NCBI RefSeq assembly: GCF_032341175.1
Contig: NZ_CP135435.1
Location: forward strand, 992,001 to 1,056,000
DNA: 64,000 nt
Reading direction: 5' to 3'
DNA from: Bacillus sp. DTU_2020_1000418_1_SI_GHA_SEK_038
GTDB taxonomy: Bacteria > Bacillota > Bacilli > Bacillales > Cytobacillaceae
Positions 1-64,000 of this stretch are shown in pieces; within the stretch, counting starts at the first letter, position 1, and each line of letters begins with the position of its first letter. The notes beneath the pieces are model-generated. The model searched no databases. It had not been told where the DNA came from and saw only the letters and a program-made list of their open reading frames with translations. The translations under genes were made by a program, and so were the position numbers.

Positions 1-480
1 GATTTTTCTGCACCATACTATTTATCAACGAATGAGATTCTAGTTCCAGAGGGCAGTGATATTAAGAGTGCAGCTGACTTAAAGAATGACAAGGTAGTGG
101 CAGTTCTTGGCGGAACGACTGGGGAAGCGGCAGTAGAGAAAATACTTGGAGTAAACAATAAAAACATTAAAAAGTTTGATAATAATAATTTAGCCATTTT
201 GGAATTAACGAGTGGCGGTGCAGATGCAGTAGTTGCCGATAATGCAGTAGTTCAGGCTTATGCCCAGAATAATCCAAACGATAAGCTAAATGTTATTAGC
301 GATAAAGAAGGCTTTGAAAATGAATTTTACGGCCTTATGTTTCCAAAAGGCAGTGAATTAAAAGCAGAATTTGATGTGGCTGTTACTGAGGTTTTGAAAA
401 ATGGAACTTATACTGAAATTTATAAGAAATGGTTCGGAGTAGAACCGGATGTTGAGACCATTTTAGCTCAGCAAAAATAA
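1..480 (+). CDS. Amino-acid ABC transporter substrate-binding protein, C-terminal part
   Basis: The gene is open from base 1, so its start and signal peptide lie outside the window; 159 residues are visible. The first visible residues, DFSAPYY, match the conserved DFSxPYY stretch of family 3 solute-binding proteins (SBP_bac_3), and GGADAVVADNAV and the C-terminal YKKWFG are also typical. The protein would be an extracellular lipoprotein that delivers a polar amino acid to the permease encoded just downstream. A hairpin separates it from the permease gene, a common way to make more binding protein than membrane parts. The substrate cannot be told from this fragment. Confidence 0.9.
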   Translation, partial: DFSAPYYLSTNEILVPEGSDIKSAADLKNDKVVAVLGGTTGEAAVEKILGVNNKNIKKFDNNNLAILELTSGGADAVVADNAVVQAYAQNNPNDKLNVISDKEGFENEFYGLMFPKGSELKAEFDVAVTEVLKNGTYTEIYKKWFGVEPDVETILAQQK

Positions 481-491
481 ATAATTAAATC

Positions 492-529
492 AAAATTGCG
501 TAACGCAGTAGGAAAAGTTACGCAATTTT
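492..529 (+). terminator. Intercistronic hairpin in ABC importer operon
   Basis: A perfect 13-bp inverted repeat (AAAATTGCGTAAC at 492-504, its complement at 517-529) with a 12-base loop lies between the binding-protein and permease genes. It has only a short T run, so it probably acts as a leaky terminator or mRNA stabiliser that lowers permease/ATPase expression relative to the binding protein. Confidence 0.6.
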
Positions 530-551
530 GGTTTACATAGGGGGAAGAGCA

Positions 552-1208
552 ATGGATTTCAGGTTGGACATCTTAGTAAATTATATTCCTTTCTTTGTAA
601 AGGGGACATTATTAACGATTGGTTTGTCAATTGTAGGTATTATATTTGGAACCATTCTTGGTTTATTTATCGGCTTAGGGAAAATGATGAAAAATAAGCT
701 GCTTGCCTTTATTTTTAATTGCTACATTATATTTTTCCGCGGAACACCTTTATTTGTTCAAATATTATTAATTCATTTCGGGGTAGTACCATTATTTATT
801 GGGCATACGAATGGGATTGTGGCTAGTATTATTGCGCTCTCCTTAATTGCAGGTGCCTATATAGCTGAAATTTTTCGTGCTGGTATACAGTCCATTGATA
901 AAGGACAGATGGAAGCAGCCCGTTCTCTCGGCATGTCCCATGTTCAAGCAATGAAACATGTCATATTGCCTCAGGCCTTCAAACGAATGATCCCTCCTCT
1001 AGGGAATGAGTTCATTGTCCTTATTAAAGAGTCCTCCCTCGCAGCCATCGTGGCGACACCTGAACTGATGTACTATGGACGAGCATTAGCTAGTCAAACT
1101 TTCCGTGTGTGGGAGCCTTATATTACAGCAGCGCTCATTTATCTTGTGTTAACAACAACATTAGGCTTCTTATTGAATAAACTTGAAAGAAGGTTGACAA
1201 CAGAATGA
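552..1208 (+). CDS. Amino-acid ABC transporter permease
   Basis: A 218-residue polytopic inner-membrane protein of the HisM/GlnP type. The EAA loop that docks on the ATPase is visible as [17 protein letters not shown], followed by LPQAF. The ATG at 552 is preferred because GGGGAAG sits 6 bases upstream; an in-frame start at 528 has no ribosome site. The stop codon overlaps the ATPase start by 4 bases (ATGA), indicating translational coupling. It presumably forms a homodimer that moves the amino acid delivered by the upstream binding protein. Confidence 0.92.
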
Positions 1209-1927
1209 TTCAAGTGAAGAAATTAAAAAAAACATTCGGACAAAATGAAGTTTTAAAAGATATTAATGCTTCTATACAACCACAGGAAGTTGTCGTTGTG
1301 ATTGGTCCATCAGGGTCAGGAAAGTCTACATTTTTAAGATGTATTAATTTGCTTGAATCGATAACAGACGGTCAAATTACAATTGAGGGCGTTGATATAA
1401 CCGATAAAAAAACAGATATTAATAAAGTAAGAACTGAAGTCGGAATGGTTTTTCAGCAATTTAATTTATTTCCTCATAAAACGGTCATTCAAAATATCAT
1501 GCTTGCTCCTATGCAAGTGAGAAAAATATCTGCAGAGGAAGCTAAGAAAACAGGTCTTGAGCTTCTGAAAAAAGTGGGACTTGAGGAGAAGGCAAATGTT
1601 TATCCAGATTCATTATCAGGCGGGCAAAAGCAGCGGGTTGCAATTGCAAGAGCGTTAGCGATGAAGCCAAAAATCATGCTTTTCGATGAGCCGACCTCAG
1701 CGCTAGATCCAGAAATGGTTGGAGAAGTGCTTGAAGTAATGAAGCAATTGGCTAAAGAAGGGATGACGATGGTTGTTGTAACTCATGAAATGGGATTTGC
1801 CCGAGAAGTGGGAGATCGGGTTTTGTTCATGGATGGAGGTGTCATTGTCGAAGAAAATAGTCCGAAAGAAATTTTTGAAAACCCAAAGCATGAAAGAACG
1901 AAAGCTTTTTTAAGTAAAGTTTTATAA
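1205..1927 (+). CDS. Amino-acid ABC transporter ATP-binding protein
   Basis: A 240-residue GlnQ/HisP-type ATPase. Visible motifs are Walker [10 protein letters not shown] (residues 34-42), the Q-loop in [10 protein letters not shown], the signature LSGGQKQR, Walker [13 protein letters not shown] and the switch His in VVVTHEM. It powers the permease encoded immediately upstream, with which its gene overlaps by 4 bases. The length is normal for the family. The operon ends at a rho-independent terminator directly after the stop codon. Confidence 0.95.
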
Positions 1928-1931
1928 GAAT

Positions 1932-1965
1932 AAAAACATCGGCTGAGTAAAGCTGATGTTTTTTT
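1932..1965 (+). terminator. Rho-independent terminator after ABC importer operon
   Basis: AAAAACATCGGCT and AGCTGATGTTTTT (1932-1944 and 1953-1965, approximately) pair around a short loop, and the 3' arm ends in a T run. It lies directly after the ATPase stop codon and insulates the following cluster. Confidence 0.85.
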
Positions 1966-1992
1966 GCAGAAATGGATAAGATATCTGCTCCA

Positions 1993-2008
1993 TGCAAAAT
2001 CCATCTGC
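1993..2008. promoter_or_regulatory. Upstream repeat copy 1, candidate enhancer-binding site
   Basis: TGCAAAATCCATCTGC here recurs as TGCAAAATTCATCTGC at 2072-2087 (15 of 16 bases identical, 79 bp apart). This copy sits inside a CCATGCA...TGCATGG inverted repeat (1990-2012). Both copies lie roughly 130-220 bp upstream of a sigma-54 promoter, where enhancer-binding activators normally bind. The role as an upstream activating sequence is inferred. Confidence 0.5.
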
Positions 2009-2018
2009 ATGGAATAAA

Positions 2019-2032
2019 TGAAATCGTTTTCA
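2019..2032. promoter_or_regulatory. cre site (CcpA operator)
   Basis: TGAAATCGTTTTCA matches the catabolite-response consensus TGWAANCGNTNWCA at every position. It lies between the two upstream repeats and about 185 bp before the sigma-54 promoter, so CcpA bound here would be expected to hinder activation while a preferred sugar is present. Confidence 0.75.
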
Positions 2033-2071
2033 AGGGTTGTATCTCTTTCCTTACAAGACTATACAAATATC

Positions 2072-2087
2072 TGCAAAATTCATCTGC
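2072..2087. promoter_or_regulatory. Upstream repeat copy 2, candidate enhancer-binding site
   Basis: TGCAAAATTCATCTGC, the second copy of the 16-bp repeat, ends about 128 bp upstream of the -24 element at 2216. Two copies at this distance fit the pattern of paired activator sites for sigma-54 enhancer-binding proteins. No such activator gene is present in the window. Confidence 0.5.
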
Positions 2088-2215
2088 GATAGATTGCTTG
2101 AATTTGATTTTAAATGTAAGAAAAAGGAAGGAAAATAATAAGTTTATCGTGTGAAATGGGCCAAAAAACTATCCTTATCTTTATTTAATTGAATATTCCG
2201 CCTTATCCAACTTAC

Positions 2216-2232
2216 TTGGCACAGTTTTTGCA
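2216..2232 (+). promoter_or_regulatory. Sigma-54 (SigL) promoter of the hut-like cluster
   Basis: TTGGCACAGTTTTTGCA matches the -24/-12 consensus TGGCAC-N5-TTGCW exactly, with the invariant GG and GC at the right spacing. Transcription would begin near 2243-2246, about 37 bases before the hutU-like start codon. Sigma-54 promoters need an ATP-driven enhancer-binding activator, unlike the HutP antitermination known for B. subtilis hut. Confidence 0.85.
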
Positions 2233-2281
2233 ACAGTATTGATTAAGAAATTTAAATTTATCATTCAGGGAGGAAATACAC

Positions 2282-4003
2282 ATGTCTAAACCAGAAATCC
2301 TATATTCCGTTAAAGCACAAAGGGGACCTGAGCTTCGCTGTAAAGGCTGGAGACAAGAATCGATTTTACGGATGCTTGAAAATAATATGGAAAACGCTGA
2401 GAGGCCAGAAGAACTAGTTATCTATGGAGGGATCGGGAAAGCAGCCCGTAACTGGGAGTCTTACCACGCGATCGTAAAATCTTTAAAAGAGCTTGAGGAT
2501 GATGAAACTTTAGTTGTTCAATCTGGAATGCCAGTTGCGGTATTTAAAACCCATAAATATGCGCCGACAGTTGTCATGGCAACGACAAACATCATGAAGG
2601 CGGATTGGCCAACATTCTATGATTTACAAGATAAAAACTTAACCATGTATGCAAACTATACAGCAGCTCCATGGGAGTATATCGGTACACAAGGAGTTAT
2701 CCAAGGGACTTTCGAAACTTTATCAGCGATTGCTCGCCTTCATTACAATGATTCTCTAGTTGGAAAAATCCTTTTAACAGCAGGTGCCGGCGGAATGGGT
2801 GGAAACCAAACGAGAGCGATGACAATGCACGGCGGAGTTGCGATTTTATGTGACTCTAATGTTGAGATTATTAAGCGCCGTATTGAAAAGAAATTCATTG
2901 ATGTTTTAGCAGAATCATTGGATGAGGCTATCGCCATGGCAAAACAAGCTGCAGCAGAAGGCAAACCACTTGGTATTGCAGTAGTCGGAAACGCTGCAGA
3001 TATTTTTGAAGAGGTGCTTGAAAAAGGGTGGCTTCCAGACATCTCAACTTCTATGACACCAGGCCATGATCCAATTTCTTACTTACCAGCAGGCTACACA
3101 GTAGAGGAAGCAGAAAAGCTTCGTGATACAGATCGTACCCTTTACTTAGAAAAAGCACGCGAAACAATGATCCGTGAATTGAAAACGCTAATCAAATTTA
3201 TGGACTTAGGCGTTCACTCCTTTGAATACGGTACGAGTCACCGTAAAGAATGTGTCGATGCCGGTTTTGATCCGAAGGAAGCGAAGCGCCTTCCAGGCTT
3301 CGTAGCTGAATACATTCGTCCATTGTTCTGCGAAGGCCGCGGACCTTTCCGCTGGGTATGCTTATCCGGAGACGCAGAAGATTTAAGAAAAATTGATGAA
3401 ATGATTTTAGAAAAATTTGCAGATGATTACCTAGTTACTCGCTGGATCAAGCTAGCAATGAAGCATATTCCGATTGAAGCACTGCCAGCTCGTATTTGCT
3501 ACATGGGCTTCGGACAGCGTAAAGCATTTGCGCTAGAAGTAAACGATATGATCCGCCGCGGTGAGCTTTCTGGTCCGGTTGCATTCTCTCGCGACAACTT
3601 AGACTCTGGTTCAATCGTGAACCCAACATTCGAATCTGAAAATATGAAGGACGGCTCTGATTTAATCTCTGACTGGCCGGTATTGAATGGCCTATTAAAC
3701 GCAGTTGGTATGTGTGACTTAATCGCACTTCAAGCGAATTACTCAATGGGTGAAGCCGTTCACACAGGCGTAACGATGATCGCAGATGGAACAGATGAGT
3801 CTGATATGAGACTAGAGGTAGCGATGACGGTTGACTCTGGAATCGGAGTTGTCCGCCATGCACAGGCTGGCTATGAAATCGCACAAGATGTAGCAAATGG
3901 AAAAGGAAAATTAACGAAAGAAAGCATCAAAATCCCATTATGGTGGTCTCCAAAAGCAACATTTGGTCCTAAGGATTTAGAAAAAGAAGATGTGAAGGCT
4001 TAA
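2282..4003 (+). CDS. hutU: Urocanase-family hydratase, divergent HutU paralogue
   Basis: A 573-residue urocanate hydratase homologue; canonical enzymes are about 550-560. Family features are clear: CKGW near the N-terminus, YGGIGKAARNWE (48-59), IGTQG (134-138) and the Gly-rich AGAGGMGG NAD+ site (167-174). It departs from ordinary HutU at strongly conserved places: GGMGGNQTRA where canonical enzymes have GGMGGAQPLA, MYANYTAAPW for MYGQMTAGSW, RDNLDSGS for RDHLDxGS, and LQANYSMGEA (483-492) where HHGGGVGMG is expected. The fold and NAD+-dependent water addition are probably kept, but the substrate pocket is changed, so a modified urocanate is a likely substrate. The canonical comparison is from memory. 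Start ATG follows GGGAGGAAA. First gene of the sigma-54 operon. Confidence 0.85.
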   Translation: MSKPEILYSVKAQRGPELRCKGWRQESILRMLENNMENAERPEELVIYGGIGKAARNWESYHAIVKSLKELEDDETLVVQSGMPVAVFKTHKYAPTVVMATTNIMKADWPTFYDLQDKNLTMYANYTAAPWEYIGTQGVIQGTFETLSAIARLHYNDSLVGKILLTAGAGGMGGNQTRAMTMHGGVAILCDSNVEIIKRRIEKKFIDVLAESLDEAIAMAKQAAAEGKPLGIAVVGNAADIFEEVLEKGWLPDISTSMTPGHDPISYLPAGYTVEEAEKLRDTDRTLYLEKARETMIRELKTLIKFMDLGVHSFEYGTSHRKECVDAGFDPKEAKRLPGFVAEYIRPLFCEGRGPFRWVCLSGDAEDLRKIDEMILEKFADDYLVTRWIKLAMKHIPIEALPARICYMGFGQRKAFALEVNDMIRRGELSGPVAFSRDNLDSGSIVNPTFESENMKDGSDLISDWPVLNGLLNAVGMCDLIALQANYSMGEAVHTGVTMIADGTDESDMRLEVAMTVDSGIGVVRHAQAGYEIAQDVANGKGKLTKESIKIPLWWSPKATFGPKDLEKEDVKA

Positions 4004-4026
4004 TCATTTTTTCAAAATAATTAGGT

Positions 4027-4066
4027 GGCTCATAGGATTATTCCCTTTTGAGCCCCCAATCTTTTT
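4027..4066 (+). terminator. Weak hairpin between hutU-like and hutI-like genes
   Basis: GGCTCA (4027-4032) and TGAGCC (4049-4054) can pair and are followed, after CCCAAT, by a short T run. The stem is only 6 bp, so this is at most a partial terminator lowering transcription into the downstream genes. Confidence 0.4.
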
Positions 4067-4115
4067 AGAAGAGTCAAAATTACAGCTGGTTTGACTAAAA
4101 GGAGGTTTTTGTGAA

Positions 4116-5363
4116 GTGTCTGAAACGAAGGTCAAGTTAAATGTGGACATAGTGATCAGCAATGCATCTGAGGTCATTACATGTATCGGTGAGGGTATGG
4201 AGGAAATTGGTATCCTGACTGATGCATGGATTGCGATTAAGGATGAAAAAATTGTTGGAGTTGGAACAGAGGCAGAGGTAAAAAGTAATTTTGATTTGGA
4301 AGAGTCTTCTTTTATCGATGCAAAAGGTAAAGTGGTCGCTCCGGGGTTTGTTGATTCACATAGCCATTTAGTTTTCTACGGAACACGGGTGGAAGAATAT
4401 GCGGCTAAACTGACTGGGAAACCAGAAAAATTGGAGCAGCTAAAAATTACAACAGGCCCGAGCCGAACGGTTGAGCTTACACGCAACGAACCAGAAGAGG
4501 AATTATTCCAGCAATCCAAAAAACGCGTCATGACAATGCTTGAGCACGGAATCACAACAATTGAAAGCAAGAGCGGATACGGTTTAACGACGGAAAGTGA
4601 AATCAAAATTTTAGAAGTAGGCAGAAGGCTGGACAATGAAACACCGCTAGATGTGTTAAATACATTTTTAGGTGCACATGGATTTCCAGAGAATCTGACG
4701 AAAAGTGAGTATTTGGATGTCATCATCAACGAAATGATCCCTAAAGTCGGAGAGCAAGGACTAGCAGAATTCTGTGACGTTTGGTGTGACGAAGGCTATT
4801 TTACGGCTGAAGAATCTGAACTAATCCTGAAAGCAGGATTAAAATACGGAATGAAGCCAAAGATTCATGCGGATGCATACTCTTATATCGGCGGTTCTGA
4901 TTTAGCAGCGGAAATGAAAATGGTTTCAATCGACCATTTAAATTATACACCAGCTGAAGTCGTGGAAAAGCTGGCTGAGGCAGAAGTGACAGGTGTCTTA
5001 ATGCCAGCTTTAGATTTTGCTGTTGGTCATAAACAGCCTTTTGATGCTCGGCAAATGTTAGACAAGGGAATGGAAATCGCACTTGCGACAGACCTCTGCC
5101 CGGCTTGTTATACAGAGTCCATGCAGTTTGTTATTAATTTGGCATGCCGATTATATAAATTCTCCGTTGAAGAGGCAATCAAAGCTGCTACATATGGCGG
5201 AGCGAGGGCACTTGATTTAGATGACCGCGGCGTAATTCAGGAAGGAAAGCTAGCAGACTTGCAAATTTGGGATGTCCCAACCTATAAGCATATTGCTTAC
5301 GAGCTTGGAACAAATATCGTAGAAAAGGTCATTAAAAAAGGAAAAGTTGTTATTAGCCGCTAG
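4116..5363 (+). CDS. hutI: Imidazolonepropionase-family amidohydrolase, divergent HutI paralogue
   Basis: A 415-residue amidohydrolase-superfamily metalloenzyme. Metal ligands are visible: HSH (82-84), His251 in IHAD, His274 in SIDH and Asp326 in ATD. HutI normally opens the imidazolone ring to give N-formimino-glutamate. Here several substrate-contact motifs differ from canonical HutI: the residue after HAD is Ala254 where B. subtilis HutI has a Glu implicated in catalysis, ATDLCPACYTES replaces ATDxNPGSxPT, and the GGGIxSTVxATR loop is replaced by LKITTGPSRTVELTR. The divergence parallels that of the neighbouring HutU- and HutH-like proteins and suggests a substituted imidazolone as substrate. 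GTG start at 4116 follows AAGGAGG at a 10-base distance; an out-of-frame GTG at 4111 was discarded. Confidence 0.85.
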   Translation: MSETKVKLNVDIVISNASEVITCIGEGMEEIGILTDAWIAIKDEKIVGVGTEAEVKSNFDLEESSFIDAKGKVVAPGFVDSHSHLVFYGTRVEEYAAKLTGKPEKLEQLKITTGPSRTVELTRNEPEEELFQQSKKRVMTMLEHGITTIESKSGYGLTTESEIKILEVGRRLDNETPLDVLNTFLGAHGFPENLTKSEYLDVIINEMIPKVGEQGLAEFCDVWCDEGYFTAEESELILKAGLKYGMKPKIHADAYSYIGGSDLAAEMKMVSIDHLNYTPAEVVEKLAEAEVTGVLMPALDFAVGHKQPFDARQMLDKGMEIALATDLCPACYTESMQFVINLACRLYKFSVEEAIKAATYGGARALDLDDRGVIQEGKLADLQIWDVPTYKHIAYELGTNIVEKVIKKGKVVISR

Positions 5364-5396
5364 TCAATAGATTCATACAATTGGAGGGTTCAAAAA

Positions 5397-6563
5397 ATGA
5401 CAACAAAACATGCATCTAGTGCTGCAGAGTTTGTAAATGCGGATCGGTTACAGGAATTATTTCTAGAGTTAGCAAAAATTAATGCACCGAGCACGAAGGA
5501 ACAGCTTGTAGCTGATTATTTAGTGAAGGCATTGCCAAAACTTGGCTTTTCCATTGAGTTTGATGAGGCTCACAAAAACTTCGATGGAGAAGTCGGAAAC
5601 TTAGTTGCCTGGCATGAAGGTACTGATCCATCTATTCCGCCATTATTCTTCTCCACACATATGGATACAGTACTGCCAACTGAAGGGTTAAAACCTGTTA
5701 TTAAAGATGGTGTCATCCATTCTGATGGAACAACCATTTTAGGAGCAGACGATCGTGCAGCCTTAGCCGCTTACTTAGAAGCGATGAGAGCGATTATTGA
5801 AGGCGGTATTCCACATGGCCCGATTGAGTTCATTTTAACAGTCAATGAACAGCCAGGATTAGTCGGTGCAAGATACATGGACTACTCAAAAGCAAAAAGT
5901 AAAACAGGTTATATTTTTGACAGCAGTGGAGATGTAGGACAAATTATCCTAAAAGGTCCTTACAGCTCAAGGATTTGGATGGAAGTAGAAGGAAAGGCAG
6001 CACATATCGCTCTCAATGCAGAAGAAGGGAATAGTGCGTTTTTAATAGCCGCTGAAGGGTTAACAAATATGAAGTTAGGTACGATTGATGAGGAGACTCT
6101 AGCCAATATAGGAATTATTAAAGGCGGAGAACTGACTTCAATTATTCCTGGAAGTGTGACGGTTGCTGGGGAAGTTCGCAGCTTTTCAAAGGAAAAGCTT
6201 GATCAGCAGCTTGAGCATATGGCAGAAGCAATGAAACAAGCCGCTGAGAAAATAAGCGGCAAAGTAAATGTGAAAATTGAGAAGAAATACAGTGGATTTG
6301 ATATCCCTGAAAACGATATTCTAGTAAGAAATGCAGAAGAAGCGGCAAGAAATATTCATGTAAAGCCATATTTAACAGAAACACTCGGCGGGGCAGATAC
6401 AAATGTTCTAAATGAAAATGGTCTAACATGCTTAACCCTTGGCTTAGGCTTCCAAAATATTCATTCTTTCAGAGAATGCATTAGCATTGAGAACTTAGTT
6501 AACACTGGCAGACTAACAGCAGCTTTAATTGAACAATGGTATATAAATCATAAGGATAAATAG
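5397..6563 (+). CDS. M20-family metallohydrolase (PepT-like) with an altered metal-ligand motif
   Basis: A 388-residue M20 family protein resembling peptidase T/YqjE-like enzymes. The di-zinc motifs are STHMDTV (His88, Asp90), LGADDRAALAA (Asp118), the catalytic-Glu region and a C-terminal NIHS (His356). In the fourth motif most relatives have Glu-Glu (EExGLxGA); here it is Asn-Glu151-Gln152-Pro-Gly-Leu, so the general-base Glu is kept but the metal-ligand Glu is Gln. It lies 33 bases after the hutI-like gene with its own GGAGG site. Because the cluster has no formiminoglutamase (hutG), this enzyme could instead cleave the ring-opened N-substituted glutamate, or it could release the pathway substrate from a peptide. 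Both roles are inferences. Confidence 0.8.
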   Translation: MTTKHASSAAEFVNADRLQELFLELAKINAPSTKEQLVADYLVKALPKLGFSIEFDEAHKNFDGEVGNLVAWHEGTDPSIPPLFFSTHMDTVLPTEGLKPVIKDGVIHSDGTTILGADDRAALAAYLEAMRAIIEGGIPHGPIEFILTVNEQPGLVGARYMDYSKAKSKTGYIFDSSGDVGQIILKGPYSSRIWMEVEGKAAHIALNAEEGNSAFLIAAEGLTNMKLGTIDEETLANIGIIKGGELTSIIPGSVTVAGEVRSFSKEKLDQQLEHMAEAMKQAAEKISGKVNVKIEKKYSGFDIPENDILVRNAEEAARNIHVKPYLTETLGGADTNVLNENGLTCLTLGLGFQNIHSFRECISIENLVNTGRLTAALIEQWYINHKDK

Positions 6564-6637
6564 GTTAAGAGACTTTAGGTGTTATGATAGATTTTTAAAA
6601 AGACTGCACCTAGGACTAAACACAATCGAAGAAAATA

Positions 6638-6674
6638 TTACCGCTATTTCTTGTTAAGTCAAGAATAGCGGTAA
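6638..6674 (+). terminator. Hairpin between M20 gene and transporter gene
   Basis: TTACCGCTATT (6638-6648) and AATAGCGGTAA (6664-6674) form a perfect 11-bp stem that can be lengthened by CTTG/CAAG. No T run follows, so it is more likely an mRNA processing or stability element than a terminator. Confidence 0.5.
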
Positions 6675-6691
6675 AGGTTAATAATTGAGTA

Positions 6692-6731
6692 AATTTCATA
6701 TTGTATTCAACAGCTGATACACTATGAAATT
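6692..6731. promoter_or_regulatory. Imperfect dyad upstream of transporter gene
   Basis: AATTTCATA (6692-6700) is mirrored by TATGAAATT (6723-6731), with inner TGTAT/ATACA halves. It lies 48 bases before the transporter start. It may be an operator or an RNA stem controlling the distal genes separately; no known regulator consensus is recognised. Confidence 0.35.
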
Positions 6732-6778
6732 CATTCGATTATGAATATATGGATTCTTTAAAACAGAGGTGGGTTTGT

Positions 6779-8095
6779 ATGTTAAGTAATCCCGTACTAA
6801 TATCTGTTATCGTTTTATCTGTTCTAAGTCTAGCAAGAGTACATGTTATTTTTGCCCTATTAATTTCCGCCATTGTTGCTGGCTTAACAGCAAATTTAAC
6901 TTTATCAGATACAATCAATTCATTAATAAATGGTATGGGAGGGCAATCCTCTACGGCATTAAGTTATATTTTGCTAGGTATTTTTGCAGCCATGATTGCT
7001 TATTCCGGAATTACAACCATTCTTATTAATAAGTTGCTTGCCATGAAGAAGCAAAGTAAAATCTTGCTATTGCTGATGTTTGCTGTGATTGCTTGTTTAT
7101 CAGGAACGCTAATTCCGGTTCACATTGCGTTTATCCCAATCTTAATTCCTCCGTTATTACTATTTTTAAATTATTTAAAAATGGATCGCAGGGCAGTGGC
7201 TTGTGCACTCACTTTTGGGCTGAAAATGCCGTACATTGTCATTCCAGCAGGATACGGGATTATTTTCCATGGGATTATTGCTTCTGAAATGAAGGCGAGT
7301 GGACTGGAAATTGCTCAATCACAAATTCCGCTTGCAATGATCATCCCAGCGATAGGTATGTTTGTTGGTCTATTTATTGCAATGTTTATTTCCTACCGAA
7401 AACCAAGAGAATATGGTGAAGATCAAGTGATGGCTTTGGCTGAGGTGAGTGCTGCAGCAGAGACGCCAGCACGTAAACTGCAATTTAAGGATTTTATTAC
7501 AATCGGGGCAGTCGTTGCGGCATTAATCGTGCAATTACAATTTGGCTCGCTTGTTCTTGGAGCGTTAGCTGGGATCATTATCATGTTTGCCGGCAGAATT
7601 GTAACGTTAGGTGAAGGGGAGCAGATTGTCCAAGATGGTGTAAAATTAATGGGAGCGATTGCATTCGTTATGCTTATCGCATCAGGATATGCAGCTATAT
7701 TAAAGGAAACAGGGGCAGTTACTGAATTGGTTACAGCAGTTGACACTGTGGTAGGAGGCAGTAAATTTATTGCAGCTGTTGTACTACTGCTTATTGGTTT
7801 GTTAGTAACGATGGGGATTGGCACATCCTTTGGGACAGTTCCTATTTTGGCAGCCGTGTTTGTTCCGCTTTGTATCTCCATTGGGTTTAGCCCATTAGCT
7901 ACTGCTGCTTTAATCGGAACAGCAGGAGCGCTCGGTGATGCAGGATCTCCGGCATCGGATAGTACACTTGGACCAACATCGGGATTAAATGCAGATGGAA
8001 AGCATAATCATATTTGGGACACATGTGTACCAACATTCATTCATTACAATATCCCATTATTTATATTTGGCGTCATTGCCGCATTAGTTTTATAA
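6779..8095 (+). CDS. Na+/H+ antiporter-family (NhaC-like/YuiF-like) transporter of the hut-like cluster
   Basis: A 438-residue polytopic membrane protein with about 11-12 hydrophobic spans. It resembles the YuiF group of Na+/H+ antiporter-like proteins; GALGDAGSPASDSTLGPTSG near the C-terminus is characteristic of that family. In B. subtilis the hut transporter HutM belongs to a different family. Position between the catabolic genes suggests uptake of the pathway substrate (histidine or a histidine derivative) by cation exchange rather than housekeeping sodium export. Start ATG at 6779 is chosen because GAGGTGGG precedes it by 5 bases; an in-frame ATG at 6749 lacks a ribosome site. Substrate assignment is inference. 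Confidence 0.75.
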   Translation: MLSNPVLISVIVLSVLSLARVHVIFALLISAIVAGLTANLTLSDTINSLINGMGGQSSTALSYILLGIFAAMIAYSGITTILINKLLAMKKQSKILLLLMFAVIACLSGTLIPVHIAFIPILIPPLLLFLNYLKMDRRAVACALTFGLKMPYIVIPAGYGIIFHGIIASEMKASGLEIAQSQIPLAMIIPAIGMFVGLFIAMFISYRKPREYGEDQVMALAEVSAAAETPARKLQFKDFITIGAVVAALIVQLQFGSLVLGALAGIIIMFAGRIVTLGEGEQIVQDGVKLMGAIAFVMLIASGYAAILKETGAVTELVTAVDTVVGGSKFIAAVVLLLIGLLVTMGIGTSFGTVPILAAVFVPLCISIGFSPLATAALIGTAGALGDAGSPASDSTLGPTSGLNADGKHNHIWDTCVPTFIHYNIPLFIFGVIAALVL

Positions 8096-8148
8096 TACTT
8101 TTTAGAGTCTGAATTTTTAGTCATTTAAAATAGAGGAGTGGACAACTT

Positions 8149-9669
8149 ATGAGCAACAGTGGAATCGCAGGATTAGATGTAGTAGAACTTGATGGAGTAA
8201 CATTAGATCGACATAAGGTAGAAAAAATTGTTAGAGGTACTGCAAAAGTATCAATCCCAGAGGAAAACCGTCTAAAAGTTCGTGCAAGCCGAAACCGTAT
8301 TGAAAAGCAACTCAGTGACGGAAAAATTCTTTACGGTGTGAACACTGGATTTGGAAAGCTTAGCGATATAGAAATCGAGAAAGAAGATATCGAAAAATTA
8401 CAGTTGAACTTATTACGAGCAGATGCTGTAGGTGTTGGAGACCCTCTGCCTACTCCAGTTGTAAGAGCGATGATGACGTTGCGTGCAAATGCTTTAGTAC
8501 GCGGATTTTCTGGAATTAGAGAAGAAACTGTTCAACTGCTTATCGATATGATCAATGAAGGTGTGCATCCTGTCGTACCAAGCAAAGGTTCTGTCGGGGC
8601 CAGCGGTGATTTAGCGCCACTTTCTCATATCGCAATCGTTTTAGTTGGTGAAGGGAAAGCAGAATACAAAGGTGAAATTCTTCCTGGGGGAGAAGCTTTA
8701 AAACGGGCTGGATTGGAAGCGGTTACCTTACAAGCGAAGGAAGGACTTGCATTAATCAATGGAACACAGTGTATGTCTGGAGTTGGGGTTGTTGCTCTTA
8801 ACGAAGCGGAGAGAGTCGGTTTGGCAGCAGATATGGCAGCTTGCTTGACGATGGAAGCACTGCATGGAGTTATTTCCGCTTTTGATAGTGAATTACTTGC
8901 TGTCCGTCCACATCCTGAGCTTGAGTTCGTAGCTTCACGGATGAGAAAGTGGCTTGAAGGCAGTGAACGTATTACGCGTCAAGGGGAAATCCGCATTCAG
9001 GATGCTTACTCCATTCGCTGTATTCCACAGGTGCATGGTGCATCATGGCAAGCCTTTAACTATGTGGATGACCGTCTAAGGATTGAAATGAATTCCACTA
9101 CTGACAATCCAATCGTGCTAGAAAACGGGGAAGTTATTTCTGGAGGACATTTCCACGGTCAGCCAATTGCTCTGTCAATGGACTTCTTGAAAGTAGCAGC
9201 TGCAGAATGGGCTAATATTTCTGAGCGCAGAACGGAGAGACTAGTAAATCCGCAATTAAGTGGATTATCGCCATTCTTGGCTCCAGATCCCGGCCTAGAA
9301 TGTGGCCTAATGGTAGCACAATATGCAGCAGCAGCCCTAGTTTCTGAAAATAAAGTTCTTGCTCATCCAGCGAGTGTTGATTCCATTCCAACTTCTGCAA
9401 ATCAAGAAGACCATGTGAGCATGGGTACAATCGGTTCTCGTCAAGCAAGGGAAATCATTCATAATTCTGCTAGAGTCATAGCGATTGAAATGATTTGTGC
9501 TTCCCAAGCGATCTATTTAGAAAAAGCAGAAAGCCAGCTTGCTCCTGCGACTAGAGAATACTTAGAAAAAATAAGAGCCATTTGCCCGCCGTTAGAAAGT
9601 GACCGTGCCATTTCGGATCAAATGGAAGAATTGGCTCAGTTTATTTTGAGAGAAGATGTATTGAAGTAA
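8149..9669 (+). CDS. hutH: Histidine ammonia-lyase-family enzyme, divergent HutH paralogue
   Basis: A 506-residue MIO-dependent ammonia-lyase. The self-processing tripeptide Ala151-Ser152-Gly153 ([13 protein letters not shown]), Tyr62 (LYGVNTGFG), Asn204 (ALINGTQ) and Glu420 (NQEDHVSMG, the imidazole-specific form) are all present. Two pocket positions are abnormal. The Ser-His pair that marks true histidine ammonia-lyases (SHAxGVG) is Ala91-Asp92 (RADAVGVGDP), and the near-universal Asn of GGNFHG is His334 (GGHFHG). Loss of the selectivity His with the imidazole-binding Glu kept suggests an imidazole amino acid other than plain histidine. A normal HutH is encoded at 15.2 kb. Last gene of the cluster, with GAGGAG site and a strong terminator behind. 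Confidence 0.88.
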   Translation: MSNSGIAGLDVVELDGVTLDRHKVEKIVRGTAKVSIPEENRLKVRASRNRIEKQLSDGKILYGVNTGFGKLSDIEIEKEDIEKLQLNLLRADAVGVGDPLPTPVVRAMMTLRANALVRGFSGIREETVQLLIDMINEGVHPVVPSKGSVGASGDLAPLSHIAIVLVGEGKAEYKGEILPGGEALKRAGLEAVTLQAKEGLALINGTQCMSGVGVVALNEAERVGLAADMAACLTMEALHGVISAFDSELLAVRPHPELEFVASRMRKWLEGSERITRQGEIRIQDAYSIRCIPQVHGASWQAFNYVDDRLRIEMNSTTDNPIVLENGEVISGGHFHGQPIALSMDFLKVAAAEWANISERRTERLVNPQLSGLSPFLAPDPGLECGLMVAQYAAAALVSENKVLAHPASVDSIPTSANQEDHVSMGTIGSRQAREIIHNSARVIAIEMICASQAIYLEKAESQLAPATREYLEKIRAICPPLESDRAISDQMEELAQFILREDVLK

Positions 9670-9679
9670 TAAATATTGC

Positions 9680-9727
9680 GAAGTTGTCTATTAATCGGGT
9701 AATTGGATTAATGGACAACTTCTTTTT
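9680..9727 (+). terminator. Rho-independent terminator of the hut-like operon
   Basis: GAAGTTGTC (9680-9688) pairs with GACAACTTC (9714-9722), with an extra inner ATTAATC/GATTAAT pairing, then TTTTT. It closes the five-gene cluster. Confidence 0.9.
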
Positions 9728-9753
9728 AGTTATAGTTTTGAAGGAAACTGCTG

Positions 9754-10270
9754 GAAATTGTCATGGGAGGTTCATGGAACGTGTTTTGATAAGCAGACAT
9801 CGTAAACGGTTACCATGAGGAGTTCATGGATCGTATTTTTAAAAGAAATTGCTGTAACCGGTCTGCATGAATGGTTCATGAATCGCATTTTGATAAGTAG
9901 CCATCGCAAAAGGTTGCCATGGGGGATTCATAGATCGTGTTTTTAAAGAAATTGCTGTAAACGCTCACCATGAGAGGTTCATGGAACGTGTAATCGAAAG
10001 AAAGCTCCGCAAAGGCTCACTATGAGAGGTTCATGGAACGTGTTTTCAAAAGAAAGTACCCGAAACGCTCACTATGAGAGGTTCATGGAACGTGTAATCG
10101 AAAGAAAGCTCCTCAAACGCCCACCATGAGAGGTTCATTGGACGTGTAATCGAAAGAAAGCTCCTCAAACGCTCACCATGGGTGGTTCATGGAACGTGTA
10201 ATCGAAAGAAAGCTCCTCAAACGCTCACCATGAGAGGTTCATGGAACGTGTTTTCAAAAGAAATCACCTC
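9754..10270. repeat. Ten-copy 52-bp tandem repeat array
   Basis: The GGTTC core recurs at 9769, 9821, 9873, 9925, 9976, 10028, 10080, 10132, 10184 and 10236: spacing 52 bp throughout except one 51. Each unit carries a dyad of the form CACCATGA-N5-TCATGG. The first four copies are diverged and the last six nearly identical. The array fills the gap between the hut-like operon and topB, an 840-base stretch without a convincing gene. A 103-codon reading frame across it is an artefact of the repeat. A second array with the same unit plan lies at 41.1-41.6 kb. There are no spacers, so it is not a CRISPR. Confidence 0.95.
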
Positions 10271-10509
10271 AAATGGTCGTCATAAATCCCTCGTGAATCA
10301 TGAAAGCTCTATAAATCTTTTAATTCACCTCGAAAAACGATCTGCGATTCTCGTTAACATATTGTCGCACTCCTTTCCATTGTTAGTACATGCCTCTGGA
10401 GTGGACATGTCCTTTATGTCAAAAAGTGGAAGGTGGTGCAATGGATTATTCAGAAAAACAGCCTGTATGTTATATTTAACTTACGTAATTTGAAAGGATG
10501 TTTTTTAAA

Positions 10510-12699
10510 ATGGCAAAAAGTGTTGTAATTGCTGAAAAACCTTCTGTTGCACGTGATATTGCACGTGTGCTGAATTGTAATAAAAAGGGAAATGGGTATC
10601 TGGAAGGCGATAAATATATTGTTACATGGGCGCTAGGGCACCTCGTTACACTTGCTGATCCAGAAAACTATGATGTGAAATATAAGACATGGAATTTAGA
10701 AGATCTGCCTATGCTGCCTGAGCGGATGAAATTGACAGTCATTAAGCAGACGGGAAAGCAATTTCAGGCTGTGAAAAGTCAGCTGATTAGAAAGGATGTC
10801 AATGAAATCATTATCGCGACAGACGCTGGAAGAGAGGGGGAGTTAGTCGCACGATGGATTATTGATAAAGTTAAGGTCAATAAACCGATTAAACGGCTAT
10901 GGATTTCTTCTGTTACGGATAAAGCGATAAAAGATGGTTTTGCTAATTTGAAGCCGGGTAAAGCTTATGAGAATTTATATGCCTCCGCAGTCGCACGTTC
11001 AGAAGCTGATTGGTATATCGGTCTAAATGCAACTCGCGCGTTAACAACCAGGTTCAATGCCCAGCTTAACTGTGGCCGCGTGCAAACACCAACTGTCGCA
11101 ATCATTGCAGCCCGTGAGGATGAAATCAAAAATTTCAAGGCACAAACCTATTACGGCATTGAAGCCCAAACAACAGACCAATTAAAGCTGACTTGGCAGG
11201 ATGCCAAAGGGAACAGCCGAAGCTTTGATAAAGAGAAAATTGATGGGATTGTAAAAAAAATAGGCAAACAAAATGCGACCGTAACGGAAATTGAGAAAAA
11301 GCCGAAGAAATCATTTTCTCCAGGACTTTATGATTTAACAGAATTACAGCGCGATGCAAATAAAATCTTTGGCTACTCTGCAAAGGAAACATTAAACATT
11401 ATGCAAAAGCTGTATGAGCAGCATAAGGTTTTAACGTATCCTCGTACTGATTCACGTTTCATCTCTAAGGATATTATAGGAACGCTTCCTGAACGATTAA
11501 AAGCTTGTGGAGCAGGAGACTATCGTTCATTAGCTCATAAAATTTTAGGCAAGCCGATTAAAACTTCGAAAGCATTTGTGGATGACAGCAAAGTGTCCGA
11601 TCACCATGCGATCATTCCAACAGAAAGCTATGTAAACTTCACAGCCTTCACTGATAAAGAACGAAAAATTTACGATCTAGTGGTAAAACGATTCTTAGCC
11701 GTTTTATTTCCTGCCTTCGAATACGAGCAATTAACGCTTCGTGCAAGGATTGCTGATGAGAATTTTATCGCTAGAGGAAAAACGATTTTATCGGCTGGAT
11801 GGAAGGAAGTATATGAAAATCGCTTTGAAGATGATGAGGCTGAAGACGATCTGAAAGAGCAAATTTTACCACGCATTGAAAAAGGCGATACATTGAACGT
11901 AAAATTAATCGCACAAACGTCTGGCCAAACAAATCCGCCAGCACGCTTTAATGAGGCAACATTGCTTTCGGCAATGGAAAATCCAGCGAAGTATATGGAC
12001 ACGCAGAATAAGAAATTAGCCGATACTTTAAAATCAACGGGCGGACTAGGTACGGTAGCTACACGTGCTGATATTATTGATAAACTATTCAATTCGTTCT
12101 TAATCGAAAAGCGCGGCAAAGACATTCATATTACCTCGAAGGGCCGTCAATTACTAGATTTAGTGCCAGAAGAGCTTAAGTCTCCTGCACTGACAGCGGA
12201 GTGGGAGCAAAAGCTTGATCAAATTGCTCATGGCAAGCTGAAAAAAGATGTGTTTATCAGAGAAATGAAAAACTATACAAAAGAAATCGTTGCTGAAATT
12301 AAAGCCAGCAATAAGAAATACAAGCACGACAACATTTCCACAAAATCCTGTCCAGACTGTGGAAAACCAATGCTTGAGGTGAACGGCAAAAAAGGCAAAA
12401 TGCTCGTTTGCCAAGATCGTGAATGTGGACATCGTAAAAATGTTTACCGCGTTACAAATGCACGTTGCCCGCAATGTCATAAGAAACTGGAACTGCGCGG
12501 AGAAGGCGAAGGCCAAATCTTCGTATGTAAATGTGGATATCGTGAAAAGTTATCTGCTTTCGAGGCACGCAGAAAAAAAGAATCTAAAGGAAAAGTGGAT
12601 AAACGAACTGTCCAAAAGTATTTGAAAAATCAGCAGAAAGATGAAGAGCCTTTGAATAATGCGCTGGCAGAGGCATTAAAAGGGTTGAAGTTTGATTAA
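10510..12699 (+). CDS. topB: DNA topoisomerase III
   Basis: A 729-residue type IA topoisomerase. An N-terminal Toprim domain starts SVVIAEKPSVARDIA and has DAGREGE; the catalytic Tyr lies in LTYPRTDSRF. The C-terminus carries two zinc-ribbon-like segments (CPDCGKPM ... CQDRECGH and CPQCHKKL ... CKCGY), and length agrees with B. subtilis TopB (about 727). It relaxes negatively supercoiled DNA and helps decatenate replication and recombination intermediates. ATG at 10510 is used: AAAGGAT lies 10 bases upstream, whereas an ATG at 10498 falls inside that site. A bidirectional terminator separates it from the convergent LysM gene. Confidence 0.95.
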   Translation: MAKSVVIAEKPSVARDIARVLNCNKKGNGYLEGDKYIVTWALGHLVTLADPENYDVKYKTWNLEDLPMLPERMKLTVIKQTGKQFQAVKSQLIRKDVNEIIIATDAGREGELVARWIIDKVKVNKPIKRLWISSVTDKAIKDGFANLKPGKAYENLYASAVARSEADWYIGLNATRALTTRFNAQLNCGRVQTPTVAIIAAREDEIKNFKAQTYYGIEAQTTDQLKLTWQDAKGNSRSFDKEKIDGIVKKIGKQNATVTEIEKKPKKSFSPGLYDLTELQRDANKIFGYSAKETLNIMQKLYEQHKVLTYPRTDSRFISKDIIGTLPERLKACGAGDYRSLAHKILGKPIKTSKAFVDDSKVSDHHAIIPTESYVNFTAFTDKERKIYDLVVKRFLAVLFPAFEYEQLTLRARIADENFIARGKTILSAGWKEVYENRFEDDEAEDDLKEQILPRIEKGDTLNVKLIAQTSGQTNPPARFNEATLLSAMENPAKYMDTQNKKLADTLKSTGGLGTVATRADIIDKLFNSFLIEKRGKDIHITSKGRQLLDLVPEELKSPALTAEWEQKLDQIAHGKLKKDVFIREMKNYTKEIVAEIKASNKKYKHDNISTKSCPDCGKPMLEVNGKKGKMLVCQDRECGHRKNVYRVTNARCPQCHKKLELRGEGEGQIFVCKCGYREKLSAFEARRKKESKGKVDKRTVQKYLKNQQKDEEPLNNALAEALKGLKFD

Positions 12700-12749
12700 T
12701 GTAGCTTTAAATAGGGTTTTATTGATCAAAATGATTCGATTTAATATAG

Positions 12750-12786
12750 AAAGAGCGTGTTTTGATCTTTTCAAAACACGCTCTTT
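12750..12786. terminator. Bidirectional terminator between topB and LysM gene
   Basis: AAAGAGCGTGTTTTGA (12750-12765) and its exact complement (12771-12786) form a 16-bp stem with a 5-base loop, with A and T tracts on either side, serving convergent genes. Confidence 0.92.
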
Positions 12787-12842
12787 CATTTTTGTTCGGT
12801 GTTAACAGTATAAATACTGTCATCCCTTTGTTAAGCGGATCT

Positions 12843-14819
12843 TTAGCTTATTGTAAGCTTTTGACCGATTACAAGGTATTTTGCTGGGTCAAGCTGGTTA
12901 GCTTTAATGATTGTATCCACAGTTGTATTGTATTTTTGAGCTATTTTCCACAAAGTATCCCCAGATTGTACAGTATGAATAACGGGCTCAATAACTGGAG
13001 ATTTTACCGGAATGTCCAAAGATTGACCGACAAATAAATGTTTTGCCGGGTCGAGCTTGTTGGCTGCAACAATCGCATCAATTGTAGTTCCAAACTTTTG
13101 GGCAATTTTCCATAAAGTATCCCCAGATTGTACTTTGTAAGCAGTTGATGGCTGTGGAGCAGGACTAGCCATCGGAATAACTAGTTTCTGTCCGATTGAA
13201 AGGTATTGATTCGGATCAAGCTTGTTCGTTTCAATGATTGACTGTGCAGTGACATTGTATTTCTGGGCAATTTTCCATAGCGTGTCGCCGGATTGAACGG
13301 TATGAATCGTTTGCTCTGACGGCGGAACCGGTTCTGGCGTAAAGTTTGGAACTTTTAGTGTCTGTCCCACGGTTAAATACTTATTCGGATCTAACTGGTT
13401 TAACTTGATGATTTCCGCAATAGTTGTTTTGTGTTTTTCAGCAATTTTCCATAAAGTATCGCCTGGCTGCACGATATAGTCAGTCGTATTTTGCTGCGAA
13501 GGTGACTCAGTAACGATTTCAACATCGTTCACATTTATTTTTCCAGATACGCCTTCTTTCACAAGGACATCATATTTTCCGTTTTCAACGGTTTCAGAAA
13601 GAAGCGGGAAGATGTCGCCTTTTTGCGCTACATATCCTTGTCCCAGTGGATCAATAGACATGCTTGCTTTTTCGCTAATGACACGAACATTTTTTTGCGG
13701 CTGCAAAATTTTAAATTCATAGCCGCCTTCAGATCTCAAAATTGAATGAGGGAAGGAAATATAACCTAAATTTGCACCTTCAATGACTAACAATTTAATG
13801 GTGAAATTCCCATTCGGGACTTTCCCGCCCATCATGTCAGTTCCATCCCAGTTAAAAGTATGCACACCGGGTTGAAGAGCCTGTTCAGTCATTACATTTT
13901 TCACATGTGCACCTGCAGCATTTGCAATATAGACGGAAACTTTTGCAGGTTCAGCAAGAGTAAACTGGCCTTCTGCTATATCATTTATCCCATCACCATC
14001 AGGTGTGATGACGGAGCTTTTAAAAGTGGCCTCTGTAACTAATTCCTTCAATCTCCATTGCGGAATATCATAATCGCCATCTTTAATAGTAATGATTCCA
14101 GCCTTTTCAGAACGCTGTATTGTTTCGGGATAATTGTAAGCTGTTTCGATTGTCTTAAAAACAACGTTATACTCCCCATCAGCTACAATTCTTCCGGACT
14201 TATCTGTGCCGTTCCAATTGAAGGTTTGAATGCCAGGTGTTAGCTTCATTTTATTGCCCAGAAAAATTTCATCTCCATTCTTCTGAATGCTAAGCTGAAC
14301 TTCCGCTGGACGGTTAAGATTGTATTGAATTTGGGCAACACCAGAAGAATTACCGTATTTAGGTGAAAAAACGCCTGGATTTATAGAAACTTGATCAAAC
14401 AGCGGTTTCGGATTAGGCTCTGATACAACCGTTAATTTTCCAAGCGGGTATCCGACCATTTGGTTTAAGTTTGCATCGGATAAATTAGCTTTAATCTGGT
14501 ATTCTCCTGCTGGCAGCGGTTCTTTCTTCACATCGTCCCATGGAACCCAGTCGATCTTGTGAGTTGTTTTGTACTCAAATGAAGAAAGATTAATTTTTGC
14601 TTGGCGGCCATTCCCTTCAACTCTTAGGTAGCCGCGTGTTGGCTCGCTCGTTTTTAAATCAACTGTTACATAACCAGGGACACTTCTGCCTTGAAATGCA
14701 ACTGTATTTGACGAGAGATGAAAAGAAACTACTTCTGCTTGTGCAGAGGCAAACTGTGGCATAGTTGCCGCAGCAATGATGAAAAGTATGGAAAAAATTC
14801 TGAATAATGATTTTGTCAC
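12843..14819 (-). CDS. Secreted cell-wall protein with FlgD-type Ig domains and four LysM domains
   Basis: A 658-residue exported protein. The N-terminus is a signal peptide (KSLFRIFSILFIIAAATMPQ region, cleavage probably after ASA). The middle contains at least two FlgD-like Ig repeats recognisable by FNWNGTDKSGR and FNWDGTDMMGG, each followed by a V/I-rich beta strand; HSILRSEGG lies after the second. The C-terminus has four LysM peptidoglycan-binding domains, each beginning VQxGDTLWKIA. No catalytic domain is seen, so it is probably a structural or adaptor protein held on peptidoglycan. GTG at 14819 is chosen because AGAAGGAG lies 8 bases upstream; the ATG at 14840 lies upstream of that site. 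Confidence 0.85.
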   Translation of the reverse strand: MTKSLFRIFSILFIIAAATMPQFASAQAEVVSFHLSSNTVAFQGRSVPGYVTVDLKTSEPTRGYLRVEGNGRQAKINLSSFEYKTTHKIDWVPWDDVKKEPLPAGEYQIKANLSDANLNQMVGYPLGKLTVVSEPNPKPLFDQVSINPGVFSPKYGNSSGVAQIQYNLNRPAEVQLSIQKNGDEIFLGNKMKLTPGIQTFNWNGTDKSGRIVADGEYNVVFKTIETAYNYPETIQRSEKAGIITIKDGDYDIPQWRLKELVTEATFKSSVITPDGDGINDIAEGQFTLAEPAKVSVYIANAAGAHVKNVMTEQALQPGVHTFNWDGTDMMGGKVPNGNFTIKLLVIEGANLGYISFPHSILRSEGGYEFKILQPQKNVRVISEKASMSIDPLGQGYVAQKGDIFPLLSETVENGKYDVLVKEGVSGKINVNDVEIVTESPSQQNTTDYIVQPGDTLWKIAEKHKTTIAEIIKLNQLDPNKYLTVGQTLKVPNFTPEPVPPSEQTIHTVQSGDTLWKIAQKYNVTAQSIIETNKLDPNQYLSIGQKLVIPMASPAPQPSTAYKVQSGDTLWKIAQKFGTTIDAIVAANKLDPAKHLFVGQSLDIPVKSPVIEPVIHTVQSGDTLWKIAQKYNTTVDTIIKANQLDPAKYLVIGQKLTIS

Positions 14820-14988
14820 TCTCGTTGCTCCTTCTTCCATTAAAATATATTACAACGTTTATATTAATCTGCTTTATAAAAAATCAGCAATGAAAAAATT
14901 TTTCCATGTCTTTGGAGCGCCGATAGGGAAATACTTTACTACACTAATAATCTACCAATCTAACTTGTTAAAAATTTACAAATTTCAA

Positions 14989-15018
14989 TTGACATTGATA
15001 GTTAACTAAACATACAAT
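14989..15018 (+). promoter_or_regulatory. SigA promoter of canonical hutH
   Basis: TTGACA (14989-14994) and TACAAT (15013-15018) are separated by 18 bases. The spacer contains the palindrome AGTTAACT within TAGTTAACTAA, a possible operator. Transcription from here gives a leader of about 200 bases before the hutH start at 15236. No sigma-54 element is seen, so this hutH is controlled differently from the cluster at 2.2 kb. Confidence 0.6.
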
Positions 15019-15094
15019 TAATTATATTCGGAAAATTTTATAGTGGGAATGATGGTTATGACTCGCAAATTAAAATTAATGAGCATATTTTTCA

Positions 15095-15140
15095 AAAAGG
15101 CTGTATTTCAAACTCTTGTTTGAAGTATAGCCTTTTCTTT
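15095..15140 (+). terminator. Intrinsic-terminator hairpin in hutH leader (candidate attenuator)
   Basis: AAAAGGCT...TTTCAAAC (15095-15113) pairs almost perfectly with GTTTGAA...AGCCTTTT (15118-15136) around TCTT, followed by CTTT. It lies downstream of the promoter and just 30 bases before the first ribosome site of hutH, so it should stop transcription before the gene unless antagonised. A 24-codon reading frame (15049-15123) ends within the loop side of the hairpin. In B. subtilis, HutP antitermination acts on a terminator before hutH; I could not identify the HutP NAG-triplet sites here. Confidence 0.65.
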
Positions 15141-15235
15141 ATCTCACTAATGTACTGAGGAGGAAGGAAATGGTTGTTTTATCTGATCACACTTTAACAT
15201 TAAAGGAAGTTAATAACGAACTGAGGGGGAAGGAC

Positions 15236-16729
15236 ATGGTTACATTAACAGGAAATTCATTAACATTAGAGGAAGCAAGAAGGATTTTATTTGAAAAAGA
15301 AAAGGTAGAGGCATCTAAAGAAAGTATGGTAGCCGTGAAGGAAAGTCATGATGCTGTAAAGAAGATTGTGGAGGAAGAAAGAGTTATTTATGGAATCACT
15401 ACAGGATTTGGGAAGTTTAGTGATGTTCTTATCGATCAGAAGGATGTAAAGGATTTACAGCTTAACCTTATCCGGTCACATGCTTGCGGAGTGGGAGAGC
15501 CATTTCCTGAGCCCGTCTCACGTGCCATGCTCCTATTTAGAGCGAATGCCTTGTTAAAAGGGTTTTCAGGTGCAAGACCCGTTGTTATTGAAAGATTGCT
15601 TGAGCTTGTGAATAGAGAAATCCACCCGGTAATTCCACAGCAAGGCTCGTTAGGAGCTAGCGGGGACTTAGCGCCGCTTTCTCATTTAGCTTTAGTTCTT
15701 GTCGGAGAGGGGGAGGTTTTTTACAAAGGAGAGAGAAAACCTTCCCTTGAGGTACTGATGGAAGAGGGCTTGGAGCCGCTAACGTTGGAAGCAAAGGAAG
15801 GTCTGGCTCTCATTAATGGTACACAGGCAATGACGGCTATGGGCGTTGTTGCGTATTTAGAAGCGGAAAGACTGGCCTACCAAAGTGAATTAATTGCGGC
15901 TGTGACAATGGAAGGATTAAATGGGATTATTGATGCCTTCGATGAAAAAATTCATTTGGCTAGAGGATATAAACAGCAAGTAGAAACAGCGAAAAGAATG
16001 AGAGAGTACTTATCGGGCAGCGGGCTCATCACGAAGCAAGGGGAAATTCGTGTTCAAGATGCTTATTCGATTCGTTGCATTCCACAGGTTCACGGGGCTT
16101 CATGGCAAGCATTAGACTATGTGAAAGAGAAGCTTGAAATTGAAATGAATGCAGCAACAGATAATCCGCTTATTTTTGACCAAGGGGAAAATATCTTTTC
16201 AGGCGGAAATTTCCATGGACAGCCGATCGCACTTGCCATGGATTTTATGAAAATTGCGGTTGCAGAGCTTGCTAATATTTCTGAACGCCGAATTGAAAGG
16301 TTAGTAAATCCCCAGTTGAATGACTTGCCGCCGTTTTTAAGCCCGGAACCAGGACTTCAATCTGGTGCTATGATTCTTCAATACTGTGCGGCTGCTTTAG
16401 TTTCTGAAAATAAAACTTTAGCTCATCCTGCTAGTGTTGATTCAATTCCATCTTCAGCAAACCAGGAAGATCATGTCAGTATGGGAACAATTGCCGCAAG
16501 ACACGCTTATCAAATTATACAGAACGTGAATAATGTTCTAGCAATTGAGTTGATTTGTGCGCTTCAGGCTGCAGAGTTCAAAGGATTTGAAAAAATGGCG
16601 GAGAAAACAAAGAAATTTTATTTAGAAGCTAGAAAGGTTGTGCCATCTATTACAAAGGACCGGATTTTCTCGAAGGATACGGCAGCTTGTGCTGCTTGGC
16701 TGAAGGAGATTGATATAAACCTTCTGTAG
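15236..16729 (+). CDS. hutH: Histidine ammonia-lyase (canonical)
   Basis: A 497-residue MIO ammonia-lyase with all histidine-specific features: Ser81-His82 (SHACGVGEP), Ala141-Ser142-Gly143, [13 protein letters not shown] and [10 protein letters not shown]. It converts histidine to urocanate plus ammonia. The C-terminal half closely resembles the B. subtilis enzyme as I remember it ([20 protein letters not shown]). An in-frame ATG at 15170, also with an excellent AGGAGG site, would add 22 residues; that stretch is a tandem copy of the true N-terminus ([14 protein letters not shown] beside [14 protein letters not shown]), ribosome site included. I place the start at 15236 because family members begin there. 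It is apparently monocistronic, with no hutU, hutI or hutG beside it. Confidence 0.93.
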
Positions 16730-16754
16730 GCTAGGAATTGAAAAGGTATGATGT

Positions 16755-17030
16755 TCAGGTTTATTGGACAGCTATTCTAGGAAGGTAATCAACCTGTCAA
16801 TAAAAGTTTTTTGGACAGGTTTTCAGGAAAAGTGAAAAAGCTGTCCAGAAAAGTGTTTTATTTGGACAGGTTTTCGAGAAAAGTAAAAAAGCTGTCCAGA
16901 AAAGTGTTTTATTTGGACAGGTTTTCGAGAAAAGTAAAAAAGCTGTCCAATAAAGTTGATTAATTGGACAAGTATTCGAGAAAAGCCAAAAAGCTGTCCA
17001 AAAAGTTGCATGATTGGACAGCTTTTCGTC
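16755..17030. repeat. Six-copy 51-bp tandem repeat array
   Basis: TTGGACA recurs at 16764, 16811, 16862, 16913, 16964 and 17014, mostly 51 bp apart. Each unit is a hairpin: TGGACAG ... CTGTCCA with an A/T-rich purine-pyrimidine interior (TTTTCGAGAAAAG). It fills the gap between hutH and the small gene on the opposite strand, and its last unit runs to that gene's stop. Either strand could give a series of stems; no obvious terminator is otherwise present after hutH. Confidence 0.92.
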
Positions 17031-17209
17031 TATTTATCCCTAAATTCAGTACCATCGTGGCCTTCTATTCGATTTTTGAAGGCTTCTTGCACGACAAGAA
17101 ATTCTTCATCCTCCTGTGCTTCTGTTGCTTTATTTTCGATTACGGAGTTGTCAGGGAAATTACCTGGGTGATTTTTATTTTTGTGGTTGAAACCCTTGCC
17201 TCGAGCCAA
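17030..17209 (-). CDS. Small conserved-looking hydrophilic protein
   Basis: A 59-residue, highly charged protein beginning MARGKGFNHKNKNHPG, with an acidic Glu/Asp-rich second half (ATEAQEDEEFLVVQEAFKN). TTG at 17209 is preferred because AAAGGAG lies 8 bases upstream; the GTG at 17218 overlaps that site. No membrane span or known domain. The basic start and acidic body recall small Bacillus proteins of unknown function. The gene seems real from its ribosome site and biased composition, but its function is not known. Confidence 0.55.
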   Translation of the reverse strand: MARGKGFNHKNKNHPGNFPDNSVIENKATEAQEDEEFLVVQEAFKNRIEGHDGTEFRDK

Positions 17210-17393
17210 TGTGTCCACTCCTTTCGGTATTCTCCACGTATTTTCCCCTGATACGTTAAATCGTATGTATGAAGAATGGATATCTTTTACGCTAAGGTAT
17301 TCATATAAGCGGCTTTAAAAAGGGGGCTGCTCACTTTTTTTAAAAAAAAGATTCGAAATCATTATGTTTGTCCACTCAAAAATTTATCAATGA

Positions 17394-17402
17394 CATACCT
17401 TA
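17394..17402 (+). promoter_or_regulatory. Possible SigK -10 element before the Arg/Asp-rich gene
   Basis: CATACCTTA fits the mother-cell SigK -10 consensus CATANNNTA, with an AC at 17374-17375, 18 bases upstream (16-17 is usual). If real, the downstream gene would be expressed late in sporulation. The spacing is off by one or two, so this is tentative. Confidence 0.3.
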
Positions 17403-17433
17403 TAGTAGCTGCTAGCGAAGGAGGGGATAAAAA

Positions 17434-17637
17434 ATGTGTGGACGTGACCGTGACAGAGATCGAGACCGAGACAGAGACCGTGATGACAGAAGAAGACGCA
17501 TCGATGCTGACAATGTATTTATTCGTGCAAATCGTGTAATTATCGAGGATGATGACAGAAGACGCGATAGACGTGATGATGTCAGAGGTATTTTTGATGA
17601 CAGAAGAGACAGAAGAAATAGATGCTGCTGGTTCTAA
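17434..17637 (+). CDS. Arg/Asp dipeptide-repeat small protein
   Basis: A 67-residue protein with a run of (Arg-Asp) dipeptides at residues 3-18, further RRRR/DDRRRDRRDD blocks, and a C-terminal CCWF. A central VFIRANRVIIEDDD segment is the only ordinary sequence. The start has a consensus GGAGGGG site and a terminator follows directly, so it is a deliberate transcription unit. Alternating charge and terminal Cys pair recall spore-coat or crust proteins that cross-link, and a SigK-like -10 lies upstream, but no family is recognised. Confidence 0.65.
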   Translation: MCGRDRDRDRDRDRDRDDRRRRIDADNVFIRANRVIIEDDDRRRDRRDDVRGIFDDRRDRRNRCCWF

Positions 17638-17646
17638 AGCAATAAA

Positions 17647-17673
17647 AGGAGACAGGGAAGCACCCTGTCTTCT
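17647..17673 (+). terminator. Rho-independent terminator after Arg/Asp-rich gene
   Basis: AGACAGGG (17650-17657) and CCCTGTCT (17663-17670) pair around AAGCA, followed by TCTTTCT. Confidence 0.85.
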
Positions 17674-17723
17674 TTCTAATTTATCCTAGTATTCAATCAC
17701 TAGAAAAAATAAGAAGTTTTACC

Positions 17724-17750
17724 TAAATCTTTAGTGGAAAATGTCGAAAT
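17724..17750 (+). promoter_or_regulatory. SigD promoter of motAB
   Basis: TAAA (17724-17727), a 15-base spacer and GTCGAAAT (17743-17750) match the SigD consensus TAAA-N15-GCCGATAT with 10 of 12 bases. It lies 43 bases before motA, the position expected for a flagellar late promoter. Confidence 0.8.
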
Positions 17751-17792
17751 AAGAAAGAGGGAGTATTTTTAAATAAAGATAGGTGAGGACAT

Positions 17793-18587
17793 ATGGATAA
17801 AACAACGTTAATTGGTTTAATATTGGGTATCATCGCTGTCGGAGTAGGGATGGTTTTGAAGGGAATAAGTCCTGCAGTACTATTTAACCCCGCAGCTTTA
17901 TTAATTATTATACTTGGAACAGTTGCTACGGTTACAATTGCATTTCCGACTAGCGAAATAAAACGAATTCCAAAGTTATTCGGTATTATTTTTAAAGAGA
18001 AAAAACAAATGAATCCAGTTGATTTAATAAAAATGATTTCTGAATGGGCACAGCTTGCCAGAAAAGAAGGACTGCTTGCCCTTGAAGCAAAGACAAGTGA
18101 AATCGATGATCCATTCCTGAAAAATGGGCTTTCGCTAGCTGTAGATGGTCAAAGTGCAGATTACATACGGGACGTTTTGAATGAGGAAATTGAAGCTATG
18201 GAAGAGAGACATGCAGCGGGAGCGCAAATTTTCTCTCAGGCTGGAACCTATGCCCCGACACTTGGAGTATTGGGAGCTGTTGTCGGATTAATTGCAGCCC
18301 TTGGAAATATGAATGATACGGATTCATTAGGTCTTGCGATCAGTGCTGCGTTTGTAGCAACATTACTAGGAATTTTCACGGGATATGTCCTTTGGCATCC
18401 ATTTGCTAACAAACTGAAAAGAAAATCCAAGCAGGAGTCAAAGCTAAAGACGATGATGATTGAAGGTGTTTTATCGGTTCTTGAAGGAGAGGCTCCGCGA
18501 GTGATTGAACAAAAATTAGCTTCTTACCTACCGGCAGGAGAAAGAAAAGTATTTCTTGAAGAAGGTGGCGTGAAGAAAGGTGAGTAG
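17793..18587 (+). CDS. motA: Flagellar motor stator protein MotA
   Basis: A 264-residue four-span membrane protein, very similar to B. subtilis MotA as I recall it (start MDKTTLIGLILG; LARKEGLLALEA; AGTYAPTLGVLGAVVGLIAAL; GYVLWHPFANKLKRKSKQE). With MotB it forms the proton-driven stator around the flagellar rotor. I considered the sodium-type MotP, but the similarity is to MotA. It is the first gene of the motAB pair, behind a SigD promoter; its end overlaps motB by 8 bases. Confidence 0.95.
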   Translation: MDKTTLIGLILGIIAVGVGMVLKGISPAVLFNPAALLIIILGTVATVTIAFPTSEIKRIPKLFGIIFKEKKQMNPVDLIKMISEWAQLARKEGLLALEAKTSEIDDPFLKNGLSLAVDGQSADYIRDVLNEEIEAMEERHAAGAQIFSQAGTYAPTLGVLGAVVGLIAALGNMNDTDSLGLAISAAFVATLLGIFTGYVLWHPFANKLKRKSKQESKLKTMMIEGVLSVLEGEAPRVIEQKLASYLPAGERKVFLEEGGVKKGE

Positions 18588-19353
18588 AAGGAAAAAGAAA
18601 GACCAAAAAGAGGAGCATGTTGATGAATCATGGTTGCTCCCTTATGCAGACTTATTAACCTTGCTGTTAGCCTTATTTATCGTTCTGTTCGCTTCAAGCT
18701 CAGTTGATGCTCAAAAGTTTCAGGCCATATCAAGGGCTTTTAATAGTGCATTTTCGGGAGGAACAGGGGTTTTTGATTTCCCAAGTCCAATACCTGAAGG
18801 GCAGATGCAGTCAACAGATGTTAAAGGTGATGATACGAAAAGTAAAGATGATCAGAAATACGAAGCGGAGTTACTTCAGCAAGCAGATCAACAGGAACTT
18901 ACTAACATCCAAAATAAAGTAAATTCGTATATTGATCAGAATAACTTGACTGAAAAGCTTGAAACTTCCCTTACAGACGAAGGATTGCTCGTTTCTATTC
19001 GCGACAATGTATTATTTTCACCTGGAAGTGCTGACGTTAGGACGAATGATTTAAAGGTAGCAGGTGAAATTGCCGAGCTCCTTGTTATGGATCCCCCGCG
19101 GAATATTATCATTAGCGGGCATACAGACAATGTTCCAATCGGAAATGCACCGTTTGAATCAAACTGGGAATTAAGTGTGATGAGAGCGATAAACTTTATG
19201 AAAATCGTCCTGCAGAATGAAAAATTAGATCCAAGCTGGTTCAGTGCGAAGGGCTTTGGAGAATTTCAGCCCGTTGCATCTAATGATATGAGCGAGGGAA
19301 GAGCGAAAAATAGAAGAGTCGAAATATTAATATTGCCTAGAACCGGAAACTAA
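18580..19353 (+). CDS. motB: Flagellar motor stator protein MotB
   Basis: A 257-residue protein with one N-terminal membrane span (LPYADLLTLLLALFIVLFAS, containing the ion-binding Asp) and a C-terminal OmpA-like peptidoglycan-binding domain (ISGHTDNVPI ... NWELSVMRA ... NRRVEILI). It anchors the MotA/MotB stator to the wall. GTG start at 18580 lies inside the end of motA, so the two are translationally coupled. A terminator overlaps its stop codon. Confidence 0.95.
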   Translation: MSRRKKKDQKEEHVDESWLLPYADLLTLLLALFIVLFASSSVDAQKFQAISRAFNSAFSGGTGVFDFPSPIPEGQMQSTDVKGDDTKSKDDQKYEAELLQQADQQELTNIQNKVNSYIDQNNLTEKLETSLTDEGLLVSIRDNVLFSPGSADVRTNDLKVAGEIAELLVMDPPRNIIISGHTDNVPIGNAPFESNWELSVMRAINFMKIVLQNEKLDPSWFSAKGFGEFQPVASNDMSEGRAKNRRVEILILPRTGN

Positions 19354-19378
19354 ACCTTAATTGGTTTAGTTTTTTTTA
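19348..19378 (+). terminator. Rho-independent terminator of motAB
   Basis: AACTAAACC (19348-19356) and GGTTTAGTT (19363-19371) form a stem around TTAATT, followed by a run of T. The stem begins within the last codons of motB. Confidence 0.9.
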
Positions 19379-19523
19379 TGCCTTTGTTAAACAGAATTGT
19401 TGATAGACCGCGGGTTCGATTTACCTTCCGAAAAGCGGTTTTTGCTACGCAAAAAAGGTTTTCTCCAGGCAAAATCGCCCCGCTCTTTATCAATTACAAC
19501 ATCCTATTTTAACAGAACTAAAA

Positions 19524-19551
19524 AGGAAATCAGCCAACAAGCTGATTTCCT
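19524..19551 (-). terminator. Terminator of MarR-MFS operon
   Basis: AGGAAATCAGC and GCTGATTTCCT pair around CAACAA. On the minus strand the stem is followed by TTTTTAG, right after the MFS stop codon. Confidence 0.85.
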
Positions 19552-19555
19552 CCAA

Positions 19556-20755
19556 TTAAACTTCTGATGTCTTTCTGGATTGTGGCAATAATGCATTCTT
19601 TCCGTGTAACAAAAAGTAAGCAAACAGAGCAAGAAAAATGACTCCGACTAAAATGAAATAGACAGTTGAAAAGCTTGTATAAGCGGCGATTATTCCGAGA
19701 ACGTAAGAACCAAGTCCAATGCCAGTATCGAAAAATGTAAAGAATGTCGAAGTGGCTAGCCCTCTTCTTGAAGGATCAGAATTTTTAATGGCTATCGTTT
19801 GTAAGCAAGGAGTAAGGCTTCCATATCCTAAGCCGATTATGACCCCGGCAAGTAAAAATCCAAAGGTGGTAGTAGCCTGGCTAAGCAAAAACATCCCAAT
19901 GGCAAATAAAATGATTGCCGGATAGACAATCTTATTTTCCCCATAAAGATCAAACCATCTTCCGGTAAAAGGCCGGGAAATAAGCATAGCAGCAGCATAA
20001 ACAACAAAGAAGAAGCTAGCAGCTTCGATTAAACCAAGCTCTTTTGCATAAACAGATATAAACGCAAGAATTCCAGAATAACTAATAGCAAGAATTCCAG
20101 CCACGATTGAAACAGGAATTGCTTTCTTCTCAAATAAGCTGGCAAACGATAACTTTGGCTGCTGAGCTGTTTTTGACACGATCGTATTCCCTTTAGGCAA
20201 TTGTACAGCGAATGAAAGAAGTATGGCTAGGAATGATAAAATGGAACATAAAATAAACAGCGAGTTAAAGCTCGCGTACTGAATAATAGTTAAACCAGCA
20301 AAAGGCCCCATTACCATGGCTAGGTTCATAAACATCGAATAATAGCCAAGTCCTTCCCCTTTTCTTTCATTTGGTACAATATCAGCTGCAATCGCACCAG
20401 CTGCTGTAGTCACCATCCCAAACCCGATGCCGTGAACGAATCGTAAAATAAGCAAAGCCGGCATTGTATTCGCCCAAAAATAAAAAATACTGGAAACGAA
20501 AAACAAGATCAGTGCAATTAGAAGAATCTTTTTCCGACCAATTTCATCAAGCCATTTTCCTGAAAATGGTCTGATCAACACCGCTGCTATGAGGAAAACG
20601 GAAGTAATCAATCCTACTTGGGTTCCGTTCCCATTTAAATCGTCCAATACATAAATCGGCAGTGTTGTCAGCAAAATATAAAAGCCGATAAACATAAAAA
20701 AGCTTGTAATTGAAATACTTAAAAAGTCCTTTGTCCATAATGGTTGCTTTTTCAT
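19556..20755 (-). CDS. MFS drug/metabolite efflux transporter
   Basis: A 399-residue, 12-span major facilitator. The family motif between spans 2 and 3 appears as GKWLDEIGRKKILL, and motif C-like glycine patterns are in the fifth span (GFGMVTTAAGAIAADIVP). It is encoded 34 bases downstream of a MarR-type regulator on the same strand, the usual pairing for inducible efflux pumps. ATG at 20755 is chosen for its AGGAGG site; the in-frame ATG at 20779 lies upstream of that site. Substrate unknown. Confidence 0.88.
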   Translation of the reverse strand: MKKQPLWTKDFLSISITSFFMFIGFYILLTTLPIYVLDDLNGNGTQVGLITSVFLIAAVLIRPFSGKWLDEIGRKKILLIALILFFVSSIFYFWANTMPALLILRFVHGIGFGMVTTAAGAIAADIVPNERKGEGLGYYSMFMNLAMVMGPFAGLTIIQYASFNSLFILCSILSFLAILLSFAVQLPKGNTIVSKTAQQPKLSFASLFEKKAIPVSIVAGILAISYSGILAFISVYAKELGLIEAASFFFVVYAAAMLISRPFTGRWFDLYGENKIVYPAIILFAIGMFLLSQATTTFGFLLAGVIIGLGYGSLTPCLQTIAIKNSDPSRRGLATSTFFTFFDTGIGLGSYVLGIIAAYTSFSTVYFILVGVIFLALFAYFLLHGKNALLPQSRKTSEV

Positions 20756-20789
20756 AGATGTCCTCCTAAAAATTTCCATCAGATATAAC

Positions 20790-21206
20790 TTAAAGATTGA
20801 CTGACATCTTTTTCAAAATTGACAGCATTTCTGTGGTCTCTTGATCAGAAATATTTTTTAAAACTTGTTCCTCACATGACCGTACAGTTTGAAGCCAAGT
20901 ATCATACATATCGTTAGCTGCCTCAGTAAGTATTATTTGTTTTTCTCGTTTGTCGATGCCGGTCTTTTTTGTTATCCAGCCTGATTTTTCCATTCTTGCT
21001 AGCGACCGCGTCATTGTCGGCGCCTCAACTCCTAGATAATGGGACAATTCCTTTTGAGTGGCTGGCCCATTCGTCTTAAGTAAATATATAATTGTCCATT
21101 GAGCTGTGTATAATCCAAGAGGAGTTAATGCTTCATTTAGGACTTTTGAAAAGTGCCGGCTAAACTGGTTAATCGAATGAAAAAGATTATTTTGTATTTG
21201 ATGCAA
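20790..21206 (-). CDS. MarR-family transcriptional regulator
   Basis: A 138-residue winged-helix protein. The recognition region is QKELSHYLGVEAPTMTRSLARMEKSGWI, followed by the wing GIDKREKQIILT, both typical of MarR. It probably represses itself and the MFS gene behind it until a ligand binds. TTG at 21206 has GAAGGG 8 bases upstream; a GTG at 21215 overlaps that site. A dyad at 21225-21240 just upstream is its probable operator. Confidence 0.85.
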   Translation of the reverse strand: MHQIQNNLFHSINQFSRHFSKVLNEALTPLGLYTAQWTIIYLLKTNGPATQKELSHYLGVEAPTMTRSLARMEKSGWITKKTGIDKREKQIILTEAANDMYDTWLQTVRSCEEQVLKNISDQETTEMLSILKKMSVNL

Positions 21207-21224
21207 AAAAATCACCCTTCAAAA

Positions 21225-21240
21225 TTAGTTACCTAGCTAA
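21225..21240. promoter_or_regulatory. Probable MarR operator
   Basis: TTAGTTACCTAGCTAA is a dyad of the form TTAGNTANNTANCTAA lying 19 bases before the MarR start codon, where a MarR dimer would block its own transcription. Confidence 0.5.
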
Positions 21241-21359
21241 TTATATTCCTGATTCCTTTTTCTGTCTAGTTAATAACAATAATTGAATAATTAAAAGTGG
21301 GGAAAGGTAGAAGGGAATAATCAGTAATCCCTATTTAAAAAAGGGCTATAAAAAAGATA

Positions 21360-21404
21360 TTGCATAAATTAAAACAAATGTTTATAATTAAAACAAAAGT
21401 TTAT
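21360..21404 (+). promoter_or_regulatory. psuK promoter with overlapping direct repeats
   Basis: TTGCAT (21360-21365) and TATAAT (21383-21388) are 17 bases apart. Overlapping the -10 are two direct repeats, ATTAAAACAAATGTTTAT (21368-21385) and ATTAAAACAAAAGTTTAT (21387-21404), 19 bp apart, 17 of 18 bases the same, each with an AAAC...GTTT dyad core. They look like operators that would block RNA polymerase. Confidence 0.6.
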
Positions 21405-21427
21405 TAAATAATAAGGGCTGAATCATT

Positions 21428-22525
21428 ATGAACCAAAAAGAGTCGTTAATATTACAGCTTATTGAGGAAAATCCTTTTATCTCACAAAATGAGATTTCTG
21501 AAAAGACGGGGTTGTCCCGATCAGCGGTTGCCGGCTATATTTCATCTTTAACAAAAGAGGGAAAGCTTCTCGGCAGAGCCTATGTGCTTCCAAAACGGAA
21601 GCATATCGTCTGTATTGGGGGATCCAATGTGGATAGAAAAATACAGACACTTCAAACGCTCCAGCTTGGCACATCCAATCCTGCTGAAAGTTCGCAATCA
21701 TTTGGCGGGGTGGCTAGAAATATTGCAGAGAACCTAGGAAGATTAGGATGCGATGTCGCTCTTATGACTGCAGTCGGTGAGGACGGAGAAGGCGATTGGC
21801 TGCTGGAGCATACAAAATCGTATGCAGACATTAGTCCATCCCAAGCTTTCTCGAATGCTGCTACAGGAACATATACCGCCGTGTTAGATCATGAGGGTGA
21901 AATGGCGATTGCTCTAGCAGACATGTCAATCTATGATTTGGTTGACATTGATTTTGTAGAGAGAAAATGGGGACATATTGCTTCATCAGATTTAGTTGTT
22001 ATTGATACGAACTTTCCAGCAGAAGTCATTAAGCAGCTAATCGTTCGTTGTCATGAAGCAAAAATTCCAGTTTGTATTACACCTGTCTCTGCGCCAAAAG
22101 TAAAGAAGCTTCCAAAAAGCCTGGCTGGAGTCACGTGGTTAATTGCCAATAAGGACGAGGCAGAAGCCTTATCTGAAATGGAAATTAAGAATGATAGCGA
22201 TTTTTTCAAGGCAGCAGAAAAAATGCTGGAAAAGGGTGTAGAAAAGGTCGTTATCACTAGAGGAGATAAAGGTCTCATTTACTCTACACAAAATGGTGAG
22301 TCTGGAACAGTCCTTCCGCCAAAAATTCAAGTGGAAGATGTAACAGGTGCTGGTGATTCTCTAGTCTCGGGAATCATGTATGCACATTTACAAGGATTAG
22401 GTATCGAAAATGCTTGTAAAATAGGGATATCCTGTTCTGTTATTACACTGCAATCTCACGAAACTGTGAATCCGAATTTAAATCAAGTTCACTTGCAAGA
22501 AACTTATAACCAATACTTTAAATAA
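21428..22525 (+). CDS. psuK: Pseudouridine kinase with N-terminal winged-helix domain
   Basis: A 365-residue PfkB-family kinase. Residues 1-57 form a winged HTH (ISQNEISEKTGLSRSAVAGYISSLTKEGKLL); residue 60 on is the ribokinase-like domain with the GGSNVD start, a GG glycine pair near FGGVARNIAENLGRLG and the catalytic GAGD in DVTGAGDSLVSG. It phosphorylates pseudouridine to pseudouridine 5'-phosphate for PsuG, encoded 15 bases downstream. The HTH fusion suggests it may also bind DNA; two near-identical repeats at its own promoter are candidate sites. ATG at 21428 is preceded by a weak AAGGGC. Confidence 0.88.
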   Translation: MNQKESLILQLIEENPFISQNEISEKTGLSRSAVAGYISSLTKEGKLLGRAYVLPKRKHIVCIGGSNVDRKIQTLQTLQLGTSNPAESSQSFGGVARNIAENLGRLGCDVALMTAVGEDGEGDWLLEHTKSYADISPSQAFSNAATGTYTAVLDHEGEMAIALADMSIYDLVDIDFVERKWGHIASSDLVVIDTNFPAEVIKQLIVRCHEAKIPVCITPVSAPKVKKLPKSLAGVTWLIANKDEAEALSEMEIKNDSDFFKAAEKMLEKGVEKVVITRGDKGLIYSTQNGESGTVLPPKIQVEDVTGAGDSLVSGIMYAHLQGLGIENACKIGISCSVITLQSHETVNPNLNQVHLQETYNQYFK

Positions 22526-22540
22526 GGGAGTTTTGCCATT

Positions 22541-23452
22541 ATGTTAGAAAACTGGATCGAATACTCAGAAGAAGTACAAGAAGCAAAGAAAGCAAACAAA
22601 CCAATTGTTGCATTAGAATCTACAATCATTTCACACGGAATGCCTTACCCGCAAAACGTACAAACGGCTAGAGAAGTGGAAGAGATTGTCCGCAAAAACG
22701 GTGCGGTTCCAGCAACAATTGCGATTTTAGGTGGAAAAATTAAAATCGGTCTTTCTGATGAAGAGTTAGAATACTTAGGACAAGCCAAAGATGTCGCGAA
22801 AGCTAGCCGCCGTGACCTGGCATACCTAGTAGCGCAAAAGAAAGATGGTGCTACAACAGTTGCAACGACAATGATTTGCGCAGAGCTTGCAGGTATTGAA
22901 TTATTCGTTACAGGCGGAATCGGCGGGGTTCACCGTGAAGCAGAAACTACAATGGATATTTCTGCTGACCTTCAAGAATTAGCACAAACAAACGTAGCTG
23001 TCGTATGTGCAGGTGCTAAATCGATTCTTGATATCGGCTTAACATTAGAATATTTAGAAACACATGGTGTTCCTGTTGTCGGATATGAAACAGATGTCCT
23101 TCCTGCATTCTATACACGTACAAGTCCTTTTGGCCTGCACCAACGTGTAGACACTCCTGAAGATGCAGCAGCTATTATCCGTACAAAATGGGAGCTTGGC
23201 CTTAACGGCGGTGTTGTCATTGCTAACCCAATCCCAGAAGCGGATGCAATGGAAGAAGCATTCATTACAAATGTCATTGAATCTGCATTAAAAGAAGCGA
23301 AGGAAAACAATATCGCTGGTAAAGAAGTAACGCCATTCCTTTTAGGAAAAGTAAAAGAACTTACAGAAGGTACAAGCTTAACAGCTAATATTGCACTTGT
23401 GAAGCATAATGCCGAAGTTGGTTCTAGAATTGCAGTTAGCTTACAAAAATAA
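22541..23452 (+). CDS. psuG: Pseudouridine-5'-phosphate glycosidase
   Basis: A 303-residue member of the PsuG/indigoidine synthase A family. Motifs include [17 protein letters not shown] near the N-terminus, [16 protein letters not shown] and [11 protein letters not shown]. It cleaves the C-C glycosidic bond of pseudouridine 5'-phosphate to uracil and ribose 5-phosphate, following PsuK. Length is typical. The pair lets the cell recycle modified nucleoside from RNA turnover. A terminator follows that also serves the convergent sortase gene. Confidence 0.94.
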
Positions 23453-23466
23453 TAAGTTTTCATAAT

Positions 23467-23517
23467 AAAATGGCCAACTCCTCCGGTTCTTAGCTAACCG
23501 TGCGGATTGGCCATTTT
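23467..23517. terminator. Bidirectional terminator between psuG and sortase gene
   Basis: AAAATGGCCAA (23467-23477) and TTGGCCATTTT (23507-23517) form a perfect stem with an inner CGGTT/AACCG helix; T-rich on either strand. Confidence 0.85.
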
Positions 23518-24145
23518 AATTTGTAACGGGTTTTTCTGTTCGATGTGCGGTTAACACATAGCGATAAGGGGCGTCACCAATATAGGAAAAGGGATAACAG
23601 GTGGAGACTGTTAGTGTTTCTGTAGGTGCGGTAGATTTGATAACAGTTGTATCATTTGCTTCGACAATTTGGGAGCCTGTAATTTCGTAGCTAAAGGAGC
23701 CATATGGCATGATGACGTGAAATACATCCCCATTTCTTAAATCTCCGAGTCGGCGAAAGACAGTTTCCCGGTGGCCGGAAAGCAGAATTTGATCAGGCTG
23801 TCCTGGCAGAGCCGTACTGGAGTAATGGCCAACTCCTTTTTCTAGTTCATATTCGCTCGTCCCTTCAACAATCGGAAGCTCAACTTGAAGTTTAGGGATT
23901 TCTAAAATTCCGATCACCTCTCCTTTTTTGAATGAGTTAATAATCTCCTTTTGTTCATTTTGAAGATCAAGATCATGTTCCTGTTCTTGAGACTTAATTT
24001 GGACTTTCTCTTTAGCTTCTATTAAAGAAGTTTTTTTGTTCTTCTCATGGATATAAATATCTTTTATTGAGAAAAGTACAAGTCCCATCCCCGTTAACAT
24101 AATGATTGAAGCGGAAATAAGAACGAATTGTTTCTTGGCAAACAC
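23516..24145 (-). CDS. srtD: Class D sortase
   Basis: A 209-residue membrane-anchored transpeptidase. After an N-terminal signal-anchor comes a charged coiled-coil-like stretch, then the sortase barrel with the catalytic His (LLSGHRETVF), Cys (TVSTCYPF) and Arg (APYRYVLTAH). Class D enzymes favour LPxTA signals, and the only such protein in the window, ending LPSTA plus a hydrophobic span and RR tail, is encoded at 27.9 kb in the same biofilm island. The gene directly follows sinR (TAAGTG, no gap) and is presumably co-transcribed with it. GTG start with GGGGG upstream. Confidence 0.88.
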   Translation of the reverse strand: MFAKKQFVLISASIIMLTGMGLVLFSIKDIYIHEKNKKTSLIEAKEKVQIKSQEQEHDLDLQNEQKEIINSFKKGEVIGILEIPKLQVELPIVEGTSEYELEKGVGHYSSTALPGQPDQILLSGHRETVFRRLGDLRNGDVFHVIMPYGSFSYEITGSQIVEANDTTVIKSTAPTETLTVSTCYPFSYIGDAPYRYVLTAHRTEKPVTN

Positions 24146-24490
24146 TTATTCATTGCCCCCGTTCATGTTCTTAAATTTAATAAAATCCAAATAATGAGCA
24201 AATTCCTCTTTCGTCACTCCATTATCAATCGCATCATGGACCAATTCAATCCATTCACGATCTACTTGAATCATCTCAGTTGGCTCTGCTTTTTTTCTCT
24301 GATCCAATAAATCCTCAACATCCGTATCAAGAGTTTTTGCTAGTCTTGATAACACTTGCAGAGATGGATTTTGTTGAATGCCTCTTTCTATGTAACTTAA
24401 ATAGGATTTAGATACACCCGCTTTTTCGGACAGCTCATTGATGGATAACCCCTTTTCTATTCTTAACCTCTTTATACGGATTCCAACCAT
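24146..24490 (-). CDS. sinR: SinR-type biofilm master repressor, copy 1
   Basis: A 114-residue protein: an N-terminal XRE-type HTH (SINELSEKAGVSKSYLSYIERGIQQNP) and a C-terminal SinI-interaction helix pair (DREWIELVHDAIDNGVTKEEFAHYLDFIKF). SinR represses matrix genes by binding GTTCTYT boxes, and SinI displaces it. Boxes occur on both sides of this gene's promoter and before sipW. It is divergent from a zinc-ribbon gene and the first sinI, and shares an operon with the sortase gene. A second sinR lies at 30 kb. Slightly shorter and longer-tailed than typical SinR. Confidence 0.9.
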   Translation of the reverse strand: MVGIRIKRLRIEKGLSINELSEKAGVSKSYLSYIERGIQQNPSLQVLSRLAKTLDTDVEDLLDQRKKAEPTEMIQVDREWIELVHDAIDNGVTKEEFAHYLDFIKFKNMNGGNE

Positions 24491-24725
24491 ATATTTAATC
24501 CCCTTTTATTTATTAAACTGCATTTTCATTATAACGAACAAAGTGTTCAATAAAAAATACGGAATATTGAGAAAACTAAAGAATAACATAGTAAACAAAA
24601 GAAAAATGTTCTTTAAAACGAAAAAACGGGGGAATTTGATTTTTTATAAAATAGGAATATTAGACTATACTCTATGAGAAGGTTCTGTAAAAAGAACAAA
24701 AATTCCATTGTAGGTGGTGTCATGT
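24491..24725. promoter_or_regulatory. Divergent control region with SinR boxes
   Basis: The 235 bases between sinR and the zinc-ribbon gene contain GTTCTTT at 24608-24614, AAAGAAC at 24691-24697 (the reverse complement of GTTCTTT), and a GAACAAAGTGTTC palindrome at 24536-24548. These are exact or near matches to the SinR operator GTTCTYT, suggesting that both divergent units are SinR targets. Confidence 0.65.
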
Positions 24726-24923
24726 ATGTATCAAAAAAACTGTGATCAATGCCATCGACCATCTTATAGCAGCAGCGAAATAGGAAGTTGGCTGTGCCCT
24801 GTTTGCGGAAAAGATTTAACAGCGTACCCATTTTTTGATGCTTTGACCATGGAAAGAATTCATATAAAGGCAGTACCGTATCGGAAGAAAATAGAAAAAT
24901 ATGATTTTAAACAATTAAGGTAA
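24726..24923 (+). CDS. Small zinc-ribbon protein
   Basis: A 65-residue protein with two Cys pairs, CDQC (near residue 6) and CPVC (near residue 29), that would bind one zinc, then a basic C-terminus. ATG at 24726 has AGGTGG upstream; two GTGs just before fall inside that site. It lies between sinR and sinI, 44 bases before the latter and apparently co-transcribed with it. No family recognised; a regulatory or protein-binding role in the matrix switch is only a guess from position. Confidence 0.6.
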   Translation: MYQKNCDQCHRPSYSSSEIGSWLCPVCGKDLTAYPFFDALTMERIHIKAVPYRKKIEKYDFKQLR

Positions 24924-24967
24924 TCATTTAATTTAATAAGAACTAATTTTAGGGGGAGAGCAGTCTA

Positions 24968-25120
24968 ATGGAGACTAAGGTACTCAATGATAAGTTAGAT
25001 ATGGAATGGATCGAGCTTATACTAGAGGCAAAAAAATTAGGAGTTGAAAAAGAAGATGTTCGCGATTTCCTTCAAAATTACATTTTAAACGAGCCTTTAC
25101 CTAATAAGTCGATATGCTAA
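24968..25120 (+). CDS. sinI: SinI-type antirepressor, copy 1
   Basis: A 50-residue protein, METKVLNDKLDMEWIELILE at the start, continuing AKKLGVEKEDVRDFLQNY. This is the SinI/SinR interaction helix-turn-helix hook: DxEWIELxxxAKxxGxxxxxVRxFL. It would form heterodimers with SinR and release matrix genes. A GGGGGAGAG ribosome site lies upstream and a strong terminator follows. Unlike B. subtilis, where sinI directly precedes sinR, this copy is divergent from its neighbouring sinR. Confidence 0.88.
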   Translation: METKVLNDKLDMEWIELILEAKKLGVEKEDVRDFLQNYILNEPLPNKSIC

Positions 25121-25147
25121 TACACGATAGAATAATAGTATAACCTC

Positions 25148-25199
25148 GAGTATTTCTTACAAGGATTTTTTTATTCCTTTTAAGAGATACTCTTTTTTT
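25148..25199 (+). terminator. Terminator after sinI copy 1
   Basis: GAGTATTTCTT (25148-25158) pairs with AAGAGATACTC (25182-25192), with a second AAGGA/TCCTT helix inside, then TTTTTTT. It separates the sinI unit from sipW. Confidence 0.88.
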
Positions 25200-25516
25200 G
25201 TCTCTTTGCAATGTTAATTAGAAGTTCTATAGAGAGAACAAAAGTGTTCTAAATAAATTACAAAATAGTTAGAAAACAAGAGAAATATCAAGGAAACAAG
25301 CATAAAACGTTCTTTACATAGAAAAAATGGCCGTTTTTGGGGTTTTTAAAATTAAGGCTTTTGACATATACTCAAATCAGCAAGTTCGTTAAAGAGAACA
25401 AAAAACTTAATCTAACTTGGAATTGTTCCTTTTTATGAACAAAGCAACGGAATGTATTTGACTGAATTTGTTAGGAACCAAACTTAATATAACGAAAGTT
25501 TCAAGGGGTGAAAGTA
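25200..25516 (+). promoter_or_regulatory. sipW-tasA control region rich in SinR boxes
   Basis: No gene lies here. SinR-consensus matches (GTTCTYT or its complement) are at 25233-25239 (AGAGAAC), 25309-25315 (GTTCTTT) and 25393-25399 (AGAGAAC), with further near matches at 25224, 25246 and 25425 (GTTCCTT). TTGACA at 25361 and TTGACT at 25458 are possible -35 elements, but neither has a convincing -10 at normal spacing. The pattern fits a matrix operon silenced by SinR. Confidence 0.7.
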
Positions 25517-26098
25517 ATGAAGAAAGTAATGAAAGGATTAAGTAATGCAATTACGGTACTACTGTTTTTACTAGTAATATTGATGGCTGTTTTAGTAATT
25601 TCCTCTAAAGCTTCAGGAGGAGAGCCACAAATATTAGGATACCAGCTGAAAAATGTACTATCAGGATCAATGGAACCGACTTTTAAAACTGGTTCAATCA
25701 TCGCTGTTAAACCTGCTGGAGATAAAACTAGATTCCAAAAGAATGATGTCATCACATACATGGAAGATGAACAAAAAATCGTTACTCATAGAGTCATTGA
25801 TGTTGTAAAAAGAGGCGACCATGTAATGTATCAAACTAAAGGTGATAATAACGAACATCCAGATTCCAATCTCATTCTCTCAGAGAATGTAGTGGGTGAA
25901 TACACAGGATTTTCGATTCCATATATAGGTTATTTTATAGACTTTGCAAAATCAAAAGCTGGAACAGCAGCTCTACTAATTGGGCCGGGAGTTTTATTAC
26001 TCCTATATTCTGCAATATCAATATTTAAGGCTCTGAAAGAAATAGAGCATGCAACAAAGAGAAGAGATGAAAACCAGGGACCAGAAAAAACTGCTTAA
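25517..26098 (+). CDS. sipW: Signal peptidase I SipW (ER type)
   Basis: A 193-residue membrane protease with spans near both ends. Catalytic Ser51 lies in LSGSMEPTF and His91 in VTHRVIDV; the His in place of the bacterial Lys defines the ER/SipW type. GDNNEHPD (Asp110, Asp116) completes the site. SipW cleaves the signal peptides of TasA-family matrix proteins, two of which are encoded directly downstream. ATG at 25517 has AAGGGG 7 bases upstream; GTG at 25508 overlaps that site. First gene of the matrix operon. Confidence 0.93.
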   Translation: MKKVMKGLSNAITVLLFLLVILMAVLVISSKASGGEPQILGYQLKNVLSGSMEPTFKTGSIIAVKPAGDKTRFQKNDVITYMEDEQKIVTHRVIDVVKRGDHVMYQTKGDNNEHPDSNLILSENVVGEYTGFSIPYIGYFIDFAKSKAGTAALLIGPGVLLLLYSAISIFKALKEIEHATKRRDENQGPEKTA

Positions 26099-26191
26099 TT
26101 ATGGTTGTTCTCCTTATGAAAACATAAGGATTTCAATAAAAAAACTACATACCTCGTAAAAAAACGAGGGAGAAACCAAGGAGGAAGAAAA

Positions 26192-26839
26192 ATGTCAATC
26201 AAAAAGAAATTAGGTTTAGGAGTAGCATCAGCAGCACTAGGATTATCATTAATTGGTGGAGGAACTTGGGCAGCGTTTAACGATGTTGAAACAATGCAAA
26301 ATCGTGTGCAGGCGGGAGTACTAAATTTGGAGATTGGTAATAAAGTTACAGGTGAAATGAAGGTAAAGAAATTGATTCCTGGGGATACAATGACTAGAGA
26401 ATTCACTTTACAAAATCAAGGTAATCTAAATATTCCGGATGTTTGGTTAACAGTTGATCCTGCGGATGAAACAATTCCTGGCTTCTATGGTGAACTAGCA
26501 GTAACTATTCTTAATTCTGACAATCAAAACAAATTGGCAGGAATTACTCCAACAGGTGTACGTGATGACAACACGAAATATGTTTCTATGCAGGATTTAA
26601 TTGATTATGCAAATAATAATAAATTTGATATTTCTAGTGACAATTTAAATAACGGAGATAAAGACTTTGACGGTAGAGATGCAGATACAATTAAAATCAA
26701 AGTTGAATTTGTTGATAAGAAGGCAGATACCGACGGTGATGGTGAATATGATCAAAATAAGTACCAAAATGCGGTTGCCGAATTTAACTTCAACTTCGAA
26801 GCAGTACAAGAAGCTGGTTCTGAAAGAGCAAACAACTAA
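26192..26839 (+). CDS. tasA: TasA/CalY (camelysin) family biofilm fibre protein
   Basis: A 215-residue secreted protein. The SipW-type signal is MSIKKKLGLGVASAALGLSL and the mature form starts near AAFNDVETMQNRVQAG. The core KPGDT-like segment (KLIPGDTMTREFTLQNQGNLNIPDV) is the hallmark of TasA. Near the C-terminus DTDGDGEYD resembles a calcium-binding loop. It should polymerise into matrix fibres after SipW cleavage. An AAGGAGG site is present. A perfect palindrome follows the gene, so the next gene is probably expressed less. Confidence 0.92.
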   Translation: MSIKKKLGLGVASAALGLSLIGGGTWAAFNDVETMQNRVQAGVLNLEIGNKVTGEMKVKKLIPGDTMTREFTLQNQGNLNIPDVWLTVDPADETIPGFYGELAVTILNSDNQNKLAGITPTGVRDDNTKYVSMQDLIDYANNNKFDISSDNLNNGDKDFDGRDADTIKIKVEFVDKKADTDGDGEYDQNKYQNAVAEFNFNFEAVQEAGSERANN

Positions 26840-26849
26840 TAAAGGAATG

Positions 26850-26875
26850 AAAGGTGGGTTAATTAACCCACCTTT
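26850..26875 (+). terminator. Perfect 26-bp palindrome between the two tasA genes
   Basis: AAAGGTGGGTTAA is followed at once by its exact complement, ending in CCTTT and then CTATA. It can form a strong hairpin with only a modest T run, so it is likely a partial terminator setting the ratio of the two TasA proteins. Confidence 0.75.
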
Positions 26876-26929
26876 CTATATCTTGAATTTTCTTTATTAA
26901 AAAATTAATAGGAAGAAATGGTGAGTCAA

Positions 26930-27826
26930 ATGACTATTAAAAAGAAATTAACTCTAGGCATTGCTAGTGCTGCTCTAGGACTTTCATTAGTAGGCGGAGG
27001 AACCTTTGCGGCATTTAATGATGTTGAGACAATGAACAATACCCTAAAATCAGGTGTTCTAGATCTTAAAGTAGACCCTTCTGTAATATTTAATGTTTCA
27101 AAATTAAAACCTGGTGACTATATGCTCCGTGATTTTAAAATTGAAAATATTGGAACATTAGACATTGAAAAAGTCCTCATGCATACTAGTATTGAAGTGA
27201 AGGATAGAGAAGGCAATATTGTTGATAGTGATTTTGCCTCACAATTTATAATTAATTTTTTAACTAGTGATCTGCAGCCTATCATAACACCTTGGGATAA
27301 TGTATCACTACAGGACCTTAAGGGACTAACAGATAACGGAAAATCTCCAGATATTACAACATATTTAAAACAAGGGTTAATTGTACCGTTAAAGCCTGAT
27401 TTACCGGTAGGAGATACTGATCATATAGTTGTGATGATAACATTTAAAAATGATGATAAGAAAGATAATGAGACAGGTTTATATTTTCAAAATGAATATC
27501 AAGGTTTAGATATGAAACTAACTCTTAATTTAGAAGCAACACAATACTCAGGGACAGAAAGGGAAAATAATTACCAATCACAAGAAACTCCAGATGCGAT
27601 TACAATTACCGAGGTAAAAATAATAAAAAATGAATGGAAATGGCAAAATGAAAAACAAGGCTATAAGCTAAGTGCTCAAGTTGAATTTTCGTTCAGTGAT
27701 GGAAATACAATTAAATCAAATACTGCAAATATAAATAATGCAAATCCAGCTGGGGAAAGTATTACCTTTACACAAAAGTATAAGAATAATGATTATTCTA
27801 TTACTTTAGACATACCTTTTAATTAA
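26930..27826 (+). CDS. TasA-family protein with C-terminal extension
   Basis: A 298-residue secreted protein. Residues 1-205 parallel the upstream TasA (MTIKKKLTLGIASAALGLSL signal; AAFNDVETMNNTLKSGVLDL; KLKPGDYMLRDFKIENIGTLDIEKV). From about residue 210 it has an extra 85-residue segment rich in beta-strand pattern (ITITEVKIIKNEWKW ... YSITLDIPFN) that the first TasA lacks. No wall-sorting signal. ATG at 26930 matches the start of its paralogue; an ATG 12 bases earlier is also possible. It may be a fibre cap or branch, as the minor TasA-like proteins of other Bacillus are thought to be. Confidence 0.85.
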   Translation: MTIKKKLTLGIASAALGLSLVGGGTFAAFNDVETMNNTLKSGVLDLKVDPSVIFNVSKLKPGDYMLRDFKIENIGTLDIEKVLMHTSIEVKDREGNIVDSDFASQFIINFLTSDLQPIITPWDNVSLQDLKGLTDNGKSPDITTYLKQGLIVPLKPDLPVGDTDHIVVMITFKNDDKKDNETGLYFQNEYQGLDMKLTLNLEATQYSGTERENNYQSQETPDAITITEVKIIKNEWKWQNEKQGYKLSAQVEFSFSDGNTIKSNTANINNANPAGESITFTQKYKNNDYSITLDIPFN

Positions 27827-27914
27827 AAGTAAAAAAACATCGAAAAGGTTATTCCCTCATCTCTATATTTATTGACACACATTCTTTTCTTTTTAAGGAA
27901 AGAAAGGAGTTCCT

Positions 27915-28784
27915 ATGAGATTACAGTTATTAATCATTACATTTATATGTGCCTATGTAGTATTATTCCTTAAACCCATTAATATTCAAGCAAGTACCAA
28001 CCAACAACCTAATATTGAAACAAAACCTAGTAACTATTTATTCGATGTGAAAAATATGTCACCTGGGGATTGGGCGACAAGGATTTTAACTATTCAAAAC
28101 CGTGGAGAAAGTGATTTTAACTATAATACAGAATCTTATTTCAAAGATGGTTCAAAGAAACTTTACAATGAATTTCTTTTAAAAGTATGGGATTCGGAGG
28201 AAGTTTTATATAGTGGCAAATTATCTGACTTCGATGGGTTTGAGCCTAGACATTTACCTTCAAAAAGCCAAGAGGATTTAAAGTTTGAAGTAACTTTCCC
28301 CTATGAACTAGGGAATGAATTTCAAGGTTTAGCTTTTGATTTTGAGTTAAGGTTTGTAATAGAAAAATCAGGTCAAAATCCAAATCCTGAACCTAATCCA
28401 AATCCAAATCCAAATCCAAATCCTGTTCCTGAGCCTAGTCCAGATCCTAATCCAAACCAAGATTCTGATTCAACCACTGTCACCGATCCAATAGATGATA
28501 ATGCTGCACCCCCTACTACCAGTCCTGAAACGAGGTCAGATCAAGGAAATGATCAAAATAATAATATAGAAAATCCTGCTACGGAAGAGGATACGGCTAT
28601 GCCGATACCTATACGTTCCATTCCTATTGAAGAATTGGATGCACCAATCGTAAAGGGACAAATCTTACCTTCAACAGCCACAAATATGTATAACTATTTA
28701 TTAATAGGGGTCATATTAATGACTGCAGGCGGTGGTTTTCTCCTATATCAAAAAAGACGTATAAGAGATAATCAAAGGCCTTGA
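27915..28784 (+). CDS. Wall-anchored TasA-like protein with LPSTA sorting signal
   Basis: A 289-residue precursor. It has a signal peptide (LLIITFICAYVVLFL), then a TasA-like beta domain (FDVKNMSPGDWATRILTIQNRG, parallel to TasA's PGDTMTREFTLQNQG), an Asn-Pro/Glu-Pro repeat (about residues 155-180) typical of wall-spanning segments, an acidic linker, and a C-terminal sorting signal: LPSTA at 251-255, a hydrophobic span and RR. LPxTA fits the class D sortase encoded at 23.5-24.1 kb. It could tie TasA fibres to peptidoglycan, a job done by TapA in B. subtilis, which is not found here. The role is inferred. Confidence 0.85.
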   Translation: MRLQLLIITFICAYVVLFLKPINIQASTNQQPNIETKPSNYLFDVKNMSPGDWATRILTIQNRGESDFNYNTESYFKDGSKKLYNEFLLKVWDSEEVLYSGKLSDFDGFEPRHLPSKSQEDLKFEVTFPYELGNEFQGLAFDFELRFVIEKSGQNPNPEPNPNPNPNPNPVPEPSPDPNPNQDSDSTTVTDPIDDNAAPPTTSPETRSDQGNDQNNNIENPATEEDTAMPIPIRSIPIEELDAPIVKGQILPSTATNMYNYLLIGVILMTAGGGFLLYQKRRIRDNQRP

Positions 28785-28811
28785 TTGGAAATAATGCGAT
28801 CAAGGCCCTTT
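28777..28811 (+). terminator. Terminator after LPSTA-protein gene
   Basis: GGCCTTGAT (28777-28785) and ATCAAGGCC (28799-28807) pair around 13 bases, then CTTTTATT. The stem includes the stop codon. Confidence 0.85.
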
Positions 28812-28842
28812 TATTACTAGTATTGGTCGGGAATGATAATAA

Positions 28843-29151
28843 GTGAACAACGATTTAAAAAAGATCTTTCTTTATTTAGCTTTACTGAATTTGTACGATG
28901 GTTTAGTCACATTTTTCGGTATTCAGTTTTCTTTAATTGAGGAAAGTAATCCCATCATGAATGCCCTTTACCAAAAAAATCCGTTCTATTTTCTAGGTTT
29001 TAAAGTTATTCTATCAGCTGCTCTATGTATATTCCTTTTTATTAAAAAACTTCCTCAAAAAAAAATTGTACATCATTTAGCCCTAGCAGCCACTGGTATA
29101 TATACGGTTGTCTTTGTAATTCATGCCATTTGGATCATAACCCTCATATAA
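28843..29151 (+). CDS. DUF5658-type small membrane protein
   Basis: A 102-residue protein with three hydrophobic spans. NLYDGLVTFFGI and ESNPIMNALY match the short membrane family DUF5658. A GTG start with a weak GGGAA site. Its own terminator-bounded position between the matrix operon and the second sinI suggests separate expression. No function is known to me. Confidence 0.7.
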   Translation: MNNDLKKIFLYLALLNLYDGLVTFFGIQFSLIEESNPIMNALYQKNPFYFLGFKVILSAALCIFLFIKKLPQKKIVHHLALAATGIYTVVFVIHAIWIITLI

Positions 29152-29369
29152 ATGATTTAAAAGAATTTCGACTATATTTAACACGATTATGTTAGAAACT
29201 AGTTAATAATAGACTTTTTTTCTAGGATTAATTAGAGTCTAACGGTGAATATGTAAAAAATGTGGTAATTTGTAGAAAAAAGAGTAAAAAATTATTTGAA
29301 AATTGACAAAATATAACACATTTATCAACAGCCTATCCATTACAATAAAATTAGACGATATTTTACCTA

Positions 29370-29500
29370 TGAGATAAGCTTCAGAAAAAGGCAAACCTAT
29401 TGAAAGATAGGGACGCAAAGTCACAGGTCTAAAGTATGAATGAAGTGTTCTTTTTTAAGATTTGCTGCATAAACTCATTATAGCAGGCAGCTCATAGAAA
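29370..29500 (+). promoter_or_regulatory. Cyclic di-GMP-I (GEMM) riboswitch upstream of sinI copy 2
   Basis: The conserved core is clear: GGCAAACC, stem TAT-TGAAAGA-TA with its GAAA tetraloop, then GGGACGCAAAG and GGTCTAAAG (29390-29434). The following P3-like helix is formed by TATGA and TCATA around AGCAGGCAGC near 29483-29492. This is the layout of class I c-di-GMP aptamers. Downstream, AGGCA...TGCCT (29501-29534) makes a strong stem and AATACG/CGTATT a second one just before the GGGGGG ribosome site. Whether it switches by termination or by hiding the ribosome site cannot be settled by eye. A SinR-box match GTTCTTT lies inside at 29447. Confidence 0.83.
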
Positions 29501-29565
29501 AGGCAGATTCCATACCAAGATGGCTGGATTGCCTGGAATACGATTCGTATTTTGGGGGGAAGAGT

Positions 29566-29718
29566 GTGGGGAAAACAAGAGTCCAACTGGAATTACTAGA
29601 CAGTGAGTGGATGGAGTTAATTGTAAAGGCGAAGCAAATGGGGATTGAGAAAGAGGAAATTAGGGAGTTCTTATTAAAAAATGGGGTAAAAAAGCTAGCT
29701 TGGAAAGTGGCTGAATAG
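29566..29718 (+). CDS. sinI: SinI-type antirepressor, copy 2
   Basis: A 50-residue protein starting at GTG: MGKTRVQLELLDSEWMELIV, then KAKQMGIEKEEIREFLLKNG. It keeps the SinI hook LDSEWxELIxxAKxxGIxxEEIREFL and is close to B. subtilis SinI as remembered. GGGGGGAAG precedes the start by 5 bases. The gene lies behind a c-di-GMP-I riboswitch and converges with the second sinR. It is the more canonical of the two SinI proteins here. Confidence 0.88.
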   Translation: MGKTRVQLELLDSEWMELIVKAKQMGIEKEEIREFLLKNGVKKLAWKVAE

Positions 29719-29819
29719 AGATAATAGAACAGAAAGCTAAGTGTTTCTTAAAGGACTGCCGTTCTTTATAGGAATGCTTTTTATTTTGCAAAGGGAGATT
29801 AGTGATTGTTGTTGATTTT

Positions 29820-29887
29820 GCCATATGTGTGCATGTGAACGGGTTTTATTCGGGATGAATAACTTAGAGAACATGTGCGCATATGGC
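29820..29887. repeat. Long imperfect inverted repeat between sinI and sinR copy 2
   Basis: GCCATATGTGTGCATGT (29820-29836) and ACATGTGCGCATATGGC (29871-29887) are inverted with 14 of 17 positions pairing and a 34-base loop. It lies between convergent genes, before the sinR terminator. Not recognised as any known element. Confidence 0.6.
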
Positions 29888-29909
29888 GGTTTGACAAGGA
29901 ACCCATTGC

Positions 29910-29962
29910 AAAAAAGACGCAGAAGCTCATAGCTTACCTACCTTGCTTCTGCATCTTTTTAG
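29910..29962. terminator. Terminator of sinR copy 2
   Basis: AAAAAGACGCAGAAGC and GCTTCTGCATCTTTTT pair with one mismatch around a 19-base loop. It works best for the minus-strand sinR and may also end sinI transcripts. Confidence 0.85.
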
Positions 29963-29977
29963 AAATAGCCAATGTAT

Positions 29978-30301
29978 CTATTTATTCTGATCAATTCTCC
30001 ATTTATTAAATTCGAGAAATTCCCGGAATTGTTCTTTCGAAACACCTGAATTCATCGCTTCTTGAACGATATCGACCCAATCCGAATCCAATTCATCTGT
30101 ATTCGGCTGTTCATGAATTAAATGATCAACCGGAACATGAAGGACAGCTGCGATTTTTTCAAGAAATTGTATGGAAGGATTGGTTTGCAGGTTTCTTTCT
30201 AGTGAACTTAAGTAAGACTTGGCCACACCAGCTTGTTCGGCAAGCTCGGATAACGACATTTTCTTTTCTTTACGAAGTAATTTTACGCGATCACCGATCA
30301 T
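29978..30301 (-). CDS. sinR: SinR-type biofilm master repressor, copy 2
   Basis: A 107-residue protein with an N-terminal XRE HTH (MSLSELAEQAGVAKSYLSSLERNLQTNP) and a C-terminal interaction domain (LDSDWVDIVQEAMNSGVSKEQFREFLEFNKW), very like canonical SinR. It should repress matrix genes and be titrated by SinI. It converges with the second sinI rather than following it. With copy 1 at 24.1 kb it brackets the sipW-tasA island. GTTC-rich sequences (GTTCAAT, GTTCCAT, AAGAAC) lie in its upstream region, consistent with autoregulation. Confidence 0.92.
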   Translation of the reverse strand: MIGDRVKLLRKEKKMSLSELAEQAGVAKSYLSSLERNLQTNPSIQFLEKIAAVLHVPVDHLIHEQPNTDELDSDWVDIVQEAMNSGVSKEQFREFLEFNKWRIDQNK

Positions 30302-30466
30302 CCAATCTCACACACCTTATCATCGAATATATAAAATCATCATAACAAAAATAGTTCAATAGTTCCATATTAAGAACAATATGTTCAAAAAATATACTAA
30401 CATCTTATCATAATATTCGAATAAGTATTTATTTTTTTGTCCTTAATTTTAATAAGAATAAAGAAA

Positions 30467-30510
30467 AAACAAAAAGTGCTCAAATTACTTTGATAGAGCA
30501 CTTTTTGTTT
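30467..30510 (-). terminator. Terminator overlapping the end of mnmH
   Basis: AAACAAAAAGTGCTC (30467-30481) and GAGCACTTTTTGTTT (30496-30510) are exact complements. On the minus strand a T-rich tail follows. The stem uses the last codons of mnmH. Confidence 0.88.
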
Positions 30511-31543
30511 CCAATAACTTCAAAATCTCTTCGACTGCTTTCTCCGTATTTTCAGCTTCAATATGATGAAACGCTCCCACATAATCTAGTTGCTTATGGG
30601 AATACCGAGGATCGTAATATTCTTCTAGCAGAACTTGAATGATCAATTTATAGTTTTTATTTCTTGCTGCCTCATTTAAAGCGGCTATAATGTCTGAATC
30701 CTTTATTCGTTTAAAAATATATTTTAACCGTTCCATAACTTTATCATGAAACCACTGTTCATGCTGATAAGGCTCTACATACTCTCGATAAATCCGCTCG
30801 ATACGAGAGGATAATGACGCTTGAAGGTTAATATTAAAGCCTTGATGTTTTATTGCCAGCAATTCATCAGGCTGAACCACCTTGCCAATCCGTTTACTTT
30901 CGGCCTCTACTAGGAAAAATGGGGAGTCCTTTACTTCCCATAAGGTTTGAAAGAGAAGGGAGTCAAAAGTTTTTTGATTATGTCCTTCGAATAAACCAAA
31001 CGATCCAAAGATGGAGCCACGATGGCGGGCGAGTGCTTCTAAATTAATGACAGGCATGCCTTTTTCCTTTAATTTTTCCAATACTTCGGTTTTGCCTACA
31101 CCTGTCATGCCGTGTATGGATATGGCTCGAGAAGGGATTAGCCCAGGTATTTCTTCAAGTATAAATTGCCGGTAGGCCCGATATCCCCCAGCCAATCGAT
31201 GAATGGATATTCCTGCAAATGATAGAAAGGTAGCAACCGATTGACTGCGCATTCCGCCTCTCCAGCAATAAATAACAGGATGCTTGCCTTCTTCCCGAAT
31301 GCCCTTGATCTGCCCCAATATGGAAGGGAGCTTTGGAGAAACGACTTCCATCGCTCGCCACTTTGCCATATCTGACCCTTCCTGTTTATAAATAGTTCCG
31401 ATCATCGCTCGTTCTTCATTCGTAAATAAAGGGACATTGACTGCCCCGGGAATTTTGAATTCGTCATATTCGCCAGGTGATCTCACATCAATTGGAACAG
31501 CATTCTTTAACGCAAGTAGCTGTTCGACACTGATTTCTTTCAT
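30485..31543 (-). CDS. mnmH: tRNA 2-selenouridine synthase
   Basis: A 352-residue protein: an N-terminal rhodanese domain with the active Cys in VIYCWRGGMRSQS, and a C-terminal P-loop domain (GMTGVGKTEVLEKL). MnmH/SelU converts 2-thiouridine at the tRNA wobble position to 2-selenouridine through a geranylated intermediate. ATG at 31543 is favoured by GGAGG 8 bases upstream; 15 extra residues are possible from an upstream start. No selenophosphate synthase gene is in the window. Confidence 0.93.
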   Translation of the reverse strand: MKEISVEQLLALKNAVPIDVRSPGEYDEFKIPGAVNVPLFTNEERAMIGTIYKQEGSDMAKWRAMEVVSPKLPSILGQIKGIREEGKHPVIYCWRGGMRSQSVATFLSFAGISIHRLAGGYRAYRQFILEEIPGLIPSRAISIHGMTGVGKTEVLEKLKEKGMPVINLEALARHRGSIFGSFGLFEGHNQKTFDSLLFQTLWEVKDSPFFLVEAESKRIGKVVQPDELLAIKHQGFNINLQASLSSRIERIYREYVEPYQHEQWFHDKVMERLKYIFKRIKDSDIIAALNEAARNKNYKLIIQVLLEEYYDPRYSHKQLDYVGAFHHIEAENTEKAVEEILKLLETKSALSK

Positions 31544-31663
31544 TTTGATTTCCTCCGAGTCTGCATCTGTTAAAAATATTTTATCCATTAATTTGCAAAA
31601 TGAAAAGGCGTTGATTGATTTTACAAAAAATAAAAGCAGCCTTCATACCGGCTGCTTTAGCAA

Positions 31664-31891
31664 TTACTTATTTTTTCTTAAATTCCCAAGCTCCTCTGCC
31701 AAAGCTTGCATTTCGTTGGGACTAAAGCTGTTCTTTTTCATGACGAGATCATAGATATCCTTTAATTCCTCATACATTTCCTCGTCAAAATGGGAAGGTT
31801 TAATTGCTCCAAAGTTTAAAACCTTTAGTTTTTCTTTAATTTTTTCAATCATGTATTCCACATTTTCTACTGATTTCTGTGCTAAATCCAC
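31664..31891 (-). CDS. yfkK: DUF1128 family protein
   Basis: A 75-residue helical protein ([20 protein letters not shown] ... [31 protein letters not shown]), matching the YfkK/DUF1128 family. GTG at 31891 follows AGAGGAGG by 8 bases; the longer frame from 31933 lacks a site. It is divergent from yfkJ, as in B. subtilis as I recall. Function unknown. Confidence 0.85.
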
Positions 31892-32218
31892 CCGAATTCC
31901 TCCTCTAAAAAATCTATCCGCCAACTCCATCAAGTATTCTCATCTTTCCATGTTATGAATTAAAAGTCAACCATAATTGGCATCTTAATTCAAGCTAGCT
32001 TTCCATAAGTGTTTGCATATTGCCCGCGGAGGTGAAAAAGAGCTGCTCACGGTAAAAGAGAAGGGGTTTCATTTCCCGTGAAGAGGTTTCATACCTGCGA
32101 AGAGTAAAAAAAGCTGTTACCGGTAAAAGCGAAGAGGCTCACTGAGCACTTCTCTGACATATATAGTTGCGCAACGACAAAATATGAAAGAAAATGTTGT
32201 CAAGGAGGGTATCACAAG
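31892..32218. other. Intergenic region with degenerate repeat
   Basis: Between divergent yfkK and yfkJ. A diverged array lies at about 32030-32140: CGGTAAAAGAGAAGGGG (32050-32066) recurs as CGGTAAAAGCGAAGAGG (32121-32137), with related AGAGGTTTCAT pieces between. It looks like a worn member of the tandem-repeat class seen elsewhere in the window. AGGAGGG before yfkJ is its ribosome site. No gene seen. Confidence 0.5.
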
Positions 32219-32689
32219 ATGATTAACGTATTATTTGTTTGTTTAGGAAACATTTGCCGCTCGCCTATGGCGGAAGCAATGTTTCGTGATTTAGTAAAAA
32301 GGGAAGGGTTAGAACATACAATCCAAGTGGATTCAGCCGGGACTGGCGATTGGCATATTGGACAACCGCCGCATGAAGGGACAAGGAAGATCCTGAAAAA
32401 ATATAATATTTCTGCAGCGGGGCTGAAAGCGAGACAATTTCAGAAGAATGATTTTCAAGATTTCAATTACATCATCGCGATGGATGCTTCCAATGTGCAA
32501 AACATTGAAAAGCTGAGAAACCAAAACACTAATGCCCGTGTCATAAAGCTGCTAGACTTAGTTCAAGAGGCAACAGACAAAAATGTACCAGACCCCTATT
32601 TTACGGGGAACTTTGAAGAGGTGTACGAGCTTATCGGAAAAGGCTGTGAACAATTGTTAAAAGAACTGCGTAAAGACCATAATATATAA
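32219..32689 (+). CDS. yfkJ: Low-molecular-weight protein-tyrosine phosphatase
   Basis: A 156-residue enzyme. The phosphate loop CLGNICRS (residues 8-15, nucleophile Cys8) and the general-acid loop DPYFTG are intact. YfkJ-type enzymes dephosphorylate protein tyrosine, and arginine phosphatase activity is known for the related YwlE. It heads the yfkJ-yfkI-yfkH run, genes 4-30 bases apart. Confidence 0.93.
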   Translation: MINVLFVCLGNICRSPMAEAMFRDLVKREGLEHTIQVDSAGTGDWHIGQPPHEGTRKILKKYNISAAGLKARQFQKNDFQDFNYIIAMDASNVQNIEKLRNQNTNARVIKLLDLVQEATDKNVPDPYFTGNFEEVYELIGKGCEQLLKELRKDHNI

Positions 32690-32708
32690 GAAAGTGAGTG
32701 TGACTAGA

Positions 32709-33065
32709 ATGGGGAAGTCGTTATTTTGGAAAGGTGTGTTATACGGAGCTCTTGCAGGTGGTGCTTTAAGCCTGCTTGATCGGGATACCCGGGAGTCCGT
32801 TACAGCTAATTGCAAAAGAGCAACTAAAGAAATATCCTACTATGTAAAAAATCCGGGACAAGCAATAAGTCAGATTAAGGACATGTCTAATCAAATTCAA
32901 TCAACGTTTGAACAGGTTAGCTCAGAGGTTTCATTTATTATGGAGAAAGTGGATGAATTAAAGGAATCAACAACCGAGGTAGTGGAGCTAATGGAAGAGA
33001 CAAAGGAAGCTTTTTTTGAAAAGGATGAGGATGAGGATGAGGACAACAGTAAATTTGTGAATTAG
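32709..33065 (+). CDS. yfkI: YtxH-domain protein
   Basis: A 118-residue protein with one N-terminal hydrophobic span (LFWKGVLYGALAGGALSLL), a YtxH-type helical middle and an acidic tail (EKDEDEDEDN). ATG at 32709 is used, with AAAGTGAG about 9 bases upstream; the GTG at 32694 falls before that site. Membrane-linked, stress-associated relatives are known, but function is unclear. Sits between yfkJ and yfkH. Confidence 0.75.
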   Translation: MGKSLFWKGVLYGALAGGALSLLDRDTRESVTANCKRATKEISYYVKNPGQAISQIKDMSNQIQSTFEQVSSEVSFIMEKVDELKESTTEVVELMEETKEAFFEKDEDEDEDNSKFVN

Positions 33066-33086
33066 AACTACTTAAGAGGTGATGGG

Positions 33087-33911
33087 ATGGGACTAGCCTT
33101 TTCGAATTTGGTTTCGCAATTGAAGAAAAGATTGATGGAGGACGATTTATTCGGATGGGCTGCGCAGTTAGCCTATTTCTTCCTGCTATCTCTTTTTCCT
33201 TTACTTCTATTCTTAATCTCACTGCTTCCTTATTTACCGATTACCCAGGAGGATATTCTTTCGGTGATTCGAGATTTTGCACCGCAGGAAACGATGAAAT
33301 TGATTGAGACGAATCTTAATGAGTTATCGAAAAAGAATGGTAAGCTGCTTTCTCTCGGTATCATTGCAACAATTTGGTCAGCATCCAATGGAATCAATGC
33401 GATCGTTCGTGCTTTTAATAAAGCGTATGATGTGAAAGAAAGCCGGTCCTTTATCGTGGCTAGAGGTATGGCCATTCTTTTTACGTTTGCCATGCTATTT
33501 GTTTTCGTTGTCGCCTTATTGCTGCCGGTATTCGGAAAAATAATTGGGATCTATCTTTTTGCTAAATTTGGCTTATCTGATGAGTTTATGACGATTTGGA
33601 ATACGCTTCGCTGGCTTGTGAGCTCGATTATTTTATTTATTGTATTCACGGGCTTATACTGGATTGCCCCAAATATAAAACTGAGATGTATTACCGTTAT
33701 ACCTGGTGCTATTTTTGCAACGGTGGGCTGGGAGCTGTCTTCCTTGGCTTTTTCCTATTATGTGAGCAATTTCGGTAATTACTCGGCTACTTATGGAAGC
33801 ATCGGAGCGATCATCGTTTTGATGATCTGGTTTTATTTAACCGGAATCATTATCATCTTGGGTGGAGAAATCAATGCGGTATATAGTAAATACAAAAAGG
33901 AAGATTGTTAA
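33087..33911 (+). CDS. yfkH: YihY/BrkB-family membrane protein
   Basis: A 274-residue protein with about six spans. The AYFFLLSLFPLLLFL, WSASNGINAIVRAFNKAYDV and GSIGAIIVLMIWFYLTG segments are family signatures. Often mis-named ribonuclease BN. It is probably a transporter or envelope protein; function unproven. Last gene of the yfkJIH operon. Confidence 0.9.
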   Translation: MGLAFSNLVSQLKKRLMEDDLFGWAAQLAYFFLLSLFPLLLFLISLLPYLPITQEDILSVIRDFAPQETMKLIETNLNELSKKNGKLLSLGIIATIWSASNGINAIVRAFNKAYDVKESRSFIVARGMAILFTFAMLFVFVVALLLPVFGKIIGIYLFAKFGLSDEFMTIWNTLRWLVSSIILFIVFTGLYWIAPNIKLRCITVIPGAIFATVGWELSSLAFSYYVSNFGNYSATYGSIGAIIVLMIWFYLTGIIIILGGEINAVYSKYKKEDC

Positions 33912-34011
33912 GGTGATCTTTTACTATAAGTTTCCTTCATAAATCCTGTCCGAATTCAAAGAATAAGACAGGGGGAAAAATACTCGTCTTCAAAGAAGGA
34001 GGCTTATATTG

Positions 34012-34116
34012 ATGTCTAAGAAATCGAAGAAAGATGGCGGAACAAAGCAAAAAGGAAAGAACAAACCAAACCAGAAAACTTCAGGTTCAGCTAACGGACA
34101 GAATGGATATCACTAA
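34012..34116 (+). CDS. Small Lys/Gly-rich protein
   Basis: A 34-residue, very basic protein: MSKKSKKDGGTKQKGKNKPN followed by QKTSGSANGQNGYH. A consensus AAGAAGGAGG site precedes ATG and a hairpin terminator follows. The composition (Lys, Gly, Asn, Gln) resembles small spore-associated proteins, but I do not recognise a family. Confidence 0.55.
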   Translation: MSKKSKKDGGTKQKGKNKPNQKTSGSANGQNGYH

Positions 34117-34136
34117 ATAAAAGTTTTATAAAAATG

Positions 34137-34168
34137 GGGCCAGGAGAAATTCTCTTGGCTCTATTTTA
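34137..34168 (+). terminator. Terminator after small Lys-rich gene
   Basis: GCCAGGAGA and TCTCTTGGC pair around AAT, followed by TCTATTTTAAT. Confidence 0.75.
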
Positions 34169-34173
34169 ATAAA

Positions 34174-34206
34174 AAATGCACATCCCTTAATAAAGGATAT
34201 GCATTT
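34174..34206 (-). terminator. Terminator of toxin-antitoxin operon
   Basis: AAATGCACATCC and GGATATGCATTT pair with one mismatch around CTTAATAAA; T-rich on the minus strand, right after the toxin stop. Confidence 0.75.
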
Positions 34207-34214
34207 ATTTTAAT

Positions 34215-34568
34215 TTATTTTGTTACTCTTTTTCGTTTTGTTCTTGAAGGTAAAATGTTAATAACTTCAATGAAAAAGTCATTTTGATGAACAGCATAGT
34301 AAATCAAATAATTTAACATAAGGTGTTTGCTTTTTCCGTAAGTAATCCTTCGCAAACCTTTAAATTTTCCTTTATCAACGGAACGACCGATAAAAGGATT
34401 AGTGGAAAGTAAGCTTTCTATATAGTCAATAATTTCTTCTTCTTTTAAATACCACCAAGCTAAAGTTTCGTCGCCTTGATCTGCATAAAACTCCTGGATT
34501 ATATCCAAACACAAATCGAATTCATCTGTAAAGACAACTTGATATGTTTGCTTAGCTTCTTCTTTCAC
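34215..34568 (-). CDS. RelE/ParE-type toxin
   Basis: A 117-residue basic protein. VVFTDEFDLCLDIIQEFYADQG, INPFIGR-like STNPFIGRSV, GLRRITYGKSKHLMLNYLIYYAV and the basic tail are typical of the RelE/ParE fold; the core runs from about residue 10 to 105. It would inhibit translation or gyrase. The gene overlaps the antitoxin gene by 17 bases and starts at GTG with AAAGGAAAAG upstream. Lies with zosA in a break of the yfk gene order, so probably acquired. Target not predictable here. Confidence 0.75.
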   Translation of the reverse strand: MKEEAKQTYQVVFTDEFDLCLDIIQEFYADQGDETLAWWYLKEEEIIDYIESLLSTNPFIGRSVDKGKFKGLRRITYGKSKHLMLNYLIYYAVHQNDFFIEVINILPSRTKRKRVTK

Positions 34569-34824
34569 GACGCTTTTCCTTTAATTCAGTTCCAGAATAA
34601 CGCTTCATATTGGGGGAATTGAGATATCTTGTTAATGAATCTTTAAGTTCAGAGTCTTCTTCAATTTCCTTTGCTAAATCGTAATGAGGCAATTCGTTTA
34701 AATCCTTTTCGTTCTCATCAATCTCAACAGAAACAAGTTTACCATTAACAACAAAAGCAACGGATTGTTTCCCCTCAAGGGCTCTAAATAGCTCTTGTTT
34801 AGCATTTTCACTTAAAGTACTCAT
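34552..34824 (-). CDS. Antitoxin of RelE/ParE-type system
   Basis: A 90-residue, mostly acidic protein with a basic C-terminal tail (KEKRRERRS). It is encoded just before and overlapping the toxin gene, the standard antitoxin-first order. The N-terminal part (AFVVNGKLVSVEIDENEKDLNELPHYDLAKEIEED) has a small beta-strand/helix pattern like Phd/YefM-type antitoxins, but I cannot assign a class. Confidence 0.65.
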   Translation of the reverse strand: MSTLSENAKQELFRALEGKQSVAFVVNGKLVSVEIDENEKDLNELPHYDLAKEIEEDSELKDSLTRYLNSPNMKRYSGTELKEKRRERRS

Positions 34825-34899
34825 AAAATATCACCTCGAAATAATTATATCAAATCCCTACTTAAAACTACATGTTATATTACTTAAATCCCGGATTGA

Positions 34900-36822
34900 T
34901 TAAGACTTCAACAACCTCAAGCTATTCAATATAACCAAAATCGTACTTCCTTCATGGGCAATGACGCCAAAAGGCAAATCAACAAACTGCAGGAAGTTGG
35001 ATGCAATTAACAGCATGATCACTGTTATTGAAAAAATAACATTCTGCTTAATGATTCCATTCATTTTTCTTGAAAGTTTGATGGCTTCTGCAATGCGGGG
35101 GAGATCGTTTTTCATCAGGACAACATCTGCTGTTTCCAGCGCCACATCTGTACCTTCTCCCATCGCAATTCCGACATTAGCTGTAGCTAATGCAGGTGCA
35201 TCGTTTATTCCATCTCCAACCATCCCTACTGTTCCATAGGTTTCCTGAAGCTTTTTTAGGTGCTCGACTTTATTTTCTGGCAGGCATTCGGCAATATAAT
35301 CATGAACATGGGAGTCCTTCGCGATGGCCATTCCCGTATTTTTGCTATCACCTGTAAGCATGATTGTGTAGATGCCCTGTTTTTTTAATTGATCGATTGC
35401 CATTCTCGTCTCTTCGCGGACGACATCCTGCAGAGCAATAATGGCGGCAATACCGACGTCTTTTTGAACGAAAACAACCGTTTTCCCTTCACTGGCCATT
35501 TTCCGCGCGGCTCCATTACTGAAGCTTTGTGCAGCGTCAATGCCAACAAAAGCGGCTTTCCCAATTTTCCATTCTTCCCCGTCAATATTGGCCTTTACTC
35601 CCCAGCCCGTAACATCCTCAATACTTTCAGGACTGATGAGGGAATCAGTTAAATGGTCTTTTGCAAATTTCACAATGGCATTAGCCAATGGATGTGTTGA
35701 GTGACTTTCAATAGAAGCAGCTTTTAATAAAATATCTTCTTTGGATAGTCCTTCAGCTACAATGATATCTGTCACTTCTGGTTTTCCCTTTGTAAGGGTG
35801 CCAGTTTTGTCAAACGCAATAGCTTTTACATGACTTAAATTTTCTAAATGCACGCCGCCTTTAAAAAGAATTCCGTGTCTCGCCCCATTTGAAATGGCTG
35901 ACAAGGTGGCAGGCATAATCGAAGCAACAAGGGCACACGGTGAAGCAACAACAAGTAAAATCATTGCCCGATAAAAGCTTTCTGTCCAGTTCCATCCTAA
36001 AAGGAAATGGGGGACAAACATCATCAGAACAACAACGGCTAAAACGATTTTTACATAAGTGCCTTCAAACCGTTCGATGAACAGCTGGGAAGGAGATTTC
36101 TCGCTCTGAGCGGATTGTACAAGCTGAATGATCTTTTGAAAAAGAGTGTCACTGTTTGGTTTTGTAATTTCCACGGTAATCGAACCATTTAAGTTAACTG
36201 TGCCAGCGAATACAGCATCTTCATTTTCTTTCGAAACCGGAATCGATTCCCCCGTGATCGCTGATTCATCAATGGTGGATTGCCCTTTGATAATTTTTCC
36301 ATCGGAAGGAACCCGTTCTCCTGGCTTAACTAGAATTTGATCGCCGATGCGCAATTGTGATACATGGATTTTTTCCTCCATGCCATGATTAACCCGCAAA
36401 GCTTCCTCAGGCTGAATCTCCATTAAGGCGGAAATTTCCTTATGGCTTTTGTTCATCGTATACGTTTCAAGTGCACCACTTACTGCAAAAATAAAGATAA
36501 GGATGGCGCCCTCTGTCCAATAACCAATAATAGCCGACCCGATCGCCGCAAAAACCATCAGCATTTCAACATTTAATTCTTTATTAGCGATCGTTTCTTC
36601 GATTCCCTCTTTTGCCTTTGCAAACCCGCCGATTATAAAAGCGAGGATGTAAGCAGCAACTGAAGGGGCTGCCAGCTCATTTCGATCCAATATCCATCCA
36701 GCGGCAATGAGTACACCGCTAAATAGAGCAGCCATTAATTCAGCATGTGGTTTGATTTTTTCTATAAAGCTTTCATTTTTGCTTACTGGACTTTCTAATA
36801 GTGCTTTCACTTCTGTACTCAT
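34900..36822 (-). CDS. zosA: ZosA-like heavy-metal P-type ATPase
   Basis: A 640-residue P1B ATPase without an N-terminal HMA metal-binding domain. Membrane CPx motif SPCALVAS, phosphorylation site FDKTGTLTKG, nucleotide-site HPLANAIV, and hinge VGDGINDAPALA are present. It most resembles B. subtilis ZosA (YkvW), linked to zinc uptake in peroxide stress. ATG at 36822 follows GGGGAGG; the longer frame to 36855 has no site. Metal and direction of transport are inferred from similarity. Confidence 0.85.
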   Translation of the reverse strand: MSTEVKALLESPVSKNESFIEKIKPHAELMAALFSGVLIAAGWILDRNELAAPSVAAYILAFIIGGFAKAKEGIEETIANKELNVEMLMVFAAIGSAIIGYWTEGAILIFIFAVSGALETYTMNKSHKEISALMEIQPEEALRVNHGMEEKIHVSQLRIGDQILVKPGERVPSDGKIIKGQSTIDESAITGESIPVSKENEDAVFAGTVNLNGSITVEITKPNSDTLFQKIIQLVQSAQSEKSPSQLFIERFEGTYVKIVLAVVVLMMFVPHFLLGWNWTESFYRAMILLVVASPCALVASIMPATLSAISNGARHGILFKGGVHLENLSHVKAIAFDKTGTLTKGKPEVTDIIVAEGLSKEDILLKAASIESHSTHPLANAIVKFAKDHLTDSLISPESIEDVTGWGVKANIDGEEWKIGKAAFVGIDAAQSFSNGAARKMASEGKTVVFVQKDVGIAAIIALQDVVREETRMAIDQLKKQGIYTIMLTGDSKNTGMAIAKDSHVHDYIAECLPENKVEHLKKLQETYGTVGMVGDGINDAPALATANVGIAMGEGTDVALETADVVLMKNDLPRIAEAIKLSRKMNGIIKQNVIFSITVIMLLIASNFLQFVDLPFGVIAHEGSTILVILNSLRLLKS

Positions 36823-36912
36823 ATTTATCCTCCCCTTAATGATACTAATTTTCAATTGTTATTTCTAATTGAGAAAAATAATCAACATCAATACCCCTAT
36901 AAAACAACGAAA

Positions 36913-36934
36913 GCTGCCGCCTCTAAGGCGACAG
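36913..36934 (-). terminator. Hairpin downstream of the MFS gene
   Basis: GCTGCCGCC and GGCGACAGC pair with one mismatch; on the minus strand TTTCGTTGTTTT follows. It ends transcription from the MFS gene before zosA. Confidence 0.6.
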
Positions 36935-37057
36935 CAATTACTCTAAGTTGGAAATACAGTTGTTTTAAGTTGTTACCCATAGTTTACTATATAGGTTATG
37001 AAATGGGAAGGAATATGTTCATCTTTTATAATAATTATTAATTTAATATTATTTTAC

Positions 37058-38236
37058 TTATTGAGAATAAGACTCCTTCTCAGAGGCCACTTGTTTTTGC
37101 CCAAAAATGGCGACAGTTAAGAATATAAGAAACAGCATGACGCTTATTATATGAAAGAAGCTGAAAGAGTGAAAATGCTGAATGAAAACTCCGCCAAGAA
37201 ATGGACCGGCCAAGCTTCCGATGCTAAATGCAACGCCACAAAGCAAATTTCCCGTAGGTAGCATGTTTTTAGGGGTTAAATCGGCCATATAACTGATCCC
37301 AAGGGAAAAAGTGGAGCCGACACCCATTCCAGCTATGAATAAACAAATCGTTAACCCGATCATCATCTCTTCTAGGAAACTGGCTGCCATAAAGCTTAAA
37401 AAACCAGTGAAAAGGATGATCATTAAAATATTTCTTCTGCCAAACTTATCGCTTAATAATCCAAGCGGCAATTGAAATACGATAGCCCCAATTGCAAATG
37501 AGGTTAAAAGCATGGAAACATATGTAACTTCCAGTCCAATCCTTAGCCCGTAAACAGGAAAGCTTCCATTTAATGATGATTCAAGAAATCCATAGCCAAA
37601 TGCCGGTAGGAAGGCCACCCAGCCGTATTTCATCGCTTTATTAAATCTCTTCATTGTTTCTTTAAAAGAATTAATCTCAATGGTTTGCTCCGGAAAATCG
37701 TTCTTTAATGTAAATATAAATAACCATGCAATGAGGCAAAGTACGGATGAAACAATAAAAGGAAGGGCTTCACTAATTTTTATCAATGGTGCCATCATAG
37801 GTCCAATCGCGAAGCCTGCACCAAAAAACAATCCATATAAGGAAATGTTACGGCCTCTTTTATGTTCTGGTGAAAAAGAAGTAATCCATGTCTGTGTTCC
37901 GAAATGCAGGGAGTGGTCGCCAATTCCAATCAATAGACGAAGGAAAAACCAAAACCAAAAGGATTTCCAAAAAGGGAACAGCATGAGTGAAACAATCACA
38001 AGCAAGCCGCCAAAAATGATAACGGGTTTATATCCGTATTTTCTCAATGGGTGTTCCATAAAAGGGGAAATAAGCAAAATTCCTATGTACAGACCCGTTG
38101 CATTGAGTCCGTTTAAGCTCGAAGAAACGCCATCATTTTCAAAGATAATAGCTATTAACGGAAGCAGCATTCCTTGGCTAAATCCCGAGATCGCAACAAT
38201 ACTAACTAAAATCCAAAACCGCATATTTTCTTTCAT
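37058..38236 (-). CDS. yfkF: MFS transporter (YfkF-like)
   Basis: A 392-residue, 12-span major facilitator. The GLLSDKFGRRNILMIILF loop is the family motif. Its position beside yfkE and yfkD matches B. subtilis YfkF. ATG at 38236 has GAGGT upstream; the frame extends 33 codons further to 38335 without a convincing site. Substrate unknown. Confidence 0.82.
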   Translation of the reverse strand: MKENMRFWILVSIVAISGFSQGMLLPLIAIIFENDGVSSSLNGLNATGLYIGILLISPFMEHPLRKYGYKPVIIFGGLLVIVSLMLFPFWKSFWFWFFLRLLIGIGDHSLHFGTQTWITSFSPEHKRGRNISLYGLFFGAGFAIGPMMAPLIKISEALPFIVSSVLCLIAWLFIFTLKNDFPEQTIEINSFKETMKRFNKAMKYGWVAFLPAFGYGFLESSLNGSFPVYGLRIGLEVTYVSMLLTSFAIGAIVFQLPLGLLSDKFGRRNILMIILFTGFLSFMAASFLEEMMIGLTICLFIAGMGVGSTFSLGISYMADLTPKNMLPTGNLLCGVAFSIGSLAGPFLGGVFIQHFHSFSFFHIISVMLFLIFLTVAIFGQKQVASEKESYSQ

Positions 38237-38404
38237 TTTTTTCAAAACCTCAACTTTGAACAGAAATTCCTGCATAAATTTAGTAAATAAAGACTTAATA
38301 ATGATGGTATATGCAATCACAATTATTGGCAACAAAAATCATTTTTTTCATTCTTTTGGGAAAGATATGGTGACAGACTTTTGATTAATTTTTAGGAAAC
38401 CAGT

Positions 38405-38655
38405 CAGTTGGACGGTCAAATTTTCAAAATATCAGTCAGTTTGAGGGGGAAATTGGCCTGAATCCATTTATATCGGTCAGTTTGATGGGTATATCGGCCA
38501 GAATGTAGAGATATCGGTCAGTTTGATGGGGATATCGGTCAGAATCCATTTATATCGGTCAGTTTGATGAAAATATCGGTCGGAATCCAAATATACCGGT
38601 CACTTTGATGATTATATCGGTCAGAATCCAAAAATATCAGTCAGTTAACATTCTT
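38405..38655. repeat. 41-bp (21+20) tandem repeat array
   Basis: TATCGG-type cores occur at 38430, 38451, 38471, 38492, 38512, 38533, 38553, 38574, 38594, 38615 and 38635. Spacing alternates 21 and 20 exactly. The two half-units are TATCGGTCAG followed by TTTGATGGGG or by AATCCATTT. The array lies between the yfkF promoter side and yfkE. On the opposite strand the array at 50.8 kb has a related TATCGGCGAC core. Confidence 0.93.
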
Positions 38656-38678
38656 ATTTGAAGGGATGAGTTATAAGA

Positions 38679-39737
38679 ATGAATAAAATTTTTTCAGCAT
38701 TAGTATTTATCGGTGTGCCTCTTTCTGTCATTGGGACTCTTATGCATTGGTCTAGCATTTTACTGTTTATTATTTATTGTGTGACCATTATTGCTCTTGC
38801 AAGCTTTATGGGGCGGGCAACGGAGAGCCTTGCGATTGTTGCAGGTCCGAGAATTGGAGGTTTGCTGAATGCGACATTTGGAAATGCTGTTGAACTAATT
38901 ATTTCGATATTTGCTCTTAGGGAAGGCTTGGTTGGAGTAGTGCTTGCGTCCTTAACGGGGTCTGTCCTCGGAAACCTTCTTTTAGTCGCTGGTTTATCCT
39001 TTTTTGTCGGGGGATTGAAGTATAAACGCCAAACCTTCAACGTGTTTGATGCAAGACATAATTCTGGATTGCTTATGTTTGGAGTGATTGTCGCGTTTGT
39101 CATCCCTGAAATATTTTCAATGACGATGTCAGAGAGCGATACGCTTAACTTTAGTGTAGGGATATCGATTATCCTAATTGCATTATATTTAGCAGCATTA
39201 TTTTTCAAACTTGTTACACATCGTGGGGTTTATCAGACAGAAAATGTGAATGAAGATAGACATGGTGAGGAAGAGCCTGAGTGGGGGAAGGGAAAAGCGC
39301 TGCTCATTCTTGCTCTAGCGACTGTCGCGGTTGCATATGTATCCGAAAATTTAGTCCACACATTCGCAGCAGTCGGTGAAACCTTTGGCTGGACAGAATT
39401 ATTTATTGGGGTTGTAATTGTTGCCATTGTCGGGAATGCTGCAGAGCATGCATCAGCGATTATTATGGCTTACAAAAATAAAATGGATATTGCTGTTGAG
39501 ATTGCTGTAGGGTCAACCTTACAAATAGCGATGTTCGTTGCCCCATTGCTTGTGCTGATTTCCTTAATGTTCCCGGTAAAGATGCCGTTAGTTTTCACTA
39601 TGCCAGAGCTAATCACAATGGTGACTGCTGCGCTTCTTATGATCATCATTTCAAATGATGGGGAAACGAACTGGTTTGAAGGAGCAACTTTACTTGCAGC
39701 CTATTTAATAATGGGGATCGGGTTTTATTTATTATAG
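38679..39737 (+). CDS. yfkE: Ca2+/H+ antiporter
   Basis: A 352-residue CaCA-superfamily exchanger of about 11 spans with the two alpha-repeats GNAVELIISIFAL and GNAAEHASAIIMA that hold the cation-binding Glu residues. YfkE of B. subtilis is a calcium-proton antiporter of 351 residues. AAGGGATG lies upstream of the ATG. Flanked by yfkF and yfkD. Confidence 0.93.
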   Translation: MNKIFSALVFIGVPLSVIGTLMHWSSILLFIIYCVTIIALASFMGRATESLAIVAGPRIGGLLNATFGNAVELIISIFALREGLVGVVLASLTGSVLGNLLLVAGLSFFVGGLKYKRQTFNVFDARHNSGLLMFGVIVAFVIPEIFSMTMSESDTLNFSVGISIILIALYLAALFFKLVTHRGVYQTENVNEDRHGEEEPEWGKGKALLILALATVAVAYVSENLVHTFAAVGETFGWTELFIGVVIVAIVGNAAEHASAIIMAYKNKMDIAVEIAVGSTLQIAMFVAPLLVLISLMFPVKMPLVFTMPELITMVTAALLMIIISNDGETNWFEGATLLAAYLIMGIGFYLL

Positions 39738-40237
39738 AAAAAGACATTTACATTCTGCACCCAATCCAGAATGTAAAGCCTAAAGGATTCATTGGTGATT
39801 ACATCTAGAACAAGTCCTGCTTAATCTGATGACAATTTATTTCACACAAAAAACGACTCTGAATTTTCTCCAGAGTCGTTTTAACTTAAATAATTTAGAA
39901 AAAGGATGTAAATCAAACTCGCTTTTTTAGGAATTTACCACCAGCCTTTATATGTTTACTGGACCATAAAACCTTTAATTGGGAATGATGAAACTTTAAT
40001 AAACTGTCATCCTCCTTTTTAGTAGCGAATCGACTTATCGGCCCTCCTTTTACTTGAAAGTAAGTTTATTATACATATGTTTTTAATATTTGTAAATATT
40101 CAGAACATTACATTAATGTTACAAATTAATTTTACAAGGGGGTTCTGATAAATTTTTTTTCAAAATGGATAATATGCATGAACTCCGAAAAAACTATAAA
40201 CAAATCGAATGAGATAGTGATTTGAAAGGAGTCTCAC
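39738..40237. other. Intergenic region between yfkE and yfkD
   Basis: It contains TTACATTCTG/CAGAATGTAA (39748-39774), a stem without T run, and the strong terminator at 39850-39882. From 39900 to 40237 I see no supported gene. A minus-strand AAAGGAGG site near 40015 precedes an ATG that meets a stop after four codons. Confidence 0.5.
39850..39882. terminator. Terminator downstream of yfkE
   Basis: AAAACGACTCTG and CAGAGTCGTTTT pair around a 9-base loop, T-rich on the 3' side. Confidence 0.85.
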
Positions 40238-41056
40238 ATGAAAAAATATATGTCAATCTTAATCATAGGTCTAATATTTATGCTATCTTTTCAGAATGAA
40301 GCCGCGGCTATAATGGATGAGGAAAAAGCGAGTCCATCTGAGAAAATCATTGCTGTGCCAAATTCTGTTTTGACGATCACAAAGGAAAATACGTATCCTA
40401 ACCCTGCACAGGATATGCCCAAACTGCAGCCAAGTGAATTAACACAAAGCTTAATTGAAACATCTAAGGTCAAAATTGAAAATCCAGATTTAATCCGGAT
40501 GTTAAACGAGACGACCGTTAATAGCACTCCATTTGCTATTGGTTATCGGGCGATCATATACCTGGGGCAGTGGCCGTTAAATTATGAATCATCTGAAACC
40601 TCCCCGAATTGGGAGTATCAAAAGATTAACACAAATTATTTCGATAACCGTGGTGGAAATGCACCATATCAGATCCACTACGTCCAAGAAGCTCAGAAAA
40701 TGATAAGAGGCGGCCTAACTTCCAAAGTTCCAAACACAGAAGATGTCAAAAAAATGATGCTCTTAAAGGCAATGGAAAAGTCAGGACTTTCCCTTTCCTT
40801 TGAAACCATAATTGGAGCCGGAACAAAAAAGGATCATAAATACAATATCCCGCCGAAAAGGTTAGGCTATCTATACGGCTATGCCCCAGCCATTAACGAA
40901 AAAGGAAAAGTAACGTACGGGGAAGTCTACTTAATGCTAAAAGGAAATAAGAAAATGATTATTATTAAAAATGTAACATCGCAAGGAGTAGGGGCATGGA
41001 TTCCAATTCAGGATCATGTGTCCTTCGGATTTTTCGCATCGGAGAGGCCGAGGTAA
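40238..41056 (+). CDS. yfkD: YfkD-family exported protein
   Basis: A 272-residue protein with an N-terminal signal peptide (KKYMSILIIGLIFMLSF ... AAA). NSTPFAIGYRAIIYLGQWPLNYES and the C-terminal IKNVTSQGVGAWIPIQDHVSFGFF match the YfkD family, found in Bacillus next to yfkE. Function unknown; probably extracytoplasmic. GAAAGGAG site upstream. Confidence 0.85.
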   Translation: MKKYMSILIIGLIFMLSFQNEAAAIMDEEKASPSEKIIAVPNSVLTITKENTYPNPAQDMPKLQPSELTQSLIETSKVKIENPDLIRMLNETTVNSTPFAIGYRAIIYLGQWPLNYESSETSPNWEYQKINTNYFDNRGGNAPYQIHYVQEAQKMIRGGLTSKVPNTEDVKKMMLLKAMEKSGLSLSFETIIGAGTKKDHKYNIPPKRLGYLYGYAPAINEKGKVTYGEVYLMLKGNKKMIIIKNVTSQGVGAWIPIQDHVSFGFFASERPR

Positions 41057-41119
41057 ATAACTTCATTTAAACCTGTGGGGGTGTGTACCTCGGTACGCAT
41101 TTCTGCGGGTTTATTTAAT

Positions 41120-41610
41120 TTTAATTCATAGTGCGTTTTTTCGCCGGTGCGAATTTAATACGCTGACTATGAAAGGTCTATGGTGCGTGTTTCAGGAGGA
41201 AAGGTTTAAAACCGCTCACTATGAAAAGGTCATGGTGCGTGTTTCAGGGGGAAAGGTTTACAAACGCTCACTATGAAAGGTTCATGGTGCGTGTTTCAGG
41301 GGGAAAGGTTTACAAACGCTCACTATGAAAGGGTCATGGTGAGTGTTTAAGGAGGAAAGGTATAAAAACGCTGACTATGAAAGGTTCATGGTGCGTGTTT
41401 TAAGGGGAAAGGTTTAAAAACGCTCACTATGAAAGGTTCATGGTGCGTGTTTTAAGGGGAAAGGTTTAAAAATGCGCACTATGAAAGGGTCATGGCGCGT
41501 GTCTAAAGAGGAAAGAATCATAAACGCTTACTATGAACGGATCATAGTGCGTGTTTTAAAAGGAAAGAGTCCAAAACCCTTACTATAAAAGATTTATGGA
41601 CCCTTATCCA
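41120..41610. repeat. Nine-copy 52-bp tandem repeat array
   Basis: CTATGA-type cores lie at 41169, 41221, 41273, 41325, 41377, 41429, 41481, 41533 and 41585, every step exactly 52 bp despite base changes, with a partial copy before. Each unit holds AAACGCTCACTATGA-N5-TCATGGTGCGTGTTT, a long imperfect dyad. The plan and part of the sequence match the 52-bp array at 9.7-10.3 kb. It fills the 565-base gap between yfkD and the end of yfkAB. Confidence 0.95.
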
Positions 41611-41621
41611 CCTCATCCCTA

Positions 41622-42746
41622 TTAAAGCTGAGGTATTTTACTTTTTAAATTCATAAAATCAAGACCCTGATAGTAACTATTTTTCACCAATACATTAGGT
41701 CCAAGACAGCGGACTTTAGGACAGTGGCAATTTAATGATCGGGCTAGATCAGTGTCAAGCCATTTATCGAAAATGTCCGTGAGGTGATCAGTTTCGACAT
41801 TCCCTAGTGCCGGCGTGTCACCAAAATCCGTTACAATGACATCACCTGTAAAAATATTAATGTTCAAGCGGGAGCGGCCATCTGGGTCATTTCGAACAGT
41901 TACATTTTTCGCTGCGTATAAGCGTGTCAACAGCTCCAAATCCTTTTCATTCCCACTGCATGCGTAAAAAGGAAGGGTGCCAAATAGCATCCAAGTGTTT
42001 TCATCGCGGATATCCAATAAATGATGGATCGCGGAACGAATCTCATCCAATGACAGCGTTTCTAAATTGGAAGCAAAATCCGATGGGTACATCGGATGAA
42101 TTTCATGGCGCTGGCATTTCATCTCTTCGACAATTTGCTTATGGATTTTTTCAAGGTAAGGCAAGGTCCGTTTATTTAGCATCGTCTCAGCTGAAACCAT
42201 CACACCTGCTTTAACGAGCTCTTGGCTGTTTTCAATCATGCGCCTAAAAAGCTTTTCCCTTTGCTCATACGTTGGCTTCCGTTCCATCATGGCAAAGCCG
42301 CCTTCAATAAATTCTTCTTCCGTTCCCCAATTATGTGAAATATGAAGTACATCTAAGTAAGGAATAATCGCCTCATATCGAGCTAGTTCAAGTGTTAAAT
42401 TCGAGTTGATCTGCGTTTTGACCCCTCGATTATGTGCATATCGGAGCAAGGGGACTACATACTCTTCCACAGACTTCTTAGACAACATAGGCTCTCCGCC
42501 AGTAATACTTAAAGCCCTCAATGACGGAACCTCTTCAAGCCTCTTTAGCAATAAATCAATTGGCAGTCCATCTGGATCCTTAGGCTGTAACGTATACCCA
42601 ACCGCACAATGCTCACAACGCATATTGCATAAGACTGTTGTCGTAAATTCTATATTTGATAGAGTTAGCCTTCCGTATTCATCGATATCCCGATAAGCTT
42701 CCCACTGGTCATTTTCGGGCATCATTTGCAGCATTTTAGTTTTCAT
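41622..42746 (-). CDS. yfkAB: Radical SAM protein YfkAB
   Basis: A 374-residue radical SAM protein. The cluster-binding triad is CNMRCEHC, and a C-terminal Cys-rich end (NCHCPKVRCLGPN) matches the CxCxxxxC motif that names the family. B. subtilis YfkAB is about 373 residues. ATG at 42746 follows AAAGGAGAG; the frame extends 11 codons upstream. The modified substrate is unknown. Confidence 0.92.
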   Translation of the reverse strand: MKTKMLQMMPENDQWEAYRDIDEYGRLTLSNIEFTTTVLCNMRCEHCAVGYTLQPKDPDGLPIDLLLKRLEEVPSLRALSITGGEPMLSKKSVEEYVVPLLRYAHNRGVKTQINSNLTLELARYEAIIPYLDVLHISHNWGTEEEFIEGGFAMMERKPTYEQREKLFRRMIENSQELVKAGVMVSAETMLNKRTLPYLEKIHKQIVEEMKCQRHEIHPMYPSDFASNLETLSLDEIRSAIHHLLDIRDENTWMLFGTLPFYACSGNEKDLELLTRLYAAKNVTVRNDPDGRSRLNINIFTGDVIVTDFGDTPALGNVETDHLTDIFDKWLDTDLARSLNCHCPKVRCLGPNVLVKNSYYQGLDFMNLKSKIPQL

Positions 42747-42903
42747 CGCGCTCTCCTTTATAATTAAATCCTTTCTCATTTTAAAATAAATTGCTCTTAT
42801 GTCAAAGATAAGCCTAACAATATAATAAAATGACTAAAATTATTTGGTTATTTTTATAAAAAATAATTTGACGGAATGCCTCAAACAGTTTATTATTACC
42901 CTA

Positions 42904-42941
42904 TTAACGACTATTTAACGACAATTAGAAATAGTCGAATA
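42904..42941. promoter_or_regulatory. Shared operator upstream of nhaC
   Basis: A 21-bp sequence at 42904-42924, two TTAACGAC words 11 bp apart, is identical to 45754-45774 before the enolase-family gene. Here it also forms one arm of an inverted repeat, CGACTATTT ... AAATAGTCG. The regulator encoded at 44.5-45.7 kb lies between the two sites and is the obvious candidate to bind them. Confidence 0.7.
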
Positions 42942-42983
42942 ATTAGTTATGTTTGGAAAAACGAAAAAAAGGGGAAATAACCG

Positions 42984-44408
42984 ATGCAAAAAAGGGAGAT
43001 GACTTTTGGCCTTGCCATTATACCGCTAGTGGTGATGATTGCGGTTATGGCAGTAGCTGTTATTGTACTTGAACAGGGACCGCATATTCCATTAATTGTT
43101 GGAACTTCTGTTGCAGCAATCGTAGCATGGCGCGCAGGTTATAAATGGAATGATATTGAAGAGGCGATGTACAAGGGGATTCGCCTCGCGCTTCCGGCAG
43201 TCGTAATCATTATGCTTGTGGGTCTGACAATTGGGGCTTGGATTGGCGGCGGAATAGTTGCGACAATGATTTATTACGGTTTAAAGATTATTACGCCATC
43301 ATTATTTCTTGTAGCTATCTGTGTGATTTGTTGTATCGTTTCACTGGCAATAGGAAGCTCCTGGTCAACCATGGGTACCATTGGAGTCGCGGGAATGGGA
43401 ATTGGATTAAGTATGGGAATTCCTGCTCCAATGATTGCGGGTGCGATCATTTCTGGTGCTTATTTTGGCGATAAAATGTCACCGCTTTCAGACACGACTA
43501 ACTTAGCAGCAGGTTTGACGGATACTGATTTATTTGTTCACATTAAACATATGTTTTACACAACTGTCCCTGGTATTATAATTGCATTAACAGCCTATGC
43601 GATTATAGGAAGAAAATTTGCAAATGGTGCAATGGATTCACAAAGTATTGAACAAACTATCCAGGTTCTGCAGGACAGCTTTGTCATTTCTCCATTCCTA
43701 TTAATAGTTCCTGTTCTGGTTATTGTGCTTGTAGCTAAAAAAGTCCCGGCGATACCTGCATTAATAATTGGTATTTTACTAGGATTCTTGGCGCAGATTT
43801 TCGTACAAGGCGGAAATGTTGCCGATGCGGTTGCTGCCTTACAAAGCGGATTTGTGATTGACACTGGCAATGAAATGGTAGACAACCTTTTTAACCGCGG
43901 TGGTTTGGATTCCATGATGTACACAGTTTCCATGACGATCGTAGCCATGACATTTGGGGGAATCTTAGAAAATACGGGCATGCTTGAAGCAATTGTAAAG
44001 CAAATTTTGAAACTAGCTAAGTCAGCAAAGAGCTTAGTAGCGTCAACTGTTGTATCTTGCTTTGCTACAAATGCGTCTTGTTCGGAGCAGTATATTTCAA
44101 TCGTTATTCCATCACGTATGTTTGCAAAAGCCTACCGGGATAAGGGACTTCATTCGAAAAACCTTTCACGTGCCCTTGAAGACGGCGGAACGCTAACTTC
44201 CGTGTTTATTCCATGGAATACTTGTGGGGTTTTCATTCTTGGAACGCTAGGTGTTCATACATTTGAATATGCTCCATACGCAATATTGAACTTTGTTGTG
44301 CCAATTCTTTCGATCATCTTTGCATTTACAGGCTTCTCTATTGTAAAACTAACTGATAAAGAAAAGCTTGAGCTTCAGAAAAAAGATGAGCTAGTAATGA
44401 AGGGGTAA
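42984..44408 (+). CDS. nhaC: NhaC-family Na+/H+ antiporter
   Basis: A 474-residue protein with about 12 spans. GAYFGDKMSPLSDTTNLAAG is the NhaC signature, and ATNASCSEQYISIVIPSRMFA lies in the second half. Usually exports sodium, but relatives also exchange amino or organic acids. Sharing an operator with an enolase/GNAT pair suggests a substrate transporter of the same regulon. GGGGA upstream of ATG. A bidirectional terminator follows. Confidence 0.88.
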   Translation: MQKREMTFGLAIIPLVVMIAVMAVAVIVLEQGPHIPLIVGTSVAAIVAWRAGYKWNDIEEAMYKGIRLALPAVVIIMLVGLTIGAWIGGGIVATMIYYGLKIITPSLFLVAICVICCIVSLAIGSSWSTMGTIGVAGMGIGLSMGIPAPMIAGAIISGAYFGDKMSPLSDTTNLAAGLTDTDLFVHIKHMFYTTVPGIIIALTAYAIIGRKFANGAMDSQSIEQTIQVLQDSFVISPFLLIVPVLVIVLVAKKVPAIPALIIGILLGFLAQIFVQGGNVADAVAALQSGFVIDTGNEMVDNLFNRGGLDSMMYTVSMTIVAMTFGGILENTGMLEAIVKQILKLAKSAKSLVASTVVSCFATNASCSEQYISIVIPSRMFAKAYRDKGLHSKNLSRALEDGGTLTSVFIPWNTCGVFILGTLGVHTFEYAPYAILNFVVPILSIIFAFTGFSIVKLTDKEKLELQKKDELVMKG

Positions 44409-44415
44409 TATGAAT

Positions 44416-44456
44416 AAAAAAAGGAAGGTTCCGTAATAAAGAACTTTCCTTTTTTC
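44416..44456. terminator. Bidirectional terminator between nhaC and regulator
   Basis: AAAGGAAGGTTC (44420-44431) and GAACTTTCCTTT (44441-44452) pair around CGTAATAAA, with A and T tracts outside. Confidence 0.88.
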
Positions 44457-44457
44457 C

Positions 44458-45717
44458 TTAAAAATAAATCGGGATATTCAGTTTATATAAGGAGCGCGGA
44501 CGACCCTGCTGATAGGTCATTTCCTCGCCGGCGATCTGAATGTATCCATGATCAGAAAGCTTTTTTATCATTCTTTCCGCTGTACGTCTTGTGACTTGAA
44601 GAAAATCTGCCAGATCAGCTGAAGTAAAATGATGACTGACCTTAGAAAATTCAATGATTTTCGAAAGATTAGCAGGACTTAATTTTGCATTTTGTGCGAT
44701 CAGATATAAATCAGGGTGATCATTTACGAGTTTTTGCCCTTTATTCATTTGTGGAAAAGGTCCTTGCAGTTCCTTTTTCTCCGTTAAAATATAGCAGCAG
44801 TGTTCACTCTCATTTTTCTCAGCAAAGCCTAATGCAATCATGGCGTTTTTTTCAGCTTCTTTCATGGTGGCACCATAGCCAAAGCCAACGGCACTTTTCA
44901 GAGTTTTTGAAAATAATCCATTGAGGTCATCTGGCTTCATAGACTCAATGTCCCCTCGGGTGCTGTATAAAATATACTGGGAATCATTTATTTGTTGAAC
45001 AGTAGCATAGATCTCATGTGCAAAAGCATCAAGATATTTCCTTTGTAGTTCATTAGGTAAATCAACTGAAATATAGCCGACAGCCACTTGGGAGGCTTGG
45101 CTTTTCACATATTCAGCTTTTGCCTTCGCATCTTGCAGACCGCGAATCAAGGCAGTCTTAGGATCAGCCATCCGAATGGCGGGAACGCCTTGAAGGATTA
45201 ATTGATCATAAACGGCGTGTACGCTTGTAATCGCTAAGTCGATTTCGCCTTGCATCCATAATAAGTGATGAAAGGAAACAAGCTGATCGAAATTATATGG
45301 TTCTTGTTGTAAAATATTCTCATAGTCTCTAACATGCAAGGGGCTTGTCTTAATATCAACCGCATCAAGGACATTTGAAACAATGGAAGCATCAAATAAA
45401 TCCATTGAAATGCGATTCAATGCAATATTTTTATGATATAATGCGGCAAGCAGGGTAGAGGCAATCGTCATTTCGTCCTGTGCCAAATAGAGGACAGGGA
45501 TTGGTAATTGATCATGATGTTTTTTTGAAAATAGGTATGGCAATGTCCCTGATAGGAAGACTACATCACAAGGCTTAATTTGCTTTATTAAATGCTCTGC
45601 TTCCTGTGGCTGTTGATAAATATAGCCTTCTAATTCAATATTTGAGACTTGATTCGAAACAGCTTGAATCCGTTCGAAAAATTCAGCTGAACCGATGACC
45701 GCTATTTTTGTTTGCAT
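44458..45717 (-). CDS. Transcriptional regulator with C-terminal HTH
   Basis: A 419-residue soluble protein. The N-terminal 130 residues (MQTKIAVIGSAEFFERI ... DVVFLSGTLPYLF) resemble a periplasmic-binding or PrpR_N-like sensor fold. The middle (AVGYISVDLPNELQRKYLDAFAHEI ... AVGFGYGATMKEAEKNAMIAL) recalls the degenerate nucleotide-cyclase-like domain of several regulators. The last 65 residues form a winged helix (FTSADLADFLQVTRRTAERMIKKLSDHGYI). It is divergent from the enolase-family gene and convergent with nhaC, whose promoters share a 21-bp site. I do not recognise a named family. Confidence 0.7.
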   Translation of the reverse strand: MQTKIAVIGSAEFFERIQAVSNQVSNIELEGYIYQQPQEAEHLIKQIKPCDVVFLSGTLPYLFSKKHHDQLPIPVLYLAQDEMTIASTLLAALYHKNIALNRISMDLFDASIVSNVLDAVDIKTSPLHVRDYENILQQEPYNFDQLVSFHHLLWMQGEIDLAITSVHAVYDQLILQGVPAIRMADPKTALIRGLQDAKAKAEYVKSQASQVAVGYISVDLPNELQRKYLDAFAHEIYATVQQINDSQYILYSTRGDIESMKPDDLNGLFSKTLKSAVGFGYGATMKEAEKNAMIALGFAEKNESEHCCYILTEKKELQGPFPQMNKGQKLVNDHPDLYLIAQNAKLSPANLSKIIEFSKVSHHFTSADLADFLQVTRRTAERMIKKLSDHGYIQIAGEEMTYQQGRPRSLYKLNIPIYF

Positions 45718-45753
45718 GTTTCACCTCTATAAGGGGAATTTTATTTTTAAAAA

Positions 45754-45774
45754 TTAACGACTATTTAACGACAA
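45754..45774. promoter_or_regulatory. Shared operator upstream of enolase-family gene
   Basis: Identical over 21 bp to 42904-42924, containing TTAACGAC twice, 11 bp apart. It lies between the divergent regulator and enolase-family genes, 36 and 47 bp from their starts, so it could control both. Confidence 0.7.
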
Positions 45775-45821
45775 CTATATCAAATTATTTGAAAATCTTA
45801 AACAAAAAAGGAGAAAAAATT

Positions 45822-46931
45822 ATGAAAATTACTGCTATCCATCTTCACGCAATTCATTTCCCGCTTCATGTACCATTTGTCGTCAGCTATCATTCTTACA
45901 ATGATATGCCTTCTGTTATTGTTAAGATTGAAACAGATGAAGGGATTGTCGGATATGGGGAAGGAGTTCCTGATGAGCATGTAACAGGAGAATCCTTGCA
46001 GGGGGTTTATGAAATCCTTAAGAATACATTAGCTCCAGTTCTTCTTGGTCAAAATCCAATGGAAATCGAGAAAATTCACGACATTATGAATAAATCAATT
46101 TATGGGGCACCAGCAGCTAAAGCTGCTATTGATATTGCCTGCTTTGATATTATGGGGAAGAAAATGCAGCAGCCGGTTTATCAGCTAATCGGCGGACGTT
46201 ATCATAATGAGTTCCCGATTACACATGTTTTAAGTATTGCAGAACCTGAGCTGATGGCTTCAGAAGCAGCAGCAATGCTAGATCAAGGATATCGTTCTTT
46301 TAAAATGAAGGTGGGAACTGATATTAGAAAGGATGTCGAGCGCATCCAAGCTGTTCGTGAAAAGGTTGGGGAAGAAATTGCGATTCGGGTTGATGTGAAT
46401 CAAGGCTGGAGAAATAGTGCCAACACTCTTGTCGCATTAAATCAATTGCGTGATTGCAATTTAGATTGGGTAGAACAGCCGGTTGTGGCTGATGATATAG
46501 ATGGAATGGTTGAAATAAATGCGAAAACAACAGTTCCTCTCATGATTGATGAAGGCTTAAAAGGACAGCGCGAAATGCTTGAGATCATCCAAAAGCGTGC
46601 AGCCCATAAAGTAAATATTAAATTGATGAAATGCGGCGGCATTTATCCTGCGGTCAAGCTTGCACATCAAGCAGAACTTGCTGGAATCGAGTGTCAAATT
46701 GGATCGATGGTCGAATCCTCAGTTGGGTCAGCAGCTGGCTTCCATGTTGCTTTTTCCAAAAAAGTGATTACTAGTGTTGAGCTTACAGGACCATTGAAAT
46801 TTTCAAAGGATATCGGCAATCTGCATTATGATGTACCATTTATCCGCTTAACGGAAAAAGCTGGATTAGGTGTGGATATTAATGAGGAAGTATTAAATGA
46901 ATTAACCGTCAGACAGGAAGTAGTTCGCTAA
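45822..46931 (+). CDS. Enolase-superfamily (MLE subgroup) epimerase/racemase
   Basis: A 369-residue enzyme. Catalytic Lys pair in FKMKVG, metal ligands Asp (RVDVNQGW), Glu (WVEQPV) and Asp (MIDEG), and the second catalytic Lys in VNIKLMKCGG mark the muconate-lactonizing-enzyme subgroup, which includes dipeptide epimerases and N-acylamino-acid racemases. ATG at 45822 follows AAAGGAG. The next gene, 17 bases on, is a GNAT acyltransferase; a GNAT plus N-succinylamino-acid racemase pairing is known for D- to L-amino-acid conversion, so that pathway is one possibility, dipeptide epimerase another. Confidence 0.8.
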   Translation: MKITAIHLHAIHFPLHVPFVVSYHSYNDMPSVIVKIETDEGIVGYGEGVPDEHVTGESLQGVYEILKNTLAPVLLGQNPMEIEKIHDIMNKSIYGAPAAKAAIDIACFDIMGKKMQQPVYQLIGGRYHNEFPITHVLSIAEPELMASEAAAMLDQGYRSFKMKVGTDIRKDVERIQAVREKVGEEIAIRVDVNQGWRNSANTLVALNQLRDCNLDWVEQPVVADDIDGMVEINAKTTVPLMIDEGLKGQREMLEIIQKRAAHKVNIKLMKCGGIYPAVKLAHQAELAGIECQIGSMVESSVGSAAGFHVAFSKKVITSVELTGPLKFSKDIGNLHYDVPFIRLTEKAGLGVDINEEVLNELTVRQEVVR

Positions 46932-46948
46932 GGAGTGGTATTTAGGTT

Positions 46949-47647
46949 ATGCATATTTATGAAGGAACGCTAATTAAAGATGGCGGAACGATTCCCTTTG
47001 TTGTCCAGCCTTTAACGATGGCGGATTTAGGGAGAATTTTGGAAGTGCAGGAGAAAGTGGTTTCACATCTAAATGGAAAAACTACACTTCAGCCGCTAAC
47101 TGAGGAAGAGTTTCAATATATTCTAGAAGGCAACGGAATGATGATTGGAGCATTTGTTGGTGGAGAGCTAATTGCTTTTCGTGCTTTATTGGTGCCTGTT
47201 ATGGATGAAGAGCACTTAGGGTTAGATATTGGTCTTGGTGAATCTGAGCTGCCAAAAGTTATTTATCAGGAAATCTCAAATGTTCTACCTGATTATCGCG
47301 GAAATCAGCTGCAGAAAACGTTGGCTGGGTTGATTATGAAGGAATTATCAAAGAATGATCATGGCTATAGGTATGTTTGCTGTACCGTAGCCCCATTCAA
47401 TATTCCAAGCTTAAAGGATAAATTCTCACAAGGCATGATGATCGCAGCATTGAAAGAGAAATATGGCGGCAGCTTACGTTATATTTTTGTGAAGGATTTA
47501 GGGGAAACTATTGAGCTTGATTGGAGCGAGAGCTTGTTTATTCCAATGGTGGATACAGCTGCACAGCAATCGAAGCTGGCTGAAGGCTGGAGAGGCATTC
47601 GGATGGAAGATCGGAATCGAGAACTGTGGGTGGAGTATAAACGTTAA
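46949..47647 (+). CDS. GNAT-family N-acyltransferase
   Basis: A 232-residue protein. The acyl-CoA-binding motif appears as VLPDYRGNQLQKTLAGLIM (the RGxxL/Q-x-L loop), preceded by the beta strand FVGGELIAFRALLVP. It lies 17 bases after the enolase-superfamily gene and is presumably in its operon. It may acylate an amino acid that the racemase then inverts. Acyl donor and acceptor are unknown. Confidence 0.75.
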   Translation: MHIYEGTLIKDGGTIPFVVQPLTMADLGRILEVQEKVVSHLNGKTTLQPLTEEEFQYILEGNGMMIGAFVGGELIAFRALLVPVMDEEHLGLDIGLGESELPKVIYQEISNVLPDYRGNQLQKTLAGLIMKELSKNDHGYRYVCCTVAPFNIPSLKDKFSQGMMIAALKEKYGGSLRYIFVKDLGETIELDWSESLFIPMVDTAAQQSKLAEGWRGIRMEDRNRELWVEYKR

Positions 47648-47788
47648 TTTAAGTCGTCCTTTTCGGGCTTGCCATTATTTTACCTGCCTGAAAAAATACT
47701 GCTTAGAGGACATACTAATTAGTAAAATCAATTTGCGAAATGAGGAATTTTTCGGTAGGATGGTAACGTAATGAAAGGAGAGAACGTT

Positions 47789-47974
47789 TTGGGAAGTCCG
47801 ATACAAGATAAAAATAACCAGGTGGTATTTTTAAAACAGCGATTAAATATGTTTCTTGATGTACTGGATGCTATTGAGCCAGAAGAGGCTGATATTGATG
47901 ATATTGACCGTCTAATCGAAATCATTGACGACATTGAATCGAAATGCCGCGAGTTTAATAATCGTGATAACTAA
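47789..47974 (+). CDS. SE1561-family small protein
   Basis: A 61-residue acidic helical protein (MGSPIQDKNNQVVFLKQRLN, then MFLDVLDAIEPEEADIDDIDRLIEIIDDIE), matching the small SE1561 family of bacilli and staphylococci. TTG at 47789 is preferred because AAAGGAGAG lies just upstream; an ATG at 47771 overlaps that site. Function unknown. A terminator follows the stop codon. Confidence 0.8.
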   Translation: MGSPIQDKNNQVVFLKQRLNMFLDVLDAIEPEEADIDDIDRLIEIIDDIESKCREFNNRDN

Positions 47975-47999
47975 GGAGCCATTTGGCTCTTTTTATTTT
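47975..47999 (+). terminator. Terminator after SE1561-family gene
   Basis: GGAGCC and GGCTCT pair around ATTT, followed by TTTTATTTT. Confidence 0.85.
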
Positions 48000-48009
48000 G
48001 CGTGAAGTT

Positions 48010-48165
48010 TCCTGTTTTTCATAAAAAGAATGGAAAAGAGGAAACAAAGGGATAGAAGACTCCAATTTTTCAAAAATAAAATTGAAAAGAGGAAACAAAG
48101 GGCTGGAAGACTCATAATTTTCGAATATAAAACTGAAAAGAGGAAACAAAGGGCGCTAATTTTCC
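48010..48165. repeat. Three-copy 51-bp tandem repeat
   Basis: GAAAAGAGGAAACAAAGGG starts at 48033, 48084 and 48135, steps of exactly 51 bp. The rest of each unit is A/T-rich (ATTTTTCAAAAATAAAA). It follows the SE1561 terminator. From 48166 to 48340, before fumarase, I see no gene; GGGGACGGGG at the end is the fumarase ribosome region. Confidence 0.88.
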
Positions 48166-48340
48166 CATCTTCCAAAAAGAAAACAAAAACTTGGAATCAT
48201 CCAACAGTGGGCACGTTTTCCTATAACAGATTAAAACCTTTATCTTTAAATACCTTCTGGATAGGAGTATAATATAGACGGCAATTATTATCATTTGATT
48301 GAAAAAATAGATATACTCGAAAAGGGGACGGGGAACGAGG

Positions 48341-49888
48341 ATGAATATCGAAAAGTTTCAAGAGAGTATGTATCAGCTGATTGTTGAAACATCAACAAGG
48401 CTTCCAAAAGACGTACGCCGTGCAATTCAGGCTGCGAAGGAAAACGAAAGTGCTGGAACTAGATCAGCCATGAGTTTAGCGACAATCACAAATAATATAA
48501 AAATGGCCGATGATAATGTTTCACCGATCTGTCAAGATACAGGTCTTCCAACCTTCAAAATCAAGACGCCTGTTGGGGCAAACCAGCTTGAAATGAAAGA
48601 AGCAATCAGAAATGCGATTGTACAAGCTACGAAGGATGGAAAGCTTCGCCCAAATTCAGTTGACTCGCTTACTGGGGATAATAGCGGGGACAATCTTGGA
48701 GCAGGCGTGCCAGTTATTAAATTTGATCAATGGGAAAATGACTATATTGATGCTCGCCTTATTTTAAAAGGGGGCGGCTGTGAAAATAAGAACATTCAAT
48801 ATAGCTTACCTTGTGAGCTTGAAGGACTTGGTCGTGCAGGCCGAGACCTGGATGGCATTCGTAAATGTATTATGCACTCTGTATACCAAGCACAAGGACA
48901 AGGCTGCAGCGCAGGCTTTATCGGCGTTGGTATTGGAGGGGACCGTTCTTCAGGCTATGACCTTGCTAAGGAACAGTTATTCCGATCAAACGATGATGTA
49001 AATCCGAATGAAGATCTTCGCAAGGTTGAAGAATATGTAATGGAAAATGCCAACAAGCTTGGAATCGGTACAATGGGATTTGGCGGGGAAACAACCCTTT
49101 TAGGCTGTAAAATTGGAGTAATGAACCGTATTCCTGCGAGCTTCTTCGTATCTGTAGCTTATAACTGTTGGGCATTCCGCCGTTTAGGTGTTGCTGTAAA
49201 TGCTGAAACAGGTGAAATCAACGAATGGATGTACCAAGGAGGCGAAAACATCGATTTCGCTGCAACTGAGGCTGAAAAAGAAACAGCGGCAGCTGCAGAG
49301 ACAAAAGCTGAAGTGATTACTTTACAAGCTCCAATTACAGAAGAACAAATTCGCAGCTTAAAAGTTGGAGACGTAGTTCAAATTAACGGCAGAATGTACA
49401 CAGGCCGTGACGCGATTCATCATCACTTAATGTCACACGATGCACCAGTTGATTTAAATGGCCAAGTTATTTACCACTGTGGTCCTGTCATGCTGAAGGA
49501 TACTGAAGGCAAATGGCATGTGAAGGCTGCTGGACCAACTACAAGTATTCGTGAGGAGCCTTACCAAGGAGACATTATGAAAAAATTTGGCATCCGCGCG
49601 GTTATCGGAAAAGGCGGAATGGGTCCGAAAACATTAGCAGCCCTTCAAGAGCATGGCGGTGTGTACTTAAACGCAATCGGCGGTGCGGCTCAGTACTATG
49701 CGGATTGTATTAAGGATGTTGAAGGCGTTGATTTGATGGAATTTGGTATTCCAGAAGCAATGTGGCATCTAAGGGTAGAAGGCTTTACTGCAGTAGTAAC
49801 GATGGATTCACACGGAAACAGCTTGCATGCTGATGTAGATAAATCTTCTTTAGAAAAATTAGCTCAATTTAAAGAGCGTGTATTTTAA
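48341..49888 (+). CDS. fumA: Class I (iron-sulfur) fumarate hydratase
   Basis: A 515-residue enzyme with both the alpha (ISPICQDTGLP-like VSPICQDTGLPTF; GGGCENKN) and beta (GPTTSIREEPYQ; GKGGMGPKT) segments of class I fumarases in one chain. The [4Fe-4S] Cys residues are expected in ICQDT, GGCENK-type and related motifs. It interconverts fumarate and malate. Bacillus usually relies on the iron-free class II enzyme, so this would be an alternative form. ATG follows a GGGGA..GAGG region; terminator after the stop. Confidence 0.9.
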   Translation: MNIEKFQESMYQLIVETSTRLPKDVRRAIQAAKENESAGTRSAMSLATITNNIKMADDNVSPICQDTGLPTFKIKTPVGANQLEMKEAIRNAIVQATKDGKLRPNSVDSLTGDNSGDNLGAGVPVIKFDQWENDYIDARLILKGGGCENKNIQYSLPCELEGLGRAGRDLDGIRKCIMHSVYQAQGQGCSAGFIGVGIGGDRSSGYDLAKEQLFRSNDDVNPNEDLRKVEEYVMENANKLGIGTMGFGGETTLLGCKIGVMNRIPASFFVSVAYNCWAFRRLGVAVNAETGEINEWMYQGGENIDFAATEAEKETAAAAETKAEVITLQAPITEEQIRSLKVGDVVQINGRMYTGRDAIHHHLMSHDAPVDLNGQVIYHCGPVMLKDTEGKWHVKAAGPTTSIREEPYQGDIMKKFGIRAVIGKGGMGPKTLAALQEHGGVYLNAIGGAAQYYADCIKDVEGVDLMEFGIPEAMWHLRVEGFTAVVTMDSHGNSLHADVDKSSLEKLAQFKERVF

Positions 49889-49893
49889 TATTG

Positions 49894-49930
49894 TACGGCT
49901 CTAGTCATTTACGTGGCTAGGGCTTTTTTT
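49894..49930 (+). terminator. Terminator after fumarase gene
   Basis: GGCTCTAG and CTAGGGCT pair with wobble around TCATTTACGTGG, then TTTTTTT. Confidence 0.8.
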
Positions 49931-50011
49931 ATGGAGTTTATTGGCATGGAATGGAGCGAATGTTTTTCCAAAACGGCACAAACAATAAGAAAAAATAGAG
50001 GAGGAGTGAGG

Positions 50012-50809
50012 ATGAAACTTTTTAAACATCTGATCATCCTAAGTGTCTTATTATTTGCTTTTTCGCCAACTGTTAATGCCAACTACGCCAATTCTCCGAT
50101 TCACTGGGGTTTTAAAAAAGGATCAAACGAACAGCCTGCCGATGCTGGCAAGGGATTAGATGATATGCTCGAAAGGCTGGGTGCTTACTATAAAGGGGAT
50201 ACAACTAAAAAAGAAATTTATTTAACTTTTGATAATGGCTATGAAAATGGCTATACGGAAAAAGTTTTAGATGTATTGAAGAAGGAAAAGGTTCCAGCAG
50301 CTTTTTTTATTACGGGGCATTATTTAAAAACTGCACCTGATCTAGTCAAACGAATGGCTAATGAAGGTCATATTATCGGCAACCACTCCTGGCATCATCC
50401 AGACATGACGACTATTAGTGATGGGAAAATTGCTAAGGAATTAGAAATGGTTCGTGAGGGAACGGAAAAGCTAACTGGGATTAAACATATGACGTACCTC
50501 CGTCCGCCTCGCGGAATTTTTAGCGAACGGACGATTGTAGTGGCTAAACAACATGGCTATACTCATGTTTTTTGGTCTTTAGCTTTTAAAGATTGGATTG
50601 TGGATCAGCAAAAAGGCTGGCAATATTCCTATGACAACATCATGAAACAAATTCATCCAGGAGCCATATTGTTGCTTCATACCGTTTCAAAGGACAATGC
50701 CGATGCATTGGAAAAAGCGATAGTGGATTTGAAAAAGAGGGGCTATACGTTTAAAAGCTTGGATGATTTGATGATGAGTAAGGGGGTTGAGGAGAGAATG
50801 CTTTACTGA
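50012..50809 (+). CDS. pdaA: Delta-lactam-biosynthetic de-N-acetylase PdaA
   Basis: A 265-residue polysaccharide deacetylase with a signal peptide (LFKHLIILSVLLFAFSP ... NA). LTFDNGYENGYT is the PdaA form of motif 1 (Asp-Asn rather than Asp-Asp), NHSWHHPDMT is motif 2, and YLRPPRGIFSE is motif 3. It removes acetyl groups during formation of muramic delta-lactam in the spore cortex, needed for germination. ATG at 50012 follows AGAGGAGG; a longer frame runs back to 49913 through the upstream terminator and is discarded. Confidence 0.93.
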   Translation: MKLFKHLIILSVLLFAFSPTVNANYANSPIHWGFKKGSNEQPADAGKGLDDMLERLGAYYKGDTTKKEIYLTFDNGYENGYTEKVLDVLKKEKVPAAFFITGHYLKTAPDLVKRMANEGHIIGNHSWHHPDMTTISDGKIAKELEMVREGTEKLTGIKHMTYLRPPRGIFSERTIVVAKQHGYTHVFWSLAFKDWIVDQQKGWQYSYDNIMKQIHPGAILLLHTVSKDNADALEKAIVDLKKRGYTFKSLDDLMMSKGVEERMLY

Positions 50810-50825
50810 AAAGGGGCTAGCAGAT

Positions 50826-51080
50826 TTATTAATGGAGTCGCTGATATAAAGCGAAAGTCGCCGATAAATCTGGAAAGTTGCTGATAAAATGAGAAAGTCG
50901 CCGATAAATCCAGGAAGTCGCTGATAAAATGAGAAAGTCGCCGATAAATCCAGGAAATCGCTGATATAATGGAAAAGTCGCCGATAAAACCAGGTAGTCG
51001 CTAATATAATGGTGGAACTGACCGATAAACAGCAGCACTGGCGGATATATTTGAAAAGTCGCGGATATCTCAATGAAAGT
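50826..51080. repeat. 20-bp tandem repeat array
   Basis: AGTCG-type cores lie at 50836, 50856, 50876, 50896, 50916, 50936, 50956, 50976, 50996, 51016 and 51036, exactly 20 bp apart, then at about 51057 and 51078. Alternating units are AGTCGCTGATAAAATGAGAA and AGTCGCCGATAAATCCAGGA, so the true unit is 40 bp. On the minus strand the core reads TTTATCGGCGACT, related to TATCGGTCAG in the array at 38.4 kb. Confidence 0.95.
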
Positions 51081-51100
51081 GGAGGATATGTTAAAAAATC

Positions 51101-51123
51101 AGACCCAATAATGGGTCTTTTTA
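51101..51123 (+). terminator. Terminator between pdaA and yfjP
   Basis: AGACCCA and TGGGTCT pair around ATAA, followed by TTTTTAT. It lies at the end of the repeat array that follows pdaA. Confidence 0.85.
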
Positions 51124-51202
51124 TGTTTCCAAGTACAGCTTTAGCTAAAGTATTACGAAAAATGCTATAATTACGGAAAAATGGTTAAAGGACGGATCAT
51201 TC

Positions 51203-52063
51203 TTGGAAACAATACAAATAAAAGGCCCTTACAATTTTGATCTTGTACTGGACAGGCTTTCCATCGACCCGCTTAATCAAGTGGATATAGCCAATCGATC
51301 GGTAAAAGTGCCGCTGCTGATAGAAGGCGAACCGCTAGTTGCAAGAGTAACAGCAGTGGGAACAACCTTAAAACCAGAATTTATCATTGAGGGGACAGAG
51401 GGAAAGTATAAGGAAAAAGCCGATAAAAGACTAGCGGAAATTTTTCAATGGCATGTGCCTCTTGAAATGATTAGCGATCATTTTAAGAACACGGATCTTA
51501 AAGAAATCTTTGAAAAGCATCATGGCACACCCATTGTTCTCGATTTTTCTCCCTATAACTGCTTGTTAAAATGCATTATCCATCAGCAGCTGAATATGTC
51601 CTTTGCCCATACGTTAACAGAGCGGTTTGTCAAAACATTTGGATTTGAAAAAGAGGGCGTTTGGTTCTACCCGCTGCCGGAAAAAGTGGCCGATCTTACT
51701 GTCGAGGATCTTCGTGAGCTTCAGTTCAGCGGACGCAAAGCTGAATATGTTATTGGAATTGCAAAGGAAGTAATTGCAGGTAATCTAAACTTTGATGAAT
51801 TAAAAACGCAATCAGATGAGGATGTTTTTAAACAATTAATTAAACTGCGCGGAGTTGGTCCATGGACTGTTCAAAATTTCCTCATGTTTGGACTAGGCCG
51901 TCCGAATCTTTTTCCAGTGGCAGACATCGGCATCCAAAATGCATTAAAAAAATTATATCAATTAGAAGCAAAACCAGCTTTAGAAGAAATGGAATCTTAC
52001 TCAAAAGGCTGGGAACCTTACTTAAGCTATGCTTCTCTTTATTTATGGAGAAGCATCGAATAA
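51203..52063 (+). CDS. yfjP: DNA-3-methyladenine glycosylase II-like protein
   Basis: A 286-residue HhH-GPD DNA glycosylase. The helix-hairpin-helix is LIKLRGVGPWTVQNFLMFGLGRPNLFPVADIG, with the catalytic Asp in the final VADIG. The N-terminal AlkA-like beta domain precedes it. It excises alkylated purines in base-excision repair. TTG at 51203 has AAGGACGG upstream. It lies 19 bases before rlmD, as in B. subtilis yfjP-yfjO. Confidence 0.9.
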   Translation: METIQIKGPYNFDLVLDRLSIDPLNQVDIANRSVKVPLLIEGEPLVARVTAVGTTLKPEFIIEGTEGKYKEKADKRLAEIFQWHVPLEMISDHFKNTDLKEIFEKHHGTPIVLDFSPYNCLLKCIIHQQLNMSFAHTLTERFVKTFGFEKEGVWFYPLPEKVADLTVEDLRELQFSGRKAEYVIGIAKEVIAGNLNFDELKTQSDEDVFKQLIKLRGVGPWTVQNFLMFGLGRPNLFPVADIGIQNALKKLYQLEAKPALEEMESYSKGWEPYLSYASLYLWRSIE

Positions 52064-52082
52064 TCTGGAGTGATGGAGCATC

Positions 52083-53465
52083 ATGAAACAAGAACAAACA
52101 GCAAAACTCAAACTGAATCAAACTTTTCCGCTAACAATCAAGCGGCTTGGAATTAATGGCGAAGGGGTCGGCTATTTCAAAAAGCAGGTTGTCTTTGTGC
52201 CGGGAGCCCTGCCTGGGGAAGAGGTTGTTGTAGAAGCCACAAAGGTGAATCCTAAATTTGCAGAGGCAAAAATTAAGAAAATCCGTAAAAAATCAGAGCA
52301 TCGCATCCAGCCGCCATGTCCGATTTATGAACAGTGCGGAGGCTGCCAGCTTCAGCATTTGCAATATAGCCAGCAGTTGAAGGAAAAACGGGATATTGTC
52401 ATTCAGGCATTGGAAAGACATACGAAGCTGAACCCAGACCAACTCGAAATTAAAGACACAATCGGAATGGAAGACCCGTGGAATTACAGAAATAAGAGTC
52501 AGTTTCAAGTTGGACTAAAAGACGGAAAAGTACTAGCAGGCCTATACGGAATGAACTCCCACCGCCTTATCAACATTGACCAATGTGCCGTCCAGCATCC
52601 GCAAACAAACAAAGCAACCGTAACTGTCAAAAAGATTCTGCAAGAACTGAAAATCCCTATATATAATGAAAGAACAAGAAAAGGGCTAGTCCGAACCATT
52701 GTCTCAAGAGTCGGCATTCAAACAGGCGAACTGCAAATCGTCTTAATCACAACGAAAAAAGAGCTGCCGAAAAAAGACATTATTATCCAAGAAATTAAAA
52801 AGCGGCTGCCAGAAGTAAAATCCATCATCCAAAATGTGAACGGTCAAAAAACATCCTTAATATTTGGAGAAGAAACCGTCAATTTGGAGGGAAATGACTT
52901 TATCCAAGAAACACTTGGCGATCTCTCTTTCGAATTGTCAGCTCGGACATTTTTCCAGCTTAACCCTGAACAAACGGTCAAGCTTTATAATGAAGTGAAA
53001 AAAGCAGCAGGATTAACAGGGAGAGAAAAAGTGGTCGACGCCTATTGCGGAGTCGGAACAATCGGTTTATGGGTAGCGGATCAAGCAGCTGAAATTCGCG
53101 GAATGGACATCATCCCAGAATCCATCGAAGACGCCAAGAAAAACGCCGCCCGTCACGGGATTAAGCATGCCAAATACGTTACTGGAAAAGCCGAAGTCTT
53201 GCTGCCGAAATGGGTGAAAGACGGATGGAGACCAGATGTAATTATTGTGGATCCACCTCGAACCGGGCTTGATGAACAGCTGTTAAAAACAATTTTAAAA
53301 GTGAAGCCGAAGAAGGTTGTGTATGTGTCTTGTAATCCATCAACATTGGCGAAGGATATTGATGTATTGAGTTCTAGCTACAATGTTGAGATGATTCAGC
53401 CGGTGGATATGTTTCCGCAGACGGCGCATGTGGAAGCAGTGGCGAAGATCGTTCTTACAGTGTAA
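52083..53465 (+). CDS. rlmD: 23S rRNA (uracil-5)-methyltransferase, RlmD family
   Basis: A 460-residue enzyme: a TRAM RNA-binding domain ([28 protein letters not shown]), four Cys of an iron-sulfur cluster ([15 protein letters not shown] plus a distal Cys), and a class I SAM methyltransferase domain ([36 protein letters not shown] with catalytic Cys). B. subtilis YfjO is the counterpart by position. Exact uridine target inferred from family. Overlapping transcription unit with yfjP. Confidence 0.92.
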
Positions 53466-53886
53466 AGGAATAATAATCCCTAACATCTAAAAACAAACCC
53501 AAAGAATAATCAAAACAAAGTTCTGATATACCTGTGGAAAAAATGTGGGTTAATGCAGGAATACAAGGAAGAATCAAAAGGGTGGGAACTGGTATCCCAC
53601 CCTTTTTCCTGAATAAATAGAGCTCACTCTCATTAATAGGATACTTACCATATTTAATAATCTCTCCACTTCAAACTGTATGTACCTCATCTATGTGCTC
53701 ATACATTCAATCTTCCTCTCCTGAAACTTCAATATATCGACATTTATTGATCTTTTTTTACTGTTAGTTTAATTCTTATTACGTAAATCGAAAAATTTGA
53801 TAAGACGAAATCCAAAGAGTGGTAATATTAGGGTAAGAAAAATGTAATATAGCGCTTGAAAGTGAATTAATTAAGGAGATATAGAA
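53466..53886. other. Intergenic region before AraC gene
   Basis: Apart from the terminator at 53576-53607, I find no supported gene. On the minus strand a GGAGAGG site precedes ATG at 53706, but the frame stops after 11 codons and then continues open, so at most it is a broken remnant. AAGGAGATATA at 53874 on is the AraC ribosome site. Confidence 0.5.
53576..53607. terminator. Terminator after rlmD
   Basis: AAAAGGGTGGGA (53576-53587) and TCCCACCCTTTT (53595-53606) form a perfect stem around ACTGGTA, with T run. Confidence 0.92.
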
Positions 53887-54828
53887 ATGGCAGAGAAAGA
53901 ACAGCAAATACAAATCAATAGAGTTCTAGAATATATAGATGAACACCTAAATGAATCACTCCCCCTTGAAAGGTTGGCCAAAGCTTCAACTTATTCGGCT
54001 TATCATTTTCAGCGGACATTTAAAGCTATTACAGGTGAGACCCCTGCCAGTTATATCAAAAGACTAAGGCTTGAGAATGCTGCCCATTTTCTAATTTATG
54101 AGCATCAAATTCCAATTACTCAAATTGCATACATGTGCGGATTTTCGTCATTGTCTTACTTTACGTATTCATTTAATGAGTATTTTAAGACGAGTCCTAA
54201 GAAATGGCGTGAAGGCGCCTATCTGGAACGTTTTCCTAGGGAGTATCAGGATAGCAAGAAATCTAAACTTCTTAGCAATAATATGAAAGAAGAAAATCAT
54301 AGCAACACATATAATGAGTTTAAATGGTTGGACTTGACCAAAGTAAAAATAATTGAAATGCCAGTTTGCGCAACTGTCAATAGACAAAGTGTCGGCCCTT
54401 ATACACGCGGGATTCCTGGTGTTTGGGAGGACATTTATCATTGGTCAAATTCAAGAGATTTACTTAAACAAGATACATTTCTATTTGGCGTTCCCAGAAA
54501 TAACCCATATATCACTCCACCTGAAAAAAGCCGATACGATTGCCGTATTGCAATAAATGAGGAGCATCTTTCAAATATAGATGATGAACTTACTTATCAT
54601 TTTAAGGGTGGTAAATATGTCGTCTATGAATTTGATGAGCCTGTAATGTATAGTGAGCGAAGCAAATTAATAGAATGTTATTCAGAGTTATACAGCTTCT
54701 GGCTGCCGAAAAGTGGATACAGATATTTGGGAAATCCAATTGAATTGGTCGAAATCAAGCCAATAGAAGGATCGCTTTCAATCCAATGCAAAATTAAGGC
54801 GATTTGTTTAGCGATAGAACCGAAATAG
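53887..54828 (+). CDS. AraC-family regulator with GyrI-like effector domain
   Basis: A 313-residue protein. Residues 8-105 are the tandem AraC HTH (LERLAKASTYSAYHFQRTFKAITGETPASYIKRLRLENAAHFL; ITQIAYMCGFSSLSYFTYSFNEYFKTSPKKWRE). After a linker, residues 150-313 form a GyrI/SOUL-like ligand-binding domain. This order is typical of multidrug or stress sensors such as Rob. The DUF1761 membrane protein gene follows 14 bases later and is the likely co-transcribed target. Confidence 0.9.
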   Translation: MAEKEQQIQINRVLEYIDEHLNESLPLERLAKASTYSAYHFQRTFKAITGETPASYIKRLRLENAAHFLIYEHQIPITQIAYMCGFSSLSYFTYSFNEYFKTSPKKWREGAYLERFPREYQDSKKSKLLSNNMKEENHSNTYNEFKWLDLTKVKIIEMPVCATVNRQSVGPYTRGIPGVWEDIYHWSNSRDLLKQDTFLFGVPRNNPYITPPEKSRYDCRIAINEEHLSNIDDELTYHFKGGKYVVYEFDEPVMYSERSKLIECYSELYSFWLPKSGYRYLGNPIELVEIKPIEGSLSIQCKIKAICLAIEPK

Positions 54829-54842
54829 GGGGAAATTATTTA

Positions 54843-55241
54843 ATGTTCATTGATTTTGGAAGTCTTCAGTATTTACCCATAATAGTGGGAGGCATTGTTT
54901 ATATGGTATACGGTGGAATCTATTACTCTGTCGTATTATCAAATAAAAACAAGAATCAAGAAATTCTTGAAAATCAAAGTGCCGGTCCATTTAAATATAT
55001 CTACTCTATCATCCTGGCATTTATTAGTTCATTCATAGTAGGTGTGCTTATTCAATCAGTAGGATCCGATCATCTTCTCGAAGGAGTAGGAATTGGTTTC
55101 ATCTTAGGGTTAATCATTTCATTGGTTTATTTGAAAAATACGTTATTTGGGCTATTATCCAGGAAGTCATTTCTAGTTGCGATAGGAGACCATTTAATCA
55201 TATTCACACTGCTTGGAATGGTTCACGGACTGTTCATGTAA
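54843..55241 (+). CDS. DUF1761-type membrane protein
   Basis: A 132-residue protein with four hydrophobic spans (LPIIVGGIVYMVYGGIYYSV; YSIILAFISSFIVGVLI; GIGFILGLIISLVYL; LIIFTLLGMVHGLFM), consistent with DUF1761. ATG at 54843 follows GGGGGAAA. Probably in an operon with the AraC regulator. Function unknown. A terminator follows. Confidence 0.75.
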   Translation: MFIDFGSLQYLPIIVGGIVYMVYGGIYYSVVLSNKNKNQEILENQSAGPFKYIYSIILAFISSFIVGVLIQSVGSDHLLEGVGIGFILGLIISLVYLKNTLFGLLSRKSFLVAIGDHLIIFTLLGMVHGLFM

Positions 55242-55261
55242 GAGTTCTATAATTAAGTAGA

Positions 55262-55295
55262 AGAGGACAAACTAAGATTTGTTCTCTTTTTTTAT
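55262..55295 (+). terminator. Terminator after DUF1761 gene
   Basis: GAGGACAAA and TTTGTTCTC pair around CTAAGA with one wobble, followed by TTTTTTT. Confidence 0.85.
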
Positions 55296-55319
55296 CATTA
55301 TTGACTGGCATTGACTAAC

Positions 55320-55365
55320 ATGTTACCATAAGGTCACGTAATGATGAGTGACCTTATGGTAACAT
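55320..55365. promoter_or_regulatory. Large perfect palindrome upstream of ArsR-SRPBCC gene
   Basis: ATGTTACCATAAGGTCAC (55320-55337) and its exact complement (55348-55365) are separated by 10 bases. TTGACT at 55302 and 55312 are possible -35 boxes, so the dyad would cover the promoter. An 18-bp perfect arm is unusually long for an ArsR operator. The encoded N-terminal winged helix is the natural candidate to bind it. Confidence 0.75.
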
Positions 55366-55396
55366 ATAAAATAATATTAATGAAAGGATCGATGGA

Positions 55397-56170
55397 ATGG
55401 GTAAAGAACTTTCAACCGTTTTTAAAGCATTAGGACATCCGATCCGAAGGGGGATTCTCGATATTCTAAAGGTTTCACCGAAAACAACTGGAGAACTAAA
55501 CGACTATTTTCCGGAAGTAACTAGGTATGCCATTATGAAGCATTTAAAGATTCTAGAGGATGGAAATTTGGTGGTGGTCCGGCGTGAAGGAAAGTATAAA
55601 AGGAATTTTCTTAATGCCATACCTCTTCAAGAAATGCATAACCGCTGGGTAGGTAAATATATGCAATCTCCTGCAAGTTCGCTGTTAAACTTACGGGCGG
55701 CAATACAAGAAAAAGGAGGAAATGATACGATGGAAACAAAGAAGGATTTTCGAATTGAACAGGAGTTATTCCTAGATGCATCACCCGAAAAGGTTTTCAA
55801 AGCATTAACAGAACAGGTGGAAGACTGGTGGGAATTTCGTCTAGCTCCAAAAGGAGTAACATCCCACTTTACATTTGATCCCGTTCCTGGCGGACAATTT
55901 ATCGAAAAATGGGGTGAAACAGAAGGAGCAATCTGGGGGAATGTTTATTATGTAAATGCTCCTGCAGAAATTCGCTTGCACGGCCATCTTGGCATGCAAG
56001 GGGCGATAAACAGTGCCTATACGTATCGTCTTCTAGAAAAAGAAGGAGGAACATTGCTTCAACTATCTCATACAGCCTCTGGTGTCATACAAGAGCATTG
56101 GGAAGAGGAGCACTCCAAAGGCTGGAAGTACCTACTTGGAACTTTACTTAAAAATTACGTAGAAATGTAA
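55397..56170 (+). CDS. ArsR-type winged helix fused to SRPBCC (AHSA1) domain
   Basis: A 257-residue fusion. Residues 1-85 form an ArsR-like HTH (LSTVFKALGHPIRRGILDILKVSPKTTGELNDYFP ... YAIMKHLKILEDGNLV) without the metal-binding Cys motif. Residues 115-257 are an AHSA1/START-like ligand-binding domain (IEQELFLDASPEKVFKALTEQ ... WGNVYYV ... LLQLSHTASG). It probably senses a hydrophobic small molecule. A second, separate SRPBCC protein gene follows 17 bases later. An 18-bp inverted repeat lies before it. Confidence 0.87.
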   Translation: MGKELSTVFKALGHPIRRGILDILKVSPKTTGELNDYFPEVTRYAIMKHLKILEDGNLVVVRREGKYKRNFLNAIPLQEMHNRWVGKYMQSPASSLLNLRAAIQEKGGNDTMETKKDFRIEQELFLDASPEKVFKALTEQVEDWWEFRLAPKGVTSHFTFDPVPGGQFIEKWGETEGAIWGNVYYVNAPAEIRLHGHLGMQGAINSAYTYRLLEKEGGTLLQLSHTASGVIQEHWEEEHSKGWKYLLGTLLKNYVEM

Positions 56171-56187
56171 TAAAGTAGGAGGACATA

Positions 56188-56622
56188 ATGGTAGATGTAT
56201 TAACAGAAATTACAATAAAATGCCCGATTTCAAAGGTATCAGAATATGCAACAAACCCTGATCATGCACCTGAATGGTATGTAAATATACATTCGGTAGA
56301 GTGGAAAACACCAAAACCACTTACACTAGGCTCACAAATTGCTTTTAAAGCGAACTTCCTTGGCAGGGAACTTGCCTATGTGTATGAGATTGTTGAATTT
56401 ATTCCTGAGAAAAAATTTGTAATGAAGACAGCGAATGGTCCATTTCCAATGGAGACTACCTATACATGGCAAGCGATAGATGAAAATCATACTCGGATGA
56501 CTTTAAGAAATAAAGGTAATCCAAAAGGATTCAATAAGATTGTGTCCCTTTTCATGTCATCTATGATGAGGAGAGCAAACATGAAAGATTTGAAAAAAAT
56601 TAAAGCCATCCTTGAACAGTAA
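56188..56622 (+). CDS. SRPBCC family protein
   Basis: A 144-residue START/Bet v1-like protein (TEITIKCPISKVSEYATNPDHAPEWYVNIHSVEWKT ... TYTWQAIDENHTRMTLRN). Such proteins bind hydrophobic ligands in a helix-grip cavity. AGGAGG site upstream; co-transcribed with the ArsR-SRPBCC regulator. Ligand unknown. Confidence 0.85.
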   Translation: MVDVLTEITIKCPISKVSEYATNPDHAPEWYVNIHSVEWKTPKPLTLGSQIAFKANFLGRELAYVYEIVEFIPEKKFVMKTANGPFPMETTYTWQAIDENHTRMTLRNKGNPKGFNKIVSLFMSSMMRRANMKDLKKIKAILEQ

Positions 56623-56755
56623 GCCAAATGGTTATATGATTTTTACGACTGTTTCAAAAAAAGCCCCCATGTTGGAACAATATGAAATAAGGATTTTTCG
56701 GGTCGTCACTGAGAATTTTCCTATATAAACAAATAATTGAAAGGTGGAAACTAAT

Positions 56756-57322
56756 ATGACACAGGGAAATAAGGAGTTGTCACTTGAACAACGTGAAGAA
56801 TTACTCACAGCATTGAAAGCACGTTTTGAGAAAAATATGAACCGCCATGAAGGCCTTGAATGGGCTAAAGTCCAGGCAAAGCTGGAAGCTAATACTGAAA
56901 AACTGTGGTCACTGAATGAAATGGAAAGAACTGAAGGTGAACCAGATGTAGTTGGTTATGATATGACGAAGGACGAATACATATTTTATGATTGTTCGGC
57001 GGAAAGTCCTAAGGGCCGCAGGAGTGTTTGTTACGATCGTGAAGCACTGGAGTCAAGAAAAAAACACAAACCAGAAAATAGCGTTATTGATATGGCAACT
57101 GCCATGGGCATTGAACTTCTAACGGAAGATCAATATCGGGAGCTGCAGAAACTTGGAAATTTCGATATGAAAACGTCGAGCTGGGTGCAAACACCTGCTA
57201 ATATTAGAAAGCTTGGCGGGGCAATCTTTTGTGATCGTCGCTATGACACTGTCTTTATGTACCACAATGGAGCAGATTCCTACTATGCTGCCAGGGGTTT
57301 CCGTGGTTCGCTAAGGATCTAA
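56756..57322 (+). CDS. DUF4256-type protein
   Basis: A 188-residue soluble protein. LTALKARFEKNMNRHEGLEWAKVQAKL, GEPDVVGYD, DCSAESPKGRRSVCYDREAL and YYAARGFRGSLRI match DUF4256, a family without known activity. ATG at 56756 follows GGTGG; an ATG four codons upstream overlaps that site. Stand-alone unit with a terminator behind. Confidence 0.82.
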   Translation: MTQGNKELSLEQREELLTALKARFEKNMNRHEGLEWAKVQAKLEANTEKLWSLNEMERTEGEPDVVGYDMTKDEYIFYDCSAESPKGRRSVCYDREALESRKKHKPENSVIDMATAMGIELLTEDQYRELQKLGNFDMKTSSWVQTPANIRKLGGAIFCDRRYDTVFMYHNGADSYYAARGFRGSLRI

Positions 57323-57451
57323 ATTTTGCGCAGACGCTTAATTGATCACGTGCGAAAGGCTTTAATTTCATTCTTCAATGATTGAGTCTTTAACAGAAAA
57401 AAATAAGAGCCTAACTTATGTACTTTGGTACACCCTATATGTAAGTGTATG

Positions 57452-57486
57452 AAATCCGATGATTCCCCTGAATCATCGGATTTTTT
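57452..57486. terminator. Terminator after DUF4256 gene
   Basis: AAATCCGATGATTC and GAATCATCGGATTT are exact complements around CCCT, with a T run. Confidence 0.9.
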
Positions 57487-57589
57487 GCTTTTAATAAAAT
57501 GTAAATCTACTCTGTGCATATTATCCTTCATACCCACATCTTCTACTATTTAACAAAAATTAACACGACTTATGTTGTTTTTAATAAAA

Positions 57590-57628
57590 TTTACAAAACC
57601 TTTACAAAGTTTATACAAAGAATTTACA
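57590..57628 (+). promoter_or_regulatory. PhoP box of pst operon
   Basis: TTTACA, TTTACA, TATACA and TTTACA begin at 57590, 57601, 57612 and 57623, each 11 bp apart, the exact layout of a Bacillus PhoP~P-binding array (TT[A/T/C]ACA-N5). Two more TTAACA words lie at 57550 and 57560. A -10 (TACTAT, 57643-57648) follows 14 bases later. Induction by phosphate starvation is expected. Confidence 0.9.
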
Positions 57629-57702
57629 CTGAACATTTAATCTACTATAGGTGTCAATAAACGACAAAATCATCGCTAACATTATTATCTCGGAGGTAAT
57701 AA

Positions 57703-58545
57703 ATGCTTATTTTTAAGAAACTAAAAATGGGGTTATCGTTGCTTACTTTACTAGCTATATTAACAGCATGTACAAGTAATAGTGATACTGATACACAAGA
57801 GTCAAATACAAGTAATTCGACAGTATCTATTTCAGGATCTACGTCTGTTGGTCCGCTAGCTGAAAAATTAGCTGCGAAATATAAAGAGAAAGATCAAACG
57901 AAAATTGAAATAAATCAAATTGGTTCTTCTGCCGGTATTACAAACGCAACCACTGGTGTGTCTGAAATCGGTATGTCTTCTCGGGATTTAAAAGAAGAAG
58001 AAAAAGCAAATGGATTAAATGAAGTCATAATTGCTTATGACGGAATAGTTGTCGTGACTCATCAAAGCAACAAGGTAAAAAATCTGTCGATGGAGCAAGT
58101 AAAGCAGATCTTTACAGGTGAAGTCACGAACTGGAGTGAACTAGGCGGGGATGACATGGAAATTGTTGTTGTCTCACGTGAGGATGGGTCTGGTTCTCGT
58201 GATGCGTTCCAGGAAATCGTAGGCTATAGCTCTGGTGAATTAATTAGAAACTCCATTATCGCAAGTGGTAACGGAAATATTAAAACAACTGTTTCAAACA
58301 ATAAACATGCAGTTGGCTTTATTTCTTTTGAATATATTGATGACTCCATTTCAACAATCGACATTAATGGAGTAGAGGCGACTGCAGAAAATGTTCTTCA
58401 GCAAAAATACAGTTTGTCTCGACCATTCTTGTTTGTTTACAAAGATGGGAATTTAACGAAAGCTGGCCAACAATTTATTGATTTTATCTTAAGTGAAGAT
58501 GGACAACTTATTGCAGCAGAGGCTGGGGCAATTCCTGTGAAGTAA
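57703..58545 (+). CDS. pstS: Phosphate ABC transporter substrate-binding lipoprotein PstS
   Basis: A 280-residue lipoprotein: signal with lipobox LTACTSN, then phosphate-binding motifs ISGSTSVGPL, EIGMSSRDLK and SREDGSGSRDAF. It captures phosphate outside the cell for PstCA. First gene of pstSCAB-phoU, behind a four-repeat PhoP box. Start ATG at 57703 has a CGGAGG site. Confidence 0.94.
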   Translation: MLIFKKLKMGLSLLTLLAILTACTSNSDTDTQESNTSNSTVSISGSTSVGPLAEKLAAKYKEKDQTKIEINQIGSSAGITNATTGVSEIGMSSRDLKEEEKANGLNEVIIAYDGIVVVTHQSNKVKNLSMEQVKQIFTGEVTNWSELGGDDMEIVVVSREDGSGSRDAFQEIVGYSSGELIRNSIIASGNGNIKTTVSNNKHAVGFISFEYIDDSISTIDINGVEATAENVLQQKYSLSRPFLFVYKDGNLTKAGQQFIDFILSEDGQLIAAEAGAIPVK

Positions 58546-58590
58546 TAGACAATAACAGAATTTTTAATAGTAATTTTGGAGGAATACAGA

Positions 58591-59499
58591 GTGTCTATTC
58601 AAACAAAACACAATGTAGAAATTGGCAAGGCAAATAAAAGGAAGTATATGTTAGAGAAGATATCAGCAAGAGTGTTCTTGATATGTGCACTTCTTTCAGT
58701 CATCACTTTATTGTTAATTATCGGATTTGTTTTTTATAAAGGCTCACATCCATTTGTGGCTGGGGGCTATAGCTTTTTGGACTTTATTTTTGGAACAGAT
58801 TGGGTCCCAAGTGAAGATAAATTCGGCATTTTTCCAATGATTGTGGCATCCACTTTTGCAACTATTGGGGCATTAATTATCGGAGTTCCTATCGGTTTAT
58901 TTACTGCGATTTTCTTAGCAGAAATAGCCTCGAAAAAAATAGCCAAAATCATTTCCCCTGCAATTCAACTGTTGGCGGGTATCCCATCTGTTTTATATGG
59001 TGTTTTTGGACTCGCGATTATCGTTCCTTTTTTACAAAATACTTTCGGCTTAGTGAAAGGCCAAAGCTTAATAGCTGTCATTCTTGTGCTGGCCATCATG
59101 ATGTTGCCAACCATTGTGACAGTAGCAGAGACTGCCATTCGTGCAGTGCCAAACACCTATCGCGAAGGATCATTAGCTCTTGGAGCATCACAAATTGGAA
59201 CCATTTTCAAAGTCATTGTACCAGCAGCTAAATCAGGTATTATGGCGGCAATCGTATTAGGCTTAGGCCGAGCAATTGGCGAAACGATGGCTGTAATATT
59301 AGTGGCTGGCAATAGTTTAATAGTACCAACGAGCCTGACTGATAGTGTTCGTCCACTAACGACAAATATTGCGTTAGAAATGGGTTATGCTGCGGGCACT
59401 CATCAAGAGATGCTGTTCGCTACAGGAATTATTTTATTCTCATTTATATTAATTTTGAATTTTGTATTAGCGAAAATTAGTGCGAAGGGCGGTAAATAA
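58591..59499 (+). CDS. pstC: Phosphate ABC transporter permease PstC
   Basis: A 302-residue, six-span permease. The EAA loop is TYREGSLALGASQIGTIFKVIVPAAKSG. GTG at 58591 is selected because GGAGGAA lies 6 bases upstream; a TTG at 58576 overlaps it. It pairs with PstA, whose gene starts one base after this stop. Confidence 0.93.
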   Translation: MSIQTKHNVEIGKANKRKYMLEKISARVFLICALLSVITLLLIIGFVFYKGSHPFVAGGYSFLDFIFGTDWVPSEDKFGIFPMIVASTFATIGALIIGVPIGLFTAIFLAEIASKKIAKIISPAIQLLAGIPSVLYGVFGLAIIVPFLQNTFGLVKGQSLIAVILVLAIMMLPTIVTVAETAIRAVPNTYREGSLALGASQIGTIFKVIVPAAKSGIMAAIVLGLGRAIGETMAVILVAGNSLIVPTSLTDSVRPLTTNIALEMGYAAGTHQEMLFATGIILFSFILILNFVLAKISAKGGK

Positions 59500-59500
59500 G

Positions 59501-60325
59501 ATGAGAGCATTGAAAGATAACTTGTTGCGTGGATTTTTATGGCTTTCCGCTCTTCTTTCTGTTGCCGTCCTCGTTATGATTGTTGGATATATCTTTTATA
59601 AAGGGATTCATTTGATTAGTTTCGACTTTATCTTTGGCGATTATTCACCAACTGGTGGTGGCGGGATTTGGCCAATGATTATAGTAACTATTTACACCAT
59701 TGTTATTTCATTAATCATTGCCATACCAATCGGGATCTTAGCGGCCGTTTATTTACAGGAATATGCGAAACAGGGACGATTAGTAAAAATCATTCGCTTT
59801 GCAACAGAAAGTTTAACGGGAATTCCCTCGATTATTTATGGTTTGTTTGGTGCAGTATTCTTTGTAACAACATTAAAATTTGGTATGTCCATTTTAGCCG
59901 CTTCGTTAACTTTAACGATTATCGTTTTACCTGTTATCATCCGAACAACAGAAGAAGCGTTAAAAACAGTCCCACAGTCGTATCGTGAAGGCTCATTAGC
60001 TCTTGGAACAACAAGGTTACAAACATTATATAAGGTGATTTTACCTAGTGCGATGCCAGGAATATTATCTGGTACAATTCTCTCTATTGGACGAATTGTT
60101 GGTGAATCAGCTGCCATCTTTTTAACGGCAGGAACAGTTGCTGCTATGCCAGAGGGTATTCTTTCATCAGCAAGAACATTAACTGTCCATTCTTATTTAG
60201 TCACACAAGAGGCTGGAGACATTGAATTGGCTGCTGCAATTGGCATTGTTCTAATCGTTATTATTCTGGCCATCAATCTATCAGCAACATTTATTTCAAA
60301 AAAATTAAACAAAGCAGACCAATAA
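59501..60325 (+). CDS. pstA: Phosphate ABC transporter permease PstA
   Basis: A 274-residue, six-span permease with EAA loop SYREGSLALGTTRLQTLYKVILPSAMPG. ATG at 59501 is used; the frame extends upstream into pstC without a site. With PstC it forms the phosphate channel. Confidence 0.93.
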   Translation: MRALKDNLLRGFLWLSALLSVAVLVMIVGYIFYKGIHLISFDFIFGDYSPTGGGGIWPMIIVTIYTIVISLIIAIPIGILAAVYLQEYAKQGRLVKIIRFATESLTGIPSIIYGLFGAVFFVTTLKFGMSILAASLTLTIIVLPVIIRTTEEALKTVPQSYREGSLALGTTRLQTLYKVILPSAMPGILSGTILSIGRIVGESAAIFLTAGTVAAMPEGILSSARTLTVHSYLVTQEAGDIELAAAIGIVLIVIILAINLSATFISKKLNKADQ

Positions 60326-60340
60326 GTTAGGAGTATGTTT

Positions 60341-61174
60341 ATGAGCACATCAGTAATGGAACGTAGTGAGACTGCGATTAAACAAAATCAAACAAGGAAG
60401 ATATTTACAGAAATAGAGGAAGGTCCAACGAAAATTAGTGTGAAGGATTTAAATCTATTTTATGGAGAGAAACAAGCACTTTTCGGTGTATCTCTTGATA
60501 TTTATGAAAAAGAGGTAACTGCTTTAATTGGCCCATCAGGTTGTGGGAAATCGACTTTTTTACGTACGTTAAATCGTATGAATGATTTAATCGATGGTGT
60601 GAGTATTATCGGTGATATTGAAATCGATCAGGAGAATATTTATAAATCGAGTGATGTCATCAAATTACGTACAAAAGTGGGTATGGTCTTTCAAAAACCA
60701 AATTTATTCCCTATGAGTATTTATGACAATGTTGCTTATGGTCCAAGAATGCAAGGCATAAAGAATAAAAAAGAATTAAATAAAATTGTTGAAGAGAGCT
60801 TGCGCGGGGCAGCGATTTGGGACGAAGTAAAAGACCGTCTTAAAACATCTGCACTAGGTTTGTCAGGCGGTCAGCAGCAGCGTGTTTGCATTGCACGTGC
60901 GATTGCAATGAAACCGGAAGTGATTTTAATGGACGAGCCAACTTCAGCCCTAGATCCTATTTCAACGTTAAAAGTTGAAGAATTAATCTCAAATATGAAG
61001 AAGGATTATACGATTGTCATCGTTACTCATAACATGCAGCAAGCTGCACGGATTTCTGATAAAACAGCTTTTTTCTTAAATGGAGAAGTTGTTGAATACG
61101 ATGATACAGATAGGATTTTTTCAACGCCAAAAGACCAGAGAACAGAAGATTATGTAACAGGTCGATTTGGATAA
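60341..61174 (+). CDS. pstB: Phosphate ABC transporter ATP-binding protein PstB
   Basis: A 277-residue ATPase: Walker [18 protein letters not shown], Walker [12 protein letters not shown] and switch His (IVTHNM). The [11 protein letters not shown] stretch is typical of PstB. ATG at 60341 is 7 bases from AGGAG; an ATG at 60335 is too close. Powers phosphate uptake. Confidence 0.94.
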
Positions 61175-61187
61175 TAGGAGGCAATAA

Positions 61188-61847
61188 ATGGTCATTCGTG
61201 AGAACTTTGAGAATAATTTATTGAATATAAAAGGAAAAATCACCGAAATGGGGAAACTCTCCATTGCTGCCTTAGAAAAGGCTTTTGATGCCTTAAAAAC
61301 GCAAGATGTAGAGCTCGCATTAAAAGTGATAGATGAAGATACAGGTATTGATGATCTTGAAATGGATATTAATCAGCTAGTCATATGGCTAATGGCAAAA
61401 GAACAGCCAGTTGCAAGAGATTTACGTGTCATTATTGGAGTGCTCAAAATCTCATCTGAAATTGAACGGATTGCTGATTTTGCGGTTAATATAGCAAAAG
61501 CAACAATTAAGATTGGGAAAACAAATTCTTTATTGCCACTTACCCATTTAGAACAGATGAAAGACGTATCGATTCAAATGTTACAAAAAGCACTCCAATC
61601 TTTTATGGAGGAAAATATTGTTCTTGCTAAAGAGGTTAGTGGCTTAGAGGATGAAGTGGATAAATATCACGGTGAAACATATAAAAAACTTACTGCTTAT
61701 TTAAGTGACCATCCAGAAGAAACAAATCAGCTTGTACAATTATTATTTGTTAACCGTTATCTCGAAAGAACAGCAGACCATATAACAAATATCGCCGAAA
61801 GCTCAGCATATTTAATTAAAGGAAAAATGTATGATTTCAACTTATAA
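61188..61847 (+). CDS. phoU: Phosphate-signalling protein PhoU
   Basis: A 219-residue all-helical protein of two PhoU repeats (ARDLRVIIGVLKISSEIERIADFAVNIAK; LVQLLFVNRYLERTADHITNIAES) that would bind metals through the E/DxxxD motifs. It links transporter state to phosphate signalling. AGGAGG site upstream; last gene of the pst operon. Its presence is notable, since B. subtilis 168 has no phoU in its pst operon. Confidence 0.9.
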   Translation: MVIRENFENNLLNIKGKITEMGKLSIAALEKAFDALKTQDVELALKVIDEDTGIDDLEMDINQLVIWLMAKEQPVARDLRVIIGVLKISSEIERIADFAVNIAKATIKIGKTNSLLPLTHLEQMKDVSIQMLQKALQSFMEENIVLAKEVSGLEDEVDKYHGETYKKLTAYLSDHPEETNQLVQLLFVNRYLERTADHITNIAESSAYLIKGKMYDFNL

Positions 61848-61855
61848 TCATTAGC

Positions 61856-61890
61856 AGGGGGAGAGATACAATTGTATTTCTCCTCTTGTT
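61856..61890 (+). terminator. Terminator of pst-phoU operon
   Basis: GGGGGAGAGATACAA and TTGTATTTCTCCTC pair with one mismatch, then TTGTTTCATTT. Confidence 0.8.
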
Positions 61891-61964
61891 TCATTTAGAG
61901 TAGATTTAATAGAGCTTGAGTTAGCTAAATAATCTTTTAACTGATCTGTTGATTGTGTTTTGAA

Positions 61965-62825
61965 TTAATCAATCAATTCTAAAAAGTTTTTACCAAGAAT
62001 ATATTCTTTTTGGTTATCAGGAATTTGAAGTGAATCAATCCATCTTTTCTTTTCCGAATAGTCATAAGTATTAAATTTCCTCATTCCATATGGTCCGTCG
62101 CAACCATAAAGTACTTTTCGATATCCTAAAGATTCTACGGCCTTCTTTACAATAGATGGATTAAGGTAGTCACTTGATGTATCAACAAATACATTTGGTT
62201 GATCCTTAGCGTATTTCCATAGGCTTTTCCAAAAAGGAAGACCAGCATGAGCATAAATTAATTTAAGTTTAGGGTATTTTTCAGGCAAATATTTATAAGA
62301 GTCTGTTTCTGAAGATAGATGAATAATCATAGGTATGCCTTTTGATTCACACATAGCCGCAACTTGATCAAGTGCCCTAATGCTATATTCATGCATGAAT
62401 GGATGGGCTTTCACCCCAATAAAACCAGGTTTATTAAGATATAATTCTATTTCTTCCACTGATACATGAATCATTGGGTTCACTGCCACCCAGCCCATAA
62501 ATCGGTCTGGAAATCTATCAATGGCAGCAGAAACAATAGCATTGTTCGGCTTGGTAAAAATCTTATATGAATTGCCATATAGTTTGAAAAAGCCATCCTT
62601 TACTAGATCATCATAAATTTTGAACCCAATTTTAGGTGCATTTAGTATTAGAAAACGGGAAAAATGTTGCAAATAATTTTGAAAAGTACTTTCCACTTCA
62701 AACATTGTTTCATTCATAGGAGCAATAAGCGCTGTTTTAGTTACATCATTTTTATCCATGCCCTCTATCATTTTTACTAGAGTTAACATTGATTCATCTG
62801 CATGAAAATGGCAATCAACAATCAT
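61965..62825 (-). CDS. Amidohydrolase-family protein (COG2159-like)
   Basis: A 286-residue TIM-barrel hydrolase or decarboxylase. HFH (residues 6-8) at the first strand, VKAHPFMHEY, IIHLSSE, YAHAG and the final GCDG (Asp) give the metal-site pattern of the amidohydrolase-2 group. No neighbours suggest a pathway. Substrate unknown. Start has AGGGGCG upstream on its strand. Confidence 0.8.
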   Translation of the reverse strand: MIVDCHFHADESMLTLVKMIEGMDKNDVTKTALIAPMNETMFEVESTFQNYLQHFSRFLILNAPKIGFKIYDDLVKDGFFKLYGNSYKIFTKPNNAIVSAAIDRFPDRFMGWVAVNPMIHVSVEEIELYLNKPGFIGVKAHPFMHEYSIRALDQVAAMCESKGIPMIIHLSSETDSYKYLPEKYPKLKLIYAHAGLPFWKSLWKYAKDQPNVFVDTSSDYLNPSIVKKAVESLGYRKVLYGCDGPYGMRKFNTYDYSEKKRWIDSLQIPDNQKEYILGKNFLELID

Positions 62826-62976
62826 TTTTATTCGCCCCTTCGAATTACTATCATATTTGGATTAGCAAACCAAACATAACTGTAAAATGCGATTTCATTT
62901 ACATAAAAAATAGGCGAGCGCTAAAAAGCATTTCATAAAATATATTACTTACGACCAGATTAAGGAGGAAAACTAA

Positions 62977-63084
62977 ATGTACCCGAATTGGGATCTGTAT
63001 TCGAAATATCATTATAGAAACGTACCTGTATCCACGATAGGTAAAAAATCGTGCAAAGGAAGACAAATTTTGAGAATCGATTAG
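62977..63084 (+). CDS. Small hypothetical protein
   Basis: A 35-residue product: MYPNWDLYSKYHYRNVPVST, then IGKKSCKGRQILRID. The start has a full AAGGAGG site 8 bases upstream, which is the main support. Rich in Tyr and basic residues; no domain. Not recognised. Confidence 0.45.
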   Translation: MYPNWDLYSKYHYRNVPVSTIGKKSCKGRQILRID

Positions 63085-63213
63085 GACTTCTTATAAGCTT
63101 GATTAGGATACAATCAATTATTACGATCCCTTGAGCTGCAATAAAATAGGGTGATTACACAATAACAAAAAATTTAGCTGGATTAACTTTCCACTATAAA
63201 CAGCTGTTATTTA

Positions 63214-63858
63214 TTATTGCATACCCTCTTCTTTAGCTCGTTTTATAGCTTCAAATCGATCGGCAACTTGTAACTTATTATAAATATTTGAAACATGGTT
63301 TCTGACGGTTTTTGAACTTAAACCAAGTCTTTCTGCGATACCTTCATTTTTAGTCCCCTGAACAATAAGGTTTAAGATTTGTCTTTCTCTACTGGTCAGC
63401 TCTGGAAAGGCAATATTTCCCTGACTTTTGCTCATGTAATTAAAGTAGTGTATGAGTCTCGCCGCAATGGTCGGACTGAAAATTGCTTCGCCACTCGCAA
63501 TCGCACGAATTGCGCGAACGGTCTCCTCTTGACTTGCACCTTTAAGTAAATAGCCTTTAGCTCCTGCTCTCATTGCAGCAAATACCGAATTATCATCCTC
63601 GAACATGGTGAACATAATGATACCTATGTGCGAGTTTTTAGCGAGTATTTCCTTTGTTGCCTCAATACCGTTAATGTTAGGCATTTTAATATCCATCAAT
63701 ACAATATCAGGTTTTAGCGAGTTGGCTAGAGTAATAGCCTCTTCTCCAGAAATAGCCTCACCAATGATTTCAAAGTCCGAAATAGAAGTAAGTAAATTTC
63801 TTAAACCATCACGAAACAAAGTATGGTCATCAGCAAATAATATTTTTATCCTATCCAT
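63214..63858 (-). CDS. NarL/LuxR-family response regulator
   Basis: A 214-residue regulator: a receiver domain (ILFADDHTLFRDGL; phosphorylated Asp in DIVLMDIKMP; Thr/Lys positions in FTMFEDD and GYLLKGAS) and a C-terminal LuxR HTH (LTSRERQILNLIVQGTKNEGIAERLGLSSKTVRNHVSNI). The histidine kinase gene precedes it with two bases between stop and start. Similar to DegU/LiaR-type regulators; target genes unknown. Confidence 0.92.
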   Translation of the reverse strand: MDRIKILFADDHTLFRDGLRNLLTSISDFEIIGEAISGEEAITLANSLKPDIVLMDIKMPNINGIEATKEILAKNSHIGIIMFTMFEDDNSVFAAMRAGAKGYLLKGASQEETVRAIRAIASGEAIFSPTIAARLIHYFNYMSKSQGNIAFPELTSRERQILNLIVQGTKNEGIAERLGLSSKTVRNHVSNIYNKLQVADRFEAIKRAKEEGMQ

Positions 63859-63860
63859 GA

Positions 63861-64000
63861 CTAAGCCTCCTTATCTATTAATGGAAAAATTGCTTGAATG
63901 CTCACACCTTGTTCAGGAGTAGAATTGACATGAAAAGTTCCGTTCAATTCCTCTGTCCTTTCTCGCATTGAGGCCATCCCAATCCCCTTTTTTGAATTAA
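63861..64000 (-). CDS. Sensor histidine kinase, C-terminal fragment
   Basis: Only the last 45 codons are in the window: NSKKGIGMASMRERTEELNG followed by TFHVNSTPEQGVSIQAIFPL. GIGMxxMRERxxxLNG is the G2-box end of HATPase domains in NarX/DegS-type kinases. The rest lies beyond base 64000. It is the partner of the following response regulator. Confidence 0.85.
   Translation of the reverse strand, partial: NSKKGIGMASMRERTEELNGTFHVNSTPEQGVSIQAIFPLIDKEA

What the first reader, a model, noticed from the sequence alone, without database searches (positions are those of the whole stretch)
2216..9727. Hut-paralogue operon likely degrading a modified histidine
Seen: one operon encodes HutU-, HutI- and HutH-like proteins plus an M20 hydrolase and a transporter, and all three Hut homologues differ from the canonical enzymes at normally invariant motifs (HutU GGMGGNQTRA and LQANYSMGEA; HutI HAD-Ala and ATDLCPAC; HutH Ala-Asp for Ser-His and GGHFHG). 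A canonical HutH is encoded separately at 15.2 kb. Known: hut-like pathways for ergothioneine and for N-methylated histidines have been described in bacteria, as I recall. Inference: this cluster takes a histidine derivative such as N-methylhistidine, hercynine or ergothioneine through a urocanate-like route to glutamate.
Basis: partly seen in the sequence, partly recalled or inferred. Interest (0 to 1): 0.92.

Follow-up and report, generated by a model that had tools for sequence, protein, structure and literature searches.

The report
Likely N-tau-methylhistidine degradation operon and regulon
This stretch encodes a second, altered copy of the histidine-breakdown pathway with its own switch and uptake systems, most likely for eating a methylated form of histidine; a pathway of this kind appears to have been described already, but its control system and the misleading gene names are worth noting.

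Summary
Window 2282-9669 encodes HutU-, HutI-, M20-hydrolase, NhaC-like transporter and HutH-like proteins, bounded by a sigma-54 site (2216-2232) and a strong terminator (9680-9722). The host also has canonical HutH, HutU, HutI and HutG. The three Hut-like proteins form clades apart from the canonical enzymes, and 40 of 40 relatives with the Ala-Asp HutH carry the same HutU-HutI-M20 set. The HutH-like enzyme keeps the MIO tripeptide that ergothionase-like lyases lack, and the HutU-like enzyme is below the thiourocanate and S-methyl-thiourocanate model cut-offs. That argues against ergothioneine and hercynine and for a ring-modified histidine with a free amino group. Best reading: the N-tau-methylhistidine pathway of Beliaeva, Atac and Seebeck 2022; I saw only that reference, and its content is recalled. 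New here: the unit reaches about 10 kb upstream, with a divergent sigma-54 activator, a second HutU (96% identical) and two ABC transporters. Four transcription units share an enhancer-like motif whose 9 genome-wide exact copies all lie in this cluster. The cluster M20 proteins have Glu-Gln where relatives have Glu-Glu (41 of 41 rows). The substrate is inferred, not assayed.

The parts
97..480 (+). C-terminal part of the amino-acid ABC transporter binding protein (whole gene is L006:17620-18480, begins before the window)
   Evidence: SBP_bac_3; has its own sigma-54 site and three enhancer-like motifs upstream in L006
528..1208 (+). amino-acid ABC transporter permease
   Evidence: BPD_transp_1; this transporter lies inside the operon, between HutU and HutI, in L034, L035, L037 and L040
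1205..1927 (+). amino-acid ABC transporter ATPase
   Evidence: ABC_tran
1994..2008 (+). enhancer-like motif GCARWANNNATCTGC, copy 1 of the HutU2 operon
2073..2087 (+). enhancer-like motif GCARWANNNATCTGC, copy 2 of the HutU2 operon
2216..2232 (+). sigma-54 -24/-12 promoter site TTGGCACAGTTTTTGCA
   Evidence: exact match; pattern occurs 15 times in the genome against 0 for the reversed control pattern
2282..4003 (+). HutU-like hydratase, proposed N-tau-methylurocanate hydratase (copy 2)
   Evidence: hutU model 649 bits; below NF058530 and NF058531 cut-offs; own clade
4116..5363 (+). HutI-like amidohydrolase, proposed methylated imidazolone-propionate hydrolase
   Evidence: hutI model 385 bits; Glu to Ala at residue 254, aligned to B. 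subtilis HutI Glu252; own clade
5397..6563 (+). M20 PepT-like hydrolase, proposed to split N-methylformimino-glutamate
   Evidence: TIGR01883 322 bits; Glu-Gln where relatives have Glu-Glu; present in 40 of 40 relatives
6749..8095 (+). NhaC/Na+:H+ antiporter-family transporter, proposed uptake or product export
   Evidence: PF03553; in 18 of 40 relatives, other transporters in some of the rest
8149..9669 (+). HutH-like MIO lyase, proposed N-tau-methylhistidine ammonia-lyase
   Evidence: hutH model 661 bits; Ala-Ser-Gly kept; Ala-Asp for Ser-His; own clade
9680..9722 (+). intrinsic terminator of the operon
   Evidence: hairpin followed by a T run, -23.6 kcal/mol, z -7.3
15170..16729 (+). canonical histidine ammonia-lyase (contrast, not part of the unit)
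   Evidence: Ser-His, GGNFHG, ASG; falls in the canonical clade

Best explanation
The cluster is a dedicated catabolic regulon for a ring-methylated histidine, most likely N-tau-methylhistidine (3-methylhistidine). Proposed route: ABC and secondary transporters import it (inferred). The MIO-type HutH-like lyase removes ammonia to give N-tau-methylurocanate (inferred from family and retained catalytic residues). The HutU-like enzyme hydrates this to the methylated imidazolone-propionate (inferred). The HutI-like enzyme opens the ring at the N-tau side (inferred). The M20 enzyme, in place of HutG, splits N-methylformimino-glutamate to glutamate and N-methylformamide (inferred, weakest step). A divergent sigma-54 activator turns on four transcription units through GCARWANNNATCTGC sites (motif and promoter sites shown; binding inferred). 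Shown here: the genes, their separate clades, fixed substitutions, conserved co-occurrence, the parallel canonical set and the shared promoter architecture.
For: Three enzymes each form one clade apart from canonical. 40 of 40 Ala-Asp HutH loci carry HutU-, HutI- and M20-like partners of this type; none of the other 39 loci of the scan shows such a partner in the listing. A canonical-type HutU coexists in 18 of 18 cluster-bearing genomes looked at (20 of the 79 loci were given; in 2 of the 18 it is in pieces) and in 10 of 10 genomes with a cluster-type HutU score among 151 of the family, so the cluster does not stand in for histidine catabolism. The MIO tripeptide is kept, unlike the lyases beside thiourocanate hydratases, so a primary-amine substrate is expected. 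The changed dyad is the Ser/His substrate-switch motif, and a G. kaustophilus H82L mutant had no activity on histidine (PMC11432326, passages). All 9 genome-wide copies of the enhancer-like motif lie in the cluster. One Neobacillus operon, and by gene number and size probably a second, inserts a HisC-type aminotransferase and hydroxyacid dehydrogenases, which suits an imidazole amino acid. [quoted passage not shown] content recalled).
Against: No assay and no substrate-bound structure. The published enzymes' sequences (recalled as from 'Bacillus terra') could not be compared. Nothing in the sequence excludes N-pi-methylhistidine. The HutU-like clade is sister to thiourocanate hydratases (100/99), which could hint at another ring substituent, although long branches are present. 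The Asp aligned to a HutI metal-site Asp is Asn in 5 of 41 rows, unexplained. Two relatives (L050, L051) have over 4 kb upstream of HutU without the activator and no sigma-54 site there, so the control is not universal. The M20 step rests on position and motif change alone.
Confidence: 0.75

Rival explanations
1. The substrate is N-pi-methylhistidine (for example from anserine), giving N-methylglutamate and formamide by the same chemistry.
For: Same gene set and the same MIO argument would apply.
Against: Changes lie at the HutH Ser-His site and at HutI Glu254, which I place, by inference, on the N-tau side where HutI breaks the ring; the published precedent is N-tau (reference seen).
Confidence: 0.08
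2. Ergothioneine, hercynine or S-methyl-ergothioneine pathway.
For: The HutU-like clade is sister to thiourocanate hydratases and shares some residues with them.
Against: HutH-like keeps Ala-Ser-Gly, while the 4 ergothionase-like lyases found beside thiourocanate hydratases (4 of 8 regions fetched) lack it and lie far away in the tree. HutU-like scores 603 against a 930 cut-off and 642 against an 880 cut-off, whereas 7ned scores 1011.
Confidence: 0.03
3. A second, differently regulated pathway for ordinary histidine.
For: The three Hut-like proteins pass the NCBIfam hut equivalog cut-offs.
Against: Uniform changes at the substrate-switch dyad and HutI Glu; long separate clades; a complete canonical set is present in the genome.
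Confidence: 0.05
4. Another ring-modified histidine with a free alpha-amine, not yet known as a nutrient.
For: Sequence evidence fixes only a ring change and a primary amine; HutU shows 75 columns fixed differently.
Against: A named precedent with the same logic exists (reference seen).
Confidence: 0.09

Closest known systems
N-tau-methylhistidine degradation pathway (Beliaeva, Atac, Seebeck 2022; reference seen, content recalled)
   Same: As recalled: Hut-like lyase, hydratase and ring-opening hydrolase in soil Bacillota, ending in glutamate and N-methylformamide; an extra hydrolase fits that end
   Different: Identity of the genes could not be checked; the sigma-54 regulon, second HutU and transporter set are described here from sequence
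Canonical hut pathway (TIGR01225, TIGR01228, TIGR01224, TIGR01227)
   Same: Same families, MIO tripeptide, HutI metal-site His aligned, general step order
   Different: Substrate-facing motifs changed, separate clades, M20 enzyme where HutG would be expected, sigma-54 sites
Ergothioneine degradation (ergothionase, thiourocanate hydratase NF058530)
   Same: HutU-like is sister to thiourocanate hydratase; paralogue pathway logic
   Different: Lyase keeps the MIO tripeptide; HutU-like is below both specific cut-offs; lyase of other descent
PepT-like M20 peptidases (TIGR01883, PDB 3gb0 and 3rza)
   Same: 40% identity to a paralogue in the same genome; most aligned site residues kept
   Different: Glu-Glu motif is Glu-Gln in 41 of 41 cluster rows

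Membership tests
N-tau-methylhistidine degradation pathway | HutH-, HutU- and HutI-type enzymes distinct from canonical, in one cluster | tested here: met
N-tau-methylhistidine degradation pathway | lyase acts on N-tau-methylhistidine; products glutamate and N-methylformamide (products recalled) | not testable with these tools
   needs assays; the 2022 paper is not held
N-tau-methylhistidine degradation pathway | orthology to the published enzymes | not testable with these tools
   published sequences not at hand; the search for homologous proteins was off
Canonical histidine ammonia-lyase | MIO Ala-Ser-Gly tripeptide | tested here: met
Canonical histidine ammonia-lyase | Ser-His substrate-switch dyad | tested here: not met
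   Ala-Asp in 41 of 41 against Ser-His in 54 of 54
Canonical histidine ammonia-lyase | falls in the canonical clade | tested here: not met
   41 rows one clade, SH-aLRT 96, apart from the Bacillales canonical clade
Canonical urocanate hydratase | TIGR01228 cut-off | tested here: met
   649 against 375 bits
Canonical urocanate hydratase | falls in the canonical clade and keeps AQPLA and HHGGGVG | tested here: not met
Canonical imidazolonepropionase | Glu of the HADE motif | tested here: not met
   Ala in 41 of 41 against Glu in 51 of 51; one more distant canonical-type row outside that set has Gln there (L090)
Thiourocanate hydratase NF058530 | score over 930 bits | tested here: not met
   603 bits; positive control 7ned 1011
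S-methyl thiourocanate hydratase NF058531 | score over 880 bits | tested here: not met
   642 bits
Ergothionase | lacks the MIO tripeptide (recalled as its mark) | tested here: not met
   HutH-like has Ala-Ser-Gly; the 4 distinct ergothionase-like lyases beside thiourocanate hydratases do not; they were not compared with PDB 6s7j
PepT-like M20 peptidase TIGR01883 | score over 274 bits | tested here: met
   322 bits
PepT-like M20 peptidase TIGR01883 | Glu-Glu (general base and metal ligand; roles recalled) | tested here: not met
   Glu-Gln in 41 of 41 rows; Glu-Glu in the paralogue, 3gb0 and 3rza
Sigma-54 enhancer-binding activator | Sigma54_activat domain, GAFTGA loop, Fis-type HTH | tested here: met
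   PF00158 and PF02954; GAFTGA read in the sequence

The most novel reading that the evidence does not exclude
The M20 proteins of this cluster, with their uniform Glu-Gln motif, are a new kind of M20 enzyme that hydrolyses an amidine (N-methylformimino-glutamate), and the whole unit is a four-promoter sigma-54 regulon for a histidine derivative that may not be the published one.
Probability: 0.15. Interest if true: 0.7.

Novelty: new member of a known kind. Interest (0 to 1): 0.45.

Why it matters
N-tau-methylhistidine comes from muscle protein and is used as a marker of its breakdown (recalled). A clean gene signature (Ala-Asp HutH, NQTRA HutU, HADA or HTDA HutI, NEQ or YEQ M20) would let databases stop naming these enzymes as ordinary histidine enzymes, and predicts which Bacillota can use this compound. 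The nine-site motif, confined to the cluster, makes the regulator directly testable and could serve as a methylhistidine sensor.

Tried and rejected
Ergothioneine and hercynine: rejected on the MIO tripeptide, model cut-offs and trees. Plain histidine isozymes: rejected on fixed substitutions and on the canonical set in the same genome. Literature: ten searches, all ten allowed; judged from listings, some capped (7: 20 of 21 listed; 70: 10 of 206; 82: 12 of 439), I saw no open paper that describes these genes. One search (N-methylformamide with methylhistidine) gave one paper, on simulation of protein modifications; (methylhistidine with Bacillus terra or Siminovitchia terrae) gave none. In one search none of the 12 listed papers holds methylhistidine. 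The 2022 paper itself is not held.

NF058530 over 398 Bacillota genomes gave 0 over the cut-off, so thiourocanate hydratases were found with 7ned instead: 9 loci at 70-81% identity in 398 genomes of the class, none in the host at the threshold used. Eight of those nine regions were fetched: four hold an ergothionase-like lyase, two (L170, L173) hold another lyase that also lacks Ala-Ser-Gly and was not counted, two (L172, L174) showed none. No exact 9-mer is common to the three upstream regions; the gapped motif was seen by eye in that output and then tested, so it was chosen after looking, with the genome-wide count and the reversed control as the check. The 12 sigma-54 pattern matches elsewhere in the genome were not looked at. 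No structure prediction was run, because coordinates would not have been readable for pocket work.

Rows dropped or doubled: one search left out rows with an internal stop or under 75% length (number not recorded); kept were 138 HutU, 130 HutH, 96 HutI and 43 M20 rows. Trees used chosen subsets: 95 and 54 of 138 HutU, 104 of 130 HutH, 78 of 96 HutI; one search holds one gene twice (L022 and L180). In one search one lyase row (L175, the same gene as L162) and two other-lyase rows (L088, L092 second copies) were labelled canonical, which accounts for the label not being one clade. Searches counted five HutU genes twice (L176-L180 overlap other loci); one search repeats both counts on the 40 loci alone, and those are the numbers used.
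Full report
OBSERVATION. The five genes and all quoted motifs are present.

BEYOND THE WINDOW. The host genome (one contig of 4.47 Mb) has three HutU matches, two HutI over the cut-off, two aromatic-lyase genes and one HutG over the cut-off. Canonical HutU and HutI sit together at about 430 kb, canonical HutH at window 15170 and HutG at 4335 kb. Just upstream of the window (L006) lie a divergent activator with PAS, sigma-54 interaction and Fis-type domains, a second HutU-like gene (552 of 573 residues identical), a branched-chain-type ABC transporter of five genes, and an amino-acid ABC transporter whose last genes open the window.

CONSERVATION. A scan of the genome collection gave 79 loci (best 80 of 97 kept, and the scan needs exact peptide words, so remote relatives can be missed). 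In 40 of the 79 the HutH-like protein has Ala-Asp, and 40 of those 40 have HutU-, HutI- and M20-like genes nearby. The activator was seen in 28 of 40. Of the 12 without it, most start too close to HutU to show it, and wider stretches of three of their genomes (those of L022, L062 and L073) do hold it; L050 and L051 have over 4 kb upstream and no activator there. The transporter varies: NhaC-like in 18, amino-acid ABC in 13, branched-chain ABC in 6; Gate-domain, amino-acid permease and sodium symporter types were found among the proteins scanned. Three loci (L058, L059, L061) are sister forms with Ser-His and without the partners. The set is patchy: 10 of 151 genomes of the family, host included, judged by score band, and 3 of 398 of the class, host included, at a strict threshold.

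PHYLOGENY. HutU-like: 47 rows, one clade, SH-aLRT 100, long stem, sister to thiourocanate hydratases (95; 100/99 without the outgroup). HutH-like: 41 rows, one clade, SH-aLRT 96, next to the sister forms and then the Bacillales canonical clade, far from ergothionase-like lyases. HutI-like: 41 rows, one clade, SH-aLRT 100. The tool warns of long branches, so the HutU-thiourocanate link is likely but not certain.

ACTIVE SITES. HutH-like keeps Ala-Ser-Gly and the Tyr, Asn, Gln, Tyr, Arg, Phe, Met and Glu positions seen in the aligned motifs, but changes Ser-His to Ala-Asp. In work on a G. kaustophilus HAL this Ser/His pair is called a substrate switch motif and H82L had no activity on histidine (PMC11432326, passages). 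HutI-like keeps His249 (B. subtilis numbering counted) and Asp324 in 36 of 41 rows, but replaces Glu252 with Ala and changes the segment after the Asp. M20: Glu-Gln in 41 of 41 rows (38 NEQ, 3 YEQ) where the paralogue, 3gb0 and 3rza have Glu-Glu.

SUBSTRATE. The four ergothionase-like lyases found beside thiourocanate hydratases (4 of 8 regions fetched) lack Ala-Ser-Gly, in keeping with loss of trimethylamine rather than ammonia (recalled for ergothionase). The HutH-like protein keeps it, so a primary amine is expected. The ring opens between the carbonyl and N-tau (established hut chemistry, recalled), so a methyl on N-tau would leave N-methylformimino-glutamate and explain a new last enzyme. 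[quoted passage not shown] I saw that reference in the reference lists of three papers and recall, without having read it here, that the organism was called 'Bacillus terra' and the products glutamate and N-methylformamide. PMC11432326 names N-tau-methylhistidine among HAL substrates, citing it. The name beginning 'Bacillus terra' resolves in the taxonomy to Siminovitchia terrae. Two Neobacillus operons (L042, L049) place four extra genes between HutU and HutI. Those of L042 were identified as a HisC-type aminotransferase (over the TIGR01141 cut-off), a D-2-hydroxyacid dehydrogenase, a sodium symporter and an Ldh_2 dehydrogenase; those of L049 match in number and size only. This suggests feeding in of keto- or hydroxy-acid forms.

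REGULATION. Exact sigma-54 sites stand before HutU1, the amino-acid ABC operon and HutU2, and a one-base variant before the branched-chain ABC operon. The exact pattern occurs 15 times in the genome, its reversed control 0 times. In the 40 relatives, of 42 HutU-like genes with enough upstream sequence, 32 have a strict -24/-12 site, 7 a relaxed one and 3 (L050, L051, L057) none; random 320-base windows of the same loci gave 24 of 2000 strict and 82 of 2000 relaxed. A gapped motif GCARWANNNATCTGC occurs 9 times in the genome, all on the + strand, all in this cluster, before the four units (2, 2, 3 and 2 copies); its control occurs 0 times. In the 40 relatives it occurs 34 times in 16.8 kb upstream of HutU-like genes against 11 times in 828 kb elsewhere, and 27 of 42 upstream regions have one. 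The 11 others lie in L022, L026, L039, L049 and L062, before ABC-transporter genes or, in L049, before HutI (positions). The exact motif was not found in 15 of the 42 regions, among them those of the more distant members (L050, L051, L053-L056). Binding by the activator is inferred.

DUPLICATE HutU. Seven of 18 cluster-bearing genomes have two HutU-like copies. In the tree some pairs are next to each other and some split by copy, so duplication or gene conversion has probably happened more than once. The need for extra hydratase is unexplained.

VERDICT. The pathway kind is, on recall, already published. The regulon, its confined motif, the M20 change and the misleading equivalog names are the additions.

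Noticed in passing
window 9762-10273: Tandem array of a 52-base unit, about 10 copies, between the operon terminator and the next gene.
   Followed up: no
window 29380-29536: c-di-GMP-I riboswitch, 70.4 bits.
   Followed up: no
L006:10266-11987 and window 2282-4003: Two HutU-like copies, 552 of 573 residues identical, separated by two ABC transporters; two copies also occur in 7 of 18 cluster-bearing relatives.
   Followed up: partly
L050, L051, L053, L054, L055 (HutI-like genes): The Asp aligned to a HutI metal-site Asp (B. subtilis 324) is Asn in these 5 of 41 rows.
   Followed up: no
L042:2565-7307 and L049:2267-7063: Four extra genes inside the operon; in L042 a HisC-type aminotransferase, D-2-hydroxyacid dehydrogenase, sodium symporter and Ldh_2 dehydrogenase; in L049 judged by number and size only.
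   Followed up: partly
L023:11631-12833, L026:11610-12797, L056:7054-8238: A second M20 gene (TIGR01891 amidohydrolase over its cut-off, below the CpsA cut-off) near or in the cluster, possibly freeing methylhistidine from acyl or peptide forms.
   Followed up: partly
L058, L059, L061: HutH sister forms (two from Alicyclobacillus, one from an unclassified Bacillota) with Ser-His but GGQFHG or GGHFHG and no cluster partners, possible intermediates.
   Followed up: partly
L050, L051: Cluster members without the activator in over 4 kb upstream and without a sigma-54 site before HutU, so probably under other control.
   Followed up: no
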